Shown in pieces: positions 1-64,000 of a stretch of 64,000 nt of DNA. Position numbers and translations under genes: made by a program. This DNA comes from Candidatus Bathyarchaeota archaeon (GTDB taxonomy: Archaea; Thermoproteota; Bathyarchaeia; Bathyarchaeales; Bathycorpusculaceae): NCBI GenBank assembly GCA_018396675.1, contig JAGTQX010000003.1, positions 62,001 through 126,000 on the forward strand. Reading direction: 5' to 3'. The notes under the pieces were generated by a model. The model was not told where the DNA came from and ran no database searches. It was given only the letters and a program-made list of their open reading frames with translations. Positions within the stretch are counted from its first letter, which is position 1, and each line of letters begins with the position of its first letter.

Positions 1-21
1 AATTTTCCACCTCATTTTGGA

Positions 22-110
22 CTATAGCTATAAAATTTAGTGAGTATAAGATTTTTGTGGAAAACAAAGCCGAAAATTATGTAAAATTTCAAGAATATTT
101 TTATTAACGT
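22..110 (+). promoter_or_regulatory. Candidate promoter of the thiolase-fold gene
   Basis: A TATA-like octamer (TATAAAAT, 29-36) lies about 95 bases before the start codon. A second A/T-rich stretch around 94-105 sits at the distance expected for a nearly leaderless transcript. No Shine-Dalgarno sequence precedes the ATG at 131, which favours the second element. Which is used cannot be told by eye. Confidence 0.35.
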
Positions 111-130
111 TCACTCACAGAGTTCAAACT

Positions 131-1243
131 ATGCGAGTACTGAAACTGGCTACGATTTTACCTAAAAAATGCTACGCCACAGAGGAACTGGTTGAAACGT
201 TCCCATGCAAACTTCCTGAAGGCGTCAAGAAAAACGTTCTAAATTTGGGAGTTGAGAAACGTTATCTCATCAACCACGCGGGGTTAGACAAAAACGCCAG
301 CGAAGCAGAGTTCGTTAATCTTTGCTCGGAAGCCTGCAAAAAAGCAGTTAAAGAAGCGGATGTACCGCTCAAGAAAATTGGATATTTCATTGCAGTTTAC
401 GATGCGAACCCTTTCTTAAGCCCTGGATTAAGCCAGCTTCTCATTCGCAGCGTAGGGTTTAATCCTTACATAAAACATGTCAACGCTCAAGGAATAGCCA
501 GCACAGCCTTCCCGAAAGCGTTGGAACTTGCGGGAAACCACTTGGCAGCGCATCCTAAAGATTATGTTCTCATCTGCATTTCTGGCGTGAGCTCTTACTG
601 GTTTCAAAATCAAGTGCGCGGCATAAAAAATGTCATGGAAATTAAACAAATCAGCCAAATTAAAAACAGTGCACAAAAGCGGATGGAACTGCAAAAGTGG
701 ATTGCCACCATGGAGTTTTTCCTTTTTGGAGACGGTGTCGCTGCATGCGTAGTTACAAATGAAGACGAAGGCTTGACTGTCGAAAAAATTGTTGAAGTTA
801 CCAACACTGGCAAAAAAGACTTTTTGGCTGGTTACGCTAGACTTTACACTTTGAATGAACCTTTTAAGTTTGGATTTCAATCGCACTTGGACAAAAAGAT
901 TCCAGAACTCGGAGTAAAATATACAGCTAAAGCGTTGAAGAGACTTCTAGGTAAAAACGTTGAAGCTGTTACCGTAGCCGCTAAGAAATGGGCAGTACAT
1001 ACTGGAAGCGAAAAAATATTAAACACGTTGGCTGAACACAACAGAATAGCCTACGAGAAAATCAGGGAGTCTCATGAAATTTTAAGGAATTACGGCAACT
1101 TGGCAGGCGCAAGTCTACCGTTTATACTTGAAAAGATAATTTCACAAAACAAATTAGGCGACGGTGACATAATCTTGATGCTTGGTTACGGGTGGGGATT
1201 TTCAGCAGCAGCCGCCATGCTGAAATTTAGAGGAAATCGTTAA
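131..1243 (+). CDS. Type III PKS / KAS III-like thiolase-fold protein lacking the nucleophilic Cys
   Basis: 370 residues in the chalcone synthase/3-ketoacyl-ACP synthase III fold. The middle aligns with type III polyketide synthases: a Pro-Gly-Leu/LIR segment, then a V-N-A-Q-G-I stretch where the family has Q-G-C. The nucleophilic cysteine is therefore isoleucine. The other two catalytic residues remain recognisable: a His in the W-A-V-H-T-G motif (about residue 290) and an Asn in Y-G-N-L-A-G near residue 323. The family condenses acyl-CoA or acyl-ACP units by Claisen chemistry, but without the cysteine an acyl-enzyme cannot form in the usual way, so this may be a decarboxylase, a non-covalent condensing enzyme or a non-catalytic partner. 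The stop overlaps the stop of the convergent PLP-enzyme gene. Fold is fairly sure; reaction unknown. Confidence 0.75.
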   Translation: MRVLKLATILPKKCYATEELVETFPCKLPEGVKKNVLNLGVEKRYLINHAGLDKNASEAEFVNLCSEACKKAVKEADVPLKKIGYFIAVYDANPFLSPGLSQLLIRSVGFNPYIKHVNAQGIASTAFPKALELAGNHLAAHPKDYVLICISGVSSYWFQNQVRGIKNVMEIKQISQIKNSAQKRMELQKWIATMEFFLFGDGVAACVVTNEDEGLTVEKIVEVTNTGKKDFLAGYARLYTLNEPFKFGFQSHLDKKIPELGVKYTAKALKRLLGKNVEAVTVAAKKWAVHTGSEKILNTLAEHNRIAYEKIRESHEILRNYGNLAGASLPFILEKIISQNKLGDGDIILMLGYGWGFSAAAAMLKFRGNR

Positions 1244-2418
1244 ATTTTGTTTAGTGCTTGCTCTATGTCGGCTATTATGTCCTCTGGGTCTTCTATTCCG
1301 ACGGCTAGACGCACAAGCTGGTCTGTTACGCCTAGTTTTTGACGTTGTTCGGGACTTATGAAATAATGGGAAGACGTTGTTGGTTGCGTTACAAGGGTTT
1401 CTGTTCCTCCAAGGCTTGCAGCTAAAACACAAAGCTTTAGGTTTTCAACAAACTTCACGGTTTTTTCAAAATCGCCCTTTATTTCGAAGCTTACAACTCC
1501 GCCGAAACCCCGCATCTGCCTCTTGGCAAGTGCATGTTGAGGATGACTTGGAAGCCCAGGATAGTACACTTTCGCAATCTTCGGATGAGATTCCAAGTAC
1601 TTTGCTATGCGCATTCCATTCTGGTTATGTCGTTCCATTCGCAGAGCAAGTGTCTTCAAACCACGCAGCAAAAGCCAAGCTGCAGTCGGGTCAAGAGTCC
1701 CGCCCAAAATTTTCCTAGTTTTTTTCAACTTTTGAATAAACTCTTTTGAACCGCATACCACTCCAGCAGTCACATCATGGTGCCCACCCAAATACTTGGT
1801 TGCGCTATGAACGACTATGTCGACGCCAAATTCGATTGGTTTCAAATTGTATGGCGAAGCCAATGTGCCATCAACAACTGTTATTACCCCTTTCTTCTTG
1901 GCAAGTGTAGAGATTTTGCGCAAATCCACAATTTTTAGAGTGGGATTTGTTGGAGTCTCCGCATAAATAAGCCGAGTGTTGTTCTGTATCGCGTTTTTAA
2001 TTTCGTCAACGTTTGCGGCTTCAACGAGGCTTACTTTAACGCCGAATTTTGGTAGAATTTCTTGGAAAAATGTTAGGGTTCCGCCGTACAAGTCTTGAGA
2101 GGCCACAACATGGTCGCCGCTTGAAACCAAGGCAAGCACCGTGGTTGTTATGGCAGCCATACCGGAGGAAAAAGCGGCAGCGTCCTCTGAATTTTCTAAA
2201 ATCGCCATTTTTCTTTCAACAGCCCTCACGGTTGGATTGTCAAACCTCGTGTAGAGGTAGCCCTCAGTTTTTCCGCTTATGACGTTTACCAGTTGCTTGG
2301 TGCTGGAAAACGCGAAAACAGACGTTTCGTAAATTGGTGAAACAAACGAGCCTTCAGAGCCGCGTGACTCTCCGCCGTGCACGGCTTTCGTTGAAAAACC
2401 TTCATTTTCTGGAATCAT
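1240..2418 (-). CDS. Cystathionine gamma-synthase/gamma-lyase family PLP enzyme
   Basis: 392 residues, normal length for the Cys/Met metabolism PLP family (fold type I). The PLP lysine is in the H-S-A-T-K-Y-L-G-G-H motif near residue 205. The Y-T-R-F-D-N-P-T segment near residue 56 supplies the tyrosine and arginine that hold phosphate from the neighbouring subunit, and S-S-G-M-A-A follows. Methionine gamma-lyase has a Cys after the Tyr-Gly pair; here it is L-Y-G-G-T, so that activity is less likely. It could be a gamma-synthase or a gamma-lyase/beta-lyase in transsulfuration; sequence alone does not decide. The ATG at 2418 is preceded by GGTGG at a normal distance. It is divergent from the methylmalonyl-CoA mutase operon and convergent with the thiolase-fold gene. 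Confidence 0.88.
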   Translation of the reverse strand: MIPENEGFSTKAVHGGESRGSEGSFVSPIYETSVFAFSSTKQLVNVISGKTEGYLYTRFDNPTVRAVERKMAILENSEDAAAFSSGMAAITTTVLALVSSGDHVVASQDLYGGTLTFFQEILPKFGVKVSLVEAANVDEIKNAIQNNTRLIYAETPTNPTLKIVDLRKISTLAKKKGVITVVDGTLASPYNLKPIEFGVDIVVHSATKYLGGHHDVTAGVVCGSKEFIQKLKKTRKILGGTLDPTAAWLLLRGLKTLALRMERHNQNGMRIAKYLESHPKIAKVYYPGLPSHPQHALAKRQMRGFGGVVSFEIKGDFEKTVKFVENLKLCVLAASLGGTETLVTQPTTSSHYFISPEQRQKLGVTDQLVRLAVGIEDPEDIIADIEQALNKI

Positions 2419-2574
2419 TTAACCACCATCTAAAGCTAACAATTTATTAATTGTCGTCCTATAAAGGCATCTATGAACCTTCAACAATTGTTTTAGCGAA
2501 GTTTATGAGAAATAGCTTTTAAGGTTTAACGGAAATATTTTAGTCAAAACTAGTTCAACCGAGGTTAACATGAA
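2419..2574. promoter_or_regulatory. Divergent promoter region, PLP enzyme and mutase operon
   Basis: On the minus strand a TATA-like element (CCTTTATAGG, about 2458-2467) is 40-50 bases before the PLP-enzyme ATG. On the plus strand GCTTTTAAGG (2515-2524) would place transcription near 2545, leaving a short leader that contains GAGGTT (2561-2566), 8 bases before the mutase ATG at 2575. No riboswitch-like fold was seen, although the operon depends on B12. Confidence 0.4.
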
Positions 2575-4257
2575 ATGTTTGATAGGCAGAAGATTGAGGA
2601 AATAGCCAAGGAAAAGAAACGCTGGGAACAGACAACGCTTACAAATTGGGTTAAACAGTGCCCAGAACGCCGAAAAGAGTTCCGAAACCATTCAGGCATA
2701 ACAATTAAAGGCTTGTACACGCCCGAAGACATAAAAAACTTGGATTACATGCGTGACTTGGGATTTCCAGGCGAATATCCCTTCACACGTGGTTTACATG
2801 CAACCATGTACCGCGGCCGCTTGTGGACGATGCGGATGTTTGCAGGTTTCGGCACTGCTGAAGACACAAACAAGCGGTTCAAGTATCTTTTAAGCGAAGG
2901 CGAAACGGGCTTAAGCACGGCTTTTGATTATCCAACCATAATGGGTTATGATTCTGACCATCCGATGGCAAAAGGCGAGGTAGGCGTATGCGGAGTAGCC
3001 ATATCTTCACTGCAAGACATGGAGATTCTGTTTGATGGCATACCATTAGACAAAGTTACAACTTCCATGACAATAAACGGTCCAGCGTCAATTTTGCTTG
3101 CAATGTACGTGGCCGTCGGCGACAAACAAGGAGTTCCGAGAGAAAAACTTGGCGGAACAACACAGAACGATAATTTGAAGGAGTTTTTCGCCCAGAAACT
3201 TTGCATATTTCCGCCGAAACCATCACTGAAGCTTTCAACAGACGTCATAGAATACTGTGCGAGGCATCTGCCGAAATGGAACCCCATAAGTATAAGCGGC
3301 TACCACATCCGCGAAGCAGGCGCCACGGCGCTTCAGGAATTGGCGTTCACACTTTATGATGGAATAGCCTACGTTGAAGAAACACTAAAGCGAGGCTTGA
3401 AAGTGGATGAATTTGCTCCGCGGTTGTCGTTCTTCTTCGCGTCTCACAACGACTTTTTTGAGGAAATAGCCAAATTCCGCGCAGCGAGACGCCTTTGGGC
3501 AAGAATTATGAAGGAACGATTCCATGCTAAAAACCCAAGGTCAATGTGGATGCGCATGCACGTCCAAACTTCAGGCTGCACACTAACGGCGCAGCAGCCG
3601 TTGAACAACATTGTCCGCACAACAATTCAAGCTTTAGCCGCAGTGCTCGGCGGAACACAATCATTACACACGAACTCTTTTGACGAAGCTTTATGCTTAC
3701 CTACAGAAGAGTCCGTACGCGTAGCCCTAAGAACACAGCAAATAATAGCCTACGAAAGCGGAGCCGCGAACACTGTTGACCCGCTTGCTGGCGCTTACTA
3801 TATTGAAGATCTGACAAATAAGATGGAGGAAAAAGCGATGGAGTACATTCAGAAAATAGACGACATGGGCGGCGCAATAGCAGCCATCGAGAAAGGATTT
3901 TTCCAGAAGGAAATAGCAGACAGCGCCTATAGGTATCAACGTGAAATAGAAGCGAAAGACCGCATAATAGTCGGCGTAAACGATTACACCATTGAAGACG
4001 AGGAATGCCCAGTGAAACTTTTAAGAGTAGACCCAAACGTCGAAAAAAAGCAAGTGGAACGATTGCAAAAGTTGAAGAGAGAACGCGACAGCAGAAAAGT
4101 CAAAGAAGTGCTTGAAAAGCTTCATTACGCAGCGGAAAAAGATGAAAACCTGATGCCGACAATAATTGAAGCTGTTAAAGCTTACGTAACTTTAGGCGAA
4201 ATAACCGAAGTGCTGCGCAAAGTTTACGGAGAATATAAAGAACTCATAATAATCTAA
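2575..4257 (+). CDS. mcmA1: Methylmalonyl-CoA mutase, large (alpha) subunit
   Basis: 560 residues, the usual length of the archaeal catalytic subunit whose B12-binding domain is a separate polypeptide. It interconverts (R)-methylmalonyl-CoA and succinyl-CoA using adenosylcobalamin. The N-terminal third contains the TIM-barrel substrate region typical of the family, with the R-G-L-H-A-T-M-Y-R segment (about residues 75-83) and the S-T-A-F-D-Y-P-T loop (about 117-124). The G-Y-H-I-R-E-A-G-A stretch (about 243-251) and the [10 protein letters not shown] segment (about 364) are family signatures. The ATG at 2575 is chosen over an out-of-frame ATG five bases upstream because of GAGGTT at 2561. It is the first gene of a four-gene operon with the small subunit, MeaB and an adenosyltransferase. 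No epimerase gene is nearby. Confidence 0.95.
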
Positions 4258-4274
4258 TTGGGAGGATGGAAACT

Positions 4275-4682
4275 ATGCAAGGTGAAAGAAAAATTAGAGT
4301 GTTAATAGCTAAACCGGGACTGGATAGCCATGACAGAGGAGCGAAAGTCGTTGCCAGAGCTTTAAGAGACGCGGGGATGGAAGTAATCTACACTGGGCTT
4401 AGGCAAACGCCAGAGCAAATCGTTGAAACGGCATTACAGGAAGACGTTGATGTCATAGGCTTGAGCATTCTTTCAGGCGCGCACATGGCGTTATTCCCAA
4501 GGATAATGGAACTGCTCAAAGAGAAGGGTTTGACCGACGTCATGGTTTTCGCTGGAGGCATAATTCCAGAAGAAGATGTTCCAGAGCTTAAAAGGATTGG
4601 AATAAAAGAGGTTTTCGGCCCTGGGACTCCAACGGAAAACATAATAAAGTATGTGTTGGAGAATGCGCCAAAAAGAAGCTAA
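4275..4682 (+). CDS. mcmA2: Methylmalonyl-CoA mutase, B12-binding small subunit
   Basis: About 135 residues forming one cobalamin-binding Rossmann-like domain. The D-x-H-x-x-G signature (D-S-H-D-R-G, about residues 17-22) supplies the histidine that replaces dimethylbenzimidazole as lower cobalt ligand. The downstream S-x-L and G-G motifs of B12-binding domains are present as G-L-S-I-L-S-G and F-A-G-G-I-I-P. It pairs with the large subunit 17 bases upstream to make the holo-mutase. There are two candidate ATGs, 4266 and 4275. The GGAGG at 4261-4265 touches the first and is nine bases before the second, so 4275 is preferred. Confidence 0.94.
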
Positions 4683-4701
4683 AATGAACGGGTAAAGGTC
4701 T

Positions 4702-5673
4702 TTGTCAAAACTTGAGGAAATAGCAAATGGCGTGCTAGCTGGGAACCGGCGGAGCATAGCGAGAGCCATAACCATAACCGAAAACACTCCGGAAGAAGCC
4801 CAAAAACTGATAGCTCTAATTTATCCACACACGGGAAAGGCTCACATAATAGGTTTAACCGGACCAGGCGGCGCTGGAAAAAGCACGCTAACCGAGAAAA
4901 TAGTTAGGGAATATAGACGAGTCGGCAAAACCGTCGGCGTAATAGCCGTAGACCCGACAAGCCCCTTCACTGGAGGCGCCTTTCTAGGCGACAGAATACG
5001 AATGCAGGAGCTAAGCACAGACGAAGGCGTTTTCATACGAAGCATGGCAACCCGCAACAATCCCGGAGGAATAGCTAAAGCAACAAAAGACGCTGTGAAA
5101 ATACTTGACGCCGCTGGAAAAGACGTTATAATTGTTGAAACTGTGGGCGCTGGACAATCAGAAGTTGAAATAATCAAGGTGGCGCAGACAATAATTGTTG
5201 TTCATGCACCCGGGCTTGGCGACGATATTCAAGCCATAAAAGCGGGTATGATGGAGATAGCCGACATATTTGTTGTAAACAAGGCGGACAGAGAAAACGC
5301 TGAAAAAACCGTGATGGACATCCAAGCAGTTTTGCAGTTAGACACTAGAGAAAAAACTTGGATTCCGCCGATAATAAAGACTGTCGCCGTCACAGGAGAA
5401 GGCATACCTCAACTAATAGAGAAAATAGAGGAGCATCGCGTGTTTCTCCAAAAAGGATTATTACACAAGCGAAGCCTAGAGAAGGCTGAAGCTGAACTTA
5501 TAGAGGCGATAAAAGAGCAGGTGACAGGCTCAATAATAGGGAAGCTTAAGAGGGAGAGAAGATTTGAGAAGGTTCTCCAGCAGATTGTTGACAGAGAGAT
5601 AGACCCTGCCTCGGCGGCGGAGAGGCTTCTGAACCAAGAATTGGAGAAGAACAGTCAAAATGACGAAGCTTGA
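4702..5673 (+). CDS. meaB: Methylmalonyl-CoA mutase-associated GTPase MeaB/ArgK
   Basis: 323 residues, full length for the MeaB family of G3E P-loop GTPases. It protects methylmalonyl-CoA mutase and gates cofactor loading. The P-loop G-P-G-G-A-G-K-S-T is near residues 55-63, the switch region D-P-T-S-P-F-T-G-G follows, the Walker B/E-T-V-G-A-G-Q-S-E motif is near 145-153, and the guanine-specificity N-K-A-D is near 193-196. The start is TTG at 4702: the only nearby upstream ATG (4684) stops after three codons, and the Shine-Dalgarno is weak. Family members begin with a similar short helix before V-L-A-G-N-R-R. The end overlaps the adenosyltransferase gene by 14 bases, so the two are translationally linked. 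Confidence 0.94.
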   Translation: MSKLEEIANGVLAGNRRSIARAITITENTPEEAQKLIALIYPHTGKAHIIGLTGPGGAGKSTLTEKIVREYRRVGKTVGVIAVDPTSPFTGGAFLGDRIRMQELSTDEGVFIRSMATRNNPGGIAKATKDAVKILDAAGKDVIIVETVGAGQSEVEIIKVAQTIIVVHAPGLGDDIQAIKAGMMEIADIFVVNKADRENAEKTVMDIQAVLQLDTREKTWIPPIIKTVAVTGEGIPQLIEKIEEHRVFLQKGLLHKRSLEKAEAELIEAIKEQVTGSIIGKLKRERRFEKVLQQIVDREIDPASAAERLLNQELEKNSQNDEA

Positions 5674-6190
5674 AAAAGGATTGGTGCAGGTTTACACTGG
5701 AGACGGAAAGGGCAAGACTTCTGCGGCTTTTGGAATGGCGTTGAGGGCTATTGGTAGAGGAATGAAAGTTTACATTATACAGTTTATTAAAGGCGGATTT
5801 GACTACGGAGAACTCTACATAGTTGATAAGCTTCCCAACCTTAAACTCAAAGCTTTCGGAAGAGGAACTTTTGTAACACAGCAACCGCCATCTGAAGAAG
5901 ATGTTAAACTTGCCGAAGAAGCCTTCAGACTTGCAAAGGAAACAGTTGAAAACGGAGAATATGACATGGTCATATTGGACGAGGTCAACGTTGCCATAAA
6001 CCTAAAACTCATAAGCCTCGAAAAAGTTTTGGAACTCATAAAAAACAAACCGAAACATGTAGAACTGGTTTTAACTGGACGCTACGCGCCTAAAGAGTTA
6101 ATTGAAGCAGCTGACCTAGTCACAGAGATGAGGGAAATTAAACACCCATTTAGGAAAGGATGCCAAGCGAGGAAAGGAATCGAATATTGA
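5660..6190 (+). CDS. cobO: Cob(I)alamin adenosyltransferase, CobO/BtuR type
   Basis: 176 residues. It transfers the 5'-deoxyadenosyl group of ATP to cob(I)alamin, making the cofactor the mutase needs. The N-terminal P-loop G-D-G-K-G-K-T-S-A (about residues 15-23) is the inverted ATP-binding loop of the BtuR family, and I-L-D-E-V-N near residue 100 is the acidic strand. Q-F-I-K-G after the second strand and the H-P-F-R-K-G-C-Q-A-R-K-G-I-E-Y tail are also family features. It is the fourth gene of the mutase operon, overlapping meaB. Having a dedicated adenosyltransferase here suggests local recharging of the mutase after cofactor damage, as with PduO/MMAB elsewhere. The fold type is CobO, not PduO. 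Confidence 0.93.
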   Translation: MTKLEKGLVQVYTGDGKGKTSAAFGMALRAIGRGMKVYIIQFIKGGFDYGELYIVDKLPNLKLKAFGRGTFVTQQPPSEEDVKLAEEAFRLAKETVENGEYDMVILDEVNVAINLKLISLEKVLELIKNKPKHVELVLTGRYAPKELIEAADLVTEMREIKHPFRKGCQARKGIEY

Positions 6191-6192
6191 AA

Positions 6193-6822
6193 ATGGCGGG
6201 AAACGCAGAAAAACGCGCAGAAGAAAAATTTTCAGACATACTTAAAACTTCATGGGTAAAGTCGGCGTTAATCCTCGGATTAATTTTTCTTACAATAGGA
6301 TTAATAGTAATATTTATGCTTAAAACCTTGAACATAAGCAGTTTGCAAATTATTTCAGATGTAAAAGCTTTCGCAATAGAGTATGGTGTTCTAGGCGTTT
6401 TCTTTGCAACAATACTTGCTGGAACGATAGTGCCTCTAGGAAGCCCAGCGCTGGTGGTTGCCGCAGCATCTTTAGGAATTCACCCAATACCACTTGTCAT
6501 AGCTGCGACTGTGGGGTTCACGATTGGCATGACGATAAACTATTATTTGGCTTGTCGTATGGGGAGACCATATGTTATGAAGAAGGTGGGAGCAGAAAAG
6601 CTGGATGAAATCACAAGTTTGTGGGATAGGTGGGGCTGGATTCTCTACGTCTTGTTTGGAGTTATCCCGTTTCTGCCTGTTGAACTTCTCGCGTTGATAT
6701 GCGGACTTTTAAAGACACGTATTGAAAAGTTTTTGGCTTTAAGCTTCATACCGAGGCTTATAGTTTTCACGGTTCTAGCATATTTTGGGGAAGCCATTGG
6801 TAGCTGGATTGGGATAATTTGA
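6193..6822 (+). CDS. DedA/VTT-domain membrane protein
   Basis: About 209 residues with several hydrophobic segments: one near the N-terminus (about 25-45) and a set from about 65 onward. The latter carries the VTT/SNARE-associated pattern, with a G-x-x-V-P-L-G-S-P-A re-entrant segment and an F-G-V-I-P-F-L-P-V-E-L region. Proteins of this fold act as lipid scramblases or flippases in bacteria and eukaryotes; in archaea the role is open. A longer reading from 6160 would overlap cobO by 31 bases. AGGAAAGGAAT at 6170-6180 fits the TTG at 6187 or the ATG at 6193 better. It probably ends the mutase operon, with no obvious link in function. Confidence 0.8.
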   Translation: MAGNAEKRAEEKFSDILKTSWVKSALILGLIFLTIGLIVIFMLKTLNISSLQIISDVKAFAIEYGVLGVFFATILAGTIVPLGSPALVVAAASLGIHPIPLVIAATVGFTIGMTINYYLACRMGRPYVMKKVGAEKLDEITSLWDRWGWILYVLFGVIPFLPVELLALICGLLKTRIEKFLALSFIPRLIVFTVLAYFGEAIGSWIGII

Positions 6823-6887
6823 AAGCTAAAGTTTAACCAGCAAAGCTTTTCTTCCACCAGTCCAATAGCAGTTATGCGGACAAAGGA

Positions 6888-7214
6888 ATGAATAAAATCA
6901 ACATCAGCGAAGCCTTCTCCACTGGTTTAGGTTTAGCTTTAGGCTTAACTATGCCTTTCCTAATTGCTAAACACATGTTCCAAGTCTTCAAGTTGCCGGA
7001 AAAAGCCGTTAAACATGTTGTCGTCTGCTCAAGATGCGAATGCAGAAATCCTGTTGAAAACAGGTTTTGTGGACATTGTGGTCAAGCTTTGTATCCGCCG
7101 CCTCCGATTAACTGTCCAAAATGCGGTGTTCCGATGCCATCCACTTTAAATTATTGCTGGAGATGCGGATCAACGCTAAAGAAAACCGTTAAAACAAGAA
7201 AAAAGAGAAAATAA
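6888..7214 (+). CDS. Small double zinc-ribbon protein
   Basis: 108 residues. A glycine/leucine-rich hydrophobic segment (about residues 12-32, L-G-L-T-M-P-F-L-I-A) is followed by two zinc ribbons: C-S-R-C...C-G-H-C (about 47-63) and C-P-K-C...C-W-R-C (about 74-91). A basic tail ends the protein. The hydrophobic-plus-ribbon arrangement copies the second half of the SPFH protein encoded convergently next door, which reads V-G-L-T-M-P-F-L-M-A before its own ribbons. It looks like a paralogous tail module without the SPFH domain. Function is unknown; a membrane- or assembly-associated adaptor is possible. Confidence 0.7.
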   Translation: MNKINISEAFSTGLGLALGLTMPFLIAKHMFQVFKLPEKAVKHVVVCSRCECRNPVENRFCGHCGQALYPPPPINCPKCGVPMPSTLNYCWRCGSTLKKTVKTRKKRK

Positions 7215-7232
7215 CGTTTTAAAGCCCTGTTT

Positions 7233-8315
7233 TTAAGCCAGTTTTTCGCCGCAGTTACCGCAGAATTTTGTTCCAGGCGGATTTTTTGCGCCACATTTTG
7301 GACATGTGACTTCTGCTCCAGCCGACTGGGTTAGCGGCGAACCACAGTTGCCGCAGAACTTCATGCCCGCTGGGTTTTCTGCTCCACATTTTGGGCATTT
7401 AACTTTTGCGGGGGGTGCCAAGCTTGAGCCGCAGTTACCGCAGAATTTCATGCCTATAGGGTTTTTGGCTCCGCAGTTTGGACAAACGATTAGTTGTTGG
7501 GCTTGAGCCGCTTGAGCTTGCTGCATTTGTTGTGCCATTAGGAAAGGCATAGTTAAGCCTACGCCTGCGCCTACGCCGGCGGCTGCTGCGCCGCCTCCTT
7601 CGCCTCCTTTAAGTTCGCCAGCTGTTTCCTTCATGTACTGCATCATCATAGCTTGGGCGCCGATTCCGGATGCAAACCTTCTAGCCTCTTCTGGGATGTT
7701 TATGCCTTCAAAGAGGCAATCTATTATTTTTAAGCCGACTCTGGCTGCTTCGTCGCTTATTTTCAATGTCACCTTGTCTGTCGTGGCGTCAGCGTTTTTA
7801 ACAACCTCGAATATGTCGTGATTTCCAAACTCGCTTATTATGCGCTCGTTTATGAACCCTCTAATGTAGTTTTCCACGTCCCGCGATGTGCTTGCGCCCC
7901 TGTTGCCGAAAAACTCTACAACAAAAAGTTTCGGATCTTCAACTTTGTAAAGTAGGTAACCATAAAACCCAATTTCAGCCTGGTATTTTATGTCTCCGCT
8001 CGGTGCAGAGTAGGCTTTTCCGCCGAAGTTGGCGCGGAACTGGCTGTTGCTTACAAAAACTACTTCACAGTCGAATATGTCGCCTATAATGCCTAAAGCC
8101 TTTAATGCGCCAGTTAAAAGCGGAATATTGTTGCTGGTTATAGTGTGTCTTCCAGGTCCGAAAACGTCGTAGGCCTTGCCGTCGCGGAAGAAAACTGCCC
8201 ACTGGTTCTCCATAACTATTACTTGGCTTCCATACTTAAGCGTCAATTTTGGAAAACGGTAGGCTATGTCTTCTGGTTTAGCGTTGTCCCATGCTACTCT
8301 TTCAATTATTGGCAT
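7233..8315 (-). CDS. SPFH/Band 7 domain protein with C-terminal zinc ribbons
   Basis: 360 residues. The first 220 form a stomatin-like SPFH domain of the YdjI/virion-core-like group, with the early K-Y-G-S-Q-V-I-V-M-E-N-Q-W-A-V-F-F strand pattern and G-P-G-R-H. A glycine/alanine-rich linker with V-G-L-T-M-P-F-L-M-A and a Gln/Ala-rich coil follows (about 235-275). Three C-x2-C...C-x2-C zinc ribbons close the protein (about 278-358), each with the K-F-C-G-N-C-G core. The family assembles on membranes; its partner or cargo here is unknown. It is preceded in an operon by a 175-residue gene ending 5 bases upstream, and it faces its small zinc-ribbon paralogue. Confidence 0.85.
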   Translation of the reverse strand: MPIIERVAWDNAKPEDIAYRFPKLTLKYGSQVIVMENQWAVFFRDGKAYDVFGPGRHTITSNNIPLLTGALKALGIIGDIFDCEVVFVSNSQFRANFGGKAYSAPSGDIKYQAEIGFYGYLLYKVEDPKLFVVEFFGNRGASTSRDVENYIRGFINERIISEFGNHDIFEVVKNADATTDKVTLKISDEAARVGLKIIDCLFEGINIPEEARRFASGIGAQAMMMQYMKETAGELKGGEGGGAAAAGVGAGVGLTMPFLMAQQMQQAQAAQAQQLIVCPNCGAKNPIGMKFCGNCGSSLAPPAKVKCPKCGAENPAGMKFCGNCGSPLTQSAGAEVTCPKCGAKNPPGTKFCGNCGEKLA

Positions 8316-8320
8316 TTTGT

Positions 8321-8848
8321 TTATACCTCCATAAGCCTGAACTGTTTTTCGCGTTCATCCCATTTAGATTCAAAACCAAGTATTAAGGATTTAATGTTCC
8401 TCGCCTTTGCAGCAGCTTCAGTCCAGTTTCCGTTTTGTGTTTCGCTGTAAAATTCTCCAACAGCCTTCACAATGTTTTGGATTTCATCGCTCAAAGTCTT
8501 GTCATAGTTTAAAACTCTGGCTATTTCGGTTTCGCGTATGTGCCCCTTACGGTCCATTAATCCAGCGTAACCGTAGCCGGCGTGGTGAACTTTCTCGCCG
8601 ACGCGGTCTATTATTTGGATGACCTTTTTGAAGTCGTCTGTGGCTTTTCCAGCGTTTAAAGCGGACATGTAGATTTCTTCCCATTTGTGGCGTAGGTTTT
8701 TGAAATCGGCGAAATACAAGTCTCGGAGTTTCTTGTCTATTTCCCTCAAGTCCTCTTTTGTGGCGTATCCCAAGCCGAATATGTTTTGTATTTTTGCCAA
8801 CAATCCTTGACGGTCTTTCACTTTCTCTATTGTTTCCTTTTCAGACAT
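8321..8848 (-). CDS. Unrecognised helical protein in the SPFH operon
   Basis: 175 residues, mostly charged helix with no membrane segment or metal motif. The N-terminus (about 1-50) is rich in Lys/Glu and would pair well as a coiled coil. The middle has an H-H-A-G-Y-G-Y-A-G-L-M-D-R-K-G stretch. The stop is 5 bases before the SPFH start, so the two are very likely made together and may interact. I do not recognise the family. Confidence 0.7.
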   Translation of the reverse strand: MSEKETIEKVKDRQGLLAKIQNIFGLGYATKEDLREIDKKLRDLYFADFKNLRHKWEEIYMSALNAGKATDDFKKVIQIIDRVGEKVHHAGYGYAGLMDRKGHIRETEIARVLNYDKTLSDEIQNIVKAVGEFYSETQNGNWTEAAAKARNIKSLILGFESKWDEREKQFRLMEV

Positions 8849-8918
8849 CTCTCTAATCCTCTAGTCAGTAAAGGTAATATTTTTCCAAGCATAAAACTTT
8901 GCGCTTTTACGACTTGCC

Positions 8919-9605
8919 CTACTTCAAGATTAGCGGGTAAACCTCCGCGGTCACGTATTCAAGATATTTTTCCTTGTCTGTGAGGTTGAAAATTGTTACC
9001 GAAGCGTCACGGGTTACTCCAACCACGTAACCGTACTCTTTGGCCCTAGCGACAACATACCACAAGTCGCCGTGCTTGCAATAGTCTTCGAAAAGTGAAG
9101 TGTTAATGAGGTCTGGCCCGTAAAGAGAAAGCTTGTTCACATTTGGGATATCTACATTGTCGAAAAACGTGATTTTTGTGTCCTCCGGATTTTTCAGGTG
9201 AAAATCCCTCAAGGTTTCGGGTGGGATGCGCGCTTCCACTATGCCGCCTATTCGGTCAAAAATGATTTCGCTTAGTTTGTTGGCAATAAAATTGGCGAGG
9301 CGCTTCTTCTCAACAACAGTTAAAAATGTGGAGTCTTCCAGCTGAGCAAAACTGAAAACCGCCTCAACAGTGCGTGGCAAAGGCACAACTTTACCCCTGT
9401 GAAAGACGTGAATTACATAGTCATGCGAGTAAACTCCTCTAAGCAGGTTCGCCTTTGGCAGAAGCCCCACAACTTCGGTTACAAGCGTAAATTTGTAGTC
9501 GCCCTCCTCGTAAGCCTCTTCAGTGCGATAGCCTTCAATTCTAGAAGCAACCTCGGCAACGGAAAGCGGTTCTGAAAGCCGGAAAACCTTACCTGCAACA
9601 ACCAT
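8919..9605 (-). CDS. Unrecognised protein divergent from the SMC-like operon
   Basis: About 228 residues, soluble, mixed alpha/beta. The start is set by AGGTGAT at 9611-9617: the ATG at 9605 is five bases away, while a TTG directly upstream would be too close. It has no cysteine cluster or nucleotide-binding loop. The beginning (G-K-V-F-R-L-S-E-P-L-S-V-A-E-V-A) resembles a regulated beta domain, and the end contains several short strands. It is divergent from the SMC-like triad and could be a regulator or extra component. Nothing in the sequence proves this. Confidence 0.65.
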   Translation of the reverse strand: MVVAGKVFRLSEPLSVAEVASRIEGYRTEEAYEEGDYKFTLVTEVVGLLPKANLLRGVYSHDYVIHVFHRGKVVPLPRTVEAVFSFAQLEDSTFLTVVEKKRLANFIANKLSEIIFDRIGGIVEARIPPETLRDFHLKNPEDTKITFFDNVDIPNVNKLSLYGPDLINTSLFEDYCKHGDLWYVVARAKEYGYVVGVTRDASVTIFNLTDKEKYLEYVTAEVYPLILK

Positions 9606-9770
9606 CAAGCATCACCTAAGCGGTACTCTATATTCATTCAGTCATAAAAGACTAAAGGTTTACGCTCAAAACCGCCCATTGAAAGGCTCAAGCTTAACAT
9701 AATCGTTTTAATAAGAGTTTTTAACCTCTATTTAATACTGCATAGAAGCGCCTAGAGGCAAAGAAAACAG
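9606..9770. promoter_or_regulatory. Divergent intergenic promoter region before the SMC-like operon
   Basis: 165 bases. TATA-like stretches on the plus strand occur at about 9706-9715 (TTTTAATAAG) and 9729-9737 (TATTTAATA). The second would start transcription about 10 bases before the ATG at 9771, giving a nearly leaderless message. No palindromic operator was found. Confidence 0.3.
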
Positions 9771-11693
9771 ATGCTAATTCAAGAGGTTATACTTGAAAAC
9801 TTCATGAGCTACGAGTACGCTAGAGTACCGTTTAAACCTGGCGTTAACGTGATTTGCGGTCCGAACGGCGCTGGAAAATCTTCGCTTTTGCTGGCTATTT
9901 CCGTGGCCTTAGGACAGTCTTACACTGAACGGTCAAGAAAGCTTAGCGACTTGATACGTTGGGGAAAAGACCAAGCCCGCGTCACGCTTATACTTGATAA
10001 CTCGAAAAGAGGCGGCAGGAGACCAGTTCCAAAGTTTAGCAGAGACCAAATTTTTTTGACGCGTATTTTGAGGCGTGACGGCAAATACTGGTTTGAACTT
10101 GAGAATCGTGCCGCCACCAAACAGGATGTTGAGAGACTTCTGGCTAAGTTGGGCGTTGACCCTGATAACATGCTGATTATCATGCATCAAAACATGGTTG
10201 AACAGTTTACGGTGCTTTCTCCACAGGAAAAGCTGCGGATGGTTGAGGCTGCTGTGGGGCTTGAGGCTTACCGTGAAAATGTGCTTGAAGCTCAAAAGAA
10301 GCTTACGCGAACTTTAAGCCAAGAAGAATCGGTAGGCAAGCTTTTGGAGTCAGCTGAGCAGACGTTGAACTACTGGAGAGAGCAATATGACAGGTTTCAA
10401 GAGAAGAAGCAGTTGATGGCGAAGAGACGGTTTTTAGAACGTGAACTCGCATGGGCAGAAGTCAACCGCCGAGAAAGTACGCTTAAAGAGTTAGAGGCCA
10501 ACCGCGAAAAAGAATTGGCTGTTTTAAACGAAATTGAGGCAGAAGCAAAAACAGCAGATTCGAATCTACAGATTCAGCATAGCCAACTTGAAAAGCTGAA
10601 GAATGATTGGAAAAGAAGCCTAGACGAGAAAATAGGTTTTGAACGTGAAAAGGCGGGAAGCCAAGCGACAATTTGGCTATGTGAACAGTTGCTTACAGAG
10701 GCAGCTATGGTTGAAAACGAAATTCACGGTAGCGGTAAACACTTCAAACTTTTGAAAACTGAAAGCCTAAAAGAACTTATAGAAAACTCGCGGCAGAGAA
10801 TCTCTAAATTTGATGAAGAGTTAAACAGAAGACAAATGGAAACAAGAATTCTTGAAGATGAAATCGAAAAAGTTGGAAACCAAATTCTCGAAACGCGTGT
10901 TAAATTGGCACTGCTACAGTATCGAATGGAGAACGCGAAGACAAACATTGAACGGCTGGAAAGAGAGCTTAAAGACGCTAAGACACAGCTTGAAATAGCC
11001 TTTAAAAAAGCTGAAGAAAACGGACCGAGAATTGCTGTGATAAAAAGCGTTGGAGAAATCCTTGAAGAGATGCGTATCACAGACGGGCATTTGGCTGCTC
11101 TGTCAGGCGTTTCAGAAGATGTAGAACGTATGTATGAATCTTACTCGAAGCTTTACTTTGAGCTTAAAGAAAAGGCGCAGTTGGTTGCTGAAAACCGTGA
11201 AAAGGCTTTGGAAGAGGTTAAAACGCGGATGCAGTCTTGGCGAACCGTAATTCAGAGTCTCCTAGACCGCGTAAACCTTGAGTACCAGAAGGTTCTTGCT
11301 CAGTCTCAAGCGGTGGGCGAGGTTAAGCTGATAAACGAGCATGACATAGAGGCTGCTGGACTCGAAATTCTCGTAGGCTTTAAAGGTGGGAAACCAGTTC
11401 CACTGAATGCTTACACGCAAAGTGGAGGAGAAAGAACGACGGCGACTATGAGTTTTCTCTTGGCGCTGCAACAGCACGTACGTTCGCCTTTCCGCGCCGT
11501 GGACGAGTATGACGTGCACATGGACCCGAAAAACCGCGAGTTAATCGCTCAAACGCTGATTTCAACCGTTAAAAACGCTAACGCACAGTATGTTGTGATA
11601 ACTCCAAGTCAAATAACATTCACGCAGGACAACGTCAACATCGTGACTGTTCAGAACATTGAAGGGAAATCCATAATCAGAGAGGTTGCCTAA
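9771..11693 (+). CDS. Compact SMC ATPase, Smc5/6-like
   Basis: 640 residues, about half the usual SMC length. The N-terminal ATPase lobe has the P-loop G-P-N-G-A-G-K-S-S (30-38) and a Q-loop-type M-H-Q-N-M-V-E-Q-F-T segment (about 140). A coiled-coil region follows (about 170-400). The C-terminal lobe reads like Smc5/6: a W...L-L-D-R-V-N helix, G-E-V-K-L, the signature Q-S-G-G-E-R (550-555) followed by T-M-S-F-L-L-A-L-Q, then Walker B P-F-R-A-V-D-E-Y-D-V-H-M-D-P (about 573-586). Q-S-G-G-E-R and M-D-P-x-N-R are Smc5-like; D-E-Y-D-V-H-M-D is Smc6-like. No clear globular hinge is seen. The next gene starts inside its stop codon. Expected role is DNA loop extrusion, tethering or repair. An orphan Rad50/RecN-type ATPase is the alternative, but neither usually has a kleisin-like neighbour. 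Confidence 0.85.
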   Translation: MLIQEVILENFMSYEYARVPFKPGVNVICGPNGAGKSSLLLAISVALGQSYTERSRKLSDLIRWGKDQARVTLILDNSKRGGRRPVPKFSRDQIFLTRILRRDGKYWFELENRAATKQDVERLLAKLGVDPDNMLIIMHQNMVEQFTVLSPQEKLRMVEAAVGLEAYRENVLEAQKKLTRTLSQEESVGKLLESAEQTLNYWREQYDRFQEKKQLMAKRRFLERELAWAEVNRRESTLKELEANREKELAVLNEIEAEAKTADSNLQIQHSQLEKLKNDWKRSLDEKIGFEREKAGSQATIWLCEQLLTEAAMVENEIHGSGKHFKLLKTESLKELIENSRQRISKFDEELNRRQMETRILEDEIEKVGNQILETRVKLALLQYRMENAKTNIERLERELKDAKTQLEIAFKKAEENGPRIAVIKSVGEILEEMRITDGHLAALSGVSEDVERMYESYSKLYFELKEKAQLVAENREKALEEVKTRMQSWRTVIQSLLDRVNLEYQKVLAQSQAVGEVKLINEHDIEAAGLEILVGFKGGKPVPLNAYTQSGGERTTATMSFLLALQQHVRSPFRAVDEYDVHMDPKNRELIAQTLISTVKNANAQYVVITPSQITFTQDNVNIVTVQNIEGKSIIREVA

Positions 11694-12520
11694 TGCAGTC
11701 AAAAAGGGAACACATCAAGGCTGGAAGAGAGAGGCTTCAACGCGTAATTGAAACATGCAGGTCTGTAGAGGAGCGTTCGTTAGACCCTTTCCTTATAGAC
11801 GTTAACGAAATCATCAAGATTGTTAGGGAATTTTTTCCGGAATGGGAGCAGCCTGAAGACCTGTGTTTGGATGCCGAAGCAATAAACCGTTTAGCTTCTG
11901 TGATAAGACTTCAAAGCGAATGGGTTAGACATCGTTCCACATCACTTTACACCGACCCCTTCCTTCTAGAGGAGAAAATAAAAAAACTGGACAAAGAGGA
12001 GCTAGTTGACGCTTTTATTCAGGCTTGGCATCCAATGGTTGAGCTTGAACAGATTTCGCTTCACAGCATTGCAGAGTCGCTGCGTTACTGGGAAAGTCTC
12101 CCGCCGCTGAAAGACCGATGGAAAGAATTGCCAATACAACAGGTTGAAAGCGGTTCAGCCACACGTGAAGAACTGATAAAGCAGAGGATTCTCCGCGACA
12201 AAGCCTTCACAGAAGAACTGGAAAACTTTTGGAACGAACTCAAAAAGTTTGCAGTTGAAAAGGGCGAAAATGGAAAGGTAGGATATTGGGATTTTGTCGG
12301 CGCAGAAACTTATGATGAAACCGTTCACAGAGCCTTCATGACGAGCTTTTTAGTCACCTACGGCTACGCTACGCTTGAAATTCACCCGCTTGAAGAAGAA
12401 ACCTATATTGTGCCATACGAAAAACAACAGAGGCAAACAGCCAAAAAACAGTTGGTTTCAATACCAATAGCCATAACCTTCGAAGACTGGAAGAAATGGA
12501 GAGAAAGGGGACACACATAA
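11693..12520 (+). CDS. Kleisin-like (ScpA/Nse4-type) partner of the SMC-like ATPase
   Basis: 275 residues. It starts at an ATG overlapping the SMC stop (TAATG) with GAGGTT at 11682. The N-terminal part resembles kleisin N-domains: D-P-F-L-I-D-V-N-E-I (about 31-40) then a long helix (about 61-85) ending in a K/R-rich S-x-x-L-Y-T-D-P-F. The middle is charged linker. The C-terminal 80 residues read like the ScpA winged helix that binds the SMC cap: H-R-A-F-M-T-S-F-L-V-T-Y-G-Y-A-T-L-E-I (about 206-224), then E-E-E-T-Y-I-V-P. The assignment comes from pattern and gene order, not an obvious family match, and is an inference. Confidence 0.6.
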   Translation: MQSKREHIKAGRERLQRVIETCRSVEERSLDPFLIDVNEIIKIVREFFPEWEQPEDLCLDAEAINRLASVIRLQSEWVRHRSTSLYTDPFLLEEKIKKLDKEELVDAFIQAWHPMVELEQISLHSIAESLRYWESLPPLKDRWKELPIQQVESGSATREELIKQRILRDKAFTEELENFWNELKKFAVEKGENGKVGYWDFVGAETYDETVHRAFMTSFLVTYGYATLEIHPLEEETYIVPYEKQQRQTAKKQLVSIPIAITFEDWKKWRERGHT

Positions 12521-13075
12521 ATGAGTAAGAGAAAAGCTTACTACGCGAACAAAATGAAACGCGCGGTTCACATGCTATTCTACCGCAGACATAAGAAGCC
12601 CGGCGTTAAGGGATGGGAACTTCGCAAAGCCTTGGGCGCAGACTACCCGAAAGTTTTAGGAATACTGGACGAATACTTGAAAGCGCTTGACCTGCAAGTT
12701 AAAACGGTTTTTGAAGAGGAAACGCCTTCCGAAAAGCCGACCTTGGAACAGCTTGACAGAGCAAGATTCTACATAACATTGCGTGGCGAACTCGCTCCGA
12801 AAGAGACGAAGATGATTGGCTGGCGAATAGACGACTTGGCAGGACTAGCCGTGACCATAGCATACATAATATCAAAAAAAGGCAAAGCACCACGCAAAGA
12901 AGTGGAAGAACTGCTGCGGGAAAAATTGCCTGGATGGAAAGTTGGCTTAAACATCGACCGCTACATACGTTATGGATACTTAACGCAAGACGAAAACGAA
13001 CAGTTGTATTTGGACTGGCGGACACGCGCAGAAATAGACCAAAAAGCGCTAATAGACTTTCTTATGGCAAAGTAG
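12521..13075 (+). CDS. Tandem winged-helix KITE protein (ScpB/MAGE-Nse3-like)
   Basis: 184 residues, starting directly after the kleisin-like stop. Two winged-helix units are visible: residues about 10-70 (helix, G-W-E-L-R-K-A-L, then L-D-E-Y-L-K-A-L-D-L-Q-V) and about 105-175. The second unit runs L-A-G-L-A-V-T-I-A-Y-I-I-S-K-K-G-K-A-P, a helix, Y-I-R-Y-G-Y-L-T, a beta wing, then L-D-W-R-T-R-A-E-I-D. That last run is close to the G-P-R-A stretch ending MAGE/Nse3 domains. Known KITE proteins dimerise and sit on the kleisin middle region in bacterial ScpB and eukaryotic Nse1/Nse3. Gene order SMC-kleisin-KITE supports this. Homology is inferred and needs profile or structure comparison. Confidence 0.6.
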   Translation: MSKRKAYYANKMKRAVHMLFYRRHKKPGVKGWELRKALGADYPKVLGILDEYLKALDLQVKTVFEEETPSEKPTLEQLDRARFYITLRGELAPKETKMIGWRIDDLAGLAVTIAYIISKKGKAPRKEVEELLREKLPGWKVGLNIDRYIRYGYLTQDENEQLYLDWRTRAEIDQKALIDFLMAK

Positions 13076-13109
13076 GAAGCTGTTGCTTGCCGGACTGAAC
13101 GTCCATCGC

Positions 13110-13151
13110 AAAGTTTATATTAACCGTTTTGAATTTGATGATTATCAAATT
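13110..13151 (+). promoter_or_regulatory. Promoter with palindromic operator before the ArsR-type gene
   Basis: A TATA-like element (about 13112-13119, within AAGTTTATATTAA) lies about 25 bases before a perfect inverted repeat. The left arm AATTTGAT (13132-13139) and right arm ATCAAATT (13144-13151) are separated by GATT. The repeat would cover the transcription start. Its size and place fit a dimeric winged-helix repressor, most simply the downstream gene acting on itself. Confidence 0.5.
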
Positions 13152-13185
13152 GAAATAGATAAACGTGAAATAGAGGGAAGAAGAA

Positions 13186-13746
13186 TTGACGGAAGAGGAC
13201 GATATTAGAGAAGAAATAAAAAATCTCAGAAACGAAATTGCAAGTTTAAAAGAACAACTTAGAGAGGCACAAGAACGAAGAAAAGAAAAGGGCTACAAAT
13301 TCTACATAGACATCGGCGATAATGTGCGGGAATCCGTTGAAGAAGCCCTAGAAAGCGTAGCCGAAAGCATCCATGAGGAACTTGAAAAATCCATATTTAT
13401 AGGACCAAGAGGCGTAAAAATAATAAAGGGAAAAATCGGCGAGAGAGAAGAAGTTCATGTTGATTTTTCGAAAACAGCAGGAGTGATGAACGCGCTGAGC
13501 CACGAGCACAGATTAAAAATATTAAAGGAACTCATGAGCGGAGGCAAATACGTAAACGAGTTACAAGAGAAACTTCCAGAAATCACAACAAGCACCCTTT
13601 CAAGCCACCTTAAAATCTTGGAAGAAACAGGTCTCGTGGTTCAGGAAAAAGTTAGAGGACGCTACCTGATAACAATGCCGGGGAGAGCCGCCTACAAAAT
13701 GGCAATTAAATTAGCAAAGTTTGTGGAAGAGAGTGACCTAAAATGA
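13186..13746 (+). CDS. ArsR-type winged-helix transcription regulator with N-terminal coiled coil
   Basis: 186 residues, starting at TTG 13186 with GAGGGAAG at 13173-13180. Residues 1-35 are a Glu/Lys/Arg-rich coiled coil. The winged-helix domain is at about 100-170: N-A-L-S-H-E-H-R-L-K-I-L-K-E-L helix, recognition helix T-S-T-L-S-S-H-L-K-I-L-E-E-T-G-L, then the wing V-V-Q-E-K-V-R-G-R-Y. There is no cysteine metal site, so it is probably not a metal sensor. It overlaps the next gene at ATGA and so is co-translated with it. The palindrome at 13132-13151 is its likely operator. Confidence 0.85.
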   Translation: MTEEDDIREEIKNLRNEIASLKEQLREAQERRKEKGYKFYIDIGDNVRESVEEALESVAESIHEELEKSIFIGPRGVKIIKGKIGEREEVHVDFSKTAGVMNALSHEHRLKILKELMSGGKYVNELQEKLPEITTSTLSSHLKILEETGLVVQEKVRGRYLITMPGRAAYKMAIKLAKFVEESDLK

Positions 13747-14348
13747 TTTGCCACAATTACCATTTGGATAATACTCTTCGAAAGGTAAAAGAAGCGGCAA
13801 CCTTGTGGAAAACGGAAAAAGGCATTTTAGAAATAAGTGAAGACACATTGGCAGTTTTGATAAAGGTAAATGACCGCAAGATAGGCTGCGTGTTCCATGG
13901 CGACGGTAAACTAATTTTGGACATGATCGTAGAGACTGATAAAGGCGCCATCGGCAAACCGATAGAAAAAGAAATCAAAAAACCTTTCATAATGATTGGA
14001 AACATTGAGCGTATCCTACCAAACCTCGTTACCGCAAATAGACAAGACTTAGCAGATAAAGGATACATGGATGAACGAGAATTAATCGAGAGATCAGGAG
14101 ATTTATGCAGACGTTTCTTCGGGGAAAGCACAAGAGTGTATGGATGCGGCAAGTTTGAGCAAGGCTTTGTCTTCGCTTTTCTAAGCGACAACGACTCTGA
14201 CTTGGACATGTTAATCGCTAAAAATTTAAAAATTGTCTACAAGACGCGCGAAATTACATTCATCTCAAACGAAAACAAGATTGTATTGAAAACTCCGTGG
14301 AAAACAGTGTTGTCGAACAATGGAAGGTCAATAGTCTTAAATGAGTAA
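13743..14348 (+). CDS. Unrecognised protein co-translated with the ArsR-type regulator
   Basis: 201 residues, ATG overlapping the regulator stop by four bases. Mixed beta-rich sequence, no membrane segment. A C-R-R-F-F-G-E-S-T-R-V-Y-G-C-G stretch (about 122-136) holds two of the four cysteines. The ending N-N-G-R-S-I-V-L-N-E looks like a beta hairpin. The overlap suggests that it senses or carries the signal for the regulator, but no known family was recognised. Confidence 0.7.
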   Translation: MICHNYHLDNTLRKVKEAATLWKTEKGILEISEDTLAVLIKVNDRKIGCVFHGDGKLILDMIVETDKGAIGKPIEKEIKKPFIMIGNIERILPNLVTANRQDLADKGYMDERELIERSGDLCRRFFGESTRVYGCGKFEQGFVFAFLSDNDSDLDMLIAKNLKIVYKTREITFISNENKIVLKTPWKTVLSNNGRSIVLNE

Positions 14349-14353
14349 AGCTT

Positions 14354-14548
14354 TCACTTTCTAAGTCTTCTATACAAGAAGGCTATTATGTCAATTATGA
14401 TTATTGCAGTTAGCGCTAATAGTGGGCTGTTTAGAAACTGGTTTATGGGTGATTCTTCTGCAGCGTAAACATGGTTAATCATCAGCGTAAAAGCTAGAAA
14501 CAAAACGCTAACAGCCAACGCTGGTTTTTCTTTCATGTTTTTAACCAT
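14354..14548 (-). CDS. Small membrane protein downstream of nusA
   Basis: 64 residues: a hydrophobic N-terminal segment ending in V-Y-A-A (about 10-30, possibly a cleaved signal) and a second membrane helix (about 43-58) followed by a basic R-R-L-R-K end. GGGAG sits almost on the first ATG; a second ATG at 14536 would give more normal spacing. It lies 14 bases after nusA on the same strand, where many archaea have the S12/S7 ribosomal genes. Function unknown. Confidence 0.55.
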   Translation of the reverse strand: MVKNMKEKPALAVSVLFLAFTLMINHVYAAEESPINQFLNSPLLALTAIIIIDIIAFLYRRLRK

Positions 14549-14562
14549 GCTCCCTTCAACTT

Positions 14563-15000
14563 TTAGACTATGCTGACGTTCTGTATTTGGAAGTAGCGTT
14601 TCACCAGCATACGGAGGCGTTCAGCGTTTCTACCGTTCTTTCCTATGGCAACACCTTTGTCTCGGGGATGAACCGTCACGACAGCGATTGTTTTGCCATC
14701 CGGCCGCTCGGTTATTCTGACTTCTTGAACAGCAGCGGGTTTTAAAGCGTTTTTGATGAATTGAACAGGGTCGTCTGAATGTTCAATTATCTCGTGTTTT
14801 TTGCCAGTCATACGCTCAAGCAATCTTATGTTTCTTCCGCCTTTGCCTATTGCCGCGCCTAACTCGCCTTCTTTTACGATGAAGATTACTCTGCCTTGTT
14901 CTTCGTCGACTATACAGTCTTTGGCGTTTGCGCCGCTTATGCTTTCAAAAAGTGCGATGTATTTCATTTCGGTGCTTGTGAATTTTATGCCGCTGTTCAT
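14563..15000 (-). CDS. nusA: Archaeal NusA-like transcription factor, two KH domains
   Basis: 145 residues, typical for archaeal NusA, which has only the KH pair and lacks the bacterial N-terminal and S1 domains. Each KH domain carries a G-x-x-G loop: I-G-K-G-G-R-N-I (about 53-60) and I-G-K-N-G-R-N-A (about 118-125). It binds RNA and is thought to act in elongation or termination. The ATG overlaps the eL30 stop (ATGA), so it is translated from the same message as rpoB, rpoA and eL30. Confidence 0.93.
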   Translation of the reverse strand: MNSGIKFTSTEMKYIALFESISGANAKDCIVDEEQGRVIFIVKEGELGAAIGKGGRNIRLLERMTGKKHEIIEHSDDPVQFIKNALKPAAVQEVRITERPDGKTIAVVTVHPRDKGVAIGKNGRNAERLRMLVKRYFQIQNVSIV

Positions 15001-15332
15001 TCGCTTCCTCCACTTGACTCTTCTGTTTCCTCTGAAACGATTAGTTTAAGAATTTCTGAATCGCCGGGTTCTCTTATAGTTAACGCTGAAAGTACGAAGG
15101 GTTTTCCGCAGACTGCGGCCAAATCCGTTGATGAACCCTTGTAAACAATTAAGGGAACGTTAGAAAGCCTACAGTAATATTCCAAGTCTCTGCGAATTTC
15201 CTCTGGACAGTTGGAAGAAACAATCACCATTTTAGCTTTCCCAGTTTTAGCATTCTGTATGGCTGAGTTTGCGCCGAAGTGGACCTTACCCGTTTTCACA
15301 GCTGTTGCAATGGCTTTATCGACATCGATCAT
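14997..15332 (-). CDS. rpl30e: Ribosomal protein eL30
   Basis: 111 residues of the L7Ae/L30e fold, with F-G-A-N-S-A-I-Q-N-A-K near the start and the C-x-L-S-N-V-P-L-I-V-Y-K-G-S-S-T-D-L segment characteristic of eL30 (about 53-71). The acidic C-terminal tail is longer than in many archaea. It sits in its usual archaeal place between rpoA and nusA, overlapping each by four bases. Confidence 0.93.
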   Translation of the reverse strand: MIDVDKAIATAVKTGKVHFGANSAIQNAKTGKAKMVIVSSNCPEEIRRDLEYYCRLSNVPLIVYKGSSTDLAAVCGKPFVLSALTIREPGDSEILKLIVSEETEESSGGSE

Positions 15333-18300
15333 TTGTTTTCCTTCTCCTCCTTCTTTAACTCTGATGTGGACATGAACAATTCCACCAAACCAGTGCCAAC
15401 TGGAATAGATTGGCCGACTATAACATTTTCAGTTACGCCTTCAAGCGGGTCGCTTTCTCCTTTGATGGCTGCGTCGACAATGTTTGGAACAGTTATTTCA
15501 AAGGCTGCCCGCGCCAAGACGCTGGCTTTTTTGCCGCTTATGCCATGTCTTCCAATTTGTTGCACTTCGCCAGTGGCGGTCATCATATCTGCAACAAGCA
15601 TCACATGGCGTACGTCGACATCTAATCCTTGCTCTTCCAACACGTGTTTAGCCTCTTGTATGAGAACATTCCGCGCAGCTTCTATTCCCAGCGTCTTAGC
15701 GATTTCGTGAATGTTGTTTGTCGTTGTTCTTGTGGTGTCAACACCATATACTTCTAAAACTTTTGGAAGGTTGGAACCGTCGGTTCTTATGACCCACTCG
15801 CCATGTTCTTCGGTTATAAGGACACGCTTTATGCCTGGAACTCCCTTAATGTAGAATGCAGAAGCCTTGTCAAGAAGTTTTTTGAGAATTTCAACTTTTT
15901 TGGGCTTTATATGTATGCGGTTTCCGCTTATTTTCACGGTGCAGTTCGCCATTTTCACTTTGTCCTTTAGCTCCTGCAGAGTTACTCCGCGGTCCTCCAT
16001 CATTGTCTTGTTGAGTTCTACAACTATTTCTTCGCGGACTGGGTCTTGATAAATTGCTTGTGACACATTCTCCAGTGTTGTGTAAAGGATATCCCGCGCG
16101 ATTTTAACGGCGGCTTCTCTGCTTTTCCTATGCTTCTCGTCTAGGTAGATAACCATGATTGGTGTTGACGGAACACGCCTAGCGTCCACGATTTCTATGA
16201 GTCTGGGCAATCCAAGGGTCACGTTTTGTTCTCTAACTCCAGCATAGTGGAACGTTCTAAGCGTCATCTGTGTTCCAGGCTCGCCTATAGATTGAGCGGA
16301 AACTATGCCTACTGCTTCGCCGGGCTCCATCAAAGCGCGTTTATAATGTTCCACGGTTAAAGCTATAGCTTTGTCAACGCCTTCTTTGCTTAGTTTAGCT
16401 TCAGCTAATCCCTGTTTTAGCTCGCTTAACAGCAACGGAGTCAACTGGTCTTCAACTTCTTTAAGCTTATCTTTAACATACTCAGGAGATGCCGGTTTAC
16501 CTTTCTCCATTCCGATTCTTATCTGCTCGATTAAACGGCTAACGTTGACAGCTCGTCCATGGTCGCTTTTGGCTGGGTCAACGCCGTCTTCGCCGTATTT
16601 GAATTGGATTATGTCTCCAGCGGAGCTTCTGACGGTTCCGTCGTATTCTAGACGTAAATGTTCAAGCGCGTTAATTAAGCGTCTCTGCATGTAACCGCTT
16701 TGCTGCGTCCTAACGGCGGTGTCTACCAAACCTTCTCTTCCACCCATAGCATGGAAGAAAAATTCAACACAGTCCAGTCCTTTTTGGTATGAGGAGTAAA
16801 CGAAGCCTCTGGCTTTCGGTCTGGGGTCGCCAATCTTAAAGTGTGGCAAAGCTCTGCCCAAGTATCCACGCATTATTCTTTTTCCACGTACTGCTTGTTG
16901 TCCAACGCATGCACTCATTTGGCCAATGTTTAGGCTTGAGCCGCGGGCGCCGGTGCGCGTCATAACTATGCCAGCGTTTTCGAGGGTGAAGTCTTCGTCA
17001 GCTATTTTTCCAGATTCGTCTCTTGCTTTGGCTAACTCGTTCATAACATAGATTTCAAATGAGTCTTCGAGGGTTTGTCCTGGAAGTCTTGGCAATGTGC
17101 CGTTGCGGTAGCTTTCTATAAGTTCCGCTATTTTTTGTTCTGTCCGTTCCATGACCTTTTTTATCTTGTTTTCAGCTGCTGGCGAAAGCACAAGCTCCTC
17201 GTAAGCGTATGTAAAGCCGCGCATTGTTATGAAAATCTTCAGTAAACGCGTGATTTTGTTTATGAATTCGCGTCCAGCTTCTGTTCCATAATCTTTGATT
17301 ATTCTGTGAAGGAGGCTTTCTGACTGTTCAGCGCCTATGGAGCGTCGGTCAATCACACCGCATTTAAGTTCACCGTTTTTTACAACAACATAAGCGTCGT
17401 AGGGGCATTCTTCTTTCAAGCATTTTGCGCATCCGCGGCATGTGCTTGCCTTCAAAACATAGTTCAAGTCTCTTGGCAGAAAGAGACTGAAAATCTGCTT
17501 GCCGCTCCATAATGGTTGAGGTTCTTTGATTTGCGGTTCAGGTATAGGTCCATCGTAACGCGCGCCTATCAACAATCTGTTAACTTCTTCTTTTGTCAAG
17601 TAGCTGGATTTTCTGGTGAATAGGTAAGCGGCTGTTATGAAGTCTCTGATTGCGCCTATTATTGGACCTCCGAACCTCGGAGAAAGTATCTGGTCTTGAA
17701 CTTGCATTAGCATGCGCGCTTCTGTTTGGGCTTCTTCGCTTTGAGGGATGTGAAGGTTCATTTCGTCTCCGTCGAAGTCCGCGTTGTATGGCGGACAAAC
17801 ACATAAATGAAGCCTAAAAGTCTTGTATGGAAGAACACGCACACGATGCGCCATAATTGACATTCTGTGAAGTGACGGTTGACGGTTAAAAATCGCTATG
17901 TCTCCGTTTCTGAGATGCCTCTCCACGATGAAGCCGGGTTCAATGGCTTCGGCGATTTTCTCTCTGTCTGTTACAAACTCAAGCCTTATGCGTTTACCGT
18001 CTGGGCGAATAATGTAAAGTGCACCTGGATAATTGGAAGGCCCATTTATGACAAGTTTGCGCACTTCTTCAATGTTCCATGGAGTTACTTTTTCGGGAAC
18101 AGAAAGCCTCATGGCGACTTCGATTGGAACGCCAACCTCGTTTATGTCAAGGTTCGGGTCTGGCGATATAACGGTGCGCGCTGAAAAATCTACACGTTTT
18201 CCGGAAAGGTTGCTTCGGAATCTACCTTCTTTTCCCTTAAGCCTCTGCGAAAGCGTTTTCAAAGCTCTGCCTGAACGATGTCTTGCTGGAGGGATTCCTG

Positions 18301-19156
18301 AAGCTTCGTTGTTGAAGTACGTCGTCACATGGTATTGAAGAAGCTCCGACAAGTCTTGTATTATAAGCGTCGGCGCGCCCGCATCCATGTTTTCCCTTAA
18401 CCTCTGGTTTATTCGTATTATGTCAACAAGCTTGTGTGTTAAATCATCTTCAGAGCGTATGCCAGATTCCAAGGTTATGGATGGGCGCACATACACTGGT
18501 GGAACTGGTAAAACTTGGAGAACCATCCATTCTGGACGTGCAGTTCTAGGGTCGAATCCTAAAAGTTCAAGGTCTTCGTTTGGTATGCGTTCAAGCCTTT
18601 CCCTAACCATGCTTGGGGTTATCTGTTGAGAACCACTTTCTGGGATTTCCTCGCTGAATTTTGTCGGTTTTTCAAACGTTATCTTGTACTGGGGAGCATT
18701 GCAATGCGGACAAGTTTTCGCTTTGGTTTCCTGAACTATACGTTTAAAAATTTCTTCAGGAATTGTTCCTAGAAGCTGACGGGTTTTGTCTATTCTGGCT
18801 CGAAGTTTTTTAACAGAATCTTCCGGGAGAAGTATCCTTCCGCAGTTTCTGCACGTGGTTCTTAAAAGGTCGTAGATTATTTTGGAGAATTCTATGTGAA
18901 TTATTGGAACCGCGAGTTCTATGTGACCGAAATGTCCTGGGCAACGTATTGCCGTGTTTCCGCATGTTTTGCATCGTTGTCTCGGTTCAAGGGTTCCAAG
19001 TCTTCCATCCATTAGTCCTGCAGTGATTGGGGCACCGTCTTCATCGTAAGTGTCTGGTGTTTGAATTTCAACAACTGAAAGTTTGCGTATTTCTTGCGGA
19101 GAGAACAAGCCGAAACGGATTTCGTCAACAACCTTATGGGAGACTTCAACTGCCAT
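15329..19156 (-). CDS. rpoA: RNA polymerase subunit Rpo1, unsplit (A' plus A'')
   Basis: About 1275 residues in one chain. Most Euryarchaeota and Crenarchaeota split this subunit; unsplit forms are known from Thaumarchaeota, Aigarchaeota, Korarchaeota and eukaryotes. The catalytic magnesium loop N-A-D-F-D-G-D is about one third in. Zinc motifs C-K-T-C...C-P-G-H and C-R-N-C are near the N-terminus, and a C-R-G-C-A-K-C...C-P cluster lies about residue 590. The A'' part starts around E-V-E-D-Q-L-T-P and contains the bridge-helix/trigger-loop region G-E-P-G-T-Q-M-T-L-R-T-F-H. The start is the ATG at 19156, supported by GGAGAG about 8 bases upstream, not the longer reading to 19192 inside rpoB. 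Confidence 0.96.
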   Translation of the reverse strand: MAVEVSHKVVDEIRFGLFSPQEIRKLSVVEIQTPDTYDEDGAPITAGLMDGRLGTLEPRQRCKTCGNTAIRCPGHFGHIELAVPIIHIEFSKIIYDLLRTTCRNCGRILLPEDSVKKLRARIDKTRQLLGTIPEEIFKRIVQETKAKTCPHCNAPQYKITFEKPTKFSEEIPESGSQQITPSMVRERLERIPNEDLELLGFDPRTARPEWMVLQVLPVPPVYVRPSITLESGIRSEDDLTHKLVDIIRINQRLRENMDAGAPTLIIQDLSELLQYHVTTYFNNEASGIPPARHRSGRALKTLSQRLKGKEGRFRSNLSGKRVDFSARTVISPDPNLDINEVGVPIEVAMRLSVPEKVTPWNIEEVRKLVINGPSNYPGALYIIRPDGKRIRLEFVTDREKIAEAIEPGFIVERHLRNGDIAIFNRQPSLHRMSIMAHRVRVLPYKTFRLHLCVCPPYNADFDGDEMNLHIPQSEEAQTEARMLMQVQDQILSPRFGGPIIGAIRDFITAAYLFTRKSSYLTKEEVNRLLIGARYDGPIPEPQIKEPQPLWSGKQIFSLFLPRDLNYVLKASTCRGCAKCLKEECPYDAYVVVKNGELKCGVIDRRSIGAEQSESLLHRIIKDYGTEAGREFINKITRLLKIFITMRGFTYAYEELVLSPAAENKIKKVMERTEQKIAELIESYRNGTLPRLPGQTLEDSFEIYVMNELAKARDESGKIADEDFTLENAGIVMTRTGARGSSLNIGQMSACVGQQAVRGKRIMRGYLGRALPHFKIGDPRPKARGFVYSSYQKGLDCVEFFFHAMGGREGLVDTAVRTQQSGYMQRRLINALEHLRLEYDGTVRSSAGDIIQFKYGEDGVDPAKSDHGRAVNVSRLIEQIRIGMEKGKPASPEYVKDKLKEVEDQLTPLLLSELKQGLAEAKLSKEGVDKAIALTVEHYKRALMEPGEAVGIVSAQSIGEPGTQMTLRTFHYAGVREQNVTLGLPRLIEIVDARRVPSTPIMVIYLDEKHRKSREAAVKIARDILYTTLENVSQAIYQDPVREEIVVELNKTMMEDRGVTLQELKDKVKMANCTVKISGNRIHIKPKKVEILKKLLDKASAFYIKGVPGIKRVLITEEHGEWVIRTDGSNLPKVLEVYGVDTTRTTTNNIHEIAKTLGIEAARNVLIQEAKHVLEEQGLDVDVRHVMLVADMMTATGEVQQIGRHGISGKKASVLARAAFEITVPNIVDAAIKGESDPLEGVTENVIVGQSIPVGTGLVELFMSTSELKKEEKENK

Positions 19157-19157
19157 T

Positions 19158-22100
19158 TTACGCTCTCTCCTTAAGCTTAAGTTTTGGAGCAATACAAAGG
19201 CTCATTAATTCTTGCAGTAGAAGCTTGAAAGCGTAAGAAACTGTTACTGGAGAGATTTTAGCCTTGTCTTCGCATATTTTACAGATGTATTTTCTCTGTT
19301 TCATGTCATAATAGGCGATGTAGCCGCAGTTTTCACAAATATACAACGTGTACTTGTCGGATTCTTCTAAAAGCCTGTCATGCAGAAGCATGGCTGCGCC
19401 GTGTCCAATGAGGCAGTCGCGTTCCATTTCTCCGAATCTTAAGCCTCCGCCTCTAGCTCTTCCCTCAGTAGGCTGCCGCGTCAGCATTTGAACTTGACCT
19501 CTCGCTCTCGCATGTATCTTGTCAGCAACCATGTGGTGAAGTTTCTGGTAATAGACAACTCCAACAAAAACGTCTGCAACAAATTTTTCGCCAGTTACAC
19601 CGTTATAGAAAACTTCTCGGCCAGTATGGCTGAATCCGAGCTTCACTAAGGTTTTACGCAGTTCGTCTGGTTTCTCGCTGATGAACGGTGTGCCGTCAAC
19701 CGTTTTCCCTCTTGCAGCGGCAACTTTGCCAGCTAAAGACTCAACAAACTGTCCAATTGTCATTCTTGAGGGGATAGCATGCGGATTAATTATAACGTCT
19801 GGGACTATGCCTTCTTCTGTGAACGGCATATCTTCTTGTGGAACAATCAGTCCAATTACGCCTTTCTGTCCGTGTCGGGACGCAAATTTGTCGCCTAACT
19901 CTGGGATTCTCTGGTCTCGCACGCGAACTTTGACAAGCTTGCTTCCTTCGCCTGATTCTGTTATGAAAATCGCGTCCACTACGCCTGTTTCTGAAGGCCG
20001 CATGTCCACGGATGTGTCGCGCATTGAGGGCCCTTTAACTTCAAATTCCTTGTATTCCTCTAGGAATCTGGGAGGGCTTGTTCTTCCAATTAGGACATCT
20101 CCGCCTGCCACTTGAGCTTCTAAACTAATTATTCCATCGGGTTCAAGCAGCCTATAATATTGTTCTCCTCTGAAGCCTCTTGTTCCCGGTTCAGGTGTAA
20201 CAAATTTGTCTTTTAATCCGCCCATGTATTGGCGGCATTCAGCCTCGTATATTCGGTAGAAGGTTGAGCGTGCTAGGCCTCGTTCTATTGAGGCTTTGTT
20301 GAATATGAGTGCGTCTTCCATATTGTAGCCTTCGAACGAAAGCACGGCAACTATACAGTTTTGTCCCGACGGACGAAGTTTGTATCCCATTGTCTCCATT
20401 AGGGCGGTTTCAACAAGAGGCGTCTGTGGGTAGTGAAGCACATGGGCCCTAGAGTCTACGCGTAATGGAAAATTCGTGGCAAAAATGCCCAAGGCTTGTT
20501 TAGCCATTGCTGCTTGATAAGAGTTGCGTGGCGATTGGTTATGTTCAGCGTATGGTATGGTTGACGCGCAGATTCCAAGAATTGTATGTGTTGCAATTTC
20601 TAGGTGAGTGTGTTCGGGGGTTAGTTCTTCATGGTTTATGGCGACGTAAGCGTTTTCTTCCTCTTCAGCATCCAAATATTCGATTAAGCCGTTTTTGACA
20701 AGGTCCTCCCAAGCCCATTCTCCGCGGGCAATTTTCTCAATATGTTCACGTTGCAGTTTTGGAACACCATTTTCAACTATTATTAGCGGGCGCCTCACTC
20801 TTCCCTCGTCACAGTTCACGTAAACTTCTTCTCTCTCGCCGTGAACCTTAGAAAAGTGGGCAATGTTAACTTCTGTTGAGATTTCGCCGTTTCTCCGTCG
20901 CTGCCTAAACTCTTGCGTCAGCTTTTCAGGCGAAGCGCAGTATCCAACGATGTTTCCGTCAACAAAAACTTTAGCGCCGAAACTTTTCAGAGTCTCATTT
21001 GCTTCGTAAACTGGCGTGACACCCATGCTGAAGAGAACTTGTTTAATCTTTTCTGGATTAACTCCAACAGAAATGCACGCTGACAGGGCCAGGTTTTTCA
21101 CCAAGCCACAGTTTGAGCCTTCAGGGGTTTCGTTTGGGCATAGGCGCCCCCAATGTGTTGGGTGAAGGTCTCTTGCTTCAAAGTTCGGCTGGCTTCTGCT
21201 CAGCGGAGACTGTAATCTCCGCAAGTGGCTTAAGGTTGAAAGGTAATTTGTTCTGTCCAGAAGCTGGGTTACTCCGACTCGTCCTCTTCCCCAGTTTCCA
21301 GTTGCAAGTGCGTGTTGAAGCCTCTCTGTGATTATTCCAGGGCGTACGGCCGCTGAAACGGTTATTATTGGACCTTTGACACCTATTCTTTCAAGCTGAT
21401 ATTTTATATCGCGGATAAGGTTTCTAAAGGCTACGCGGAAGAGGTCAGCCAAAAGCGGGCCTGCAAGCCTCAAACGCTTGTTTTTGAAATGGTCTTTGTC
21501 GTCTGGTTTTCTTCTTCCAAGCTTTAATTCAATTACTCTGCAAGCCATTTCGCCCAAGAATAGAGCCTTGTCTTTTCGGCTTTGGCTTGTTCTGCCTAGA
21601 TGTGGCAAGAAGTTTTTGTCTATTGCGTTTTCAGCCTTTTGTATGCGGTATTCTTCGACTTGTCCGTGGGCTACTCTGTTTCCAATAAAAGTGATTGCAT
21701 CTTTAACAGTGTCGACTCCCACGGCCTTTTCGAAGGACGGTTCCAACTCGCTTTGGATCGCCTCTTCTAGGGAAACTGCCTCGGCGATTTCCTTGTCTGA
21801 CTCCAACCCTAAAGCGCGCATTACGATAACGAAGGGAACTTCTGTTGGCACTCCGGGCAATGTAACGTACAAGGCGCCGTCAGACTTCATTTTAAGCTCT
21901 ATTCTGGCTCTGAATCCAACGGTTGTCGAGAAAAGTTTAGCTTGGTAAACTGGCGTGGCGCCTTTCTCGTCTATATCCACTATTATTCGGTTTGGAGCCA
22001 AGTCCTCCATAGCAACGATTACACGTTCAGAACCGTTTACAACAAAGTAGCCGCCTGGATCGTCTGGGTCTTCTCCGCAGGCTATTAGTTCTTCGCGTGA

Positions 22101-22523
22101 AAGTTGCGACAGGAAACACAGTTTAGACTTTAGCATTACTGGGATGTTCCCAATATAGACGAGTTCAGTGTCCTGTTCTCTTCCATCCACAACAGGTGTC
22201 ATTTCAAGGGCTACTGGCGCGGCGTATGTCAAGTTGCGGAGCCTAGCTTCAATTGGGTATATTTCATGTTTTGTTCCGTCAACCTCTGTAACATATGGGC
22301 CGCTTATCCGTGTTTGCGGATCAATTATCCAGATTTGTCCAAGTTTAACCTTGTAAGGAGATTCTGGAACTTCTATTGGGATTTCGCCAACCTCGTCTAT
22401 GACTTCCTGTAAACCGTGATCGATGAATTCGTTATAGGAATCCAAATGTTGGCGAACCAGTCCTTTTTCTTTAAAAAATGTTTTCAACAAAATGTTAGCG
22501 TCTTCTTTTGAAAGTTCAACCAT
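19158..22523 (-). CDS. rpoB: RNA polymerase subunit Rpo2, unsplit (B)
   Basis: 1121 residues in a single chain. Lobe and fork sequences include the S-Q-P-N-F-E-A-R-D-L-H-P-T-H-W-G-R-L-C-P region with N-E-T-P-E-G and N-C-G-L. The hybrid-binding part has G-D-K-F-A-S-R-H-G-Q-K-G and G-G-L-R-F-G-E-M-E-R-D. A zinc ribbon C-E-N-C...C-K-I-C is near the C-terminus. Methanogens and some halophiles split this gene. It starts the rpoB-rpoA-eL30-nusA operon; the usual rpoH (Rpo5) gene is not upstream. Confidence 0.97.
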   Translation of the reverse strand: MVELSKEDANILLKTFFKEKGLVRQHLDSYNEFIDHGLQEVIDEVGEIPIEVPESPYKVKLGQIWIIDPQTRISGPYVTEVDGTKHEIYPIEARLRNLTYAAPVALEMTPVVDGREQDTELVYIGNIPVMLKSKLCFLSQLSREELIACGEDPDDPGGYFVVNGSERVIVAMEDLAPNRIIVDIDEKGATPVYQAKLFSTTVGFRARIELKMKSDGALYVTLPGVPTEVPFVIVMRALGLESDKEIAEAVSLEEAIQSELEPSFEKAVGVDTVKDAITFIGNRVAHGQVEEYRIQKAENAIDKNFLPHLGRTSQSRKDKALFLGEMACRVIELKLGRRKPDDKDHFKNKRLRLAGPLLADLFRVAFRNLIRDIKYQLERIGVKGPIITVSAAVRPGIITERLQHALATGNWGRGRVGVTQLLDRTNYLSTLSHLRRLQSPLSRSQPNFEARDLHPTHWGRLCPNETPEGSNCGLVKNLALSACISVGVNPEKIKQVLFSMGVTPVYEANETLKSFGAKVFVDGNIVGYCASPEKLTQEFRQRRRNGEISTEVNIAHFSKVHGEREEVYVNCDEGRVRRPLIIVENGVPKLQREHIEKIARGEWAWEDLVKNGLIEYLDAEEEENAYVAINHEELTPEHTHLEIATHTILGICASTIPYAEHNQSPRNSYQAAMAKQALGIFATNFPLRVDSRAHVLHYPQTPLVETALMETMGYKLRPSGQNCIVAVLSFEGYNMEDALIFNKASIERGLARSTFYRIYEAECRQYMGGLKDKFVTPEPGTRGFRGEQYYRLLEPDGIISLEAQVAGGDVLIGRTSPPRFLEEYKEFEVKGPSMRDTSVDMRPSETGVVDAIFITESGEGSKLVKVRVRDQRIPELGDKFASRHGQKGVIGLIVPQEDMPFTEEGIVPDVIINPHAIPSRMTIGQFVESLAGKVAAARGKTVDGTPFISEKPDELRKTLVKLGFSHTGREVFYNGVTGEKFVADVFVGVVYYQKLHHMVADKIHARARGQVQMLTRQPTEGRARGGGLRFGEMERDCLIGHGAAMLLHDRLLEESDKYTLYICENCGYIAYYDMKQRKYICKICEDKAKISPVTVSYAFKLLLQELMSLCIAPKLKLKERA

Positions 22524-22858
22524 GTTTTACCAACCCCGCAACAATCCCGTTTTTCGCTAATCGGTAAAGGAGACTACGTGATGCGGGTTTTTTCAAATTT
22601 TCAATTTCCTCCAGTTTTGGATCATCCGGCTTAAAAAGTCTCCATTATATTGAAGCTAAACGCTTAAAACTGCACAGCTCACTAATAAACTTTTTTGTTG
22701 TTAACTCAATGTTTTAGCCTACTTGTTAAGAAATATAACCTATTGGGACCTTTCCTCACTTAACTTTGGTTGGTTTTCATTCAGCTTCCAGATTTATTAG
22801 CCATTGAGACTTGACAGTCGGTAAGCTTAAATTTGCATTATCCAATTTGAAACATTGG
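22524..22858. other. Intergenic region between rpoB and tRNA-Leu
   Basis: 335 bases without a supported gene. On the minus strand it must contain the rpoB promoter; an A/T-rich stretch around 22638-22652 is a possible TATA. On the plus strand GCTTAAATTT (about 22824-22834) lies about 27 bases before the tRNA and fits its TATA box. rpoH, normally next to rpoB, is not encoded here on either strand. Confidence 0.5.
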
Positions 22859-22980
22859 GCGGCGGTAGCCAAGCCAGGTCAAAGGCGGAGGACTCAAGAT
22901 CGGCGCTGGAAGGTTTAAAGCCCCTATGAGCCATCCTCTCCCGTAGGGGTTCGCCGGTTCGAATCCGGCCCGCCGCACCA
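22859..22980 (+). tRNA. tRNA-Leu(CAA) with an archaeal intron
   Basis: Acceptor arms GCGGCGG (22859-22865) and CCGCCGC pair fully, followed by A and an encoded CCA. The T arm is G-C-C-G-G-T-T-C-G-A-A-T-C-C-G-G-C. A long variable arm (CCC-GTA-GGG) marks a class II tRNA. The anticodon loop CTCAAGA gives anticodon CAA at 22895-22897, reading UUG leucine. Anticodon stem GAGGA (22888-22892) pairs with TCCTC (22934-22938) only after removing a 34-base intron at 22899-22932, position 37/38. The intron forms a canonical bulge-helix-bulge: CUCA (22893-22896) pairs with UGAG (22927-22930), with three-base bulges AG/A and CC/A at the cut sites. Confidence 0.96.
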
Positions 22981-23328
22981 AAACTGTGAAAATGTTTTGT
23001 TGTGTGTGGAGTGTTTTTGTGTTTACGTTGTAGTTTTGTTGCACTCTTCCGCCATAATGTTTATTAAGACTCACTATACAATAGGTTGCGTTTCAAGGTG
23101 TAACAAAATGAGAAAACAAATAGAAAATTTCCCAATTCAAAGAAAAAAGGAACTAAAATTTGAGTTGCCAACAAATGAACTTTTGATATGTGAAAATTTC
23201 ATACGCAGAAAACCAGTTTAGACTGTTTAAAGATGACTTCTCAATATATGCGTTTAAAAATACATTGGTTGGGCAAAAAATATATTCTGCCATTTGATTA
23301 GAAACTCAAACATTTAGAACAACGAACA
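22981..23328. other. Intergenic region between tRNA-Leu and nadA
   Basis: 348 bases holding the tRNA 3' flank, the possible small peptide at 23108-23221, and a TATA-like AAAAATATATT (about 23276-23286) for nadA. Nothing else was recognised. Confidence 0.4.
23108..23221 (+). CDS. Possible 37-residue basic peptide
   Basis: A short open frame beginning at ATG 23108 with AAGGTGT (23095-23101) six bases before it and a TTTATTAA-like element near 23060. The product is charged, with several Lys/Arg, and has no recognised domain. The ribosome site is better than chance, but codon evidence is too short to judge. Confidence 0.3.
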   Translation: MRKQIENFPIQRKKELKFELPTNELLICENFIRRKPV

Positions 23329-24258
23329 TTGCAAAGGCGAATCTGGTTGGAGTTAGTTGACAAAATAAACAAGTTAAAGAAAGACAAAAAAGCGGTGATT
23401 CTTGCCCACAATTATCAAAGACCAGAAGTGCAAGATATAGCAGATTATGTCGGCGACAGCATAGAACTAAGCAAGAAAGCCATGGACGAAAAAGACGCGG
23501 AGATAATAGTTTTCGCCGCTGTTGATTTTATGGCTGAATCCGCGGCTATTCTTAATCCGGAAAAAAAAGTTTTGCTGCCTTCTGCGGGCGCACGCTGTCC
23601 AATGGCTCAAATGCTCACAGTCGATGAGATCAAAAGGTGGAAGGTACATTACCCGCTTTTACCATTGGTTTTGTACGTGAACACGTTGGCTTCAGCTAAA
23701 GCTTACTGCGATATATGCTGCACTTCCGCGAACGCTGTTGAAGTTATAAACTCTTTAAACGCTGAGACAGTGCTTTTTGGGCCGGATCACAACCTTGCGG
23801 AGTACGTCCAGGAAAAAACGGGAAAAACGGTTATACCAATTCCTGAACGCGGCTTTTGTCCAACCCATCTGCTTTTCCAACCTGAAGAAGTACAAATTCT
23901 TAAGTTGCAGCACCCAGAAGCGGTTGTTATGGTGCATCCAGAATGCACTGCTGAAATGCGTAAAATAGCCAACTTCGTGGGAAGCACGTCTCAAATGTGC
24001 AAATATGCGAAGGAGAGCGCGGCTAAAACATTTATTGTTGCCACCGAAGAAGGGCTTCTGCATCGTTTGAGAAAGGACAACCCGAAAAAACAGTTTATTC
24101 TGGCTTATGAGGGCGCCGTGTGTCCTAATATGAAGCTGAATACTCTGGAGAGGATTTACATATCCCTAAAAGAGGAAAAGCATGTCGTCACTGTACCTGA
24201 ACCAATAGCAAGTAAAGCACGAAAAGCTCTGGAAAGAATGTTCGAGGTAAGGCATTAA
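23329..24258 (+). CDS. nadA: Quinolinate synthase
   Basis: 309 residues, usual length. It condenses iminoaspartate with dihydroxyacetone phosphate to quinolinate in NAD synthesis and needs a [4Fe-4S] cluster. The substrate-binding A-H-N-Y-Q motif is near residues 26-30, and D-F-M-A-E-S-A near 67. Cluster cysteines are in the G-A-R-C-P-M (about 88), in G-F-C-P-T-H or H-P-E-C, and in the G-A-V-C-P-N-M segment near the end. Substrate histidines H-P-E and F-G-P-D-H are present. The start is a TTG with no good Shine-Dalgarno, so it is somewhat uncertain. No nadB or nadC is adjacent. Confidence 0.94.
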   Translation: MQRRIWLELVDKINKLKKDKKAVILAHNYQRPEVQDIADYVGDSIELSKKAMDEKDAEIIVFAAVDFMAESAAILNPEKKVLLPSAGARCPMAQMLTVDEIKRWKVHYPLLPLVLYVNTLASAKAYCDICCTSANAVEVINSLNAETVLFGPDHNLAEYVQEKTGKTVIPIPERGFCPTHLLFQPEEVQILKLQHPEAVVMVHPECTAEMRKIANFVGSTSQMCKYAKESAAKTFIVATEEGLLHRLRKDNPKKQFILAYEGAVCPNMKLNTLERIYISLKEEKHVVTVPEPIASKARKALERMFEVRH

Positions 24259-24271
24259 ATGGCGTGTACAG

Positions 24272-24688
24272 TTAAAGCGAGACTATCATTGTCTTGAGCA
24301 GTTTGACGCCTCTTTTTGATGATAGCTCGTCGCTTAGTTTTCTGATTTCTGCGGCGTCGCCTTTGACGGCTATGGCTTCTAGGCATTCGTCTTCACTCAG
24401 ATGAATGTGCATTGTTGAGGATATTATGCTTGTGTATTGATGCTGCACGTCTGTTAAAGTGTCCTCTAATCCTCTAACTTCATGATCGTATAGAAGCATC
24501 AAAATTCCAGCTTGCCTTCCTTTTTCCTCCCGAAGCCATTTGCGTTCAGAAACAAAAAGCCTCACAGCATCTTGAACAGCTTTAGAACGGTTTTCATACC
24601 CAATTTTACGAATAACCTCGTCAAACTCTTTCAGTAGATCTGGCGGGAAGGTTACACTTATCCGCACTATCTTTGCACTTTTTGTCAT
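24272..24688 (-). CDS. nikR: Nickel-responsive regulator NikR
   Basis: 138 residues from the ATG (a GTG nine bases upstream is possible). The N-terminal ribbon-helix-helix (about 5-45) has the R-I-S-V-T-F-P strand and the N-R-S-K-A-V-Q-D-A-V helix. The C-terminal ACT-like domain has the full square-planar nickel set: His 83, His 94, His 96 and Cys 102 (numbered from this start), spaced exactly as in the E. coli protein (0, +11, +13, +19). It binds DNA when loaded with Ni(II). It is divergent from an ECF-like membrane gene, which is the probable target. Confidence 0.93.
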   Translation of the reverse strand: MTKSAKIVRISVTFPPDLLKEFDEVIRKIGYENRSKAVQDAVRLFVSERKWLREEKGRQAGILMLLYDHEVRGLEDTLTDVQHQYTSIISSTMHIHLSEDECLEAIAVKGDAAEIRKLSDELSSKRGVKLLKTMIVSL

Positions 24689-24720
24689 AGATGCCACGAT
24701 TCATCTTTGTGTAGTCTGCA

Positions 24721-24770
24721 CATAAAGTTTTTATGCAAAAAAGTATTACACTTATAAAAAAATGTATTAC
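24721..24770. promoter_or_regulatory. Candidate NikR operator in the divergent promoter
   Basis: Two elements stand out between nikR and the membrane gene. CATAAA-GTT-TTTATG (24721-24735) is a perfect inverted repeat. Two GTATTAC direct repeats (24743-24749 and 24764-24770) are 21 bases apart start to start, two helical turns. Either could be the NikR site. An A/T-rich TTATAAAAAA between the direct repeats (about 24752-24761) looks like the TATA element for the plus-strand gene, so binding there would block transcription. Confidence 0.45.
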
Positions 24771-24783
24771 GGAGAATTAATAA

Positions 24784-25311
24784 ATGCACTTCAAACCACT
24801 AGACATAGCCTCAATAGCCATCTTTTCAGCAATCTGGGCCGTGCTAAACCTAACACTAGGGCGGCTCGGGTTTACATTGTTCCAGCTACCCATATTCTGC
24901 GACTTATCAGTTTATCTCTCTCTGCTATTAGCTACATGGGTTTCTGGCAAAACGGGAACACCCTCAGCGGTCGGTGTAATCGGAGCCATGATAGTGCTGA
25001 CCATTCAACCATCATCAACGCAAATGATAGGCTTCCTAACATCAGCCATCATTTTTGACGCTTTAATGATATTCTGCAAGCATAGAATTAGCATTAAACC
25101 CTACAACATGGCTGTGGCAACTATTGCAACAATGATATCTGCCTATTTTGCAGGGGTAGTTATTGGAACAGTCTTTATGGGAAGATCATTAGAGTGGGCG
25201 TTGACATTCTGGGGCGTGTGGCATTTGATAGGCGGAATAATAGGCTTAATAATCGCTATACCAGTAATAGGAGCACTCGAAAAGGCAAAAGCAAAGGAAG
25301 TAAAAGCATGA
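24784..25311 (+). CDS. ECF transporter S-component-like membrane protein, probably metal-linked
   Basis: 175 residues with about five to six hydrophobic segments separated by short loops, the size and layout of an ECF substrate-binding (S) component. Residue 2 is histidine, as in the nickel/cobalt proteins NikM/CbiM, but the rest of the N-terminus does not follow them. It is divergent from nikR and overlaps the FmdE/DUF1893 gene at ATGA. Nickel uptake is therefore the best guess from context. No ECF ATPase or T component is adjacent; a shared one elsewhere would be needed. Confidence 0.65.
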   Translation: MHFKPLDIASIAIFSAIWAVLNLTLGRLGFTLFQLPIFCDLSVYLSLLLATWVSGKTGTPSAVGVIGAMIVLTIQPSSTQMIGFLTSAIIFDALMIFCKHRISIKPYNMAVATIATMISAYFAGVVIGTVFMGRSLEWALTFWGVWHLIGGIIGLIIAIPVIGALEKAKAKEVKA

Positions 25312-26198
25312 CTAATGAAACAGAAGAATTGAAGCATGAGATGAAGAATGCTGAAAACCTTCATGGACACTTAGGCCCTTTCTTGGTCATCGGCGTAAAA
25401 ATTGCGAGACTTGCAAAGAAAACACTGAATTTAGATCCGTCAAAACATAACGAGTTGCAGGTAACCGCAACACTGCCACTTTTAACACCATTTTCATGCA
25501 TTATCGACGGAATCCAAGCATCAACCAAATGCACCATTGGAAACCGACGACTTAAAGTAGAAAACTCGAAACGGGACATTACGGTTAAATTCGAACTTAA
25601 AGATTTTAGCAAATCGCTGGAAATACAAGTTATTCCTGACGCTGTAGAAATGCTGATGAGTCAACTTGCTAAAGGAGCATCAAACGAGGAACTTGCGTGG
25701 AAAATAGCGTCAATGCCTGAAAATCAGCTGCTAACAATCAAAAATGGATGGAATCAAAACTTGGAGAAAATTACAGATTTGGAAAAGGCCAAACGAAGAT
25801 TAAAAAGTGAAAATTTAACCCTTTCAATAGTTAAGAAATCGGAAATAATTTTTGAAAGCAGAACCCATGGAATTTTCGGTTTTCTAGAAGCGATAGAAAA
25901 ACTTGGAGACAAGTTAAGGGACGCGTCTGTTGCGGATAAAATTGTCGGCAAAGCCATAGCTTTGCTATGTATCTACGCTAAAGTTAAGGCCGTTTATGCT
26001 TTAACTATGAGCAAAGAAGCAGAGCATGCATTAAAAGAGTGCGGCGTTTATTTTGAACGAGATAAGCTTGTTAATGAAATATTGGATGCTTCCGGAAAAG
26101 AAATGTGCCCCTTTGAAAAAATTGCTTTAACAATTGTCGACCCGAATGAAGCCTATAGAAAATTTAAAGCCTTACAAAGTTTAATACTTAAGCGATGA
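25308..26198 (+). CDS. FmdE-like plus DUF1893 fusion protein
   Basis: 296 residues from the ATG overlapping the previous stop; a longer upstream reading is rejected because it runs through the membrane gene. The N-terminal half is FmdE-like, with N-L-H-G-H-L-G-P-F near residue 16, where the family usually has H-G-H-L-C-P-G: the metal-ligand cysteine is glycine. The C-terminal half (about 165-290) matches DUF1893: F-E-S-R-T-H-G-I, V-A-D-K-I-V-G-K-A-I-A-L-L and M-C-P-F-E. The fusion, with NikR and an S-component-like protein in the same locus, suggests metal handling or delivery. Function is otherwise unknown. Confidence 0.75.
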   Translation: MTNETEELKHEMKNAENLHGHLGPFLVIGVKIARLAKKTLNLDPSKHNELQVTATLPLLTPFSCIIDGIQASTKCTIGNRRLKVENSKRDITVKFELKDFSKSLEIQVIPDAVEMLMSQLAKGASNEELAWKIASMPENQLLTIKNGWNQNLEKITDLEKAKRRLKSENLTLSIVKKSEIIFESRTHGIFGFLEAIEKLGDKLRDASVADKIVGKAIALLCIYAKVKAVYALTMSKEAEHALKECGVYFERDKLVNEILDASGKEMCPFEKIALTIVDPNEAYRKFKALQSLILKR

Positions 26199-26204
26199 AC
26201 CGGA

Positions 26205-26639
26205 ATGGTTGGAGAACACGAAGGATTTATATCCAAAGAGGACTATGAGCTGAAGCGTATTAAAGAAAAGAAAATGAAGAAGCTTATGGAAAAAGTTAAG
26301 AGGGAACAAAAATTGGGCGGAGAAATAATCCATATTACAGATTCGAATTTTAACGATGTCGTCGGCAAGAACCCTTTGGTCCTCGTTGACTTTTTCGCAG
26401 AATGGTGCATGCCATGCAGAATGATATCACCAATAATCGAAGACTTAGCAAGCGAATACAGCGGAAAAGTCTTGTTTGGAAAACTCAATGTTGACGAAAA
26501 CCCTGAAACAGCTGAACGCTTTCAGGTTTTCAGCATTCCAACATTGATAATTATGAAGTCCGGCGAAGAAGTTGAAAGAATAGTCGGCTTCGCCCCAAAA
26601 AGCCAAATTGAAAACGCTCTTAAAAAACATTTAAAGTGA
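26205..26639 (+). CDS. trx: Thioredoxin with N-terminal basic extension
   Basis: 144 residues. The thioredoxin domain is residues about 42-144, with active site W-C-M-P-C in place of the common W-C-G-P-C. The cis-proline is in F-S-I-P-T. About 40 residues of Lys/Glu-rich helix precede it, from S-K-E-D-Y-E-L-K onward; such extensions occur in archaeal thioredoxins. It reduces protein disulfides; its reductase is not in view. It lies 6 bases after the FmdE/DUF1893 gene. Confidence 0.9.
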   Translation: MVGEHEGFISKEDYELKRIKEKKMKKLMEKVKREQKLGGEIIHITDSNFNDVVGKNPLVLVDFFAEWCMPCRMISPIIEDLASEYSGKVLFGKLNVDENPETAERFQVFSIPTLIIMKSGEEVERIVGFAPKSQIENALKKHLK

Positions 26640-26646
26640 CTTTGGA

Positions 26647-26778
26647 ATGGATATTTCAGAACGTAGAGTAATAGGTGCCTTGCTGTTACTGTTAGGTGTT
26701 TCATTGTTCGCAATCGCCGTGTATACTGGTCAACTTAACGCAGTGGTTGAACTCTTAAAGAAAGTTTTCACTTCATAA
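26647..26778 (+). CDS. 43-residue single-span membrane peptide
   Basis: ATG at 26647, seven bases after the thioredoxin stop. The product has a charged start (D-I-S-E-R-R), one membrane helix (about 8-27) and a basic amphipathic end with L-L-K-K-V. The Shine-Dalgarno is weak. Tight spacing and clean membrane topology make it a plausible small gene in the same transcript. Confidence 0.5.
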   Translation: MDISERRVIGALLLLLGVSLFAIAVYTGQLNAVVELLKKVFTS

Positions 26779-26845
26779 ACGACGGACAAAGCACTTAATC
26801 AATTGTAACGAAATTAGCCTTGATGCGCTTCCAAATGGTGAAAGT

Positions 26846-27412
26846 ATGAGCCCGAAAATCGCCAGCAAAAATGGAGAACAAGAAGCAATTTTAGAAGTAG
26901 CAAAACTCATGCAAGTTGCCGCGAGAACCGCTCCAAAAACGGCGGGGATAGATGACATAATAACTCTGGTTGTTTACGGGAAGGAGAAAGAAGGGATAGC
27001 TGAAAAAATGAGGGAGATAGCCAACGAGAGAAACATAGACGGCTTTAGACGCGACGCGAAGAACGTGGATGACTCTGACGCTGTGCTTCTAATAGGGGTT
27101 AGAGGAAACAAAAGTATAGGAATAAACTGTGGAGCATGCGGTTTCAAAAACTGCAAAGAACTCGAAGACTCGATGAAAAAGGCTGGACAAGACTTCATTG
27201 GTTCAACATGCGTCTTTAAGGCTCTGGACCTCGGGATAGCTTTGGGTTCGGCTGTAAAGATTGCAGATATCCTAAACGTTGATAACAGGATAATGTACCG
27301 CATCGGAACCGCGGCGTTAAAGCTGAATTTAATGCCAGAAGCAACCGTCGCCATGGGAGTGCCGCTTTCAGCGAAGGGCAAAAACATATACTTTGACAGA
27401 AAATGGCCCTAA
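26846..27412 (+). CDS. DUF2148 ferredoxin-domain protein
   Basis: 188 residues. The family hallmark is a cysteine cluster, N-C-G-A-C-G-F-K-N-C (about 98-107) plus a later Cys in G-S-T-C-V-F-K (about 124), presumed to hold an iron-sulfur cluster. The N-terminus A-A-R-T-A-P-K-T-A-G-I-D is also typical. These proteins are common in anaerobic archaea and bacteria, but their reaction is not established. It is convergent with the coiled-coil gene that follows. Confidence 0.88.
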   Translation: MSPKIASKNGEQEAILEVAKLMQVAARTAPKTAGIDDIITLVVYGKEKEGIAEKMREIANERNIDGFRRDAKNVDDSDAVLLIGVRGNKSIGINCGACGFKNCKELEDSMKKAGQDFIGSTCVFKALDLGIALGSAVKIADILNVDNRIMYRIGTAALKLNLMPEATVAMGVPLSAKGKNIYFDRKWP

Positions 27413-27426
27413 AAACGGTTACCTAT

Positions 27427-28026
27427 TCAGCTTTGGCTTTTCATTTTTTCAAGCATTTTTTCCAAAGTCCATTTCAAGCTTGACCTAAGCTCTTTTAAGC
27501 GTTCCGCATCGAAATTTTTGATGTGAATTTCACGAAGCAAATCGCCTTCGCGTTGGATGTTGTAGGAGAAAATTTCTCCTTGTCCAAGTTCACCATCTTT
27601 TGCCAGTTCGGCATCTTTCTGCTGCATCCTAGATAGAACTCTTTCAACAAAAAACTGGTTAAAAGGCGGCGTGTTAACGTTAAAGCCTTTATCTTCCGCC
27701 AGAACTATCTTCAGGAAATTGTCTCCTATGTAAAGTGTCGCAAGTAGTTCACCATCAATAGTCGTTAAAGGTGTAACTTCTTTGAAACTCACTTGAGGTG
27801 CTGGCTTTAATTGCTGAGCAATCTCCTCTTTTTTTGGCGTAGTCTCCACTGATGGCGTGGTCTTTGTTATTTCTGCACGTTTAAACCCCTTAGCCAAAAG
27901 CATGGAGTTAACAGCATCCAAAATTGTCTGCAGCTCCTTGAGTTCTGACTCAAGTTTTTCAACCCGTTTTTCAAGCCTCTTCTTGAAAGAGAGAAGCTTC
28001 TTGATTTCTTCGGCTTCTTGAGACAT
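27427..28026 (-). CDS. Coiled-coil protein of unknown function
   Basis: About 199 residues from the second Met (a 204-residue form begins at 28041). Residues about 1-45 form a strong heptad coiled coil (K-R-L-E-K-R-V-E-K-L-E-S-E-L-K-E-L). A Thr/Lys/Pro linker follows, then an alpha/beta domain (about 90-195) ending in charged helices. No catalytic motif was recognised. Confidence 0.7.
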   Translation of the reverse strand: MSQEAEEIKKLLSFKKRLEKRVEKLESELKELQTILDAVNSMLLAKGFKRAEITKTTPSVETTPKKEEIAQQLKPAPQVSFKEVTPLTTIDGELLATLYIGDNFLKIVLAEDKGFNVNTPPFNQFFVERVLSRMQQKDAELAKDGELGQGEIFSYNIQREGDLLREIHIKNFDAERLKELRSSLKWTLEKMLEKMKSQS

Positions 28027-28096
28027 ACCCAACACTAACATAATTTACAGCGTGTTTAGCCTTATCAAGACTTCGCTGACGTTTAAAATTTTCACG

Positions 28097-28585
28097 TCAA
28101 GATACTTCAGCAAACGTAAAGCTTTCAAAGCTACCATCTAAATCAGTGTAGGGCTCAACCTTAATGCCTAATTCCTTTTCTAGAAATTTTTCAAATTCCC
28201 GAAAAACTGGGCTGCTAGTGCAATTCAATTTGAGGCACGTGTTTCTACCTTCCATAATGGGGCTCAAATCATACAGAGCCGTTCTTTTTAAAAATTCGGG
28301 ATTTGACAGGAACATCTTAACGATATTTTCATGTGGTGCTTCAGAAAATAGCCAAGCAGTGTACGCAGCTTCAACCACACGGTAAGATAAGCCTTCCCTA
28401 ACTATGCATTTCCGATTTGCAGCTATTGTCTTAAATGATGAAGGGTGAACATCTCTTGTTAATAGAAAATTGTGAAATTCGCTTCCTGTTTCAATCCAGT
28501 CTTCATTTTCAGAAGTTCGCCAACCATGAAATCGGCATAACTCCTTAAATTTTCTTAAAATTTCCCAAACTTTTGATGTCCTCAT
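28097..28585 (-). CDS. Unrecognised soluble protein
   Basis: 162 residues, no membrane segment. Notable pieces are a W-x-x-L-R-K-F-K-E-L-C-R-F-H-G-W start and four cysteines with no clear spacing pattern. Codon use looks like its neighbours. I do not recognise a family. Confidence 0.6.
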   Translation of the reverse strand: MRTSKVWEILRKFKELCRFHGWRTSENEDWIETGSEFHNFLLTRDVHPSSFKTIAANRKCIVREGLSYRVVEAAYTAWLFSEAPHENIVKMFLSNPEFLKRTALYDLSPIMEGRNTCLKLNCTSSPVFREFEKFLEKELGIKVEPYTDLDGSFESFTFAEVS

Positions 28586-28894
28586 CTACAGCCACAAACC
28601 TCTGCTAGAATCCTCTAGAAGAATATTCTATTCCACAAATTTAAACTTATTTGTCTGTTTTTACTCAAAAATGTCGAATATAAACGCGAAAATTGAAATA
28701 TTGTAGGGAAAATTCTTGTTTTTCGACAATGTTTCATAAAAAATTTGCCTACCTAAATAATGCTGTGGACATCGCGTCTGGTTAACGGTAAATCTTTCGA
28801 AAATTAATAGAAAATTCTACATTTTTCCGATAGCAAACAATATAATTGACAAAATGCTACATATAAACAATAAAACAGCGGGGAGCATAGAGGA
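28586..28894. other. Intergenic region before the Lrp gene
   Basis: 309 bases without a gene. AGAATATTCT (28620-28629) is a ten-base palindrome close to the start of the minus-strand gene. TGTCGAA (28672-28678) and TTCGACA (28722-28728) are an inverted pair 43 bases apart. A TATA-like ACATATAAAC (about 28858-28867) fits the Lrp-family gene starting at 28895. The inverted pieces could be autoregulatory Lrp sites; this is a guess. Confidence 0.4.
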
Positions 28895-29443
28895 GTGAAG
28901 ATTAAAAACAACATTTTCAGCTTGGATTCCACGGATTTGAATATTTTGGAGGCTTTGCAAGAAGACGCGAGACAAACTTACACGACCATAGGCAAACATC
29001 TTGGAATAGCACACTCGACTGTCTACGACAGAATAAGACGAATGGAACATTATGGAATCATAAAAAAGTACACAACTTTAATTGACACAGAAAAAATCGG
29101 CGCGAAAAACATAATGGCCATAATGGCTGTCATAACGGATCCTAAAGAAAGCGAAAAAGTTGCAGAAAAACTGTGTAAATCGCCACAGGTGTTAGAGGTT
29201 TATACATCGTTATCGGAAGAGTTGCAAATTATGGCAAAAGTGGTTGCGGAGAGTCAAGAAAGTCTCCATGAGTTCATCGCGCAGACGGTAGCGCCGCTTC
29301 CAGGAGTTTTAAGGATTCGAACTTCAATAGTGACCAAAAAATTTAAGGAAACCCAGCCTTTAATAATAAATGAACCGAAAAAGTTAACACTCACGAAGGA
29401 GAAACATAACAAAAAGGCGAATAAGCATGAAAGAAGAGGTTAA
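28895..29443 (+). CDS. Lrp/AsnC family transcription regulator
   Basis: 182 residues, GTG start with GGGGAG (28880-28885) nine bases upstream. The winged-helix domain (about 10-65) begins L-D-S-T-D-L-N-I-L-E-A-L-Q-E-D-A-R and has the recognition helix A-H-S-T-V-Y-D-R-I-R-R-M. The ACT-like RAM domain follows (about 75-150). A Lys-rich tail is longer than usual. Such proteins respond to amino acids or other small molecules; the effector here is unknown. It overlaps the DUF5752 gene by 17 bases. Confidence 0.9.
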   Translation: MKIKNNIFSLDSTDLNILEALQEDARQTYTTIGKHLGIAHSTVYDRIRRMEHYGIIKKYTTLIDTEKIGAKNIMAIMAVITDPKESEKVAEKLCKSPQVLEVYTSLSEELQIMAKVVAESQESLHEFIAQTVAPLPGVLRIRTSIVTKKFKETQPLIINEPKKLTLTKEKHNKKANKHERRG

Positions 29444-29753
29444 AGCTGGGATCTTCAAGATTGTCCCAAGAGAGAAAGCGTTCTACTTCTTCACTTCAAT
29501 AGGAAATTACACAGGTGTAAGCGCATCATCACTAAAAGAGTTTGTGGAAAAAATAAATGAGGTGAACGTGAAGTCTTTAGAGTTTCATCTTTACCGCGGG
29601 GACTTTGAGAAGTGGGTAACAGAAGTTTTACAGGACGAGGAATTATCAGAAGAACTTAGGAAGTTGCAAAAGCTTAATTTAAATGGTGAGCCTCTTCGCA
29701 ACCAGTTATACAAGACTGTTTCATTGCATATCAAATATTTAAAAGCCCAGTGA
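29427..29753 (+). CDS. DUF5752 family protein
   Basis: 108 residues, overlapping the end of the Lrp gene. The A-F-Y-F-F-T-S-I-G-N-Y-T-G motif followed by S-L-E-F-H-L-Y-R-G-D-F-E-K-W is characteristic of small archaeal proteins of this family, of unknown function. The reading is strong, so the convergent minus-strand frame that covers its last 163 bases is probably running past its original end. Confidence 0.75.
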   Translation: MKEEVKAGIFKIVPREKAFYFFTSIGNYTGVSASSLKEFVEKINEVNVKSLEFHLYRGDFEKWVTEVLQDEELSEELRKLQKLNLNGEPLRNQLYKTVSLHIKYLKAQ

Positions 29754-30691
29754 ACTGGGAGAGAAATATCCATTTTATCGTTCACTTTTGCTTGAAAAGC
29801 GAAGTCAATGATTAGGTTGCATTTTAGAGACGAGGTATATGTTTTTTCTGCTTCTTCTGTTAATTCAGACATTTTTAGATTGTTCACTTCTGTTGAGTTT
29901 GGATAAAAACGTAGCTGTGTGGTTATCAGGATTTTCTCACCATTTGGTGACACACCTGTGTAATTATAGGCTTTGGTTTGGCGAACAGCGTAACCTAACG
30001 GGTACCCGTCATCCAGTAACATTTTCATAAGCTTAAACGTTTCATTATCAGTGTCTGATGGTAAAACTTCTTCAGTCCAGCCAATGTAGGCTTTGGCGCC
30101 TTTGTTGATAAAAGCTTGGGCCAGTTGTTCACAATTCGCTTTTAAACTCCAACAACCCATAGCAAAAATGATGCTTTTTGGAAAACGCCCAGATAGGTTC
30201 CCAATAAAATTATAAGTAATGGCACAGTAAAGGTTTGGATCGTTGATAAGACTACCGTAGACTATAAGCCCTTTATCTCGTTCCTGTGTGTACTGCCCGA
30301 TCCATTTTTCAGATGTAAACAGATCCACCGTTGAACCATCTTCCCTCAACGCCGAATGAACCCTCAAAATGATTATTCCAAAACGCCTTTCAGCGATTGT
30401 TCTAAAAAAGTCAACATCTAACGTTTCATTGCAGTAATAACTAACATTGAAGCCATGGTTCTTCAAAAGTTTTGTGACGTTTCCAACAAAATTAGGATTT
30501 GGATGATCTTTTGCGAGTTGATCAATTATCACGGCGTTTAATGAGAAAATATCACTATTTTCGGAGTAGAAATAGGATAATGTGAAAACAGTGAATACTA
30601 TCATCAATGCTATTGATACGGATACAAAAGCCAACCTTTTGGTTGACATAATCTTTTTCTTTTTTTGTGAAGCGTCTGATTTTTTAGCCAT
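29591..30691 (-). CDS. Membrane-anchored caspase/C25-like (CHAT-like) protein
   Basis: 366 residues. A basic start and one membrane helix (about 19-40) put the rest outside the cell. The domain matches the clan CD peptidase pattern: I-I-I-L-R-V-H-S-A with His 112, and I-I-F-A-M-G-C-W-S-L with Cys 180, followed by L-A-Q-A-F-I-N-K-G-A-K-A-Y-I-G-W and later L-L-D-D-G-Y-P-L-G-Y-A-V. This is how gingipain and CHAT proteins lay out their His/Cys pair and the helix after it. The last 50 or so residues are antisense to the DUF5752 gene and low in complexity, so the native stop may have been lost. Protease activity is inferred. Confidence 0.65.
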   Translation of the reverse strand: MAKKSDASQKKKKIMSTKRLAFVSVSIALMIVFTVFTLSYFYSENSDIFSLNAVIIDQLAKDHPNPNFVGNVTKLLKNHGFNVSYYCNETLDVDFFRTIAERRFGIIILRVHSALREDGSTVDLFTSEKWIGQYTQERDKGLIVYGSLINDPNLYCAITYNFIGNLSGRFPKSIIFAMGCWSLKANCEQLAQAFINKGAKAYIGWTEEVLPSDTDNETFKLMKMLLDDGYPLGYAVRQTKAYNYTGVSPNGEKILITTQLRFYPNSTEVNNLKMSELTEEAEKTYTSSLKCNLIIDFAFQAKVNDKMDISLPVHWAFKYLICNETVLYNWLRRGSPFKLSFCNFLSSSDNSSSCKTSVTHFSKSPR

Positions 30692-30749
30692 TTAAAACGT
30701 CAGCTACCTTTCTGGTTTTAGGCAGTTCTTATTAACAGAAATAATTTGT

Positions 30750-33749
30750 CTAACTGTTTCTTTTACGTTTTGCCAGAGTAATGGTGCAGCTTAGTAGAAC
30801 TAACAACGCCATGTAGATTGTAAGTTGCGGTGTTGCCATCTTTGGAGTTACAGAAAACGAGTGTCCACCAACAGGCATTGGCGCGCTTGCAAGAACAGTT
30901 ATTGTCGCTATGCCAGACTGGGCTGCGTTTCCTCCATTGTCTATAACTTTTAAGTAGACTAGATATTCGCCGCTTGCGGTGGGATTAAAAGTCCAACTAC
31001 TAGAGGTTGCGCCATTCACCGGAGTACCATTTAGATACCATTGATATGTATACGGTGAAACGCCTCCGCTAACTGTTGACGTAAATTTCACGTTTTGTCC
31101 GACAACAATTGAGGATGACATGGGACTTATTGAGACTGTAGGCGGCGTGGGTGCGGTTTGGAAGAATGCTTTCAGAATGTAATTGTTGTTCATGGTTACC
31201 GTGTAGGTGCTTGATGAGCCTACATTGGTGCCGTTGAGTTCCCAATGGTCGAACACGTAGCCATAGCTTGGATTTGCCGTAACTTGAACAATTGAACCCG
31301 CCGTGTGAGTGTACGTGCCCGGTGTGGGGGTTGTTGTTCCGCCTGATGTGGCTTCAATTTTAAGCGTGTAGGTTACTGTTACTATTTGCGTGTAGTGTGC
31401 TGTTGCCGTGTGGGGAGCGTTCATCGTTACGGTTATGGGGTTTGTTCCGGTTCCTTGAGAAGCGCCGTCAACATCCCAGTACTGGAAAGTGTATCCCGAG
31501 ACTGATGGAGCGGAAAGTTGAACATTTTGTGATGGATTGTACCAGCCTTCTCCGGGGATTGTTGTAATGCCAAGCGGGTCAGTGCGTACGGTTAAATAGT
31601 ATTGAACCTGGTAGGATCCGCTTACTGTTAAGGGTCCATTTACTGTTTGCGGTGATGATGGAGTAGTACCAGTCAGGATGTATCGCACGCCTGGAGCGCC
31701 TAGGACACTTTCTTGATATGTGTATGTGATCTGTGAGCCTGCCAAGACCCAAACTGTGAATGGCACGGTTTCTGTTGGGTCAGTATCAGCCGTGTAGGTT
31801 ACTGTTGGCGCCACTGCGGAACCCGTTTGAGTGAATGTCACTGCGTACTGTGTCTTCCAGTTTGCCACTGCCGTTTTTGGACCGTTCATGGTTATTGGGT
31901 TGCTTTGGGCGTAGTTTGTTCCCGTGGAGTCGCCGTTCCAGTTCGTGAAGACTCTGCGGGTTCCATTTCCATGGTCAACTATGCCAGTGTTTAGTGTTGC
32001 GTACGCGGTTGTGCCGCTTGGGTACCAGCCTTCACCGCCCACTGTGCCGAAGGGGGATGTAACCGTCAAATAATATTCAAGTGAGTAGTGAGCGGTGGCT
32101 GTGTGATTAGCGTCCATTAAAACGTTTATTGAGTTGCCGGTTTTGGGCGTTCCGTCAACGTCCCAATAACTAAACTTGTAGCGTATGCCTGTTGAGACTG
32201 GAACGGTGTCTGGAGCGGTTAAAGTGACTTCGGTGCCTTCGTTGTACCAGTTTTCTCCAGGAATTGTTGTGACGCCTTCTGGAGCGGTTTTAACTGTTAA
32301 GTAATACAGACGTAACACCACTGTTATTGTGTGTGTGGCAGTGTCCCATCTGCCTTCGCTGTCGGTGACGTTAAGCGTAACTGTGTATTCTCCTGCTGTC
32401 GTGTATACGTGAGTAATTTCAGGGTCATTTTCTTCAATTATTGGTGTTCCATCTCCAAAGTCCCAAGCATAACTTATGATTACTCCTCCGTCAGGTGTTG
32501 ACGCGGACGCGTCGAATGTGACTGTTTCGCCTCTTTGCGGGTAGTATGGAGTCCACCAGAATTCGGCTATCGGCGCTTTTTCAACGGTAATTTCATGTGA
32601 AACCGTGTCCCATTTTCCTTCACTGTCAGTGACGTTTAACGTGACAGTGTAAGTTCCATGTGTGTTATAAGCATGTGTTATTATCGGGTTGGATGTTGAT
32701 GTGACGTTGCCGTCTCCGAAATTCCAAGTGTAACTAACAAGGGTTCCTCCGTCTGGGCTGGATGCTGAAGCGTCAAAAGTTACAATTTCATGCACTGCGG
32801 GGTCCTGCGGTGAAAACGTGAAAGAGGCTACAGGATGTTGGCTAACATGAACCTGCGCGGTTTCGTCGTCTGTTAAGCCGCTATTATCTGTGACCGTAAG
32901 CTTAACTGTGTAATCTCCGAAAGACGTGTATGTGTGATAAGCTACGGGGTCATTTTCAACTACTGGTGGCGTACCGTCTCCGAAATTCCAAGTGTAACTA
33001 ACAATGTATCCGTCAGGATCGCAGCTTCCGGAAGCGTCAAAAGTTACAGCTTGATTAACTTCAGGGTATAATGGCGAAAACGTAAAAATGGCGACTGGAG
33101 GTTGAGGCGGCGGAGGCCCAACATTAAAAAGCACCGTGGAGTCTTGTTCAAGCGGATTATGCGTTATGTAACCACTGCTTGGTGGGTATCCAGGAACCGA
33201 TGAGCCATAAGCGTCAAAATGCATTCTAACGCCATTGGCGTCGGAAAAAGTCACGGAAACAACCAGATCCTTGTAGCTTTTTTTCGAGATTAAGCCCACA
33301 TTTATAACTGTGTCATTAAACCATGTCGGGTAAACATCGCCAGAAGGCCAAGTCCACAATTTATAAGGTTTCGGTGTGCCTGATTTAAAGGCGGATTTTG
33401 GCACAGTTATGCCGTCCACAATTAGCGATACAAGCTTGTTATAGCCAGCATCGTTAAGTGCAATAACTAGACGCGTGTCATAAGACCTTAAAGAGGCGCT
33501 TGGGTTACTTATTCTAACGGTAAATGTCTGAGAAGCTCCAGTGAGATTAAGCAGATAACTTTGACAAAGCCACGGGTCAACGTCATACCCGTGATAGACA
33601 CTTCCAAGCAGAGAAACTTGAAGAATAGCGCAAGGTGCGGCATTCACAGCAGGAACAAAAACCGCATAAACAATCATGGAACCAATTATACCCATTAATA
33701 ATAGTGGACTCTTACGTTTCGAATTCAACAGCCTTCTCCCCTTCGGCAA
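30750..33749 (-). CDS. PKD-repeat cell-surface protein
   Basis: 999 residues. A signal peptide (about 14-38, ending N-A-A) and a C-terminal membrane helix with K-R-K-R-N-S give a type I surface protein. After a first domain (about 40-215) come three PKD domains (about 218-480), each with F-D-A-S and W-N/D-F-G-D-G. Then come about five tandem repeats of roughly 70 residues starting Y-Y-L-T-V and including G-E-G/N-W-Y and Y-W-D-V-D-G, then an Ig-like domain with Y-Q-W-Y-L-N-G. No catalytic domain is seen, so a structural or adhesive role is likely. It is the first of the surface-protein run. Confidence 0.85.
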   Translation of the reverse strand: MPKGRRLLNSKRKSPLLLMGIIGSMIVYAVFVPAVNAAPCAILQVSLLGSVYHGYDVDPWLCQSYLLNLTGASQTFTVRISNPSASLRSYDTRLVIALNDAGYNKLVSLIVDGITVPKSAFKSGTPKPYKLWTWPSGDVYPTWFNDTVINVGLISKKSYKDLVVSVTFSDANGVRMHFDAYGSSVPGYPPSSGYITHNPLEQDSTVLFNVGPPPPQPPVAIFTFSPLYPEVNQAVTFDASGSCDPDGYIVSYTWNFGDGTPPVVENDPVAYHTYTSFGDYTVKLTVTDNSGLTDDETAQVHVSQHPVASFTFSPQDPAVHEIVTFDASASSPDGGTLVSYTWNFGDGNVTSTSNPIITHAYNTHGTYTVTLNVTDSEGKWDTVSHEITVEKAPIAEFWWTPYYPQRGETVTFDASASTPDGGVIISYAWDFGDGTPIIEENDPEITHVYTTAGEYTVTLNVTDSEGRWDTATHTITVVLRLYYLTVKTAPEGVTTIPGENWYNEGTEVTLTAPDTVPVSTGIRYKFSYWDVDGTPKTGNSINVLMDANHTATAHYSLEYYLTVTSPFGTVGGEGWYPSGTTAYATLNTGIVDHGNGTRRVFTNWNGDSTGTNYAQSNPITMNGPKTAVANWKTQYAVTFTQTGSAVAPTVTYTADTDPTETVPFTVWVLAGSQITYTYQESVLGAPGVRYILTGTTPSSPQTVNGPLTVSGSYQVQYYLTVRTDPLGITTIPGEGWYNPSQNVQLSAPSVSGYTFQYWDVDGASQGTGTNPITVTMNAPHTATAHYTQIVTVTYTLKIEATSGGTTTPTPGTYTHTAGSIVQVTANPSYGYVFDHWELNGTNVGSSSTYTVTMNNNYILKAFFQTAPTPPTVSISPMSSSIVVGQNVKFTSTVSGGVSPYTYQWYLNGTPVNGATSSSWTFNPTASGEYLVYLKVIDNGGNAAQSGIATITVLASAPMPVGGHSFSVTPKMATPQLTIYMALLVLLSCTITLAKRKRNS

Positions 33750-33885
33750 AAAAATAATTCACTCTCAATAAATATAAAACTTTCTAGAATTATCTTCTAT
33801 AGTGCAACTTAAAAAACGCCATTTTGGAAGCTTATTTATAAGGATAAACAAAATTATAATATAATTAGTAAATACGTGGAAGAAA
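33750..33885. promoter_or_regulatory. Divergent promoter region, PKD protein and NosD-type gene
   Basis: 136 A/T-rich bases. ATTTATAAGG (33833-33842) would suit the plus-strand gene at 33886. AATAAATATAAAAC (about 33766-33779), read on the minus strand, suits the PKD gene. No operator recognised. Confidence 0.3.
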
Positions 33886-35136
33886 ATGAAAGACAAAGTT
33901 GCCACCTTTGCAATTGCAATTCTGATAATGCTTCTTTTTCAAGCAGCGTATTTTACCAATTTCAGATTCACATGTTTTGGCTCTAACGAAACAATAATTG
34001 TTGACGGCGGTTCGATACAAGCTGCTATAAACAATGCAAACGAGGGAGACATTATTTTCGTTAAGGCTGGGAACTACAGCGAATCGATTGTCGTTAATAA
34101 AACTGTGAGTATTATTGGAGAAAACGCCGAAAAAACGATAATAGATGGAAATGGTATTGCAGAATACATTTTTCACGTTATCGCGAGTAATGTCATTATA
34201 GAGAATTTTACATTGAGAAGCACGAATCCTGATCCGAATTCGTATAGTTACGCAGTTGGAACATACTACGTTGTTAACGTTACTTTCAAAAAACTTATAA
34301 TCACCGATGTAGTGATCGGATTTGATATAAGGTCGTCAAACTTCACCAGAATTTTCGGCAACCAGGTTGAAGCTTGTAAGAGTTGGGCATTGCGCATGCG
34401 AGAAGCGAGTTGCAATAACACCGTTGTTGACAATCTTTTTGAAAACAACCCCACGGCCATATATTTTGCTGACAGCAAAAGCAAATTCAGCATGATATAC
34501 CATAACAGCTTTATTAATAACAGTAATAATGTGGTGGGATATGCAGTAAACTATTTTGACAATGGTTATCCTTCTGGAGGAAATTATTGGAGCAACCAAA
34601 CTGCTCCAGATCTCAAATGTGGATCTAATCAAGATGAGATTGGAAGTGATGGCATACTGGACGAAAGTTACCTTGGATGGGACAGATATCCTTTTGCACA
34701 TCCTATTGCAATTCTCGAAATCCCGGTAAGCGGGGAAATCTTTGAGGTGAAGGTTTCAACAAATTCAAGCATAAATTTCTGTGTGTTCAATCCTGAAGAA
34801 AGAAGTTTAAACCTATTCCTAGGCGGAATAGCAGGCACAACCGGTTCCTGCAGAATTTCAATTCCTAAAGAGTTGCTATCCTGCGATTCGCTTTTACAGT
34901 GGAATGTTACGTTATCTGACAGCGAACATTTAACTTATTTAGCTTCAGAAGATGAGGAAAGAACATACCTTTACTTCACATACAATCAGTTGAACGATGT
35001 TGAGATCGAAATTAAAGGAATTAACGCTGTCCCAGAATTTCCTCATGTTTTCATGTTGCTTGTTTTATCAGGAGTGATGTTTGCATCGTGTATATTTTGT
35101 TTTTTTAAAAAAAGGTTCTTGACAGAGTACACTTAA
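33886..35136 (+). CDS. NosD-type beta-helix surface protein with PEF-type C-terminus
   Basis: 416 residues. A hydrophobic leader (about 5-25) is followed by S-I-Q-A-A-I-N-N-A-N-E-G-D and V-N-K-T-V-S-I-I-G-E-N, the classic opening of NosD/pectin-lyase beta-helix repeats (about 42-270). A beta domain follows. The end is V-P-E-F-P, a membrane helix and K-K-R, which fits PEF-CTERM sorting signals cut by an archaeosortase. It is the only plus-strand gene in the surface run. Carbohydrate binding or cleavage is possible; no catalytic residue was identified. Confidence 0.75.
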   Translation: MKDKVATFAIAILIMLLFQAAYFTNFRFTCFGSNETIIVDGGSIQAAINNANEGDIIFVKAGNYSESIVVNKTVSIIGENAEKTIIDGNGIAEYIFHVIASNVIIENFTLRSTNPDPNSYSYAVGTYYVVNVTFKKLIITDVVIGFDIRSSNFTRIFGNQVEACKSWALRMREASCNNTVVDNLFENNPTAIYFADSKSKFSMIYHNSFINNSNNVVGYAVNYFDNGYPSGGNYWSNQTAPDLKCGSNQDEIGSDGILDESYLGWDRYPFAHPIAILEIPVSGEIFEVKVSTNSSINFCVFNPEERSLNLFLGGIAGTTGSCRISIPKELLSCDSLLQWNVTLSDSEHLTYLASEDEERTYLYFTYNQLNDVEIEIKGINAVPEFPHVFMLLVLSGVMFASCIFCFFKKRFLTEYT

Positions 35137-35173
35137 ACACTATTGAAATTGCGTCAAGATCAAAAATAGTAAA

Positions 35174-35656
35174 TTAATAGTGAGGCCCAACAACATCGTT
35201 AGGGTCTAAATAAATTGTTATTTCTGCAGGTTCGGCTTCGTTGCAACCTATTGTCAGATCCAGAGGAAATAAGCCTTCTTCATTTAAGCTTGTAACATAG
35301 GACTTTATTAGAATTGTCAACTCTTTGGATGTTCCTTGTTCAAGAAAGTCGATGTATGGATATTCCTCCTCGTTGGCTGTTGGAAGATCAGTTATTAGAA
35401 TAGCGGTTGCATTACCACCTATGGCTGTGATTTTTAAGCCTAATTCAGATATGTCGACTGTTCGGTTATTATTGTAAAATGTCCCTATGCTTCCTATATG
35501 CTCCACTTTTAAATATTCACTTGCTGAAGGCTTTTCAGTGTTTTTTGGGCGGTATTGATTTCTTATTGCAGCCGCCACTATAATTATCATTGCAATTGCG
35601 ATTGTTGTTATAAGCAAAATGTTTCGTTTAAGTTTTGATTTACCATGTCGCTTCAA
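35174..35656 (-). CDS. Single-span membrane-anchored protein
   Basis: 160 residues: basic start K-R-H-G-K-S-K-L-K-R, one membrane helix (about 12-32), then an extracellular beta-rich domain (about 45-158) with N-glycosylation-type N-N-R-T and N-A-T sites. No family recognised. It sits among surface-protein genes, in line with an envelope role. Confidence 0.65.
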   Translation of the reverse strand: MKRHGKSKLKRNILLITTIAIAMIIIVAAAIRNQYRPKNTEKPSASEYLKVEHIGSIGTFYNNNRTVDISELGLKITAIGGNATAILITDLPTANEEEYPYIDFLEQGTSKELTILIKSYVTSLNEEGLFPLDLTIGCNEAEPAEITIYLDPNDVVGPHY

Positions 35657-35697
35657 TGATTATACCCTATTAATTTTATGCAAATCTAAAATAAAAG

Positions 35698-35904
35698 TTA
35701 GACGGTGGACGCCCCTATAATGTTGAGGATCACACTTATCACAAAAAACAATATAGCCAGACCTAAAATAACGCAAGTATGTCTCTTTTCCAAGCTTCCT
35801 CCAAGATTTTTTATGCTCGCATAAATGGCGATAAAAAAGTAAATAACTATTAGCCCACAAAAAGCTGATAGCAAACCAATTAACTGTAATATTTCGCCAA
35901 TCAA
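35698..35904 (-). CDS. Small two-span membrane protein
   Basis: 68 residues with two hydrophobic helices (about 5-30 and 44-64) joined by a basic loop (S-L-E-K-R-H). Function unknown. It lies between two envelope genes on the same strand. Confidence 0.5.
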   Translation of the reverse strand: MIGEILQLIGLLSAFCGLIVIYFFIAIYASIKNLGGSLEKRHTCVILGLAILFFVISVILNIIGASTV

Positions 35905-35959
35905 ACTAATCGTATATTAAGATGCTATGCTTATATTTTAGAATTATCCTTGTTATAAT

Positions 35960-35968
35960 AAAAAAAAA
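35960..35968 (-). terminator. Oligo-T terminator after the cohesin/VPEF gene
   Basis: On the minus strand a C/T-rich stretch (CTCTTCC) runs into nine T just after the stop at 35976. The same layout follows three other genes of the surface region. Confidence 0.5.
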
Positions 35969-35975
35969 GGAAGAG

Positions 35976-36947
35976 CTATTTTTTGCGCGCTTTCAATTTT
36001 ATAATAGTTGTTGTTACTAGAGTTGTGCCCATTAACAGAGTTACCAGAGACACGATTGTTGCGAATTCTGGTACGATCCACGTGCCCACAATTTTCACTT
36101 CAATAGGACTTTCAAATGTAAATTCAACATAAATGAACGTGTGAGTTGCATTTGAAGTCACTTGTGCGGAAGTTTCCACGCCATTGAGATACACAGTCCA
36201 TGTTGAATCGCTGTTAAGTAAGGCTTTTGGCACTGTTACATTTACGAATCCAAAATGTCCTGATTCACCAGTAACGTTGAATGCAATCGCAGTATCTTCA
36301 ATTAATGCCACAACTGAATCTGGTTCTATTTCGCCGTTAGAATATGTTGAAACCTCAAAAGTTTCATCGCCGACTGCAACTGTATGCGTCTGAAGGTATG
36401 CATACTCATAAATAAAGTATGCCGACGTTGTGGTGAACCCACCTTCTATGTCCAAACCTTCATGATTTAGCAAGAATGTGTCAACGCCTATATTATCAAA
36501 TGCAATTTCACAAAGAGCCGGAACATCTGTAATTTCAAGAATTTCTAGCTCAATTTGACATAGCGTTCCATTACCACTGAAAGTCGCTGATGGATCAAAA
36601 ATAGCCGCGCCATACACAACATATCCTGGCACTGAAGTGTCAGGCCCCGCTGTTATGTAAGATTGCCCAGCAAATACGTTATCACTGGGTATGCTTATAT
36701 TGGAAAAGGTCAAGAGTGACTCGTTCCACCGCACGCCAATCTGCCAACTCATGAGATCTTCTACATTGACTACTTTGACAGTTAATACAAACTTTGTTCC
36801 GGAAGCAGTTGTGTTTGCAGCAAAAAAGTTGTTTTCTGGGAGAATTTGTAACTCCGTGCTTGTCTCAGCGAAGATTTTTGGAATGCTTAGAGACAATGTT
36901 GGTAAAAGCATTAGCAATATTAATGGTACAATAATGCTCTTCTTCAT
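35976..36947 (-). CDS. Cohesin-domain protein with VPEF membrane anchor
   Basis: 323 residues from ATG 36947, chosen because GGTGG lies six bases before it (a GTG nine bases upstream is less likely). A signal peptide comes first. A cohesin-like domain (about 40-175) has V-V-N-V-E-D-L-M-S-W-Q-I-G-V-R-W then A-G-P-D and L-C-Q-I. It is clearly paralogous to the first domain of the 639-residue scaffold protein, even to V-D-T-F-L-L. A second beta domain follows, then V-P-E-F, a membrane helix and K-A-R-K-K. This would display one cohesin on the cell surface. Confidence 0.75.
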   Translation of the reverse strand: MKKSIIVPLILLMLLPTLSLSIPKIFAETSTELQILPENNFFAANTTASGTKFVLTVKVVNVEDLMSWQIGVRWNESLLTFSNISIPSDNVFAGQSYITAGPDTSVPGYVVYGAAIFDPSATFSGNGTLCQIELEILEITDVPALCEIAFDNIGVDTFLLNHEGLDIEGGFTTTSAYFIYEYAYLQTHTVAVGDETFEVSTYSNGEIEPDSVVALIEDTAIAFNVTGESGHFGFVNVTVPKALLNSDSTWTVYLNGVETSAQVTSNATHTFIYVEFTFESPIEVKIVGTWIVPEFATIVSLVTLLMGTTLVTTTIIKLKARKK

Positions 36948-37017
36948 TTTTTCCACCTACCTATCAGTTTTACATTGAACAATATTTTAATTTTGTGGTT
37001 TGCCAATAAAAGGGTAA

Positions 37018-38523
37018 CTATATTTCTAATGCTTCTTCTTTTGGAGACTTTATTTTAATGATCACAGCCACCACTGCTATCACTATTACTATTGCTATTG
37101 CGGCCAATGTTTCTGATCCAAACACGTTACTTGCTGCAACTGTCGCAACCACGGGTATGATGACAGAATAAGAACTGTGAAGCCCATCGGAGTCATACAC
37201 GGTCAACGTTACATTGTACCCAGGGTCAACATCTGCTGAAACGAACACGTGCTCTACAAATGGATCAGATGTTGTGATATTCTCATTTGAATCTTCGAAA
37301 TACCAAACAAAACTGGTTATCGGTACTGGATCAACAGAGTAGCTTCCTGTCGCGTCAAAAGATACAGTTTCCCAAACCGTCGGATTTTGGGGGTTGAAAG
37401 TGAAGTTCGCCACTGGAGGATTGCCTATCTGAATTTTCAGCGATGTTGAATTTAATAATCCGTCATCGTCGACAACTACAAGTTTAAACAGGTACAAGCC
37501 TCTGTTTTCGTAACTGTGAAGCAGAAAATTTTCTGTAGTGGTGATATTGTAACCATCCCCAAAATCCCAAATATACGTGACTATCTGTCCATCTGGATCG
37601 TAACTCAAAGAAGCATTAAAAGTTATTTCTTCGTTTTGTTTAAACGGTGGGTTCGAGGTCTGAACTACTACTTGTGGGGGGCTGCCAACTCTTATCGTTT
37701 GAATAAAAGAATCAGCCAAATTATCGTTGTCAACAACTGTTAAATTAACGTCGTAAACTCCGTTTTTAGTGAACTTGTGAGTTGTTGAATTTTGTGTTGT
37801 AGTCAGGTTGTAGCCGTCTCCAAAATCCCAAATATATTCCACGATGTAGCCGTCGGGATCATGGCTATCAGAAGCATCAAATGTTACTGTTTTGTTAGCT
37901 TTGACACGGTCCGGGGTATATGTGAAAGAAGCAATGGGTGGGGATTTAGCGCCTAAAACATTTAACGTAAAGTTTCCTTTGTGTATTTGGTCGTATGGTA
38001 GAATATCGTTGCCATAACTGTTCAATAGGAAAGTGTGATCACTGTCCAAGAATCTTAATGTAAAAGTTCCTATTTTGTTGCCAGTGAAATTTATCATACA
38101 TAATAATCCGCCACTGGTTGTTATAGTTTGAGATGGATCAAGAAGTGCAGCCCCTAAATCCACTGTGCCCTTGCCAATGTCTTTGGCAGATACATATGTT
38201 TTTCCATAGAATATGAAATTTGAGTCTCCGGCTGGTATCCAAACTCCTGTGCAGTTAATTGAGGGATAATCAAATTCCACTCCAACTTGATAGCTCATCA
38301 AGTCTGAGACGTATCCTTCTAGAATTACCTTAACCGTGAAGGGAATGCCTCCTTTTGGAATGGAACTTGTTGAGTCCCCAACACTTAATGAATTTGCATC
38401 ATCAAGGCTAACTATTTTTATAGTTACATCAGATTGACATGACCCGAAATCTAATCGAAGATACATTAATAGTACAAAAGCAATTATCGCCAACGTGACA
38501 GTTACTTTGGTAAATTGTTTCAT
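37018..38523 (-). CDS. Cohesin plus three PKD domains, C-terminal membrane anchor
   Basis: About 501 residues from ATG 38523, where a normal signal peptide begins; the longer reading to 38622 adds 33 non-signal residues. A cohesin-like domain (about 30-190) has L-M-S-Y-Q-V-G-V-E-F and G-L-L-C-M-I-N-F. Three PKD domains follow (about 195-455), each with W-D-F-G-D-G or the degenerate W-Y-F-E-D. The C-terminus is one membrane helix and an acidic tail with K-S-P-K-E-E. It would hold a cohesin away from the membrane on a PKD stalk. Confidence 0.75.
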   Translation of the reverse strand: MKQFTKVTVTLAIIAFVLLMYLRLDFGSCQSDVTIKIVSLDDANSLSVGDSTSSIPKGGIPFTVKVILEGYVSDLMSYQVGVEFDYPSINCTGVWIPAGDSNFIFYGKTYVSAKDIGKGTVDLGAALLDPSQTITTSGGLLCMINFTGNKIGTFTLRFLDSDHTFLLNSYGNDILPYDQIHKGNFTLNVLGAKSPPIASFTYTPDRVKANKTVTFDASDSHDPDGYIVEYIWDFGDGYNLTTTQNSTTHKFTKNGVYDVNLTVVDNDNLADSFIQTIRVGSPPQVVVQTSNPPFKQNEEITFNASLSYDPDGQIVTYIWDFGDGYNITTTENFLLHSYENRGLYLFKLVVVDDDGLLNSTSLKIQIGNPPVANFTFNPQNPTVWETVSFDATGSYSVDPVPITSFVWYFEDSNENITTSDPFVEHVFVSADVDPGYNVTLTVYDSDGLHSSYSVIIPVVATVAASNVFGSETLAAIAIVIVIAVVAVIIKIKSPKEEALEI

Positions 38524-38596
38524 GCGGCTCGCCTTCAGATTAGGATGAATATTGTATTCTCTGAAATATTTATGTTTGTCGAAACAGTTTAACAAT

Positions 38597-38602
38597 AAAA
38601 AA
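38597..38602 (-). terminator. Oligo-T terminator after the scaffold gene
   Basis: The minus strand reads CCCCTCCC then six T, starting about 6 bases after the stop at 38616. It resembles the ends of three neighbouring surface genes. Confidence 0.45.
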
Positions 38603-38615
38603 GGGAGGGGTTGGC

Positions 38616-40535
38616 TCAACAACCTTTGTTAAAATTTAGGATTATTATTAAGATGTCTTTCATGTCTATTATGTTGTTTCTGTCAAGATCGAGTTCAGGG
38701 TTCCATAACGGACGCCCAGGATAGGCCCTAAATGCTTGCACAGCCGCGTTTACGTCACGCATATCAACTTTTCCATCACCGGTAACGTCGCCCATAAACC
38801 TTATTTTGATGTGCCCATTTTCCAAAAAGTTGTCTGCTGTATTGATTTCATACGGAACAGGTTCTGCTTGTGCCGAAATCTTGTAGAAGTTGCATGGTTC
38901 TACTGTTGATGTATCCCAAAGCATTGAGATTGTTCTTTCTTCATTTGGTTCAAGGTTTGTTACTATCCCTTCAAGGATTTGGCTTGAATTGGCGTAGATT
39001 ATCAAATCGAAGGTTTCGGTAATGTTTCCTTTATTCTTGACGACTACGCTTATGTTGACTTGCCATCCCTTATAGGCCATTGACAAGTCTGATTCCACAT
39101 GTATTACAGCGACATCCCGTATTAGACCTATAAATATTCCGTGATAAACCTCATGTACAATCACTTCGTTGTTCAAGCCAAATAATTCGGTTTGGGTAAG
39201 GTTTATTGGGCTTACGCCAGCTGCAATCACTTGAAATTCAACGTTCATTATAACCGCTGACCCGTAGACTGATATTCCGTTTCTGTATGTGAGGTTAGCC
39301 CAAATGTACCCTGCAACATCATCGACAACTAGCTTTTTAACTGGCGACTGCCCTGATACGGATGGAACGCTTATGTTTATTTCTTGTATTATCAGCGGGT
39401 TATATGTAAGGTTGAAAACGCATGTTTTCAGGGATTCCACATCGCTTAATGTTACATTTATTTTAAAGGTTGACCCAGGCGTGTATTCTGAACCCCGCAC
39501 CTCTGGGGGTTCTATGCTTAGTTTAGCAATCAATGTGTTGCTAAAGAATCCGCTTTTGGATATGTATGGTAACTGAAGACCAGCTGGATTAAGCAGTTCT
39601 ACATCGTTTAATACTAGTTTAGTTGATCCTAACTCCAAAACTTGAAAAGCGATCTCAGCTAAGTTGCCATTTCCACTTTTACCGACTTCCATTGTCAAGC
39701 TGCAATTTAAATAAAGTACATTATGTGTCGCGTTGAGTGTTGTCTGTTGGAAGTAAAAGCTGGTTGAACCTAACGACTTGAGAAAATCTCCTTCAGTTGC
39801 GTCGCTTGTGCTAAGAATGCTTTTATCGAAAATTATTTGGACACTCCATGAGCGTAGATCCGTTGCATTTATGATGTCCAAATTTACGTTAAATGTGCTT
39901 CCAGGTGTTAATGACGTGTCAACTATTTTTTCCGGGTTCAAGTAGATTGTTGCTGGAGGTGGTGGAGTCCATGGTTGGCTGTAGTGGTATTGGGCATTTA
40001 CTGTTGTAAACGATATGTCTAGAGCTCTGCTGTCAAGCAAGAATGTGTCTACAGCTAGATTTTCAAAAGATATATCACACTGAAGCGTTTGCCCTGATGT
40101 AGGGGCCTTTATAATTGTTAAAACTATTTGGCACAGTCTTCCACTTCCACTGAAGCTCGACTGACCAGGACCAAGACTCACACCGTAAACTAAGTAGCCG
40201 GGTTCTGGAAAGTCAGGTCCTGCTGGTAGGTAGCTTTTTCCTTTGAAAACGTGGTCGGATGGTAGGCTTATGCTTGAGAAACTTAGCAGTGTTGGATCCC
40301 ATTCAACAGCGATTTGCCATGAGAATAGGTCTGTAACATCGTTCACTGTTACGTTTATTGTTATAGTGTCTCCAACAGATTTCTCGCTAGTAGTGAAACT
40401 GAACAAATGCGAACCATCAACAGGATTCACAAGCTCCATCGTCGTTCCTTGGGCTTTAACTGGCAGAACCACCATAATGGCGCTGACAATCATCAAAGCT
40501 GTCAGAATATAACCTAGAACACTTTTCCTATTCAT
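38616..40535 (-). CDS. Scaffoldin-like protein: three cohesin domains, CARDB, dockerin
   Basis: 639 residues. Signal peptide (about 1-28). Cohesin-like domains at about 35-195, 205-335 and 340-468; the first shares D-L-F-S-W-Q-I-A-V-E-W with the two membrane-anchored proteins next door. A CARDB-like domain follows (about 470-575). The C-terminus is a type I dockerin: G-D-V-T-G-D-G-K-V-D-M-R-D-V (about 582-595), then a linker and D-L-D-R-N-N-I-I-D-M-K-D (about 617-628), two calcium loops with the right Asp/Asn positions. No membrane anchor. Cohesins plus a dockerin make it a connector between an anchored cohesin and dockerin-bearing cargo. Binding specificity is unknown. Confidence 0.8.
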   Translation of the reverse strand: MNRKSVLGYILTALMIVSAIMVVLPVKAQGTTMELVNPVDGSHLFSFTTSEKSVGDTITINVTVNDVTDLFSWQIAVEWDPTLLSFSSISLPSDHVFKGKSYLPAGPDFPEPGYLVYGVSLGPGQSSFSGSGRLCQIVLTIIKAPTSGQTLQCDISFENLAVDTFLLDSRALDISFTTVNAQYHYSQPWTPPPPATIYLNPEKIVDTSLTPGSTFNVNLDIINATDLRSWSVQIIFDKSILSTSDATEGDFLKSLGSTSFYFQQTTLNATHNVLYLNCSLTMEVGKSGNGNLAEIAFQVLELGSTKLVLNDVELLNPAGLQLPYISKSGFFSNTLIAKLSIEPPEVRGSEYTPGSTFKINVTLSDVESLKTCVFNLTYNPLIIQEINISVPSVSGQSPVKKLVVDDVAGYIWANLTYRNGISVYGSAVIMNVEFQVIAAGVSPINLTQTELFGLNNEVIVHEVYHGIFIGLIRDVAVIHVESDLSMAYKGWQVNISVVVKNKGNITETFDLIIYANSSQILEGIVTNLEPNEERTISMLWDTSTVEPCNFYKISAQAEPVPYEINTADNFLENGHIKIRFMGDVTGDGKVDMRDVNAAVQAFRAYPGRPLWNPELDLDRNNIIDMKDILIIILNFNKGC

Positions 40536-40601
40536 TTTTCCCTTCTCCTTTCGATAAAATACATTGTTACTAGGAGAATTTAAGCATTCTGGTATTATCT
40601 T

Positions 40602-41657
40602 CTATTCCTTTTCAGTCACCGCATAACACGCTACTAAATGTCCTCCGCCAACATCAACTAATGGAGGTTCATCTCTTTTACAAATGTCCATTGCAAGCGC
40701 ACACCGCGGGTGAAACCTACACCCTGCAGGAGGATTAACTGGGCTTGGAACTTCTCCGTAAAGCGGTGCTTTTTCTCTCCTTCTGGTAGGGTCAGGTACG
40801 GGTATTGAAGCGAATAATGCCTTTGCGTAGGGATGAAGTGGATTCTTATAGAGATCGTATGTTTCAGCTAACTCAACTATTTTTCCAAGATACATGACAG
40901 CAACACGGTCACTGATGCATTCAACAACACTTAAATCGTGGCTTATAAACATGTAAGTCAACCCAAGTTTCTTCTGAAGTTCCTTAAACAGATTGAGAAG
41001 TTGAGCTCTAACGGACACGTCAACGGAAGATGTTGGTTCATCTAAAACTATGAATTCCGGGTTTGTAATTATAGCTCGTGCAACAGCTATTCTTTGCCTT
41101 TGGCCGCCACTAAATTCATGGGGGTAACGGTAAAGGTGAGATCTGCTTAAGCCAACCAGTTCCAAAACTTCAACTACCCGTTTTCCAACGTTAGCTCCCT
41201 TAGCTAACCCTTGACTCACCAAAGGCTCAGCTACAATATCTTTAACCAACATTCTTGGATCCAGGGATGTTGATGGATCCTGAAAAACGATTTGCATATA
41301 GCGCCTAAATTTCTTTAATCTTCTACCAGTGAGGTAGGCGATGTCATATTCTTTAAGCAGATATTTTAAAGCTTTTGATTTAGGATCATTTCGCTCTAAA
41401 TATTTTATCGCTTCTACGATTTCTTTGGGTACTCTATAGAATATGTGTCCAGCATTTGGGTTAAGTAATCTGATTATTGTTTTTCCGAGTGTAGTTTTTC
41501 CACAGCCAGATTCTCCAACAACTCCAAAACACTCGCCTCTCATTATATTGAGGTGTACATCGTCAACTGCTTTAACTTCAGCTACTTTCCGTTTTAGGAC
41601 GCCTCCATAAATTGGAAAATACTTTTTTAAATTCTCTATTGCAATAAGATTTTCCAA
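40602..41657 (-). CDS. oppF: Peptide ABC transporter ATPase, OppF/DppF type
   Basis: About 351 residues. The start is TTG 41657, one base after the upstream gene's stop, with GGAGGT eight bases before it; an ATG at 41672 would put that ribosome site inside the gene. Walker A G-E-S-G-C-G-K-T-T, then an unusual insert of about 45 residues before the Q-loop (I-V-F-Q-D-P), then signature S-G-G-Q-R-Q-R and Walker B F-I-V-L-D-E. The C-terminal C-R-F-H-P-R-C-A-L-A-M-D-I-C is the oligopeptide/dipeptide family tail, which in many members carries an iron-sulfur cluster. Last gene of the transporter operon. Confidence 0.92.
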   Translation of the reverse strand: MENLIAIENLKKYFPIYGGVLKRKVAEVKAVDDVHLNIMRGECFGVVGESGCGKTTLGKTIIRLLNPNAGHIFYRVPKEIVEAIKYLERNDPKSKALKYLLKEYDIAYLTGRRLKKFRRYMQIVFQDPSTSLDPRMLVKDIVAEPLVSQGLAKGANVGKRVVEVLELVGLSRSHLYRYPHEFSGGQRQRIAVARAIITNPEFIVLDEPTSSVDVSVRAQLLNLFKELQKKLGLTYMFISHDLSVVECISDRVAVMYLGKIVELAETYDLYKNPLHPYAKALFASIPVPDPTRRREKAPLYGEVPSPVNPPAGCRFHPRCALAMDICKRDEPPLVDVGGGHLVACYAVTEKE

Positions 41658-41658
41658 G

Positions 41659-42822
41659 CTATTGACCTCCATGCAAGTGACACGCCACGTAGTGGCCTTC
41701 TCCAATGTCTAGGAGTGCAGGCTTTTTATTCCTGCAGACGTCCATGGCGTATTTGCATCTATCGTTAAACCTGCAACCTTTAGGCGGGTTGATTAAGCTG
41801 GGAACTATACCAGGTATAGATGTGAATGGTTTTCCCGGCCTTGGAATGGATGCAAGCAAGCCTTGAGTGTAAGGATGCGCTGGTTCTTTGAACAGCGTCA
41901 TAACATCAGCGATTTCAACAACATTTCCAGCATACATCACAGCCACTCTATCACAGACTTCAGCTACAACACCCAAGTCATGTGTTACGTAAAGTATTGC
42001 AGAACCAAGCTCCTTTTGAAGTTCTTTCATTAAAATTAGTATTTGCGCTTGAACTGTCACGTCAAGACTTGTTGTTGGCTCATCCGCTATAAGTAAAATG
42101 GGGTTCGCCACAAGCGCCATCGCTATTACACATCTCTGGGCCATCCCACCGCTCAGCTCATGAGGATACATATCTACAACCCTTGCGGGATCAGGTATCC
42201 TTAGAAGCCGTAAAAGTTCGATTGCACGGTTTCTTACCTCGGTTTTCATTCTGTTTTGGAAACGTCTTAATATTGGTATCTTAAGCGCTAATCTAACCTT
42301 CAACGATTTCGGGTTTTGCAGCATTTTCTCGTAAAGTGACAAATAAAGCCTACATATTCGCCTTTTGAAGCCAACGGTTTTTTCAATATCTGTCTTAAGC
42401 TGTTCTATTACAGCGTTTATTATTTCCTCTTTTCTGTGCAGGTAGAAAACTTCACCTATTTGATCCCCAACTGAGTATACAGGGTTTAAGGCGGCTCTTG
42501 GTTCTTGGAAAATCATTGAGATGTATCTTCCCCTGACTCTCGTCATTGTTGGCTCGTTCAAGTCGAGAATATTGTAGCTTTTGCCTTTAATGTTGAATAT
42601 TACCTTTCCACTTTCTATCTTTCCTGGTGGTACGACGATTTTTAAGATTGAGAGACTTGTTACGCTTTTTCCGCAGCCTGTTTCTCCTACAATTCCTAAA
42701 ATTTCACCTTTTTTTATTTTTAGAGAAACACCGTCAAGCGCTTTTACTATTCCTTCATAGGTGTAGAAGTTCAGGTATAGGTCATTAATCTCAATTATCT
42801 CGTTGTTTGCCTCTTTTTCCAC
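41659..42822 (-). CDS. oppD: Peptide ABC transporter ATPase, OppD/DppD type
   Basis: 387 residues, longer than the usual 320-330. Walker A G-E-T-G-C-G-K-S-V, Q-loop F-Q-E-P-R-A-A-L-N-P, then a helical insert of about 60 residues (about 115-200) before the signature H-E-L-S-G-G-M-A-Q-R and Walker B L-L-I-A-D-E-P. The family Cys-rich tail C-R-F-N-D-R-C...C is present. It pairs with OppF to drive the permease pair. The inserts in both ATPases suggest they fit each other or a regulator. Confidence 0.92.
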   Translation of the reverse strand: MEKEANNEIIEINDLYLNFYTYEGIVKALDGVSLKIKKGEILGIVGETGCGKSVTSLSILKIVVPPGKIESGKVIFNIKGKSYNILDLNEPTMTRVRGRYISMIFQEPRAALNPVYSVGDQIGEVFYLHRKEEIINAVIEQLKTDIEKTVGFKRRICRLYLSLYEKMLQNPKSLKVRLALKIPILRRFQNRMKTEVRNRAIELLRLLRIPDPARVVDMYPHELSGGMAQRCVIAMALVANPILLIADEPTTSLDVTVQAQILILMKELQKELGSAILYVTHDLGVVAEVCDRVAVMYAGNVVEIADVMTLFKEPAHPYTQGLLASIPRPGKPFTSIPGIVPSLINPPKGCRFNDRCKYAMDVCRNKKPALLDIGEGHYVACHLHGGQ

Positions 42823-42824
42823 GG

Positions 42825-43745
42825 TTACTTCCTCCTATATAGTGGGTCCAGCACATCTCTTAAAGCGTCGCCGAGTAAACTCCATCCTAAAACGAACAGA
42901 ACTATGAACACGCCGGGATAAGTGTAAACCCACCACCACTTGAGACCGCCTGCGACAAACTGCATTGAATCGTAGATTAATCTACCCCAGTCTGCAAATC
43001 CTGCGGGAGCACCTAGCCCTAGGAAACTGAGGGCTGCGGCTGTTAAAACTATGCCTCCAAAGTCTAGGGATGCCACTATTATCAGCGAATATATAGTGTT
43101 TGGAAGAATGTGTCTAAACATTATCCTTAGGTCTGAAGCCCCTGAAGCCCTTGCTGCTTCTATGTAATCTTCAGTTTTAACTCTTAGAACTTCACCTCGG
43201 ATTAGCCGTGTGTACCCTGGCCACCCTATTATTATTATTGACAGCAACACCGCGTCAATTGTTAACCATCCTGACCTTGTTAGCACTGCTACAAGGCACA
43301 TTGATAATATTAAACCTGGGAATGCGAGAATTATGTCTGTGAATCGCATTATTATTTCATCGATTATGCCTCCGTAATATCCTGAAATGACGCCTAAAGC
43401 AACTCCGATTATGACAACTATTATTATCACTTCTAAGGCTATTTGAAAAGCCCATCTTGTTCCCCATATGCACCCGTAGTACACATCGAGTTGTAAACGC
43501 GTGGTTCCAAATGGATGCTTAGGAGAAGGCGGTGACGGTTCAATTTTGTATCCTAGTTCAGGGTCTGATGGAATTAGGTACGGATTGTAGACTTGTGGAG
43601 GGGCAAGGAGAGGAGCAAAAACTGCTATTACCACAAAGGCAAGAACAATCAGTATTCCTGCAATAGAGAGAGGGGAATCTTTGAATCGTTTAAGTATAAA
43701 CTTGATTTCTTTAATTGTTGGCTCAAGTCTCTCAGGCAGTTTCAT
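42825..43745 (-). CDS. oppC: Peptide ABC transporter permease, OppC/DppC type
   Basis: 306 residues. One N-terminal membrane helix, then a periplasmic-type loop and five more helices. The EAA loop reads E-A-A-R-A-S-G-A-S-D-L-R-I-M-F-R-H-I-L-P-N (coupling helix to the ATPases). N-terminal G-I-L-I-V-L-A-F-V and P-F-G-T are family features. Three bases separate its stop from the OppD start region. Confidence 0.93.
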   Translation of the reverse strand: MKLPERLEPTIKEIKFILKRFKDSPLSIAGILIVLAFVVIAVFAPLLAPPQVYNPYLIPSDPELGYKIEPSPPSPKHPFGTTRLQLDVYYGCIWGTRWAFQIALEVIIIVVIIGVALGVISGYYGGIIDEIIMRFTDIILAFPGLILSMCLVAVLTRSGWLTIDAVLLSIIIIGWPGYTRLIRGEVLRVKTEDYIEAARASGASDLRIMFRHILPNTIYSLIIVASLDFGGIVLTAAALSFLGLGAPAGFADWGRLIYDSMQFVAGGLKWWWVYTYPGVFIVLFVLGWSLLGDALRDVLDPLYRRK

Positions 43746-43752
43746 TTTCTTA

Positions 43753-44805
43753 TCACCCTAGGCGTATTCTTGGATCAATGTAAGCATACAATATATCAAC
43801 TATTAGGTTAGCTAATACAAAAACTATTGCTGAAAACATTGCATAAGCGGCAACAACGGGTATGTCAAAGTGTTGAGCGGCTGTTGCAGCCCAGTTTCCT
43901 AATCCAGGAAATAGGAACACTGTTTCTGTTATGACTAATCCAGTCATCATTCCTCCAACTATTAAACCCGCAAGTGTTACTACTGGTATTAGAGCGTTTC
44001 TTCTTGCGTGTTTATATACTACTTCTTTTTGGGATAAACCCTTGGCTTTAGCTGCTATTATGTAAGTTTTACTTAGTGATTCAAGCATACTCGACCTTGC
44101 AACTCTGACTAGGGTTGCAGTGTTTATCAAGACTAGGACTGTTACTGGAAGGACTAGGTGTTTTAAAGCATCGAGAAAGAAGTCAAACCTTCCGTTAAGC
44201 AAGCAGTCCAGAGTCATTAGATTTGTGTAGGTATACCACTGCCCAGTGCGTGCGAGCGACGATATTTCGCTTTCAATACGGAAGGTTAATCTTCCAGGTC
44301 CAGTCCATTTGAGAGTTGCTATGAATATTGCGGATAGCAGTATTCCGAAGAAGAATGAAGGTAAGGATGTGCCGAGAACTGATAGAACTCTTGACGCATG
44401 GTCAAAAGGCTTATCTCTTCTAACAGCCGCGTTTACTCCAGCCCATATTCCAACTAAAATAATTATTGGAGCAGCGTATAACACTATTTCTAATGTGGCA
44501 GGTGCTCTTTTAAGCAACCCTTGAAGCACTAGTTCTTGGAAATATTCTGAGTATCCTAGGTTTCCGTGGATTAATTGATCAAGCCATATTGCGAATTGTG
44601 TCCATACTGGCTGGTCTAAACCGTACATGTGTATGTATGCTTTTATAATTTCAGGGTTTAATTCTCTCGGGTTTCCAGACAAATATAATAATACTCTACG
44701 TTCAGGCGGAACAAGTTGTAATAGGGAAAAGATTAGGATTACAACACCTAATGCTACGGGGATCAAAAGAATTAAACGTCTAATTATATACTCTCTTAAG
44801 CCCAT
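43753..44805 (-). CDS. oppB: Peptide ABC transporter permease, OppB/DppB type
   Basis: 350 residues, six predicted membrane helices. The start R-E-Y-I-I-R-R-L-I-L-L-I-P-V and the EAA loop A-K-A-K-G-L-S-Q-K-E-V-V-Y-K-H-A-R-R-N-A are typical of DppB. It has a larger extracellular loop than average (about 170-215). It forms the channel with OppC. It lies 118 bases after the solute-binding protein gene, with an oligo-T stretch between them. Confidence 0.93.
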   Translation of the reverse strand: MGLREYIIRRLILLIPVALGVVILIFSLLQLVPPERRVLLYLSGNPRELNPEIIKAYIHMYGLDQPVWTQFAIWLDQLIHGNLGYSEYFQELVLQGLLKRAPATLEIVLYAAPIIILVGIWAGVNAAVRRDKPFDHASRVLSVLGTSLPSFFFGILLSAIFIATLKWTGPGRLTFRIESEISSLARTGQWYTYTNLMTLDCLLNGRFDFFLDALKHLVLPVTVLVLINTATLVRVARSSMLESLSKTYIIAAKAKGLSQKEVVYKHARRNALIPVVTLAGLIVGGMMTGLVITETVFLFPGLGNWAATAAQHFDIPVVAAYAMFSAIVFVLANLIVDILYAYIDPRIRLG

Positions 44806-44895
44806 TTATCTCCCTAACTTAAAAATAATGGTGCAATTTATAACTTTGCCGATTTTAATGCAGGAAAACCAGGATAAAAATTCAAGGATTAAGTT

Positions 44896-44902
44896 AAAAA
44901 AA
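44896..44902 (-). terminator. Oligo-T stretch between binding-protein and permease genes
   Basis: On the minus strand ACCCCCTC is followed by seven T, about 20 bases after the binding-protein stop. It could act as a partial terminator so that more receptor than permease is made, a common need in ABC operons. Confidence 0.45.
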
Positions 44903-44923
44903 GAGGGGGTAGGTTTTAATTTT

Positions 44924-47308
44924 TTATGGCTGGTTTTGATGGTTGAAGTGCAGTATTGTGAAAGTTATGTCTCTCATGTTGCAGATGCGGTCTCCGTAGG
45001 GGTCTACTCCGCCAACGCCGTAGGTGCCAACCCACTTGGGGTCAGGCGACTTTCCTGGCTCTGGTGCTTTGGCGTTGAAGTGTAGTATTAGGTAGGTTAC
45101 GTCTCTCATATTGGTTACGCTATCTGGAACGCCTGGTGTCGAACCGCTAATGTTGTACCAGCATGTGTCCTCCTTGTAAACTGTGTAATAGTATGTAGCT
45201 GGGTATAGTGCGTTGTAGTACCAACCTTTAACCCAGTACCAGCACCATCTTCTGCCCAACGGTATGTCGAGCGGAAAACTTGGCGCATCATTGTAGTATA
45301 TTTGTTGTAGTTCTTTGTACAGGTTGGCTCTTGCTGGGCCGTCTGGTGTTTTAAGGGCCATGTCTATCAGCTCATCTTTGTGTGATCCCCAACCGTTATC
45401 TGCTGTGTAGTTTTGGAAGTAGGCGAAGTCTCCGCCACTGTGCATGTATGGTCTTGCAAAGTTGTCTGCATCTGCGAAGTCTGCAAGCCAGCCTATGCTC
45501 CAGATCGGCAGTTCATATGCCTCGAACAGATCTAAGTATGTGGCCCAGTCTATTTCCACAACTTCTACTGTGAATGCTGGACCAGTTCTTCCATCATATG
45601 TGCTTAAGGCTTCGAAGAAGTCAGCAATCATTTCGCATGCGATTCGTCTCTGGTCGTTTCCTGAGTTGTAGGCTAGCTTTAGGGTGAAGCCAGTCTGCCA
45701 TAGGTTTGCGCCGCCAGGCAGTACCGCTGCTTTTAATTCTGCTTCAGCTGCACCATAGTTCAAGCCATAGCCTCCTACTGTGCTGTCATAGTAGTCTGGA
45801 ACCAGTCCGTAGATCAGCATATTCTTGCGATATGTAGCCTCATTGTACCATGCATCACGAATGTAGGATACATAGTCGAACGAGTAGCAGAACGCTTTTC
45901 TGACATGTGTGTCGTTGAAGAAGTTTGGCAATATCTCGCCTGTGTCTCCCCTTTTGGCTATGTAGTCACTTGCTTCGTCAACTGTAAATGTGAAGTGGTT
46001 TGCATCCATGCTTAGGGCTGGTGAAATCTTCTTTATGGTAACTATTCCGGAAGTTGTTGGTTCGCCTGTTACTGGGTCTAGGAGTTCGAACATGTTGGCT
46101 CTTGGAACCGCGCAAACATCTATTTCACCGTTTAAGAAAGCGTTTTTGCGTGGTGTCCAGTCTGTAATGTACCTTATCACAATTTTGTTTAGATGTTTGC
46201 CACTCCAACCGCCCCAGTAATAGTCGTTCTTTGTAAATTCTACGATAGCGTTTGCTTGATCGAATCGTGTTACTCTGTATGGTCCTGTTCCGACATAGCG
46301 ATACGCACCTACCGTGTCGTATGGTGAGCGGCTTCTGTGACGCCAGAATGTAAACCAGTCTGGGTAGCCGTCTACATCAGCGTCCTCGTATAGGTCGCCG
46401 TTCCAGCATCCAATGCTTATAGAGAATTGCTTGCTCACTATGCTTCCCCATGTTTGGCTTAGGATTTGTTTGAAGGCAACTTCTGGGAAGTGAAGACCCA
46501 AATTGATTATCAAATCGCCGCCAGAAACCTCTATTGCATCATCTATTAGATTAGCCAATTTCAAAGCATCTGCAGGATCTCCTGTATCCCATGGGTCGCT
46601 GTTCATCTGGTCGAATAATGGCTTATAGTACATCCACATTGGGCTTCCATACTGATCTTGCACTAGACCTCTTTTAAGTGAATACTCCGCGTCATAAACA
46701 TCGAATGTATCCACAACGGCGCCGCTTTCGTCAACAAAGCGTATCGGGTTACCAGATCCATCGGTTGTCCTGATGTGGAATATCCACTTCTCCCTATACA
46801 GCGTCACCGTAACACTTGTTGCGCCTACAGTTATGGAATCAACTTGCCATGTCCTATATGAACCGTCAGATTCGATCATGTACACAACATCTGTGCCGTC
46901 TAATTTTCCGTTGGCATGATTGTCAACCCAACCGATGCATGTAGAGCCATCACTCCAGGTTGAGCCAGTCGGATCGGACACGCTAACATCTGTAGAGGTG
47001 ACAGTCTTTGTTACGCCAACAATAGTTCCCTCATCAACATCTGGAACATTCGTAGAAAGGACAGGCACGAACTCCCAGTAGTATTCACCGTTAGTGAAAA
47101 TCAACGTGTCATAACAGTTGAAAATCAACTCACCGCTACCAGTATCGTAGGCTCTAACAGGATCAGCCCTTCTAGGACCCCAACCGATTGTACCAACATA
47201 CAATGTTGTAGTATCCACTGGAGGTTGCTGAGCTAAAGCACTTGGCAATAGAACAGACAACAGCATTAAAGTCACTGCACACATCGAAATTAAACTAAGC
47301 TTTTTCAT
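44924..47308 (-). CDS. Peptide-binding protein of the ABC transporter with C-terminal dockerin
   Basis: About 794 residues from ATG 47308 (AAGGAGAC gives good spacing; a start at 47335 does not). Signal peptide ending L-A-Q. The main domain (about 30-710) is the SBP family 5 / DppA-OppA fold, with G-T-G-P-Y-R-V and the N-A-I-V-E-F-T-K-N-D-Y-Y-W-G-G region. There is no lipobox and no membrane helix. The last 75 residues hold two dockerin-like repeats: N-M-R-D-V-T-Y-L-I-L-H-F-N and D-P-Y-G-D-R-I-C-N-M-R-D-I-T-F-T-I-L-H-F-N; the second keeps calcium-loop Asp positions, the first is degenerate. Retention by a cohesin would replace the usual lipid or membrane anchor. First gene of the operon. Confidence 0.85.
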   Translation of the reverse strand: MKKLSLISMCAVTLMLLSVLLPSALAQQPPVDTTTLYVGTIGWGPRRADPVRAYDTGSGELIFNCYDTLIFTNGEYYWEFVPVLSTNVPDVDEGTIVGVTKTVTSTDVSVSDPTGSTWSDGSTCIGWVDNHANGKLDGTDVVYMIESDGSYRTWQVDSITVGATSVTVTLYREKWIFHIRTTDGSGNPIRFVDESGAVVDTFDVYDAEYSLKRGLVQDQYGSPMWMYYKPLFDQMNSDPWDTGDPADALKLANLIDDAIEVSGGDLIINLGLHFPEVAFKQILSQTWGSIVSKQFSISIGCWNGDLYEDADVDGYPDWFTFWRHRSRSPYDTVGAYRYVGTGPYRVTRFDQANAIVEFTKNDYYWGGWSGKHLNKIVIRYITDWTPRKNAFLNGEIDVCAVPRANMFELLDPVTGEPTTSGIVTIKKISPALSMDANHFTFTVDEASDYIAKRGDTGEILPNFFNDTHVRKAFCYSFDYVSYIRDAWYNEATYRKNMLIYGLVPDYYDSTVGGYGLNYGAAEAELKAAVLPGGANLWQTGFTLKLAYNSGNDQRRIACEMIADFFEALSTYDGRTGPAFTVEVVEIDWATYLDLFEAYELPIWSIGWLADFADADNFARPYMHSGGDFAYFQNYTADNGWGSHKDELIDMALKTPDGPARANLYKELQQIYYNDAPSFPLDIPLGRRWCWYWVKGWYYNALYPATYYYTVYKEDTCWYNISGSTPGVPDSVTNMRDVTYLILHFNAKAPEPGKSPDPKWVGTYGVGGVDPYGDRICNMRDITFTILHFNHQNQP

Positions 47309-47365
47309 AATCCCGTCTCCTTCTCCCATTTTCAATTTTCCGTAAAAGAACTATAACCCGACTCA

Positions 47366-47433
47366 TATTTAAGCTTTTATAGAAAAAAGTTACAGTACAA
47401 AAACCCAAAAAAAACAAACTTTATATTATAAAG
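47366..47433. promoter_or_regulatory. Promoter region of the binding-protein operon and the divergent small gene
   Basis: Minus-strand TCTATAAAAGCTT (47371-47383) is a good TATA for the operon. CTTTATA-T-TATAAAG (47419-47433) is a perfect 15-base palindrome about 40 bases before the small plus-strand gene, so it may serve as its TATA and as an operator. Confidence 0.45.
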
Positions 47434-47472
47434 CTAAATTAGGATAACATATACGGGGAAAGGAGAACTCCT

Positions 47473-47724
47473 ATGACAAGCATCTGGATAGAACTCAAAT
47501 GTCCAGATCACGGATTAGAAAGGTTCAAAGTCAGAATAATAAAAAAATATAACATAAAACCAGACGAAATAACACCAAAGTTCAGAACAAGACCAAAATA
47601 CGAACTAAGCAGCATAGTTGTTGGAAGAAATGTACAATACAATCAACTCACAGACTATCTAGTAAGATACTTTGAAGAAACAGGCCTAAAAGATAGAGTC
47701 CTCAGCATAAGACTTCAAGTATGA
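47473..47724 (+). CDS. Unrecognised 83-residue protein
   Basis: 83 residues, soluble and basic, one Cys (C-P-D-H near residue 10). The ribosome site AGGAG (47461-47465) is inside an AGGAG-AA-CTCCT inverted repeat ending one base before the ATG, so a small hairpin could hide it. Divergent from the transporter operon. No family recognised. Confidence 0.65.
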   Translation: MTSIWIELKCPDHGLERFKVRIIKKYNIKPDEITPKFRTRPKYELSSIVVGRNVQYNQLTDYLVRYFEETGLKDRVLSIRLQV

Positions 47725-47744
47725 GTTGACACCCTTTTCCAAAA

Positions 47745-48275
47745 TCATGAAATTATCCCCAATTGATCAACAATTTTAACAGCAATGCCTAAAAAAAGTA
47801 AACACAGTCCAACCCAAAAGAACAAGCCGCACAGCCATAAATAAGGCCTGTCTGTATGTAATATAGCCCTCGTAAAAGGCAAGGAGCCACCCCTAAAAAT
47901 TACCTGAATATAGCTAATTGAGCTTATCTCCAAAAATTGAAATAACGCGACAGAAAGACTAAAAAAAACTATCGAAACAAACGTTAAAACAACACCCAAA
48001 CCACCAAAAGAACGAATATTGTTAAACAATTCAAGCTCATAAAAGAAACCAAAAGCCCCAAATACAATCCCAAAAAATATACATAACGCAGACAAAACAG
48101 AGCCAAAAGTTTCGAGAAGAAGCAAACCTACCATAAACCAAGCTAAACCTAAAATCATGGAAACTTTTCCAAAATTCTCCCGAAGAAAATCCGAGACATC
48201 GTCAAGCGTAATACACAACAGCAACACCAAATAAACAAAGAAAAAATAAGTATTTAAGTACAACGCAAGCAACAA
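47745..48275 (-). CDS. Unrecognised four- to five-span membrane protein
   Basis: 176 residues with hydrophobic helices at about 5-22, 38-58, 60-78, 92-115 and 146-168. A polar stretch F-R-G-G-S-L-P-F-T-R-A-I-L-H-T-D-R-P-Y precedes the last helix. No family recognised. It belongs to a run of small membrane genes at 47.7-49.8 kb. Confidence 0.6.
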   Translation of the reverse strand: MLLALYLNTYFFFVYLVLLLCITLDDVSDFLRENFGKVSMILGLAWFMVGLLLLETFGSVLSALCIFFGIVFGAFGFFYELELFNNIRSFGGLGVVLTFVSIVFFSLSVALFQFLEISSISYIQVIFRGGSLPFTRAILHTDRPYLWLCGLFFWVGLCLLFLGIAVKIVDQLGIIS

Positions 48276-48335
48276 AAATTAATATTAGTATAACCTCTAA
48301 ATTAAATAATAAAATAAACCATCTGAAGTGGAACA

Positions 48336-48581
48336 ATGACAAGCGAAAGTAACGAGGCCGAAGCGTGGTATAAAAAACCGCGAAAAATAATTCACAATCA
48401 AAAACTAATTTTAACATTTCTATCACTTTTACTACCAGCCAGCTTTTCAATTATAACATTAATTCTCTGGGCCACATTCATATTTCCTGAAACAATCCTA
48501 ATAATCTTAACAGCCTGGGGAATAACAACAATAAGCTACCTCATAATACTGATACTAAGGAAAACTTGCAAAAAAACCTAA
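48336..48581 (+). CDS. Unrecognised two-span small membrane protein
   Basis: 81 residues: charged N-terminus with W-Y-K-K-P-R-K, two membrane helices (about 25-45 and 52-74), and a basic end R-K-T-C-K-K-T. The stop overlaps the stop region of the convergent gene by four bases. Function unknown. Confidence 0.5.
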   Translation: MTSESNEAEAWYKKPRKIIHNQKLILTFLSLLLPASFSIITLILWATFIFPETILIILTAWGITTISYLIILILRKTCKKT

Positions 48582-48967
48582 ATATCCTTTGAGATGTTTG
48601 ACAAGACATTGTCAACAAACTTCCAAAAATCCCTTTCCAGTCGAACCATATTCTCACGAGACTTCAAACGCTCAACAAAGAAAATTCCAGCGCCAAAGAA
48701 TGACATAGTCAAAGGACCAACACCATACCCTGTATCATTCTTGTTGAAATCGAAGGATATAACAAGATCCCTTAAGCATTTATTAAAGTAAACTTCAACA
48801 AACCCATTAACATTATAAATATCAGAAGCCTCGGCCCTAACAACGAATCCATGAGAGCAAGAATTTTCAACAGCAGTCAAAAATCCCCTTTCATCAAAAA
48901 AATCTTGAACTGCAGAAACCAACAAGTTCAAGTCAACATTAGCATTAGACCAAATCTTCTTTGCCAA
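48578..48967 (-). CDS. Unrecognised small soluble protein
   Basis: 129 residues, alpha/beta, no membrane helix. Beginning with A-K-K-I-W-S-N-A-N-V-D, it has an internal N-D-T-G-Y-G-V-G-P motif. No family recognised. Confidence 0.55.
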   Translation of the reverse strand: MAKKIWSNANVDLNLLVSAVQDFFDERGFLTAVENSCSHGFVVRAEASDIYNVNGFVEVYFNKCLRDLVISFDFNKNDTGYGVGPLTMSFFGAGIFFVERLKSRENMVRLERDFWKFVDNVLSNISKDI

Positions 48968-49045
48968 TCACTATCCCTTCACAAGCTAAAAAAAGCCACG
49001 GATATAAAATTTCCTACTAAAAGTTCAACATAAAAAATTTCACGA

Positions 49046-49360
49046 TTAATATACATTTTCCTGGATTAATCTTTCCTCAGTCTCACTCATTCTTAACCTA
49101 AATATTTTGGCGGAATATCCAAACATGACACCTTTAATTTTGGAAAAAAGAATTTGAATAACGACCGTGGGAACAGCGAAGAGAAAAACAGCCACCAACC
49201 AGCATATAACCCCAAAAACAGTGCTTGCCTGTAATATTAAATCAACAAACCTGGCAAACAAAAATAGCAACAATGGGAAAATAAATGGGAAAGCTGCTGA
49301 AAAAACTAGAAAAACAGACGCCAAAATCAAATAGTACATACAAATTTTCGGCAGAAACAC
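49046..49360 (-). CDS. Unrecognised membrane protein
   Basis: 104 residues with three hydrophobic segments (about 8-27, 29-48, 53-75) and a charged C-terminal third (R-L-R-M-S-E-T-E-E-R). It lies 18 bases after the next membrane gene on the same strand; the two may be a unit. Confidence 0.55.
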   Translation of the reverse strand: MFLPKICMYYLILASVFLVFSAAFPFIFPLLLFLFARFVDLILQASTVFGVICWLVAVFLFAVPTVVIQILFSKIKGVMFGYSAKIFRLRMSETEERLIQENVY

Positions 49361-49378
49361 TTTAACTAATTTTAGAAC

Positions 49379-49795
49379 CTACACATCACCCACGCCTAAT
49401 TTAATATCATCACAACACAGAGCCTCAGCAAAAATCCTAGAATTTTCATAAACCTCAAACGCGTCATCAACAATAATAAGATTCAACCCCAAAATAAAAA
49501 TAAAAAAGCATAGTAGGGCACCAACCTCAAGTAATAAAAGGAAAGAAAAAGCCAAAAATATACTCGCAAAAAATACAAGCACGGGCAAAAAAGACAAGAA
49601 CCGATGAATTATTCTACGCTTCTCCAAGTAGGGATTAAAAACTACAAAGCTTCTATCAAAAAAGTTTGGCAACCAATCACCTGAAAAGGCGCTCTTCAAA
49701 GTCCTGATTCCTAAATAGAAAAGAGAAGCTAAACCAAAAGATAAAAAACTAAGCACAATTAAGGCAAGCTCAGAAAAAAGAATGTAATTCTCCAT
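49379..49795 (-). CDS. Unrecognised membrane protein
   Basis: 139 residues with about four hydrophobic segments, a basic loop (Y-L-E-K-R-R-I-I-H-R) in the middle and a soluble end rich in acidic residues with a C-C pair. The start is the ATG at 49795: GAGG lies seven bases upstream, while a GTG at 49801 is too close to it. No family recognised. Confidence 0.55.
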   Translation of the reverse strand: MENYILFSELALIVLSFLSFGLASLFYLGIRTLKSAFSGDWLPNFFDRSFVVFNPYLEKRRIIHRFLSFLPVLVFFASIFLAFSFLLLLEVGALLCFFIFILGLNLIIVDDAFEVYENSRIFAEALCCDDIKLGVGDV

Positions 49796-49873
49796 AATCA
49801 CGCCTCAACATAGTTAATGTAAAACTTAACTTAAAAGTTTAACTCTCGTAAAAAAATGGGACAATATTTTGAA

Positions 49874-50329
49874 TTATATGCCTCTTTCATTAAAATGAAG
49901 TATCGCCAAGACAATATCGCGCATGGTAACGACGCCATCGCCGTCTACATCACATTGAGGTTTATATCTTCCATCGCCTTCTTTCGAGTTAAAAACAAGC
50001 ACCATTTCCGTAACATCCCTCATGTTTACCACGCCGTCGCTGTTAACGTCTGGACTTCTAATATCACTCCGCACACAAATGTAAAGGTTACACGTAACAT
50101 ATGGCCATCCAAGGTAATAATTATAGTTGCGACCGCTAAACCATATAGTATTGTTAGGACCTTCCGTCAGAGAACCACTAGACTTGCATTTTATACCAAA
50201 GGTATAATTGTAAATTTTGCCCATAACTCCAATAGAACTGTTAGGGCTTGACCACCAAATATTCTCTTTGATGGTACAGCATACATAGTTTGGTGTTTTA
50301 TCCACTTGCACAAGCGAATACGAACCCAA
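49874..50329 (-). pseudogene. Dockerin end of the beta-helix protein, out of frame
   Basis: The frame ends in a two-repeat dockerin: P-D-V-N-S-D-G-V-V-N-M-R-D-V-T then Q-C-D-V-D-G-D-G-V-V-T-M-R-D-I-V-L-A-I-L-H-F-N. The first 70 residues (W-W-S-S-P-N-S-S-I-G) look like the end of a beta-helix. It has no ribosome site and no signal peptide. It overlaps the upstream beta-helix frame by 139 bases, so the two were probably one protein of about 740 residues. A single-base indel within 50191-50360 would rejoin them; it may be a mutation, a sequencing or assembly error, or a programmed shift. Confidence 0.65.
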
Positions 50330-52164
50330 TTGTTCTCGCAGAAAATATTTGATACATTGTTATTGTTAGAGCGGAGAAAATCAAGACCGTAACTATTTCT
50401 TGAAACCGTCAAATTTTGAAAAAGCGAGCCAGTTACGTTGAAGCAAAAAACGCCTTGAGCATTTTGGATAAACTGCAAGTTTCGCACCGTCATGTTAATA
50501 CAGTTGATTAGGTAGATTGTGCTTATCTTTTCATTCTCATCAAAAATTTCGTTAGCACCATTAACAATGTAGATGATGGGCTCATCATTAATCTGATTAG
50601 AGGCAGTTATATTGTTGTTGAAATCTTCGAAATCGCTTCCAAAAACACCGAAGTTATAGGTATTGTTTGTTAGAGTGTTCCCTTCTAATGAGTTGTTGCC
50701 AGAATGCCATAATAACAGACCATCTTCAAAATTTGAGTCCAGAATATTCTCCACCAAAGTATTGCTCGTTGAAAATAATAGGTAAGCACCAATGCGATTA
50801 TGCTTAAAAATGTTAAAACTCACGTTGCACCCAGAAGAATGATCTAACAGAAGACCACAATCGTTTCCATATGGAGGATAAAGTAACCCGCTGTTTTTAA
50901 CAGTAAAGCCTGCAAATGTAACATTACTCGCGCTTACTGTAACGACTGTTCCACTATTACCACCATCAATTATTGTGGAAAACTTGTTTTCTCCAATAAG
51001 CGAGATAGACTTGTTTAAGTTTATGTGCTCGATGTAAACACTTGGCTTCACAATTATTTTATGACCATTTAATGTTTCAGATGCAGCCAATGCCGAAGTA
51101 ATCGTGAGAAAAACGCTTCCTGTGTTCCAGTTAACAATTGAACCATAAGGATGTATGAGCGGATAGTTGTCCTTATGCTCTTGGCTTACATTGTAAGAAG
51201 TGTCACCGATGCCGTCGTAACCTGTCTCGTTCTGGAAACGTCCACTCTTTAAGTCTGCACCATTATATCTACTCCAATAGTTGCCTGCTGAAGGATAGCC
51301 ATTATCCCACGTAAAGCCGTAAATAGTGCCGATAAATGGTGACGAGTTGTTGACGAAATTGTTATGGAACACCATGTTGCCCATAAAAGTTGAATTATCA
51401 GGCATAGTTGAGACCATACCATCGTAAGAGTTGTCAACAAAATCATTCGCAAAAACCATGTTATGGATGCAAGGCGTGTAAAAACGAATTCCTTGGCTAT
51501 TTTTCACAACGGTATTTTTCAGAACTACGCAATTGGTAGCATTCTGCAAGTGAATTGCGCCAACACAGTTTGATATGTAATTGTTCTCTACAGTGCAGTT
51601 AACAGAATTCTCCAGTCTAACGCCATACATTGTAGGTTGCGTCATCACTCCTTCGATAATATTTCCTTTAACGATAGAACAACAAGAGTAATTCAGCCTA
51701 ATGTTATGGCAGTCATTTAAAAAATAATTATTGTCTATTGTGCAGTTTTCGGCTTGATTTACGTAAATGCCATGCCTAGTCCAACCGTAACCACTATTCT
51801 GCAATCTAAAACCGCGAACAGCAACATTGCTAACTGTAATCTCTAAAACTGTTCCAATGTTTCCTCCATCAATAATTGATGAAAAATTGCTATTGCCTAC
51901 GAGCGAAATTGACTTGTTAACAATCACATTTTCATAGAAAACACCGCTTGGCACGAGAATTGTTGAATTGTTCTCGGCTTCATTAATCGCCTGCTGAATT
52001 GAAGAAAAAAGAGTTTCAAACCGCTCTCCATCTGCCTTAAGAATAACAAAAAACTCCTTTGAATAATAAGAAGGCCCATGACACACCGCGTAATCATTAC
52101 ATAAAGCAACAACAAAAAAAGAAACAAAAAGCCAAATGCAACACAAATGAATAAAGGTTTTCAA
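50191..52164 (-). CDS. Tandem NosD-type beta-helix surface protein (frame-disrupted 3' end)
   Basis: 657 residues. Signal peptide (about 1-25), then two full NosD units: S-I-Q-Q-A-I-N-E-A-E-N-N-S-T-I-L-V-P-S-G with N-K-S-I-S-L-V-G-N (about 50-85), and again L-N-K-S-I-S-L-I-G-E-N (about 370). Each is followed by coils rich in N-N and N-C-T. The final 45 residues (K-W-I-K-H-Q-T-M) do not resemble the domain; the natural continuation with a dockerin is in another frame at 49874-50329. Sugar-binding or polysaccharide-cleaving function is possible but no active site was identified. Confidence 0.7.
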   Translation of the reverse strand: MKTFIHLCCIWLFVSFFVVALCNDYAVCHGPSYYSKEFFVILKADGERFETLFSSIQQAINEAENNSTILVPSGVFYENVIVNKSISLVGNSNFSSIIDGGNIGTVLEITVSNVAVRGFRLQNSGYGWTRHGIYVNQAENCTIDNNYFLNDCHNIRLNYSCCSIVKGNIIEGVMTQPTMYGVRLENSVNCTVENNYISNCVGAIHLQNATNCVVLKNTVVKNSQGIRFYTPCIHNMVFANDFVDNSYDGMVSTMPDNSTFMGNMVFHNNFVNNSSPFIGTIYGFTWDNGYPSAGNYWSRYNGADLKSGRFQNETGYDGIGDTSYNVSQEHKDNYPLIHPYGSIVNWNTGSVFLTITSALAASETLNGHKIIVKPSVYIEHINLNKSISLIGENKFSTIIDGGNSGTVVTVSASNVTFAGFTVKNSGLLYPPYGNDCGLLLDHSSGCNVSFNIFKHNRIGAYLLFSTSNTLVENILDSNFEDGLLLWHSGNNSLEGNTLTNNTYNFGVFGSDFEDFNNNITASNQINDEPIIYIVNGANEIFDENEKISTIYLINCINMTVRNLQFIQNAQGVFCFNVTGSLFQNLTVSRNSYGLDFLRSNNNNVSNIFCENNWVRIRLCKWIKHQTMYAVPSKRIFGGQALTVLLELWAKFTIIPLV

Positions 52165-52272
52165 AAATAATTCACACTCATGATTTTTCCAAATAAACTC
52201 ATATAAAATAAGGAATAAAAGGCTTATTTAGATTTTGTAATTTATGCTGAGCTGATTTGCAGGTTTTTAAAT

Positions 52273-52279
52273 AAAAAAA
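52273..52279 (-). terminator. Oligo-T terminator after the 1022-residue surface gene
   Basis: Seven T on the minus strand directly after ATCTCC, six bases past the stop at 52285. Confidence 0.45.
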
Positions 52280-52284
52280 GGAGA

Positions 52285-55200
52285 TTATGGGAAGTGTTGT
52301 CCATAGAAGACAGCGATTGTCACCAGGTCTGATAGACCTATAATGCCCCAAGGCTCAGCTATGTCAGCGTATTCATTCCAATTTGGATCTCCGGGACGGG
52401 ACCCGTAGGCTTTGGCTAATAACACGAGGTCTGCCAAACTTACTTGGCCATCTGCGTTTATGTCGGCTGGCAACGGTTGCATGATCTTTACGTAACCGTC
52501 TTCTGTTGTGTGAGGAACCGTTACAGAGTATATAAAGACCCATTTTGATTCGTCAGGCCACGCGGCAAGTTCACTGTTTTCCATTGTTATGTTGCATTCG
52601 CCTTCTCCAACGCCTTTAAACTGAATTGTAAATAGGGTGCCGCTGCCATATGTCGTGCTTCTCGGTGGAAGTTGGGTAACGTACATTACTGCATAACCCT
52701 CAACGTTGTCGATTTCCCAATATGAATAGGTGGAACCAAAGCTTTTCAAGAACGAGCCCTCGGTCACGTTGGTGACTTGTACAATTGATGGGTTAAACTT
52801 GATTGTTACACTGAACCCGCCTATATCCCAGAAGATATCGGCGTCTTCCAAGTTCAAATTCAAGTCAAAGTAGCCTCTAACAAGCCATTCTTTATATGCA
52901 GGGACAAGTTTGACTTTGGGAATTGTGGGCATGTAAGAAGCAACAGTGACAGTGATTGCTTTTGTATTATCGAATGTATCGAAATATTTTTCGCCTGGAA
53001 CAGTACTCGCAATAGCTCTAATGATATAACCACAAGTCTCTGCGCCTTCAGTATTCCAGTAAAACGTTAAGAGTCTAGTTTCGCTTGGAACAAGTTCAAT
53101 AACGCTTTGGGAAGGTAAGACCCCTACTTGCACGCCATCATACCTTGAAACGATAACGTTAACTGCAAAATTTTCAACCATGTTGCCCTCGTTTGCAACA
53201 GTTACATTAATCTGAATGACATCACCAACCAGTACTATCCGTCCTGAATCCGCAGGCAACACCATCCTATTGCTAACCATAATGCTTGTTACCGCAACAT
53301 CATGTCGCGGAGGAGGCACAAAAGCTGATTTAAGCCATGGATCATAAAGCACATAGTCACTAACTGGATCACCTAGACCATAGTGTGGACCGTAAGGATT
53401 ACCCATATAAATCCATGTTGTTTCATGGTAAGGTCCGGAAGCGTCGCCCCACCAATTATAACGAGCGTCAAAGACGTAATACGTTGGGTTTGTAGTCCAA
53501 TTTTCTGGAGCAGATATTACGCCCCAAGCGTTATTGTAAAAGTTATTATAGTGTGCGTATGAAAACTCGTTTGCAACAATCTCTATTGACTCGTAGTTGT
53601 TATAGATTGTATTGTAGGTTATCGTAACTTTTGATGGAAGCAAAGCGAGGTTGTAGTAATCCGCCCACTCTCTCCATCCATCCACAAGTATAGCAGCAGA
53701 AGACCACAACGGGCTTGGGTGCGTATTATTGCAATTATATACTTTGTTTCCAGTTATCTCCGCTACAGAAGGACCAGAGTAGTCCTCGATCTCGATTCCG
53801 TAGATAACTTGATTGTCTAAACTATATACTTGCCCAATAATTTCGTTGTTTTTTATGATCGATGTTGCATTGTTCGAGTAAATGCCAATTCTTCCAAAAT
53901 TTTTAATAATGCTATTCTCAACTGTTACAATAGAATTGTCCCAGAAAGCTATTGCAGTACTGTACATATTGCCTATTGTGTTAGGAGAAACTACACAGTT
54001 TCTTATCATTCCTGTTGAGCTTTCATATAGTACAGCATAGCTTCTAGTTCCCGAAGGCAAACCTAATTCTTCACCTTCTATATCAAAACACTCCAGAGTA
54101 ACATTTGCAGCGTCTTCAACAAAGATTGTTGCTTGCCTGTTTCCATAATTTGTGGTGCGCATTTGAGCCCCTTTAATTATTGGCATTGGACTGCCTACGC
54201 CTTTTAGTGTCAGACTCTTGTCGATGTATAATGCTTCATTGTATAGTCCACTGTGTACGTAGATAGTATCGCCAGCATAAGCAACGTTTATTGCTTGTTG
54301 TATCGTTATTGTTTTGACGTCGATTGTTCCATCACTACCGTGATCAACGTCCACAGTTCCTATTGCTTGTATTACTCGGAAGATTGCTTGACCAGCCTCT
54401 GATGTTACTTCGGAATATTCGTTTCCATCTGGAAGTTTCCACCCACCAACGATGGTGTCGTATCCTTGATTATTAATAAGCCATATTGAAGCGTTTTTAG
54501 CCATCTCCATTTTGCCTACGCTAACAAGCCCCATTATCAGGTAGGCTTCGTCTTGAATCCAGCCTGTGAAGGATCCATCGGGTTGCTGCCATGTTTCCAG
54601 TATGCCAACAATGTCTGCAATTTCATCTGCATAAGCCGTAGGGTTCACCGCTTTGAACGCCTTTAGGGCTTTGCCCCATCCGACATATTGATATTCTTGA
54701 GGGTCCGGTTCCATTTTTGTGTAGTTGGCTGCTATGACGTCGGTCATGTTTTTTGCCCACTCATTGTCGCCGAGTTCTAGAGCTGCTATTGCCCAATCAC
54801 CGGTTGCCCATGTAGCACCACCATGGCTGCCACCGTATCTGTCATAATAATAGTTGTATAAATCTACTTGGTGACCATCTGCATACCTATCTACATTCGC
54901 CTTCATCCAAGCCCAAACATTTAAAGCAAATGTGTAATAGGATCCGTCCCCTGATATTTCAGCGAATATTATTAGAAATTCAAGGTCGAATTGGTAGTGG
55001 GTTCTACTACTTCCCAAGGAAACTAGGTAATCTGCTACAGCCTTTGCAGCATTAAAGTATGCCGAGTTTCCCGTAAGCTGATATGCATCAAGAAGCCCTA
55101 ACGCCGTAACACCATATAGATTTACCGCGCTTGGATTAGAGCTATGTGATGTTAAACCAGTAACAACCCAATCCCAACCATAATCAGTTGCAGACTGCAA

Positions 55201-55353
55201 CATCACAAGGCGATCCGCGGTTTTTATTAAAGCATTCTCGTAATCAACAACCAAGATAGGGTTTGATTTAGCGGTAGGAATACATACAGAGGCAGTAAAC
55301 ATCCCTAGCAACATCAACAGAAGCATCAAAAAAGCTAAAGATCTGCTTTTCAT
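52285..55353 (-). CDS. Large surface protein: helical barrel, beta-helix, CARDB, cohesin, dockerin
   Basis: 1022 residues. Signal peptide (about 1-28). Residues about 35-335 are repeated helix pairs with G-V-T-A-L-G-L-L-D-A-Y and W-A-T-G-D-W-A-I-A-A-L, like an alpha/alpha barrel of glycosidases or epimerases. A NosD-type beta-helix follows (about 345-675; T-I-Q-Q-A-I-N-V-A-Y-A-G-D, V-H-S-G-L-Y). Then a CARDB-like domain (about 680-800), a cohesin-like domain (about 810-950; F-S-V-T-I-K-F-N-P) and a dockerin (A-D-I-N-A-D-G-Q-V-S-L-A-D-L, then Y-A-D-I-A-E-P-W-G-I-I-G-L-S-D-L). The second calcium loop is weak. Likely a polysaccharide-acting cargo of the surface scaffold; substrate unknown. Confidence 0.75.
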   Translation of the reverse strand: MKSRSLAFLMLLLMLLGMFTASVCIPTAKSNPILVVDYENALIKTADRLVMLQSATDYGWDWVVTGLTSHSSNPSAVNLYGVTALGLLDAYQLTGNSAYFNAAKAVADYLVSLGSSRTHYQFDLEFLIIFAEISGDGSYYTFALNVWAWMKANVDRYADGHQVDLYNYYYDRYGGSHGGATWATGDWAIAALELGDNEWAKNMTDVIAANYTKMEPDPQEYQYVGWGKALKAFKAVNPTAYADEIADIVGILETWQQPDGSFTGWIQDEAYLIMGLVSVGKMEMAKNASIWLINNQGYDTIVGGWKLPDGNEYSEVTSEAGQAIFRVIQAIGTVDVDHGSDGTIDVKTITIQQAINVAYAGDTIYVHSGLYNEALYIDKSLTLKGVGSPMPIIKGAQMRTTNYGNRQATIFVEDAANVTLECFDIEGEELGLPSGTRSYAVLYESSTGMIRNCVVSPNTIGNMYSTAIAFWDNSIVTVENSIIKNFGRIGIYSNNATSIIKNNEIIGQVYSLDNQVIYGIEIEDYSGPSVAEITGNKVYNCNNTHPSPLWSSAAILVDGWREWADYYNLALLPSKVTITYNTIYNNYESIEIVANEFSYAHYNNFYNNAWGVISAPENWTTNPTYYVFDARYNWWGDASGPYHETTWIYMGNPYGPHYGLGDPVSDYVLYDPWLKSAFVPPPRHDVAVTSIMVSNRMVLPADSGRIVLVGDVIQINVTVANEGNMVENFAVNVIVSRYDGVQVGVLPSQSVIELVPSETRLLTFYWNTEGAETCGYIIRAIASTVPGEKYFDTFDNTKAITVTVASYMPTIPKVKLVPAYKEWLVRGYFDLNLNLEDADIFWDIGGFSVTIKFNPSIVQVTNVTEGSFLKSFGSTYSYWEIDNVEGYAVMYVTQLPPRSTTYGSGTLFTIQFKGVGEGECNITMENSELAAWPDESKWVFIYSVTVPHTTEDGYVKIMQPLPADINADGQVSLADLVLLAKAYGSRPGDPNWNEYADIAEPWGIIGLSDLVTIAVFYGQHFP

Positions 55354-55631
55354 CTTTCCTTTCTCCTCTTTTTAAACTTTTAAGTGCAAAAATAGGTTTT
55401 ACTTTACTTTAGCTTATAAATTTTATGTAAAAATGTTCTACAAGAGAAATATAAAAAGTAACTAAAATGTAAACCAATTGAGATAAACCAAGTGATAACG
55501 TTAGGTTGCAGTCAATCTTAATGAAAACTAAACGATGGTTGTAACATTTTTGCAACAATAAAGACAAAGTCAAACGCTGTTTATGTCGCTTAATTTGACC
55601 AAAACCGTTTCCATGCTGATTCTGGAAATAC
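55354..55631. other. Intergenic region before the surface gene and DNA ligase
   Basis: 278 A/T-rich bases. On the minus strand ATTTATAAGC (about 55409-55418) is a TATA candidate for the 1022-residue gene, whose start has GGAGAAAGGA in front. The DNA ligase ends at 55632, facing into this region. No RNA gene seen. Confidence 0.4.
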
Positions 55632-57410
55632 TTAGCTTTCAGCGATTTTCTTTAATTGTTTTTGGTACATTTCGGTTATTTCATTTGTTGTTGTTGCGTC
55701 TTCCGCTGCCTTATCAAGTCTATAGTTGCCAGTAAACCGCGGAAAGCGTATTGCCAATCCACTTCCTTGCCTTATAACGTTCATTGCACATGTGTGTATT
55801 GGGCTTAAGGTGATTTCTGCGCCTAATATTTCGAGGACGATTTTTGGCTCTAACCAGACATCAGCCGCTATAATCGAGTTTACTCTTGGATGTTTGTGTG
55901 GTATAACGTGTGGCTTCAGCGTTTTTGGTAGTTTTGCCAAGTCTTCGTCTGTAAAACCTGTTCCACATTTTGTCACGGTCTCGAAGGTGTCGCTTTCTGG
56001 GTTGTAGGCGGCTAGGAGCAACGCGCCGTATGTTCCTGCACGTCTTCCTCTTCCGTGGAATGCGCCAACGACAACTAGGTCTACGGTGTCTGTCATTTCG
56101 CTTTTGTAATCGCGTTTATATTTTATCCAGAGCCATCCCCGCGCGCCTGCTTGGTAAACAGAGTCCGCGGCAACTGATTTGCACACTAGGCCTTCACACC
56201 CGTCTTCTATGGCTTCTAAAAAGAATTTCTCAAGCTCCTTCACGTCGCTTGTTATTATATGCTTGGCGATTTTCACGCGGTCGCCTTCTTTTACCACTTT
56301 TTCGAGAGCTTTTCGCCTAACGGGATAAGGCTTAAGCGTCAAATCTTTGCCGTCAACGTAAAGCGCATCAAACATAAAAAGTGAAATGGGGTATTCTTCC
56401 ATGGCTTTCTCAATTTCATATTTACGTCTACGATGCATAAGTTCCTGGAATGGCCGCATTTCGCCAGTATCCGGGTCTATAGCCACACATTCGCCCTCCA
56501 AAATAGCGTCTTTGGCTAGAACATGCCGCTTTAAAAGTTCGACAGCGTCAGGATACTGGTCTGAAATGTCCTCGAGTCTTCTTGAAAAAAGCTTTATTTC
56601 TTCGCCTTCCTTGTGCGCTTGGACGCGTTCGCCGTCGTATTTATATTCGGCTATGCATTTTCCGCCGAGTTTTTCGAGGATTTCTTCTGGCGAAGAAAGT
56701 CTTTCAGCAAGCATCGGCCTGATAGGCTCGCCTACAATCACTTGAAACTTTTTGATTCCGTCGAGGCCTTTTTCGGCGACTACTTTGGCAACTCTTCCAA
56801 GGTCGGATGAAATGTTGTAGGCGCGTTCTATAAGTTCGCGGGCCTCTTTTCCGCCACCGTAGGCTATTGCTAAAGCGTCTAGAACCGTCATGTCTGCTAT
56901 ACCAAGCCGCAAGTTCCCCGTAACAGTCCGCATAATATACTTTGCCTCTTTCGGTGTAGCGTCAGCCAAAAGCCCGGCTAAAAGCATAATTTTTGTGTCA
57001 ACGGCTCCCGCACCTGAGGCCTTAGCCATCTTGTCAAATGTTTCGTAAACTTTCTGGACGGTTAAGGGTTTCTGGAAGAAGGTCACTTGCCTCTTTTGAG
57101 CTGTGAATTTTTGGGCTGTTTCGCCGATGTCGCCGCTTTTTTTAAGGTCTTCTTCAATTTCGCTCTCTCTTCTTCCAGAAGCGTGTGCGAGGGCTTTTAT
57201 GGCTAGTCTTTCAGCCACGCCTATCTCAAGCTTAACGAAATCAGGGTAAATTTTGCCTTGAGTTAGGTAAACCACCTTGTCTATTATTTCCTTAGGTGTG
57301 TTCTTGAGGAGGTTCACCAGAAGGTCTGTCATTTCAAGCCTTTTTGTGGTGGCTTCAATCTTTTCGTAGGCTTCAGCAATTTCAGAATAATACATTTCTG
57401 TGTGAGTCAA
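55632..57410 (-). CDS. lig: ATP-dependent DNA ligase
   Basis: 592 residues, standard archaeal/eukaryotic replicative ligase length. The N-terminal DNA-binding helices (about 1-210) precede the catalytic core. The adenylated lysine is in E-Y-K-Y-D-G-E-R (about 251-258). Motif III is in L-F-M-F-D-A-L-Y, motif IV E-G-L-V-C-K, and motif V W-I-K-Y-K-R-D-Y. The C-terminal OB domain ends with the usual helix region. It joins Okazaki fragments and seals repair nicks. Confidence 0.96.
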   Translation of the reverse strand: MTHTEMYYSEIAEAYEKIEATTKRLEMTDLLVNLLKNTPKEIIDKVVYLTQGKIYPDFVKLEIGVAERLAIKALAHASGRRESEIEEDLKKSGDIGETAQKFTAQKRQVTFFQKPLTVQKVYETFDKMAKASGAGAVDTKIMLLAGLLADATPKEAKYIMRTVTGNLRLGIADMTVLDALAIAYGGGKEARELIERAYNISSDLGRVAKVVAEKGLDGIKKFQVIVGEPIRPMLAERLSSPEEILEKLGGKCIAEYKYDGERVQAHKEGEEIKLFSRRLEDISDQYPDAVELLKRHVLAKDAILEGECVAIDPDTGEMRPFQELMHRRRKYEIEKAMEEYPISLFMFDALYVDGKDLTLKPYPVRRKALEKVVKEGDRVKIAKHIITSDVKELEKFFLEAIEDGCEGLVCKSVAADSVYQAGARGWLWIKYKRDYKSEMTDTVDLVVVGAFHGRGRRAGTYGALLLAAYNPESDTFETVTKCGTGFTDEDLAKLPKTLKPHVIPHKHPRVNSIIAADVWLEPKIVLEILGAEITLSPIHTCAMNVIRQGSGLAIRFPRFTGNYRLDKAAEDATTTNEITEMYQKQLKKIAES

Positions 57411-57463
57411 CCCTATTCCTCATGCGAGTAGGGAGCAGAGCTGATATATAAAGTTGAGAAGGG

Positions 57464-58222
57464 TTACATTTCGTCAAGTTGTTTTAACAAGTCTGCAAGT
57501 CTTTCTATGGCTAGTCTCCATGCTTTTTCGCCTTTCTCTCTTGAGGCTTTTGTTGGGTCGCCGATAACGCCTGTGTCGCTTATTTCTCGCGTCATAAAAG
57601 CCCAAGAAACTTTAGGGCCAGCCTCTTTCAGCCCAATTTTTGCGTATTTTAATTTTGGAAGTGTTAACTTTGGCTTTCTTATTTTTTCTTTAACAACGAA
57701 GTTTTCACGGTTGGCTAAAGTTGTTGATGTTTCAAATTCTCCAGCATGCGCGTCATATGGCGTTTCTATGAACTTCTCCAAGAAGTCTGGGATTAGGCTT
57801 ACCGAGTCTATAGCCACAAAAGCACCAGTTTCAGCTTTGACTCTTTGTGCCGCTGACTCCAACGCGGGAGTATTGCCGCCATGACCATTTTCAAAAAGTA
57901 TTTTCTTAAAGCCATGCTTTATCAAGCAGACGCTGACTTCATACGCCATTTGTTCAAGAGTTTGAGGACTCAATGTTACCGTTCCAGGAAAACCCATATG
58001 ATGAATGGAAACTCCGTAATAAATGGGTGGAGCCACAAGAGCGCACCGCGCCTTTTCAGCAGCTTTTAACGAAAGCCAAAAAGCATCGTAAGCGTCTGTG
58101 TCCAACGGCAAATGCGGCCCATGCTGCTCACAGCTTCCAGCAGGGATTATTACAGTGTCGTGTGTTTTCAGAAATTCTTCCACTTCTTGCCACGTAAGCT
58201 CTCCAAGATAGTAGCTTTTCAT
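57464..58222 (-). CDS. Creatininase-family amidohydrolase
   Basis: About 252 residues from the ATG at 58222, preceded eight bases upstream by GGTGAT; starts further out (58237, 58252) overlap or abut the nitroreductase end. The metal site is visible: E-Q-H-G-P-H-L-P-L-D-T-D (about 33-44), E-N-G-H-G-G-N (about 111-117) and H-A-G-E-F-E-T-S (about 158-165). Members include creatininase, the formamide hydrolase of archaeal riboflavin/F420 synthesis (ArfB) and MftE. Which substrate applies is not clear. It is the second gene after the nitroreductase. Confidence 0.88.
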   Translation of the reverse strand: MKSYYLGELTWQEVEEFLKTHDTVIIPAGSCEQHGPHLPLDTDAYDAFWLSLKAAEKARCALVAPPIYYGVSIHHMGFPGTVTLSPQTLEQMAYEVSVCLIKHGFKKILFENGHGGNTPALESAAQRVKAETGAFVAIDSVSLIPDFLEKFIETPYDAHAGEFETSTTLANRENFVVKEKIRKPKLTLPKLKYAKIGLKEAGPKVSWAFMTREISDTGVIGDPTKASREKGEKAWRLAIERLADLLKQLDEM

Positions 58223-58238
58223 ATGCATAATCACCATT

Positions 58239-58760
58239 TTAGAACGTTTCATAGTGGATTATATGCTTTGAGGGTCTTCGGCTCCTCGGAGATGGAGACT
58301 CGGCAGCGTAGCCAACGGGGATTATGGCCACTGGTCTTACTCCCTTGGGAACTTTCAAGATTTCCTTTGCCTCGTCTTCTCGGAAGGCGCCAACCCAGCA
58401 CGTGCCCAAACCTAAAGCGTAAGCAGCTAAGTGAATGTTCTGAATGGCAGCAGCTGTATCTTGTATACAATAAAGAGTTCTTCCGCGTGCGCCATAGCCT
58501 CCAGCAGAACGCTCTTCATCTGCACAAACAACAATCACAACCGGCGCTTCTTCAACAAATGACTGCCCCAATGCTGCCTCAGCAAGTTTTCTCTTAATTT
58601 CAGGATTCCTTACAATTACAAACTCCCATGGTTGAAGGTTTCCAGCGGAAGGCGCCCACCTAGCCGCATCAATAAGCTTCTCGACGGTCTCCTGCGAAAC
58701 ATCCAAACTCTTAAACGCCCTTATACTTCGTCTCCCTTTAATTGCTTCTAAAACTTCCAT
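58239..58760 (-). CDS. Nitroreductase-family FMN oxidoreductase
   Basis: 173 residues. The G-R-R-S-I-R-A-F start (about 9-16) and the P-S-A-G-N-L-Q-P-W-E-F motif (about 37-47) bind FMN. G-L-G-T-C-W-V-G (about 117-124) and the I-P-V-G-Y-A end are family features. It reduces flavin-accessible substrates with NAD(P)H; the natural substrate is unknown. It is followed in the same direction by the creatininase-family gene. Confidence 0.9.
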   Translation of the reverse strand: MEVLEAIKGRRSIRAFKSLDVSQETVEKLIDAARWAPSAGNLQPWEFVIVRNPEIKRKLAEAALGQSFVEEAPVVIVVCADEERSAGGYGARGRTLYCIQDTAAAIQNIHLAAYALGLGTCWVGAFREDEAKEILKVPKGVRPVAIIPVGYAAESPSPRSRRPSKHIIHYETF

Positions 58761-58865
58761 AACTCACTCTCCCGCACCTAATGTTAATGGAACTATAAGT
58801 GTGGTCATTGATAAAACTTTACGGCACTTTACAAAAACTTAAATTATTATCTACTATTCAACATA

Positions 58866-59255
58866 ATGATCGGCATGAATGAAGACGATCTGAAGAAGAT
58901 AGAAGAAAAGGACTTGCCATTGCGTTATAGGCTGATTTTGAAAGTTCCAGGAACGGATTTTCTGGAGAACGCTGGCGGAATTTTTTGGGGCATTATAATA
59001 CCAGTGTTTTTGATAATGGAAATTTTCTTAACCCTTTACTTTTTAGCGGCGTTCAATTTTCCAGTAAACGTTATTCTGATTATATCAATTCCCGTGGTAA
59101 CTTTGATGCTTTTCATAAAAATTTCAATCAAAAGAGCCATCAACTGGTGGAACGCAAATTTCGGAAGCCCAGGCTTCGAATGGAATATCGAAAAAACTTT
59201 AGAAGAGTACGCAAAAATGTTAAGAAATGTAAAGAAGGAAACGGAAAACAATTGA
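58866..59255 (+). CDS. Unrecognised two-span membrane protein
   Basis: 129 residues. A charged N-terminus (about 1-30), two long helices (about 40-65 and 69-87), and a soluble C-terminus with W-W-N-A-N-F-G-S-P-G-F-E-W. No family recognised. The first ATG (58866) has no Shine-Dalgarno; 58875 is possible. Confidence 0.55.
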   Translation: MIGMNEDDLKKIEEKDLPLRYRLILKVPGTDFLENAGGIFWGIIIPVFLIMEIFLTLYFLAAFNFPVNVILIISIPVVTLMLFIKISIKRAINWWNANFGSPGFEWNIEKTLEEYAKMLRNVKKETENN

Positions 59256-59339
59256 CTAGACATTTATTATGAACGGAGGTAAAGCATTATAAAGCTTTTA
59301 CGTGCAAAACCCTAAAATAACGTTTTGTCACTTTGTTAC

Positions 59340-59410
59340 TTTTGGATGATGAGTCTGAGAGTCAATAGAGCCTCGCGCTGTGATGTGACTCGACGGGCGA
59401 ACTGACATTT
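59340..59410 (+). ncRNA. Box C/D guide sRNA predicted to target 16S C1402
   Basis: Box C ATGATGA is at 59346-59352, C' GTGATGT (one mismatch) at 59380-59386, and box D CTGA at 59402-59405. The 15-base guide before box D (59387-59401) contains CGACGGGCG, complementary to CGCCCGUC, the near-universal 16S sequence at the decoding site. By the fifth-base rule G59397 would place the methyl on the C equal to E. coli C1402, which is 2'-O-methylated in bacteria and, at the matching site, in eukaryotes (guided by snR70 in yeast). Box D' is degenerate. It lies in the 234-base gap between two protein genes. Confidence 0.7.
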
Positions 59411-59489
59411 CTTATACAGAAAGCTTATCAGCAAAATTGGCAAATGAGAAAAGATGCAACGTTAAGTTGTTCAACCAAAATTTAGGCTG

Positions 59490-61160
59490 ATGAGTTTGCC
59501 AAGGAAACTAGTGGAAAAATTTGATGCGCTTTCAGCGAAGCTTTTTATTAAAAATGGAGTCTATTTGACGGCGGTAGTTTTGTTTTTTGCTTTGATACTT
59601 TTGCCTCCAATTTTGGGTATAATAATCAAGTGGAGTGCAATGCAGGAGATTTTAGGCAATGGTGAGCTTGTGGCTCGTGCTTTAAACGCTGTTAAAAATT
59701 CTTTCACGATAGCTATTCTTGTCTCTGTTTTTGACGTTGTGGCTGGAATACCCATGGCTTGGCTTATAGCCCGTGGCAAGTCAAAATGGTTAAATGTTCT
59801 GGACACACTTGCGGATGTCCCGTTTATAGTGCCTACTGCGGTGCTTGGTTACTCGCTTCTTCTATTCTGGAGCGGCAATGAAGGTTTGTCAGCGTTTTTT
59901 GGAGGTTCGCTTGTTTCGCAAGGATGGTTACTCGTCGCGCTTCTGCACTTCACATTTTCTTATCCAGTTGTTGTGCGAGTCATCGTAGGCGCCTTACTGG
60001 ACTACAAAATTGAATATGAACAAGCATCGAGAACTTTGGGTGCGCCGCCACTAATAACAGCTAGAACCGTGACTTTTGGAATAATAAAGCCTTCTTTAAT
60101 CGCGGCTTTTGTTCTGGCGTTCGCAAGGTCAATTTCGGAAACAGGCGCGACAATGATGGTTGCTGGAACTTTTGAAAACGGGCCAGTGTTCATCCAAAAC
60201 ATGAAAAACGCGTTTTCAGCGGATCCATCATTAGTCAGAGTTTACGAAGGCTCAACGATTTTTGCAAGCCTTATTCTAATAGTTGTATCATGCTTGATTT
60301 TTGCTTTTGTGCGCATTCTCGGAACTAGATTTAAACTGCCTATAAGAAGGGCTTGGCCAACTTTTGAAAAAAAGTTAAGCTACTCTTCAGCGGCCGGTGC
60401 CAGAAACGGCATTGCGCTTTTAGTGTTCTTTGTCATCGTGTTAATTCCTTCATTGTTTGTGGCTCTTCCAGCTTTTGAAGCTTTATTTACAGACGTGTTG
60501 CCTAAAGCCTTGTCTGGTGCAGCAATGTGGAGTGAATACTGGCAAAGCCTTAGCCTCTCATATTTGCTGGGAGCAGCGGCGACTTTTCTAAACATTTTAA
60601 TTGGTTTGCCAATGGCGATTATTGTGGCAAGAAGAAAATTTGGAACCTTGTCATCGATGTTAAACGTGCTCGTTGATATTCCAATAATTGTTCCATCCGT
60701 TGCTTTGGGTGCCTCACTCAAATTCTTCTGGAAGGAAACATTAACGTTTATACCGGACATTTGGCTTCTCGTGTTTGCGCATCTCGCGATAACATATCCT
60801 TATTTTGTTAGGGCCATGTCCGCGGCTATTGAAAGAATAAGCCTAGAGTTAGAAGAGGCCTCGAGAACACTTGGCGCTAAGCCATTATGCGTTTTCAGAA
60901 CAATCGTGTTTCCGTTAACCAAGTACTCGTTGTTTTCTGGCGCGATAATGGTTTTCACAAGAAGCGTAAGTGAGACAGGCGCCACGTTGGCGGTTACATC
61001 GCTTAAAACGGCGCCCGTAGTTTTGGTGGACTGGGTTAAGGGAAACGTCGCTGGTGTTACAGGTTTAGATATAGGGTTGGGATGCGGTTTCTTAATATTA
61101 ATCTCCTTCATAATCCTATTAGCTTTGAGATTAATTGTGAAGGGAAAAGGAAAGTATTAA
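59490..61160 (+). CDS. Fused ABC permease, Fbp/Pot/Cys-type
   Basis: 556 residues with twelve membrane helices in two homologous halves. Each half has its EAA loop: E-Q-A-S-R-T-L-G-A-P-P-L (about 180-191) and E-E-A-S-R-T-L-G-A-K-P-L (about 457-468). Both are followed by S-E-T-G-A-T, as in iron, thiamine, sulfate and molybdate permeases. Two-in-one permeases (FbpB, ThiP) are known. The next gene is its ATPase. No binding protein is in the window, so the substrate is unknown. Confidence 0.9.
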   Translation: MSLPRKLVEKFDALSAKLFIKNGVYLTAVVLFFALILLPPILGIIIKWSAMQEILGNGELVARALNAVKNSFTIAILVSVFDVVAGIPMAWLIARGKSKWLNVLDTLADVPFIVPTAVLGYSLLLFWSGNEGLSAFFGGSLVSQGWLLVALLHFTFSYPVVVRVIVGALLDYKIEYEQASRTLGAPPLITARTVTFGIIKPSLIAAFVLAFARSISETGATMMVAGTFENGPVFIQNMKNAFSADPSLVRVYEGSTIFASLILIVVSCLIFAFVRILGTRFKLPIRRAWPTFEKKLSYSSAAGARNGIALLVFFVIVLIPSLFVALPAFEALFTDVLPKALSGAAMWSEYWQSLSLSYLLGAAATFLNILIGLPMAIIVARRKFGTLSSMLNVLVDIPIIVPSVALGASLKFFWKETLTFIPDIWLLVFAHLAITYPYFVRAMSAAIERISLELEEASRTLGAKPLCVFRTIVFPLTKYSLFSGAIMVFTRSVSETGATLAVTSLKTAPVVLVDWVKGNVAGVTGLDIGLGCGFLILISFIILLALRLIVKGKGKY

Positions 61161-61223
61161 CATGCATAAACGATTACACAATTGCCATTCAAAGATGACT
61201 TGTAATGTGGAGGAAAAGTGCCG

Positions 61224-62333
61224 ATGCCGGAAGTTCGACTAGTAAACGTTTCAAAAAAATTCGGCAAGATCATGGCCGTTGACAATGTGAGCCTTCAAAT
61301 ACACGACAAAGAATACTTTTCAATTCTCGGACCGAGCGGATGTGGAAAAACAACTCTGCTAAGGCTTATCGCTGGGTTGATTCAGCCCGACGACGGAGAA
61401 ATTTATATTGGTGACAGACTTGTGAACAATGTTCCTCCTGAAGACAGAGACATAGGTTTCGTTTTCCAAACCTTTGCACTCTTTCCACACATGAATGCTT
61501 GGGAAAACGTGACTTACGGGCCTAGAGTGAAAGGTTTCGACATGCAGAAAGCCGAAAGAATAGGCCACGAAGTTCTAGAGATGGTTAAACTTCACGAGCG
61601 TTTAGATGCTTTCCCAAACGAGTTAAGCGGTGGAATGATGCAGCGAATAGCCGTTGCAAGGGCTCTGGCTGCCGGCGCGAAACTGTTACTTCTGGATGAG
61701 CCTCTTGGACATTTGGATGCCAAAGTTAGAAATGAACTTCGTTACGAGATTAGGCGCATGGCGAAGGATTTGGAGTTAACAGCCATACATGTGACGCATG
61801 ACCAGTCAGAGGCGATGGCTATATCTGACAGAATAGCCGTGATGAAAAAGGGAAAAGTCCTGCAGGTTGGCACTCCTCAAGAGCTTTACATGAATCCGCA
61901 AAGCATATTTGTAGCTAACTTTATAGGCGGTGCAAACTTTTTGGAAGGCTACATTATGGAAACGCGGGACAAAAACGCTGTGATTGAGCTTCGAGGCGGA
62001 TTAAGAGTTCAAGCACTAAAAAAGGGCATAGACCGCGGAGAACGAGTGGTTTTAGCTGTCAAACCAGAAACCTTCATAATTGAAAGAGACCGAGGAAAAA
62101 AGAAAAGCGAAAACTCTGTTTCAGGCGTTATTGAAAGGGTAGCTTTTGAAGGTACAAATATAAGGTATGAGGTTAGGCTTGAAAACCAGGATTTAGTGGT
62201 TGTCGTGACTCCTTCATTAGCGTGTGAATGGTTTAATATAGGTGAAAAGGTTATTTTAAGTTTTCAACCAGAAAGCGCTCACCTGTTCGTGTATCCAGAA
62301 ACGGGATTAAGGGAGGAAATGGCTGTTGAGTGA
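61224..62333 (+). CDS. ABC transporter ATPase with TOBE domain, PotA/CysA/FbpC type
   Basis: About 369 residues. Walker A G-P-S-G-C-G-K-T-T (about 37-45), Q-loop V-F-Q-T-F-A-L-F-P-H, signature L-S-G-G-M-M-Q-R, Walker B L-L-L-L-D-E-P-L-G-H. The TOBE region (about 280-365) may bind a regulator or oxyanion. The ATG at 61224 is ten bases after GGAGG; a GTG at 61218 would be four bases away. It powers the fused permease upstream and overlaps the DUF47 gene. Confidence 0.92.
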   Translation: MPEVRLVNVSKKFGKIMAVDNVSLQIHDKEYFSILGPSGCGKTTLLRLIAGLIQPDDGEIYIGDRLVNNVPPEDRDIGFVFQTFALFPHMNAWENVTYGPRVKGFDMQKAERIGHEVLEMVKLHERLDAFPNELSGGMMQRIAVARALAAGAKLLLLDEPLGHLDAKVRNELRYEIRRMAKDLELTAIHVTHDQSEAMAISDRIAVMKKGKVLQVGTPQELYMNPQSIFVANFIGGANFLEGYIMETRDKNAVIELRGGLRVQALKKGIDRGERVVLAVKPETFIIERDRGKKKSENSVSGVIERVAFEGTNIRYEVRLENQDLVVVVTPSLACEWFNIGEKVILSFQPESAHLFVYPETGLREEMAVE

Positions 62334-62985
62334 GTTGATAAAATGGTTTGAGAAAAGAAGGGAAACAAAAGCTCTAACAACGATACAACAGCATCTAGCC
62401 CTAACAACAAACATAGTTGAAGATTTGGAAAAAGCGGTTACAGCCGCCATAAAAAACGACGAGAAAGAAAAGCGCATATGCATTGAAAGAATAACCAAAA
62501 ACGAGAGAGAAGCTGACTCGCTGCGGAGAAAAGTTATGGATGAAGTTTCGAGAGGAGAACTTCCGCCGACTGCAAGAGAAGACATAATGCATTTAGTGAA
62601 AAGAGTTGACATGGTTGCTGACTGGAGCAGAGAATCCACAAGGGTGTTAAATGCAATATCCATGGAACACGTGCCAGCCTCAATAAAAAAAGGAATTTTG
62701 GAAATGGTTAAAGGCGTGAAAGAATGCGCGGTGCTGCTTCAAAAATGTGTAAACAAAATCATGACAAAGCCGGAAGAAGCATTGCAAGCCGCAGACGCTG
62801 TGGAGAGAGAAGAAGAAAAAGTTGATGATTTGCACGAAAAATCAAGAACGCTGCTCGGAAAAGAGGACATGCCAAAAGCAGGAGTTGCGGTCTTAATTGG
62901 ACAGCTTTTCGAAGCATTAGAAATGATTGCAGACTCATGTGAAGATGCATGCGACCAAGTGAGAGTAATAATGGTCAGAAAATAG
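62326..62985 (+). CDS. DUF47 / PhoU-like protein
   Basis: 219 residues, almost all helix, as in the PhoU-like DUF47 family that usually accompanies PitA phosphate transporters. The E/D-x-x-x-D clusters of the family appear as V-D-M-V-A-D-W (about 91) and A-L-E-M-I-A-D-S-C-E-D (about 199). Start is a TTG with GGGAGG ten bases upstream; it overlaps the ABC ATPase stop by eight bases. The link with an ABC transporter, not PitA, may point to phosphate, phosphonate or another oxyanion as cargo. Confidence 0.85.
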   Translation: MSELIKWFEKRRETKALTTIQQHLALTTNIVEDLEKAVTAAIKNDEKEKRICIERITKNEREADSLRRKVMDEVSRGELPPTAREDIMHLVKRVDMVADWSRESTRVLNAISMEHVPASIKKGILEMVKGVKECAVLLQKCVNKIMTKPEEALQAADAVEREEEKVDDLHEKSRTLLGKEDMPKAGVAVLIGQLFEALEMIADSCEDACDQVRVIMVRK

Positions 62986-63002
62986 GGAGGCGGATTAAAA
63001 AA

Positions 63003-63284
63003 ATGGTTAAGATAAAAATCGATATATCTGAGCTGAAATCTGAAGGAGATGAAACAATAAAAGAATTAACGGATTTTCTGAGAGAAAAAACAGGTGCAAA
63101 CGTTGAAAAGACGGCAGACGATGTAACAGTAAAAAGTGAGGAGCAAGGCATCTCCAAACAATATCTGCGGGTGCTTCTGAGAAAGTTTCTGCATAAAACT
63201 GAACTGAAAGACTATTTCAGAGTGATAGGTGGAAAAGAAAACACGCTTGTTATTAAGGAGAAGAAAATTCCAGAAGAAGAATAA
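63003..63284 (+). CDS. rpl22e: Ribosomal protein eL22-like
   Basis: 93 residues, ATG at 63003 with GGGAGG 11 bases upstream (a longer reading from 62949 crosses the DUF47 stop). The sequence lines up along its length with eukaryotic eL22: I-K-I-D-I-S near the start, F-L-R-E-K-T, V-T-V-K-S-E, then I-S-K-Q-Y-L-R-V-L-L-R-K-F-L-H-K-T-E-L-K-D-Y-F-R-V (human: [25 protein letters not shown]), and an acidic tail. eL22 was long thought to be eukaryote-only and has been reported in some Asgard archaea. Assignment is from memory of the family and should be profile-checked. Confidence 0.75.
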   Translation: MVKIKIDISELKSEGDETIKELTDFLREKTGANVEKTADDVTVKSEEQGISKQYLRVLLRKFLHKTELKDYFRVIGGKENTLVIKEKKIPEEE

Positions 63285-63288
63285 CCTT

Positions 63289-63675
63289 CTACTTCTTTTT
63301 TGCCGTTTCCCGCTTCTTTTTGGCGAGGTTTTCTTGAATTTTGAAAACATGCTGTCTCACCATGTAAGTGTTCTTGTAGGCATTCAATAAATCTCCATTA
63401 TTAATGGACTTTTTTGCATCGCAGATTAAGGCTTCGGCCTCGGATAGTAGGCTATTGAGTTGGATGTTTTTAGATTCTGGGTTTAGCTTAAACTTTTCGC
63501 GCCCATTTCCAAGAGTTAACAAGAAAAGGAACAAGGCATATTCTAATTCTGCAGCAACATGCCAAACGCTACGCGAAAATAAAGTTTCATCCCCTCTTTT
63601 CAATGCTAAAATCGAGTTTTTTAAATAGTTTGAGGCTGATTCTAAAGCTTTCAGTACCTTTTCGTTTACAGCCAT
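63289..63675 (-). CDS. Unrecognised helical protein
   Basis: 128 residues, all-helix, with a basic end rich in K-K-K-R. R-S-V-W-H-V-A-A-E-L-E-Y-A and R-Q-H-V-F resemble HEPN-type helical bundles, but no conserved R-x4-H is evident. It is convergent with the eL22-like gene. Function unknown. Confidence 0.55.
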   Translation of the reverse strand: MAVNEKVLKALESASNYLKNSILALKRGDETLFSRSVWHVAAELEYALFLFLLTLGNGREKFKLNPESKNIQLNSLLSEAEALICDAKKSINNGDLLNAYKNTYMVRQHVFKIQENLAKKKRETAKKK

Positions 63676-63736
63676 TTTCTCAGCTCTCTTGCAAATATTA
63701 TAATAAACTTTTTATCTGTTTCGTCCCAAGCTGGCT

Positions 63737-64000
63737 TCAGCCTTTCTCCTTTGCAACAAAAACTATTCCGAGCAACACCAGTGCCGTGCCCAAAATGAAA
63801 AGCGGTGCTGGAAACTCACTGAACAACACCACGCCTAGAATTGTTGCTCCTATTGGTTCAAGCAAAGCCATCGTTGCAGTTTCAAAAGATTTCAAGTTCG
63901 AAAGAGATGAAAAATAGAGCGTATGCGCAACAGCTGTTGGCAACGCGCCCAAACCAAGAAGTGGAAGAACTATGCTGAATTCTGTTGGCAGTTTCAAAGC
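63737..64000 (-). CDS. EamA/DMT-type transporter, C-terminal part (partial)
   Basis: The minus-strand frame enters from beyond the window and ends at 63737, so only about the last 88 residues are present. They cover three membrane helices of an EamA domain, including A-L-P-T-A-V-A-H-T-L-Y-F and E-P-I-G-A-T-I-L-G-V-V-L-F-S-E. Drug/metabolite exporters of this type are common; the substrate is unknown. Confidence 0.8.
   Translation of the reverse strand, partial: ALKLPTEFSIVLPLLGLGALPTAVAHTLYFSSLSNLKSFETATMALLEPIGATILGVVLFSEFPAPLFILGTALVLLGIVFVAKEKG

Follow-up and report, generated by a model that had tools for sequence, protein, structure and literature searches.

A half-length, hinge-less SMC ATPase encoded in an archaeal operon resembling Smc5/6

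Gene organization of the locus

The window analyzed here is a 64,000-nucleotide stretch of the genome of a member of "Candidatus Bathyarchaeota" (GenBank assembly GCA_018396675.1, contig JAGTQX010000003.1, positions 62,001 to 126,000 of the forward strand). It contains three overlapping or abutting genes, referred to below as the trio, that encode an SMC ATPase, a kleisin, and a tandem winged-helix (KITE) protein (Table 1). The SMC stop codon TAA shares its last base with the kleisin ATG, and the ATG of the KITE gene follows the kleisin stop codon with no gap. A divergently transcribed gene upstream encodes a protein of unknown family that is often found near the trio and represents a possible associate. 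This protein has no Pfam match, and searches with its family yield only single-member Pfam hits (the best, to SET_assoc, at 0.0011) and no PDB match.

Table 1. Coordinates of the trio and of its recognized or predicted features (numbering from the first nucleotide of the window)
Feature	Position	Strand	Remarks
Divergent protein of unknown family	8919..9608	-	229 aa
Smc5/6-type SMC ATPase	9771..11693	+	640 aa, half-length
Walker A of the SMC	9858..9881	+	GPNGAGKS, residues 30-37
Tip of the SMC coiled coil	10701..10760	+	residues 311-330; poorly conserved, insertion-prone turn in place of a hinge (45 insertion columns at residues 311-320)
ABC signature to Walker B/D-loop of the SMC	11421..11525	+	SGGERTT...PFRAVDEYDVHMD
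Nse4-type kleisin	11693..12520	+	275 aa
Kleisin N-terminal helical domain with a long third helix	11693..11956	+	from the AlphaFold2 model; predicted to bind an SMC neck, role inferred from known kleisins
Kleisin middle segment	11957..12205	+	residues 89-171; lower-confidence helical region in the model, 74-84 residues long in 49 members; predicted KITE-binding region, role inferred
KITE protein, tandem winged helices related to Nse1/Nse3	12521..13075	+	184 aa
KITE first winged helix	12521..12709	+	residues 1-63; basic (net +11 here, +2 to +15 in 47 members); predicted DNA contact, inferred
KITE second winged helix with C-terminal helices	12821..13072	+	residues 101-184; the part that the Pfam MAGE profile matches in relatives

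SMC ATPase

The SMC has an intact ABC ATPase head with the motifs GPNGAGKSS, TQSGGERTTATMSF, and PFRAVDEYDVHMDPKNR. In alignments with the solved proteins, Smc5 has TQSGGER...PFRVVDE...MDSRN and Smc6 has LDEFDVFMD...NR, confirming the mixed Smc5/Smc6 signature noted in the preliminary description. The patterns GPNG.GKS and SGGER are found in 83 of 83 family members examined, and DE[YF]D.H[ML]D in 78 of 83, whereas looser parts of the signature vary: QSGGER is found in 71 of 83 members and P[FY]RAVDE in 47 of 83. Profile searches show that the ten best solved relatives of the family are all Smc5 or Smc6 (6e-70 to 2e-55), ahead of the first canonical Smc at 1.5e-53.

In the phylogenetic tree, the trio heads group with Smc5 and Smc6 (97/94), apart from canonical SMC and from Rad50/ASRP-like proteins, and a grouping of canonical SMC with Smc5/6 that leaves out the trio is rejected (p 0.0033). 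However, Smc5 and Smc6 form long branches, no Smc1-4 sequences were included, and monophyly of the trio SMCs is supported only at 87/78. The tree places Smc5 nearer the trio than Smc6 (97/87), although a Smc5+Smc6 clade is not rejected (p 0.107). A grouping of canonical SMC with the trio that leaves out Smc5/6 is rejected only just (p 0.0465), and the AU test did not quite reject a trio+Rad50/ASRP grouping (p 0.073). This last result, together with the similar length and an NCBIfam ASRP hit at 1.8e-19, leaves room for an ASRP/coalescin or Rad50-type protein accompanied by two unrelated winged-helix proteins. Such an assignment appears very unlikely: the ASRP score is 69.8 bits against a cut-off of 300, the tree separates the two groups with 100/99 support, and the partners fold as KITE and kleisin in the models described below. 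In addition, no CxxC is present in 45 of 45 trio SMCs, while most ASRP-like proteins fetched from these genomes have one, and the paper that defined ASRPs reports no common flanking genes (PMC9389158).

The SMC is half-length wherever it is intact, and no hinge domain or zinc hook was found in it. The preliminary description had noted the half length and the lack of an evident hinge in this protein; these are family-wide traits and not an oddity of this genome.

Kleisin

The Pfam Nse4_C profile matches residues 205-271 of the window protein at 2.7e-5 (24.8 bits, just under the 26-bit cut-off) and is matched by 48 of 55 relatives at E values up to 0.1. Of the 66 places in 300 genomes where this profile hits, 65 lie in this kleisin, although it also hits, under its cut-off, in one of 14 control genomes. 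Profile searches against the PDB retrieve Nse4 at 9.9e-6 and EID3 (an Nse4) at 1.1e-4, and also reach ScpA weakly (0.011 and 0.016). In the fold search, ranks 1 and 2 are Nse4, and there are further matches to the winged helices of ScpA and Scc1. The model is of moderate quality (pLDDT 77.8, pTM 0.40), and the TM-scores (by query length) of the two Nse4 matches are only 0.30 and 0.22, with an rmsd near 30. The C-terminal winged helix is Nse4-like by sequence, and the model is nearest Nse4.

KITE protein

The assignment of the third protein rests mainly on its predicted fold. Its model (pLDDT 87) has as its four best matches chains of the Nse1-MAGE-G1 and Nse1-Nse3-Nse4 complexes, with TM-scores (by query length) of 0.35-0.65; ScpB is found at rank 8 and MukE at rank 9. 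Sequence support is weak. No credible PDB sequence match was found, the window protein matches no Pfam family, and, in its relatives, a PaaX hit has a lower E value than the weak MAGE and Nse1 hits. The MAGE profile has 19 of its 26 places, including the best 13, in this gene and none in the 14 control genomes. In contrast, the Nse1 profile does not single out the KITE, which accounts for only 5 of 21 places and none of the best four, and it hits in one control genome.

Phyletic distribution and gene neighborhoods

Both partners are kept in 79 of 80 related loci; one locus lacks them, and another has a 2.5-kb insert between the SMC and kleisin genes. The contiguous gene order is seen in 36 of 40 distant loci, gene ends overlap, and pairwise divergence is correlated (r 0.77-0.85 over 41 loci). 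Among 300 genomes of Thermoproteota, 124 have the kleisin and the KITE, which are adjacent in 120 of them, and matches are found in 58-60 of 127 genera. However, the distribution is patchy: 8 of 22 genomes of the window's own family lack all three matches, so the trio is either dispensable there or missing from draft genomes. Some neighbors recur in distant families, and the genomic context includes an Lhr-type helicase in 24 of 66 loci and a topoisomerase IB in 3 of 66.

The patchy presence, as is often seen for defense genes, and the recurrent neighbor of unknown function could indicate a Wadjet- or Lamassu-like system that recognizes and destroys foreign DNA. Indeed, PADLOC models of SMC-like defense ATPases hit the SMC head (mad3 at 2.2e-29, LmuB at 3.4e-22, and JetC at 9e-13), and Wadjet also has kleisin, KITE, and SMC subunits (PMC10586767). 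However, neither the kleisin nor the KITE of the window hits any PADLOC model, and no kleisin match is found in 72,556 plasmid and 50,697 phage records. No nuclease was recognized among the 8 neighboring proteins annotated, although most neighbors were not annotated and JetD was not specifically searched for. The trio is found across the phylum, and a defense role seems improbable.

The genome that contains the window encodes one SMC of this type; its other SMC matches are an ASRP/Rad50-like protein and a separate canonical SMC (a 1187-aa frame) with its own ScpA-like gene downstream. A single KITE match is found in this genome, which is 87.9% complete. In contrast, ten good trio-containing genomes from eight families show no canonical SMC, hinge, or ScpA. 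These genomes, together with the matches to ScpA and ScpB, would fit an archaeal condensin-like chromosome organizer that is a shortened derivative of canonical Smc-ScpA(B) and resembles Smc5/6 only incidentally, and the trio may organize chromosomes where no canonical SMC is detected. This derivation is unlikely, as the heads group with Smc5/6, Nse4 beats ScpA by both sequence and fold, and none of the 14 SMC_ScpA places in 30 genomes falls on a trio kleisin.

Predicted function

Taken together, these data suggest, with a probability of roughly 0.75, that the operon encodes an archaeal SMC-kleisin-KITE complex of the Smc5/6 lineage. In the absence of interaction, ATPase, or DNA-binding data and of a model of the complex, its formation and function are inferred. 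Two copies of the single SMC would engage head to head on ATP, and a KITE homodimer on the kleisin middle segment would close the compartment, with its basic first winged helix over the DNA. With arms of half length and no hinge, the complex probably works as an ATP-gated DNA clamp and not as a hinge-closed ring that extrudes long loops, although tip-to-tip dimerization is not excluded. A precedent is the head-kleisin-KITE state of yeast Smc5/6, which holds DNA between the engaged heads, Nse4, and Nse3 (PMC9191643). Its likely job is chromosomal genome maintenance, handling topologically stressed or branched DNA, and in some lineages it may be the only SMC-kleisin complex.

The preliminary description, which took the three genes for a minimal, probably homodimeric archaeal version of Smc5/6, is thus supported, with homodimerization remaining an inference. 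It requires correction in that a relationship of archaeal SMCs to Smc5/6 was already known (PMC9389158) and in that the complex, lacking a hinge, a second SMC, and a second KITE, is a relative or ancestor-like form and not a true Smc5/6. The partners and the missing hinge may be new: no report of the archaeal partners was seen in the open-licence literature searched, only a small part of which was examined in detail.

A more tentative possibility is that the trio represents the living sister of the ancestor of Smc5/6. In this scenario, the SMC, Nse4, and Nse1/Nse3 core arose in archaea as one SMC, one kleisin, and one KITE that work as a DNA clamp with no hinge and so no closed SMC ring, and in several archaeal lineages it is the only SMC-kleisin complex. 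Eukaryotes would later have duplicated the SMC (Smc5 and Smc6) and the KITE (Nse1 and Nse3) and either kept or regained the hinge.

SMC complexes are usually explained as hinge-closed rings that extrude DNA loops. A conserved complex with a proper kleisin and KITE but no hinge raises the question of whether clamping alone is useful and offers a small system, three short proteins, for testing it. It would place the core of Smc5/6 before eukaryotes, with single genes where eukaryotes have pairs. It also sits badly with the statement that SMC complexes are absent from Thermoproteota (PMC12153180), unless that name is used there in a narrower sense than in GTDB.

Comparison with known systems

The eukaryotic Smc5/6 core (Smc5, Smc6, Nse4, Nse1, and Nse3) shares with the trio the SMC head lineage, the Nse4-type kleisin, and the Nse1/Nse3-type KITE fold. 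The trio differs in having one SMC gene with half-length arms and no hinge and one KITE with no RING match.

Archaeal "SMC5/6-related" SMCs that form a clade with Smc5 and Smc6 have been described previously (Yoshinaga and Inagaki 2021, as cited in PMC9389158), and the SMC of the window is probably one of them. The passages of PMC9389158 examined mention no kleisin, KITE, or missing hinge for these proteins, and the word "kleisin" does not occur in that paper.

Canonical archaeal Smc-ScpA, present in the same genome, is a homodimeric SMC with a kleisin, as is inferred for the trio. However, its SMC is about 1180 aa long and has a hinge, its kleisin is of the ScpA type, and a 2020 study found it in archaea generally without a KITE subunit (PMC7055376), so that the trio would supply a KITE-bearing complex for archaea.

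SMC variants without a hinge and without a zinc hook are also known from marine Actinomycetes (PMC12153180). These are bacterial, and their partners are not described; "kleisin" does not occur in that paper. Bacterial Smc-ScpAB, MukBEF, and Wadjet JetABC combine SMC, kleisin, and KITE subunits, and the KITE model of the trio also matches ScpB and MukE, whereas Wadjet adds the nuclease JetD (PMC10586767).

Genomic organization
The SMC, kleisin, and KITE genes are located exactly where the preliminary description placed them. The SMC and kleisin genes overlap by one base, and the kleisin and KITE genes abut. The assembly to which they belong comprises 1.31 Mb in 15 contigs and is 87.9% complete. 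A search with the SMC retained the best 80 of 268 relatives. All 80 record titles are archaeal, most of them Bathyarchaeota or Bathyarchaeia. Two assemblies supply two trio loci each (loci L037 and L048 in one, L051 and L057 in the other), which might represent either two copies or mixed bins.

The window also contains a 119-base tRNA that is found by Rfam but not by ARAGORN and is probably a tRNA gene with an intron. A 1,287-aa open reading frame (ORF) resembles the largest subunit of RNA polymerase, with both halves in one gene (motif NADFDGDEMNLHIPQ).

Locations of the trio genes and of other features in the window, its genome, and related loci
Sequence	Coordinates	Strand	Feature
Window	9771-11693	+	SMC
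Window	11693-12520	+	Kleisin
Window	12521-13075	+	KITE
Window	7233-8315	-	360-aa protein ending in several zinc-ribbon-like CxxC pairs
Window	8919-9608	-	229-aa protein of unknown family
Window	15329-19192	-	1287-aa ORF resembling the RNA polymerase largest subunit
Window	22859-22977	+	tRNA, probably with an intron
Same genome (G000:C10)	127005-128786		ASRP-like protein with a CxxC (possible zinc hook), about 1 kb past the window end
Locus L049	2027-4072		SMC kept, no kleisin or KITE match on the stretch
Locus L076	10047-12581		2.5-kb insert between SMC and kleisin
Locus L184	92-772		Canonical SMC gene roughly 7 kb from the trio
Locus L186	3-560		Canonical SMC gene roughly 7 kb from the trio
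Locus L187	4891-6435	-	Eukaryote-type topoisomerase IB
Locus L188	4435-5997	-	Eukaryote-type topoisomerase IB
Locus L189	9776-11326	+	Eukaryote-type topoisomerase IB
Locus L187	9777-12677	-	Helicase of about 950 aa
Locus L198	12119-13993	-	Type IA topoisomerase

SMC protein
The SMC matches the Pfam SMC_N family with an E value of 6e-37, and no hinge domain is found among its 14 Pfam families. Both halves of the ATPase are in one chain, as the GPNG.GKS and SGGER motifs are found in 83 of 83 members. In comparisons with solved structures, the single protein hits Smc5 first (9.5e-29). A profile built from 45 family members has Smc5 and Smc6 in the ten best rows (6e-70 to 2e-55), followed by a canonical Smc at 1.5e-53. 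In a tree of 45 head sequences, the 20 trio SMCs group with yeast Smc5 and Smc6 (support 97/94), apart from 14 canonical SMCs (100/99) and 9 Rad50/ASRP-like proteins (100/99). Smc5 is nearer to the trio than Smc6 (97/87), whereas the trio alone has a support of 87/78. In the AU tests, a grouping of canonical SMCs with Smc5/6 without the trio had a P value of 0.0033, Smc5 plus Smc6 as one clade 0.107, canonical plus trio 0.0465, and trio plus Rad50/ASRP 0.073. Thus, the affinity is well supported, although the two yeast sequences form long branches and no Smc1-4 sequences were included in the tree.

The ORFs encoding this SMC are 613 to 695 aa long in the 80 loci, two of which (L033 and L037) were left out of the SMC alignment because a stop was met in the extracted frame. 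They are 570 to 699 aa long in 38 of 39 distant operons with all three genes; the remaining one is 468 aa and cut by its contig end. Some shorter frames (for example, 306, 438, and 460 aa) are listed in fragmented genomes. A search of 42 chosen genomes for the Pfam SMC_hinge domain found 17 places in 16 genomes, none of them at a trio SMC. The middle of the protein is a variable, insertion-rich turn, and no CxxC motif occurs in 45 of 45 members.

Kleisin
The kleisin matches the Pfam Nse4_C domain with an E value of 2.7e-5 and a score of 24.8 bits, just under the curated cutoff of 26. This profile matches 48 of 55 close relatives at E values up to 0.1 and 33 of 49 proteins of the deeper set at E values up to 1. 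In a blind search of 300 Thermoproteota genomes, Nse4_C matches 66 at E values up to 0.01, with 11 matches over the cutoff (including the window's own, 27.1 bits in that search) and a best E value of 2.4e-9. One of 14 control genomes also gives a match, under the cutoff. Of the 66 places, 65 are within this kleisin gene. A deep profile hits Nse4 (9.9e-6) and EID3 (1.1e-4), and then ScpA (0.011 and 0.016). In a fold search with the AlphaFold2 model (pLDDT 77.8, pTM 0.40), Nse4 chains occupy ranks 1 and 2 (4.7e-5 and 1.8e-4, with 289 and 299 alignment columns including gaps), followed mostly by other kleisins to rank 13. However, the overall superposition is poor (TM 0.30 and 0.22, rmsd 28 and 31), so the match rests on the domains and not on their arrangement.

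KITE protein
No Pfam family is recognized in the KITE of the window, and no credible sequence match is found in the PDB. In a deeper set of 47 proteins, MAGE matches 12 (best E value, 2.8e-4), SMC_Nse1 matches 10 (6.5e-4), and PaaX matches 3 (1.8e-4). A search of the 300 genomes for MAGE gives 26 places, 19 of them in this gene, including the best 13, with one genome over the cutoff and none of 14 controls. In contrast, SMC_Nse1 gives 21 places, only 5 of them in this gene and none of the best four, and also matches one control genome. The structural model is good (pLDDT 87.2) and has two winged helices. Its four best fold matches are chains of the MAGE-G1-NSE1 and Nse1-Nse3-Nse4 complexes (4e-5 to 2e-4; TM by query, 0.35 to 0.65); ranks 5 to 7 are cullin complexes, whereas rank 8 is ScpB and rank 9 is MukE. 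Only one KITE was found in the window's genome, hence the inferred homodimer. The first 63 residues are net basic in all 47 members (median, +8).

Conservation of the gene order
Kleisin and KITE are found downstream of the SMC in 79 of 80 loci, mostly with overlapping or touching ends. The exception is L049. Among the 300 genomes, the kleisin profile matches 127 and the KITE profile matches 125; 124 genomes have both, and in 120 of these they are adjacent on one strand. The SMC profile finds 128 at E values up to 1e-40. Of 40 distant regions, chosen as one or a few per family, 36 have contiguous SMC, kleisin, and KITE genes. In three (L190, L202, and L207), the SMC lies apart from kleisin-KITE on the other strand, and one region ends with its contig. 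Divergence of the three proteins is correlated over 41 loci (r = 0.83, 0.77, and 0.85, with 0 of 2,000 permutations as high in each case), although shared ancestry alone could also give this result. Against universality, 8 of 22 sampled genomes of the window's own family have none of the three matches.

Other SMC-related proteins in the same genomes
The window's genome also encodes a canonical SMC, with a ScpA-like gene downstream of it, and an ASRP-like protein. In two families of the same class, represented by L184 and L186, a canonical SMC gene is found roughly 7 kb from the trio. Of 40 chosen genomes, 30 with the trio and 10 without, canonical SMC was found at E values up to 1e-60 in 18 of the 30 and 8 of the 10. 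The hinge was found in 16 of 42 genomes and ScpA in 12 of 30. Ten trio-bearing genomes from eight families (G004, G014, G030, G115, G008, G062, G189, G109, G218, and G248), each at least 90% complete with at most 5% contamination, show none of the three. Two similar genomes, G216 (76% complete) and G246 (9% contaminated), were left out of that count. The hinge and ScpA models are weak in distant lineages (genome G085 has a canonical SMC but neither match), so this claim rests mainly on the search for canonical SMC. Further, some of the ten genomes (G004, G014, G030, G109, and G248) do encode ASRP-like proteins and are therefore not without SMC relatives.

Genomic neighborhood
Neighboring genes were compared in 66 loci (40 distant ones, 25 of the 80 close ones, and the window). 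A helicase cluster is found in 24 of them, across distant families, always downstream of the kleisin-KITE side and on the opposite strand in 23. Two of its members were annotated and are of the Lhr type. The 229-aa protein family, without a recognized Pfam family or PDB match, is found in 26 loci, in 21 of them upstream on the opposite strand. A eukaryote-type topoisomerase IB (one of the three was annotated, the others were assigned by similarity) is directly divergent from the trio SMC in three genomes of one family. In L198, a type IA topoisomerase (Topoisom_bac, 1.3e-115) lies a few kilobases beyond the KITE. The helicase and topoisomerase IB neighbors suit DNA repair or topology but provide only context.

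Comparison with known SMC complexes
Archaeal "SMC5/6-related" SMCs that form a clade with Smc5 and Smc6 have been described previously (PMC9389158, after Yoshinaga and Inagaki 2021), whereas no report of this operon was found in searches of an open-licence library. Archaeal Smc-ScpA has been argued to generally lack a KITE (PMC7055376). Hinge-less SMCs have been described in marine Actinomycetes (PMC12153180). The same work states that SMC complexes are absent from Thermoproteota, which does not fit the matches reported here if the name is meant in the GTDB sense.

In yeast Smc5/6, the DNA is held between engaged heads, the Nse4 kleisin, and Nse3 (PMC9191643), and the hinge is not part of that clamp as described there. 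The corresponding parts are all present in the archaeal trio. We therefore infer that the trio forms an ATP-gated clamp made of two SMC heads, one kleisin, and two KITEs, with the stoichiometry, the DNA clamping, and the role all being inferred.
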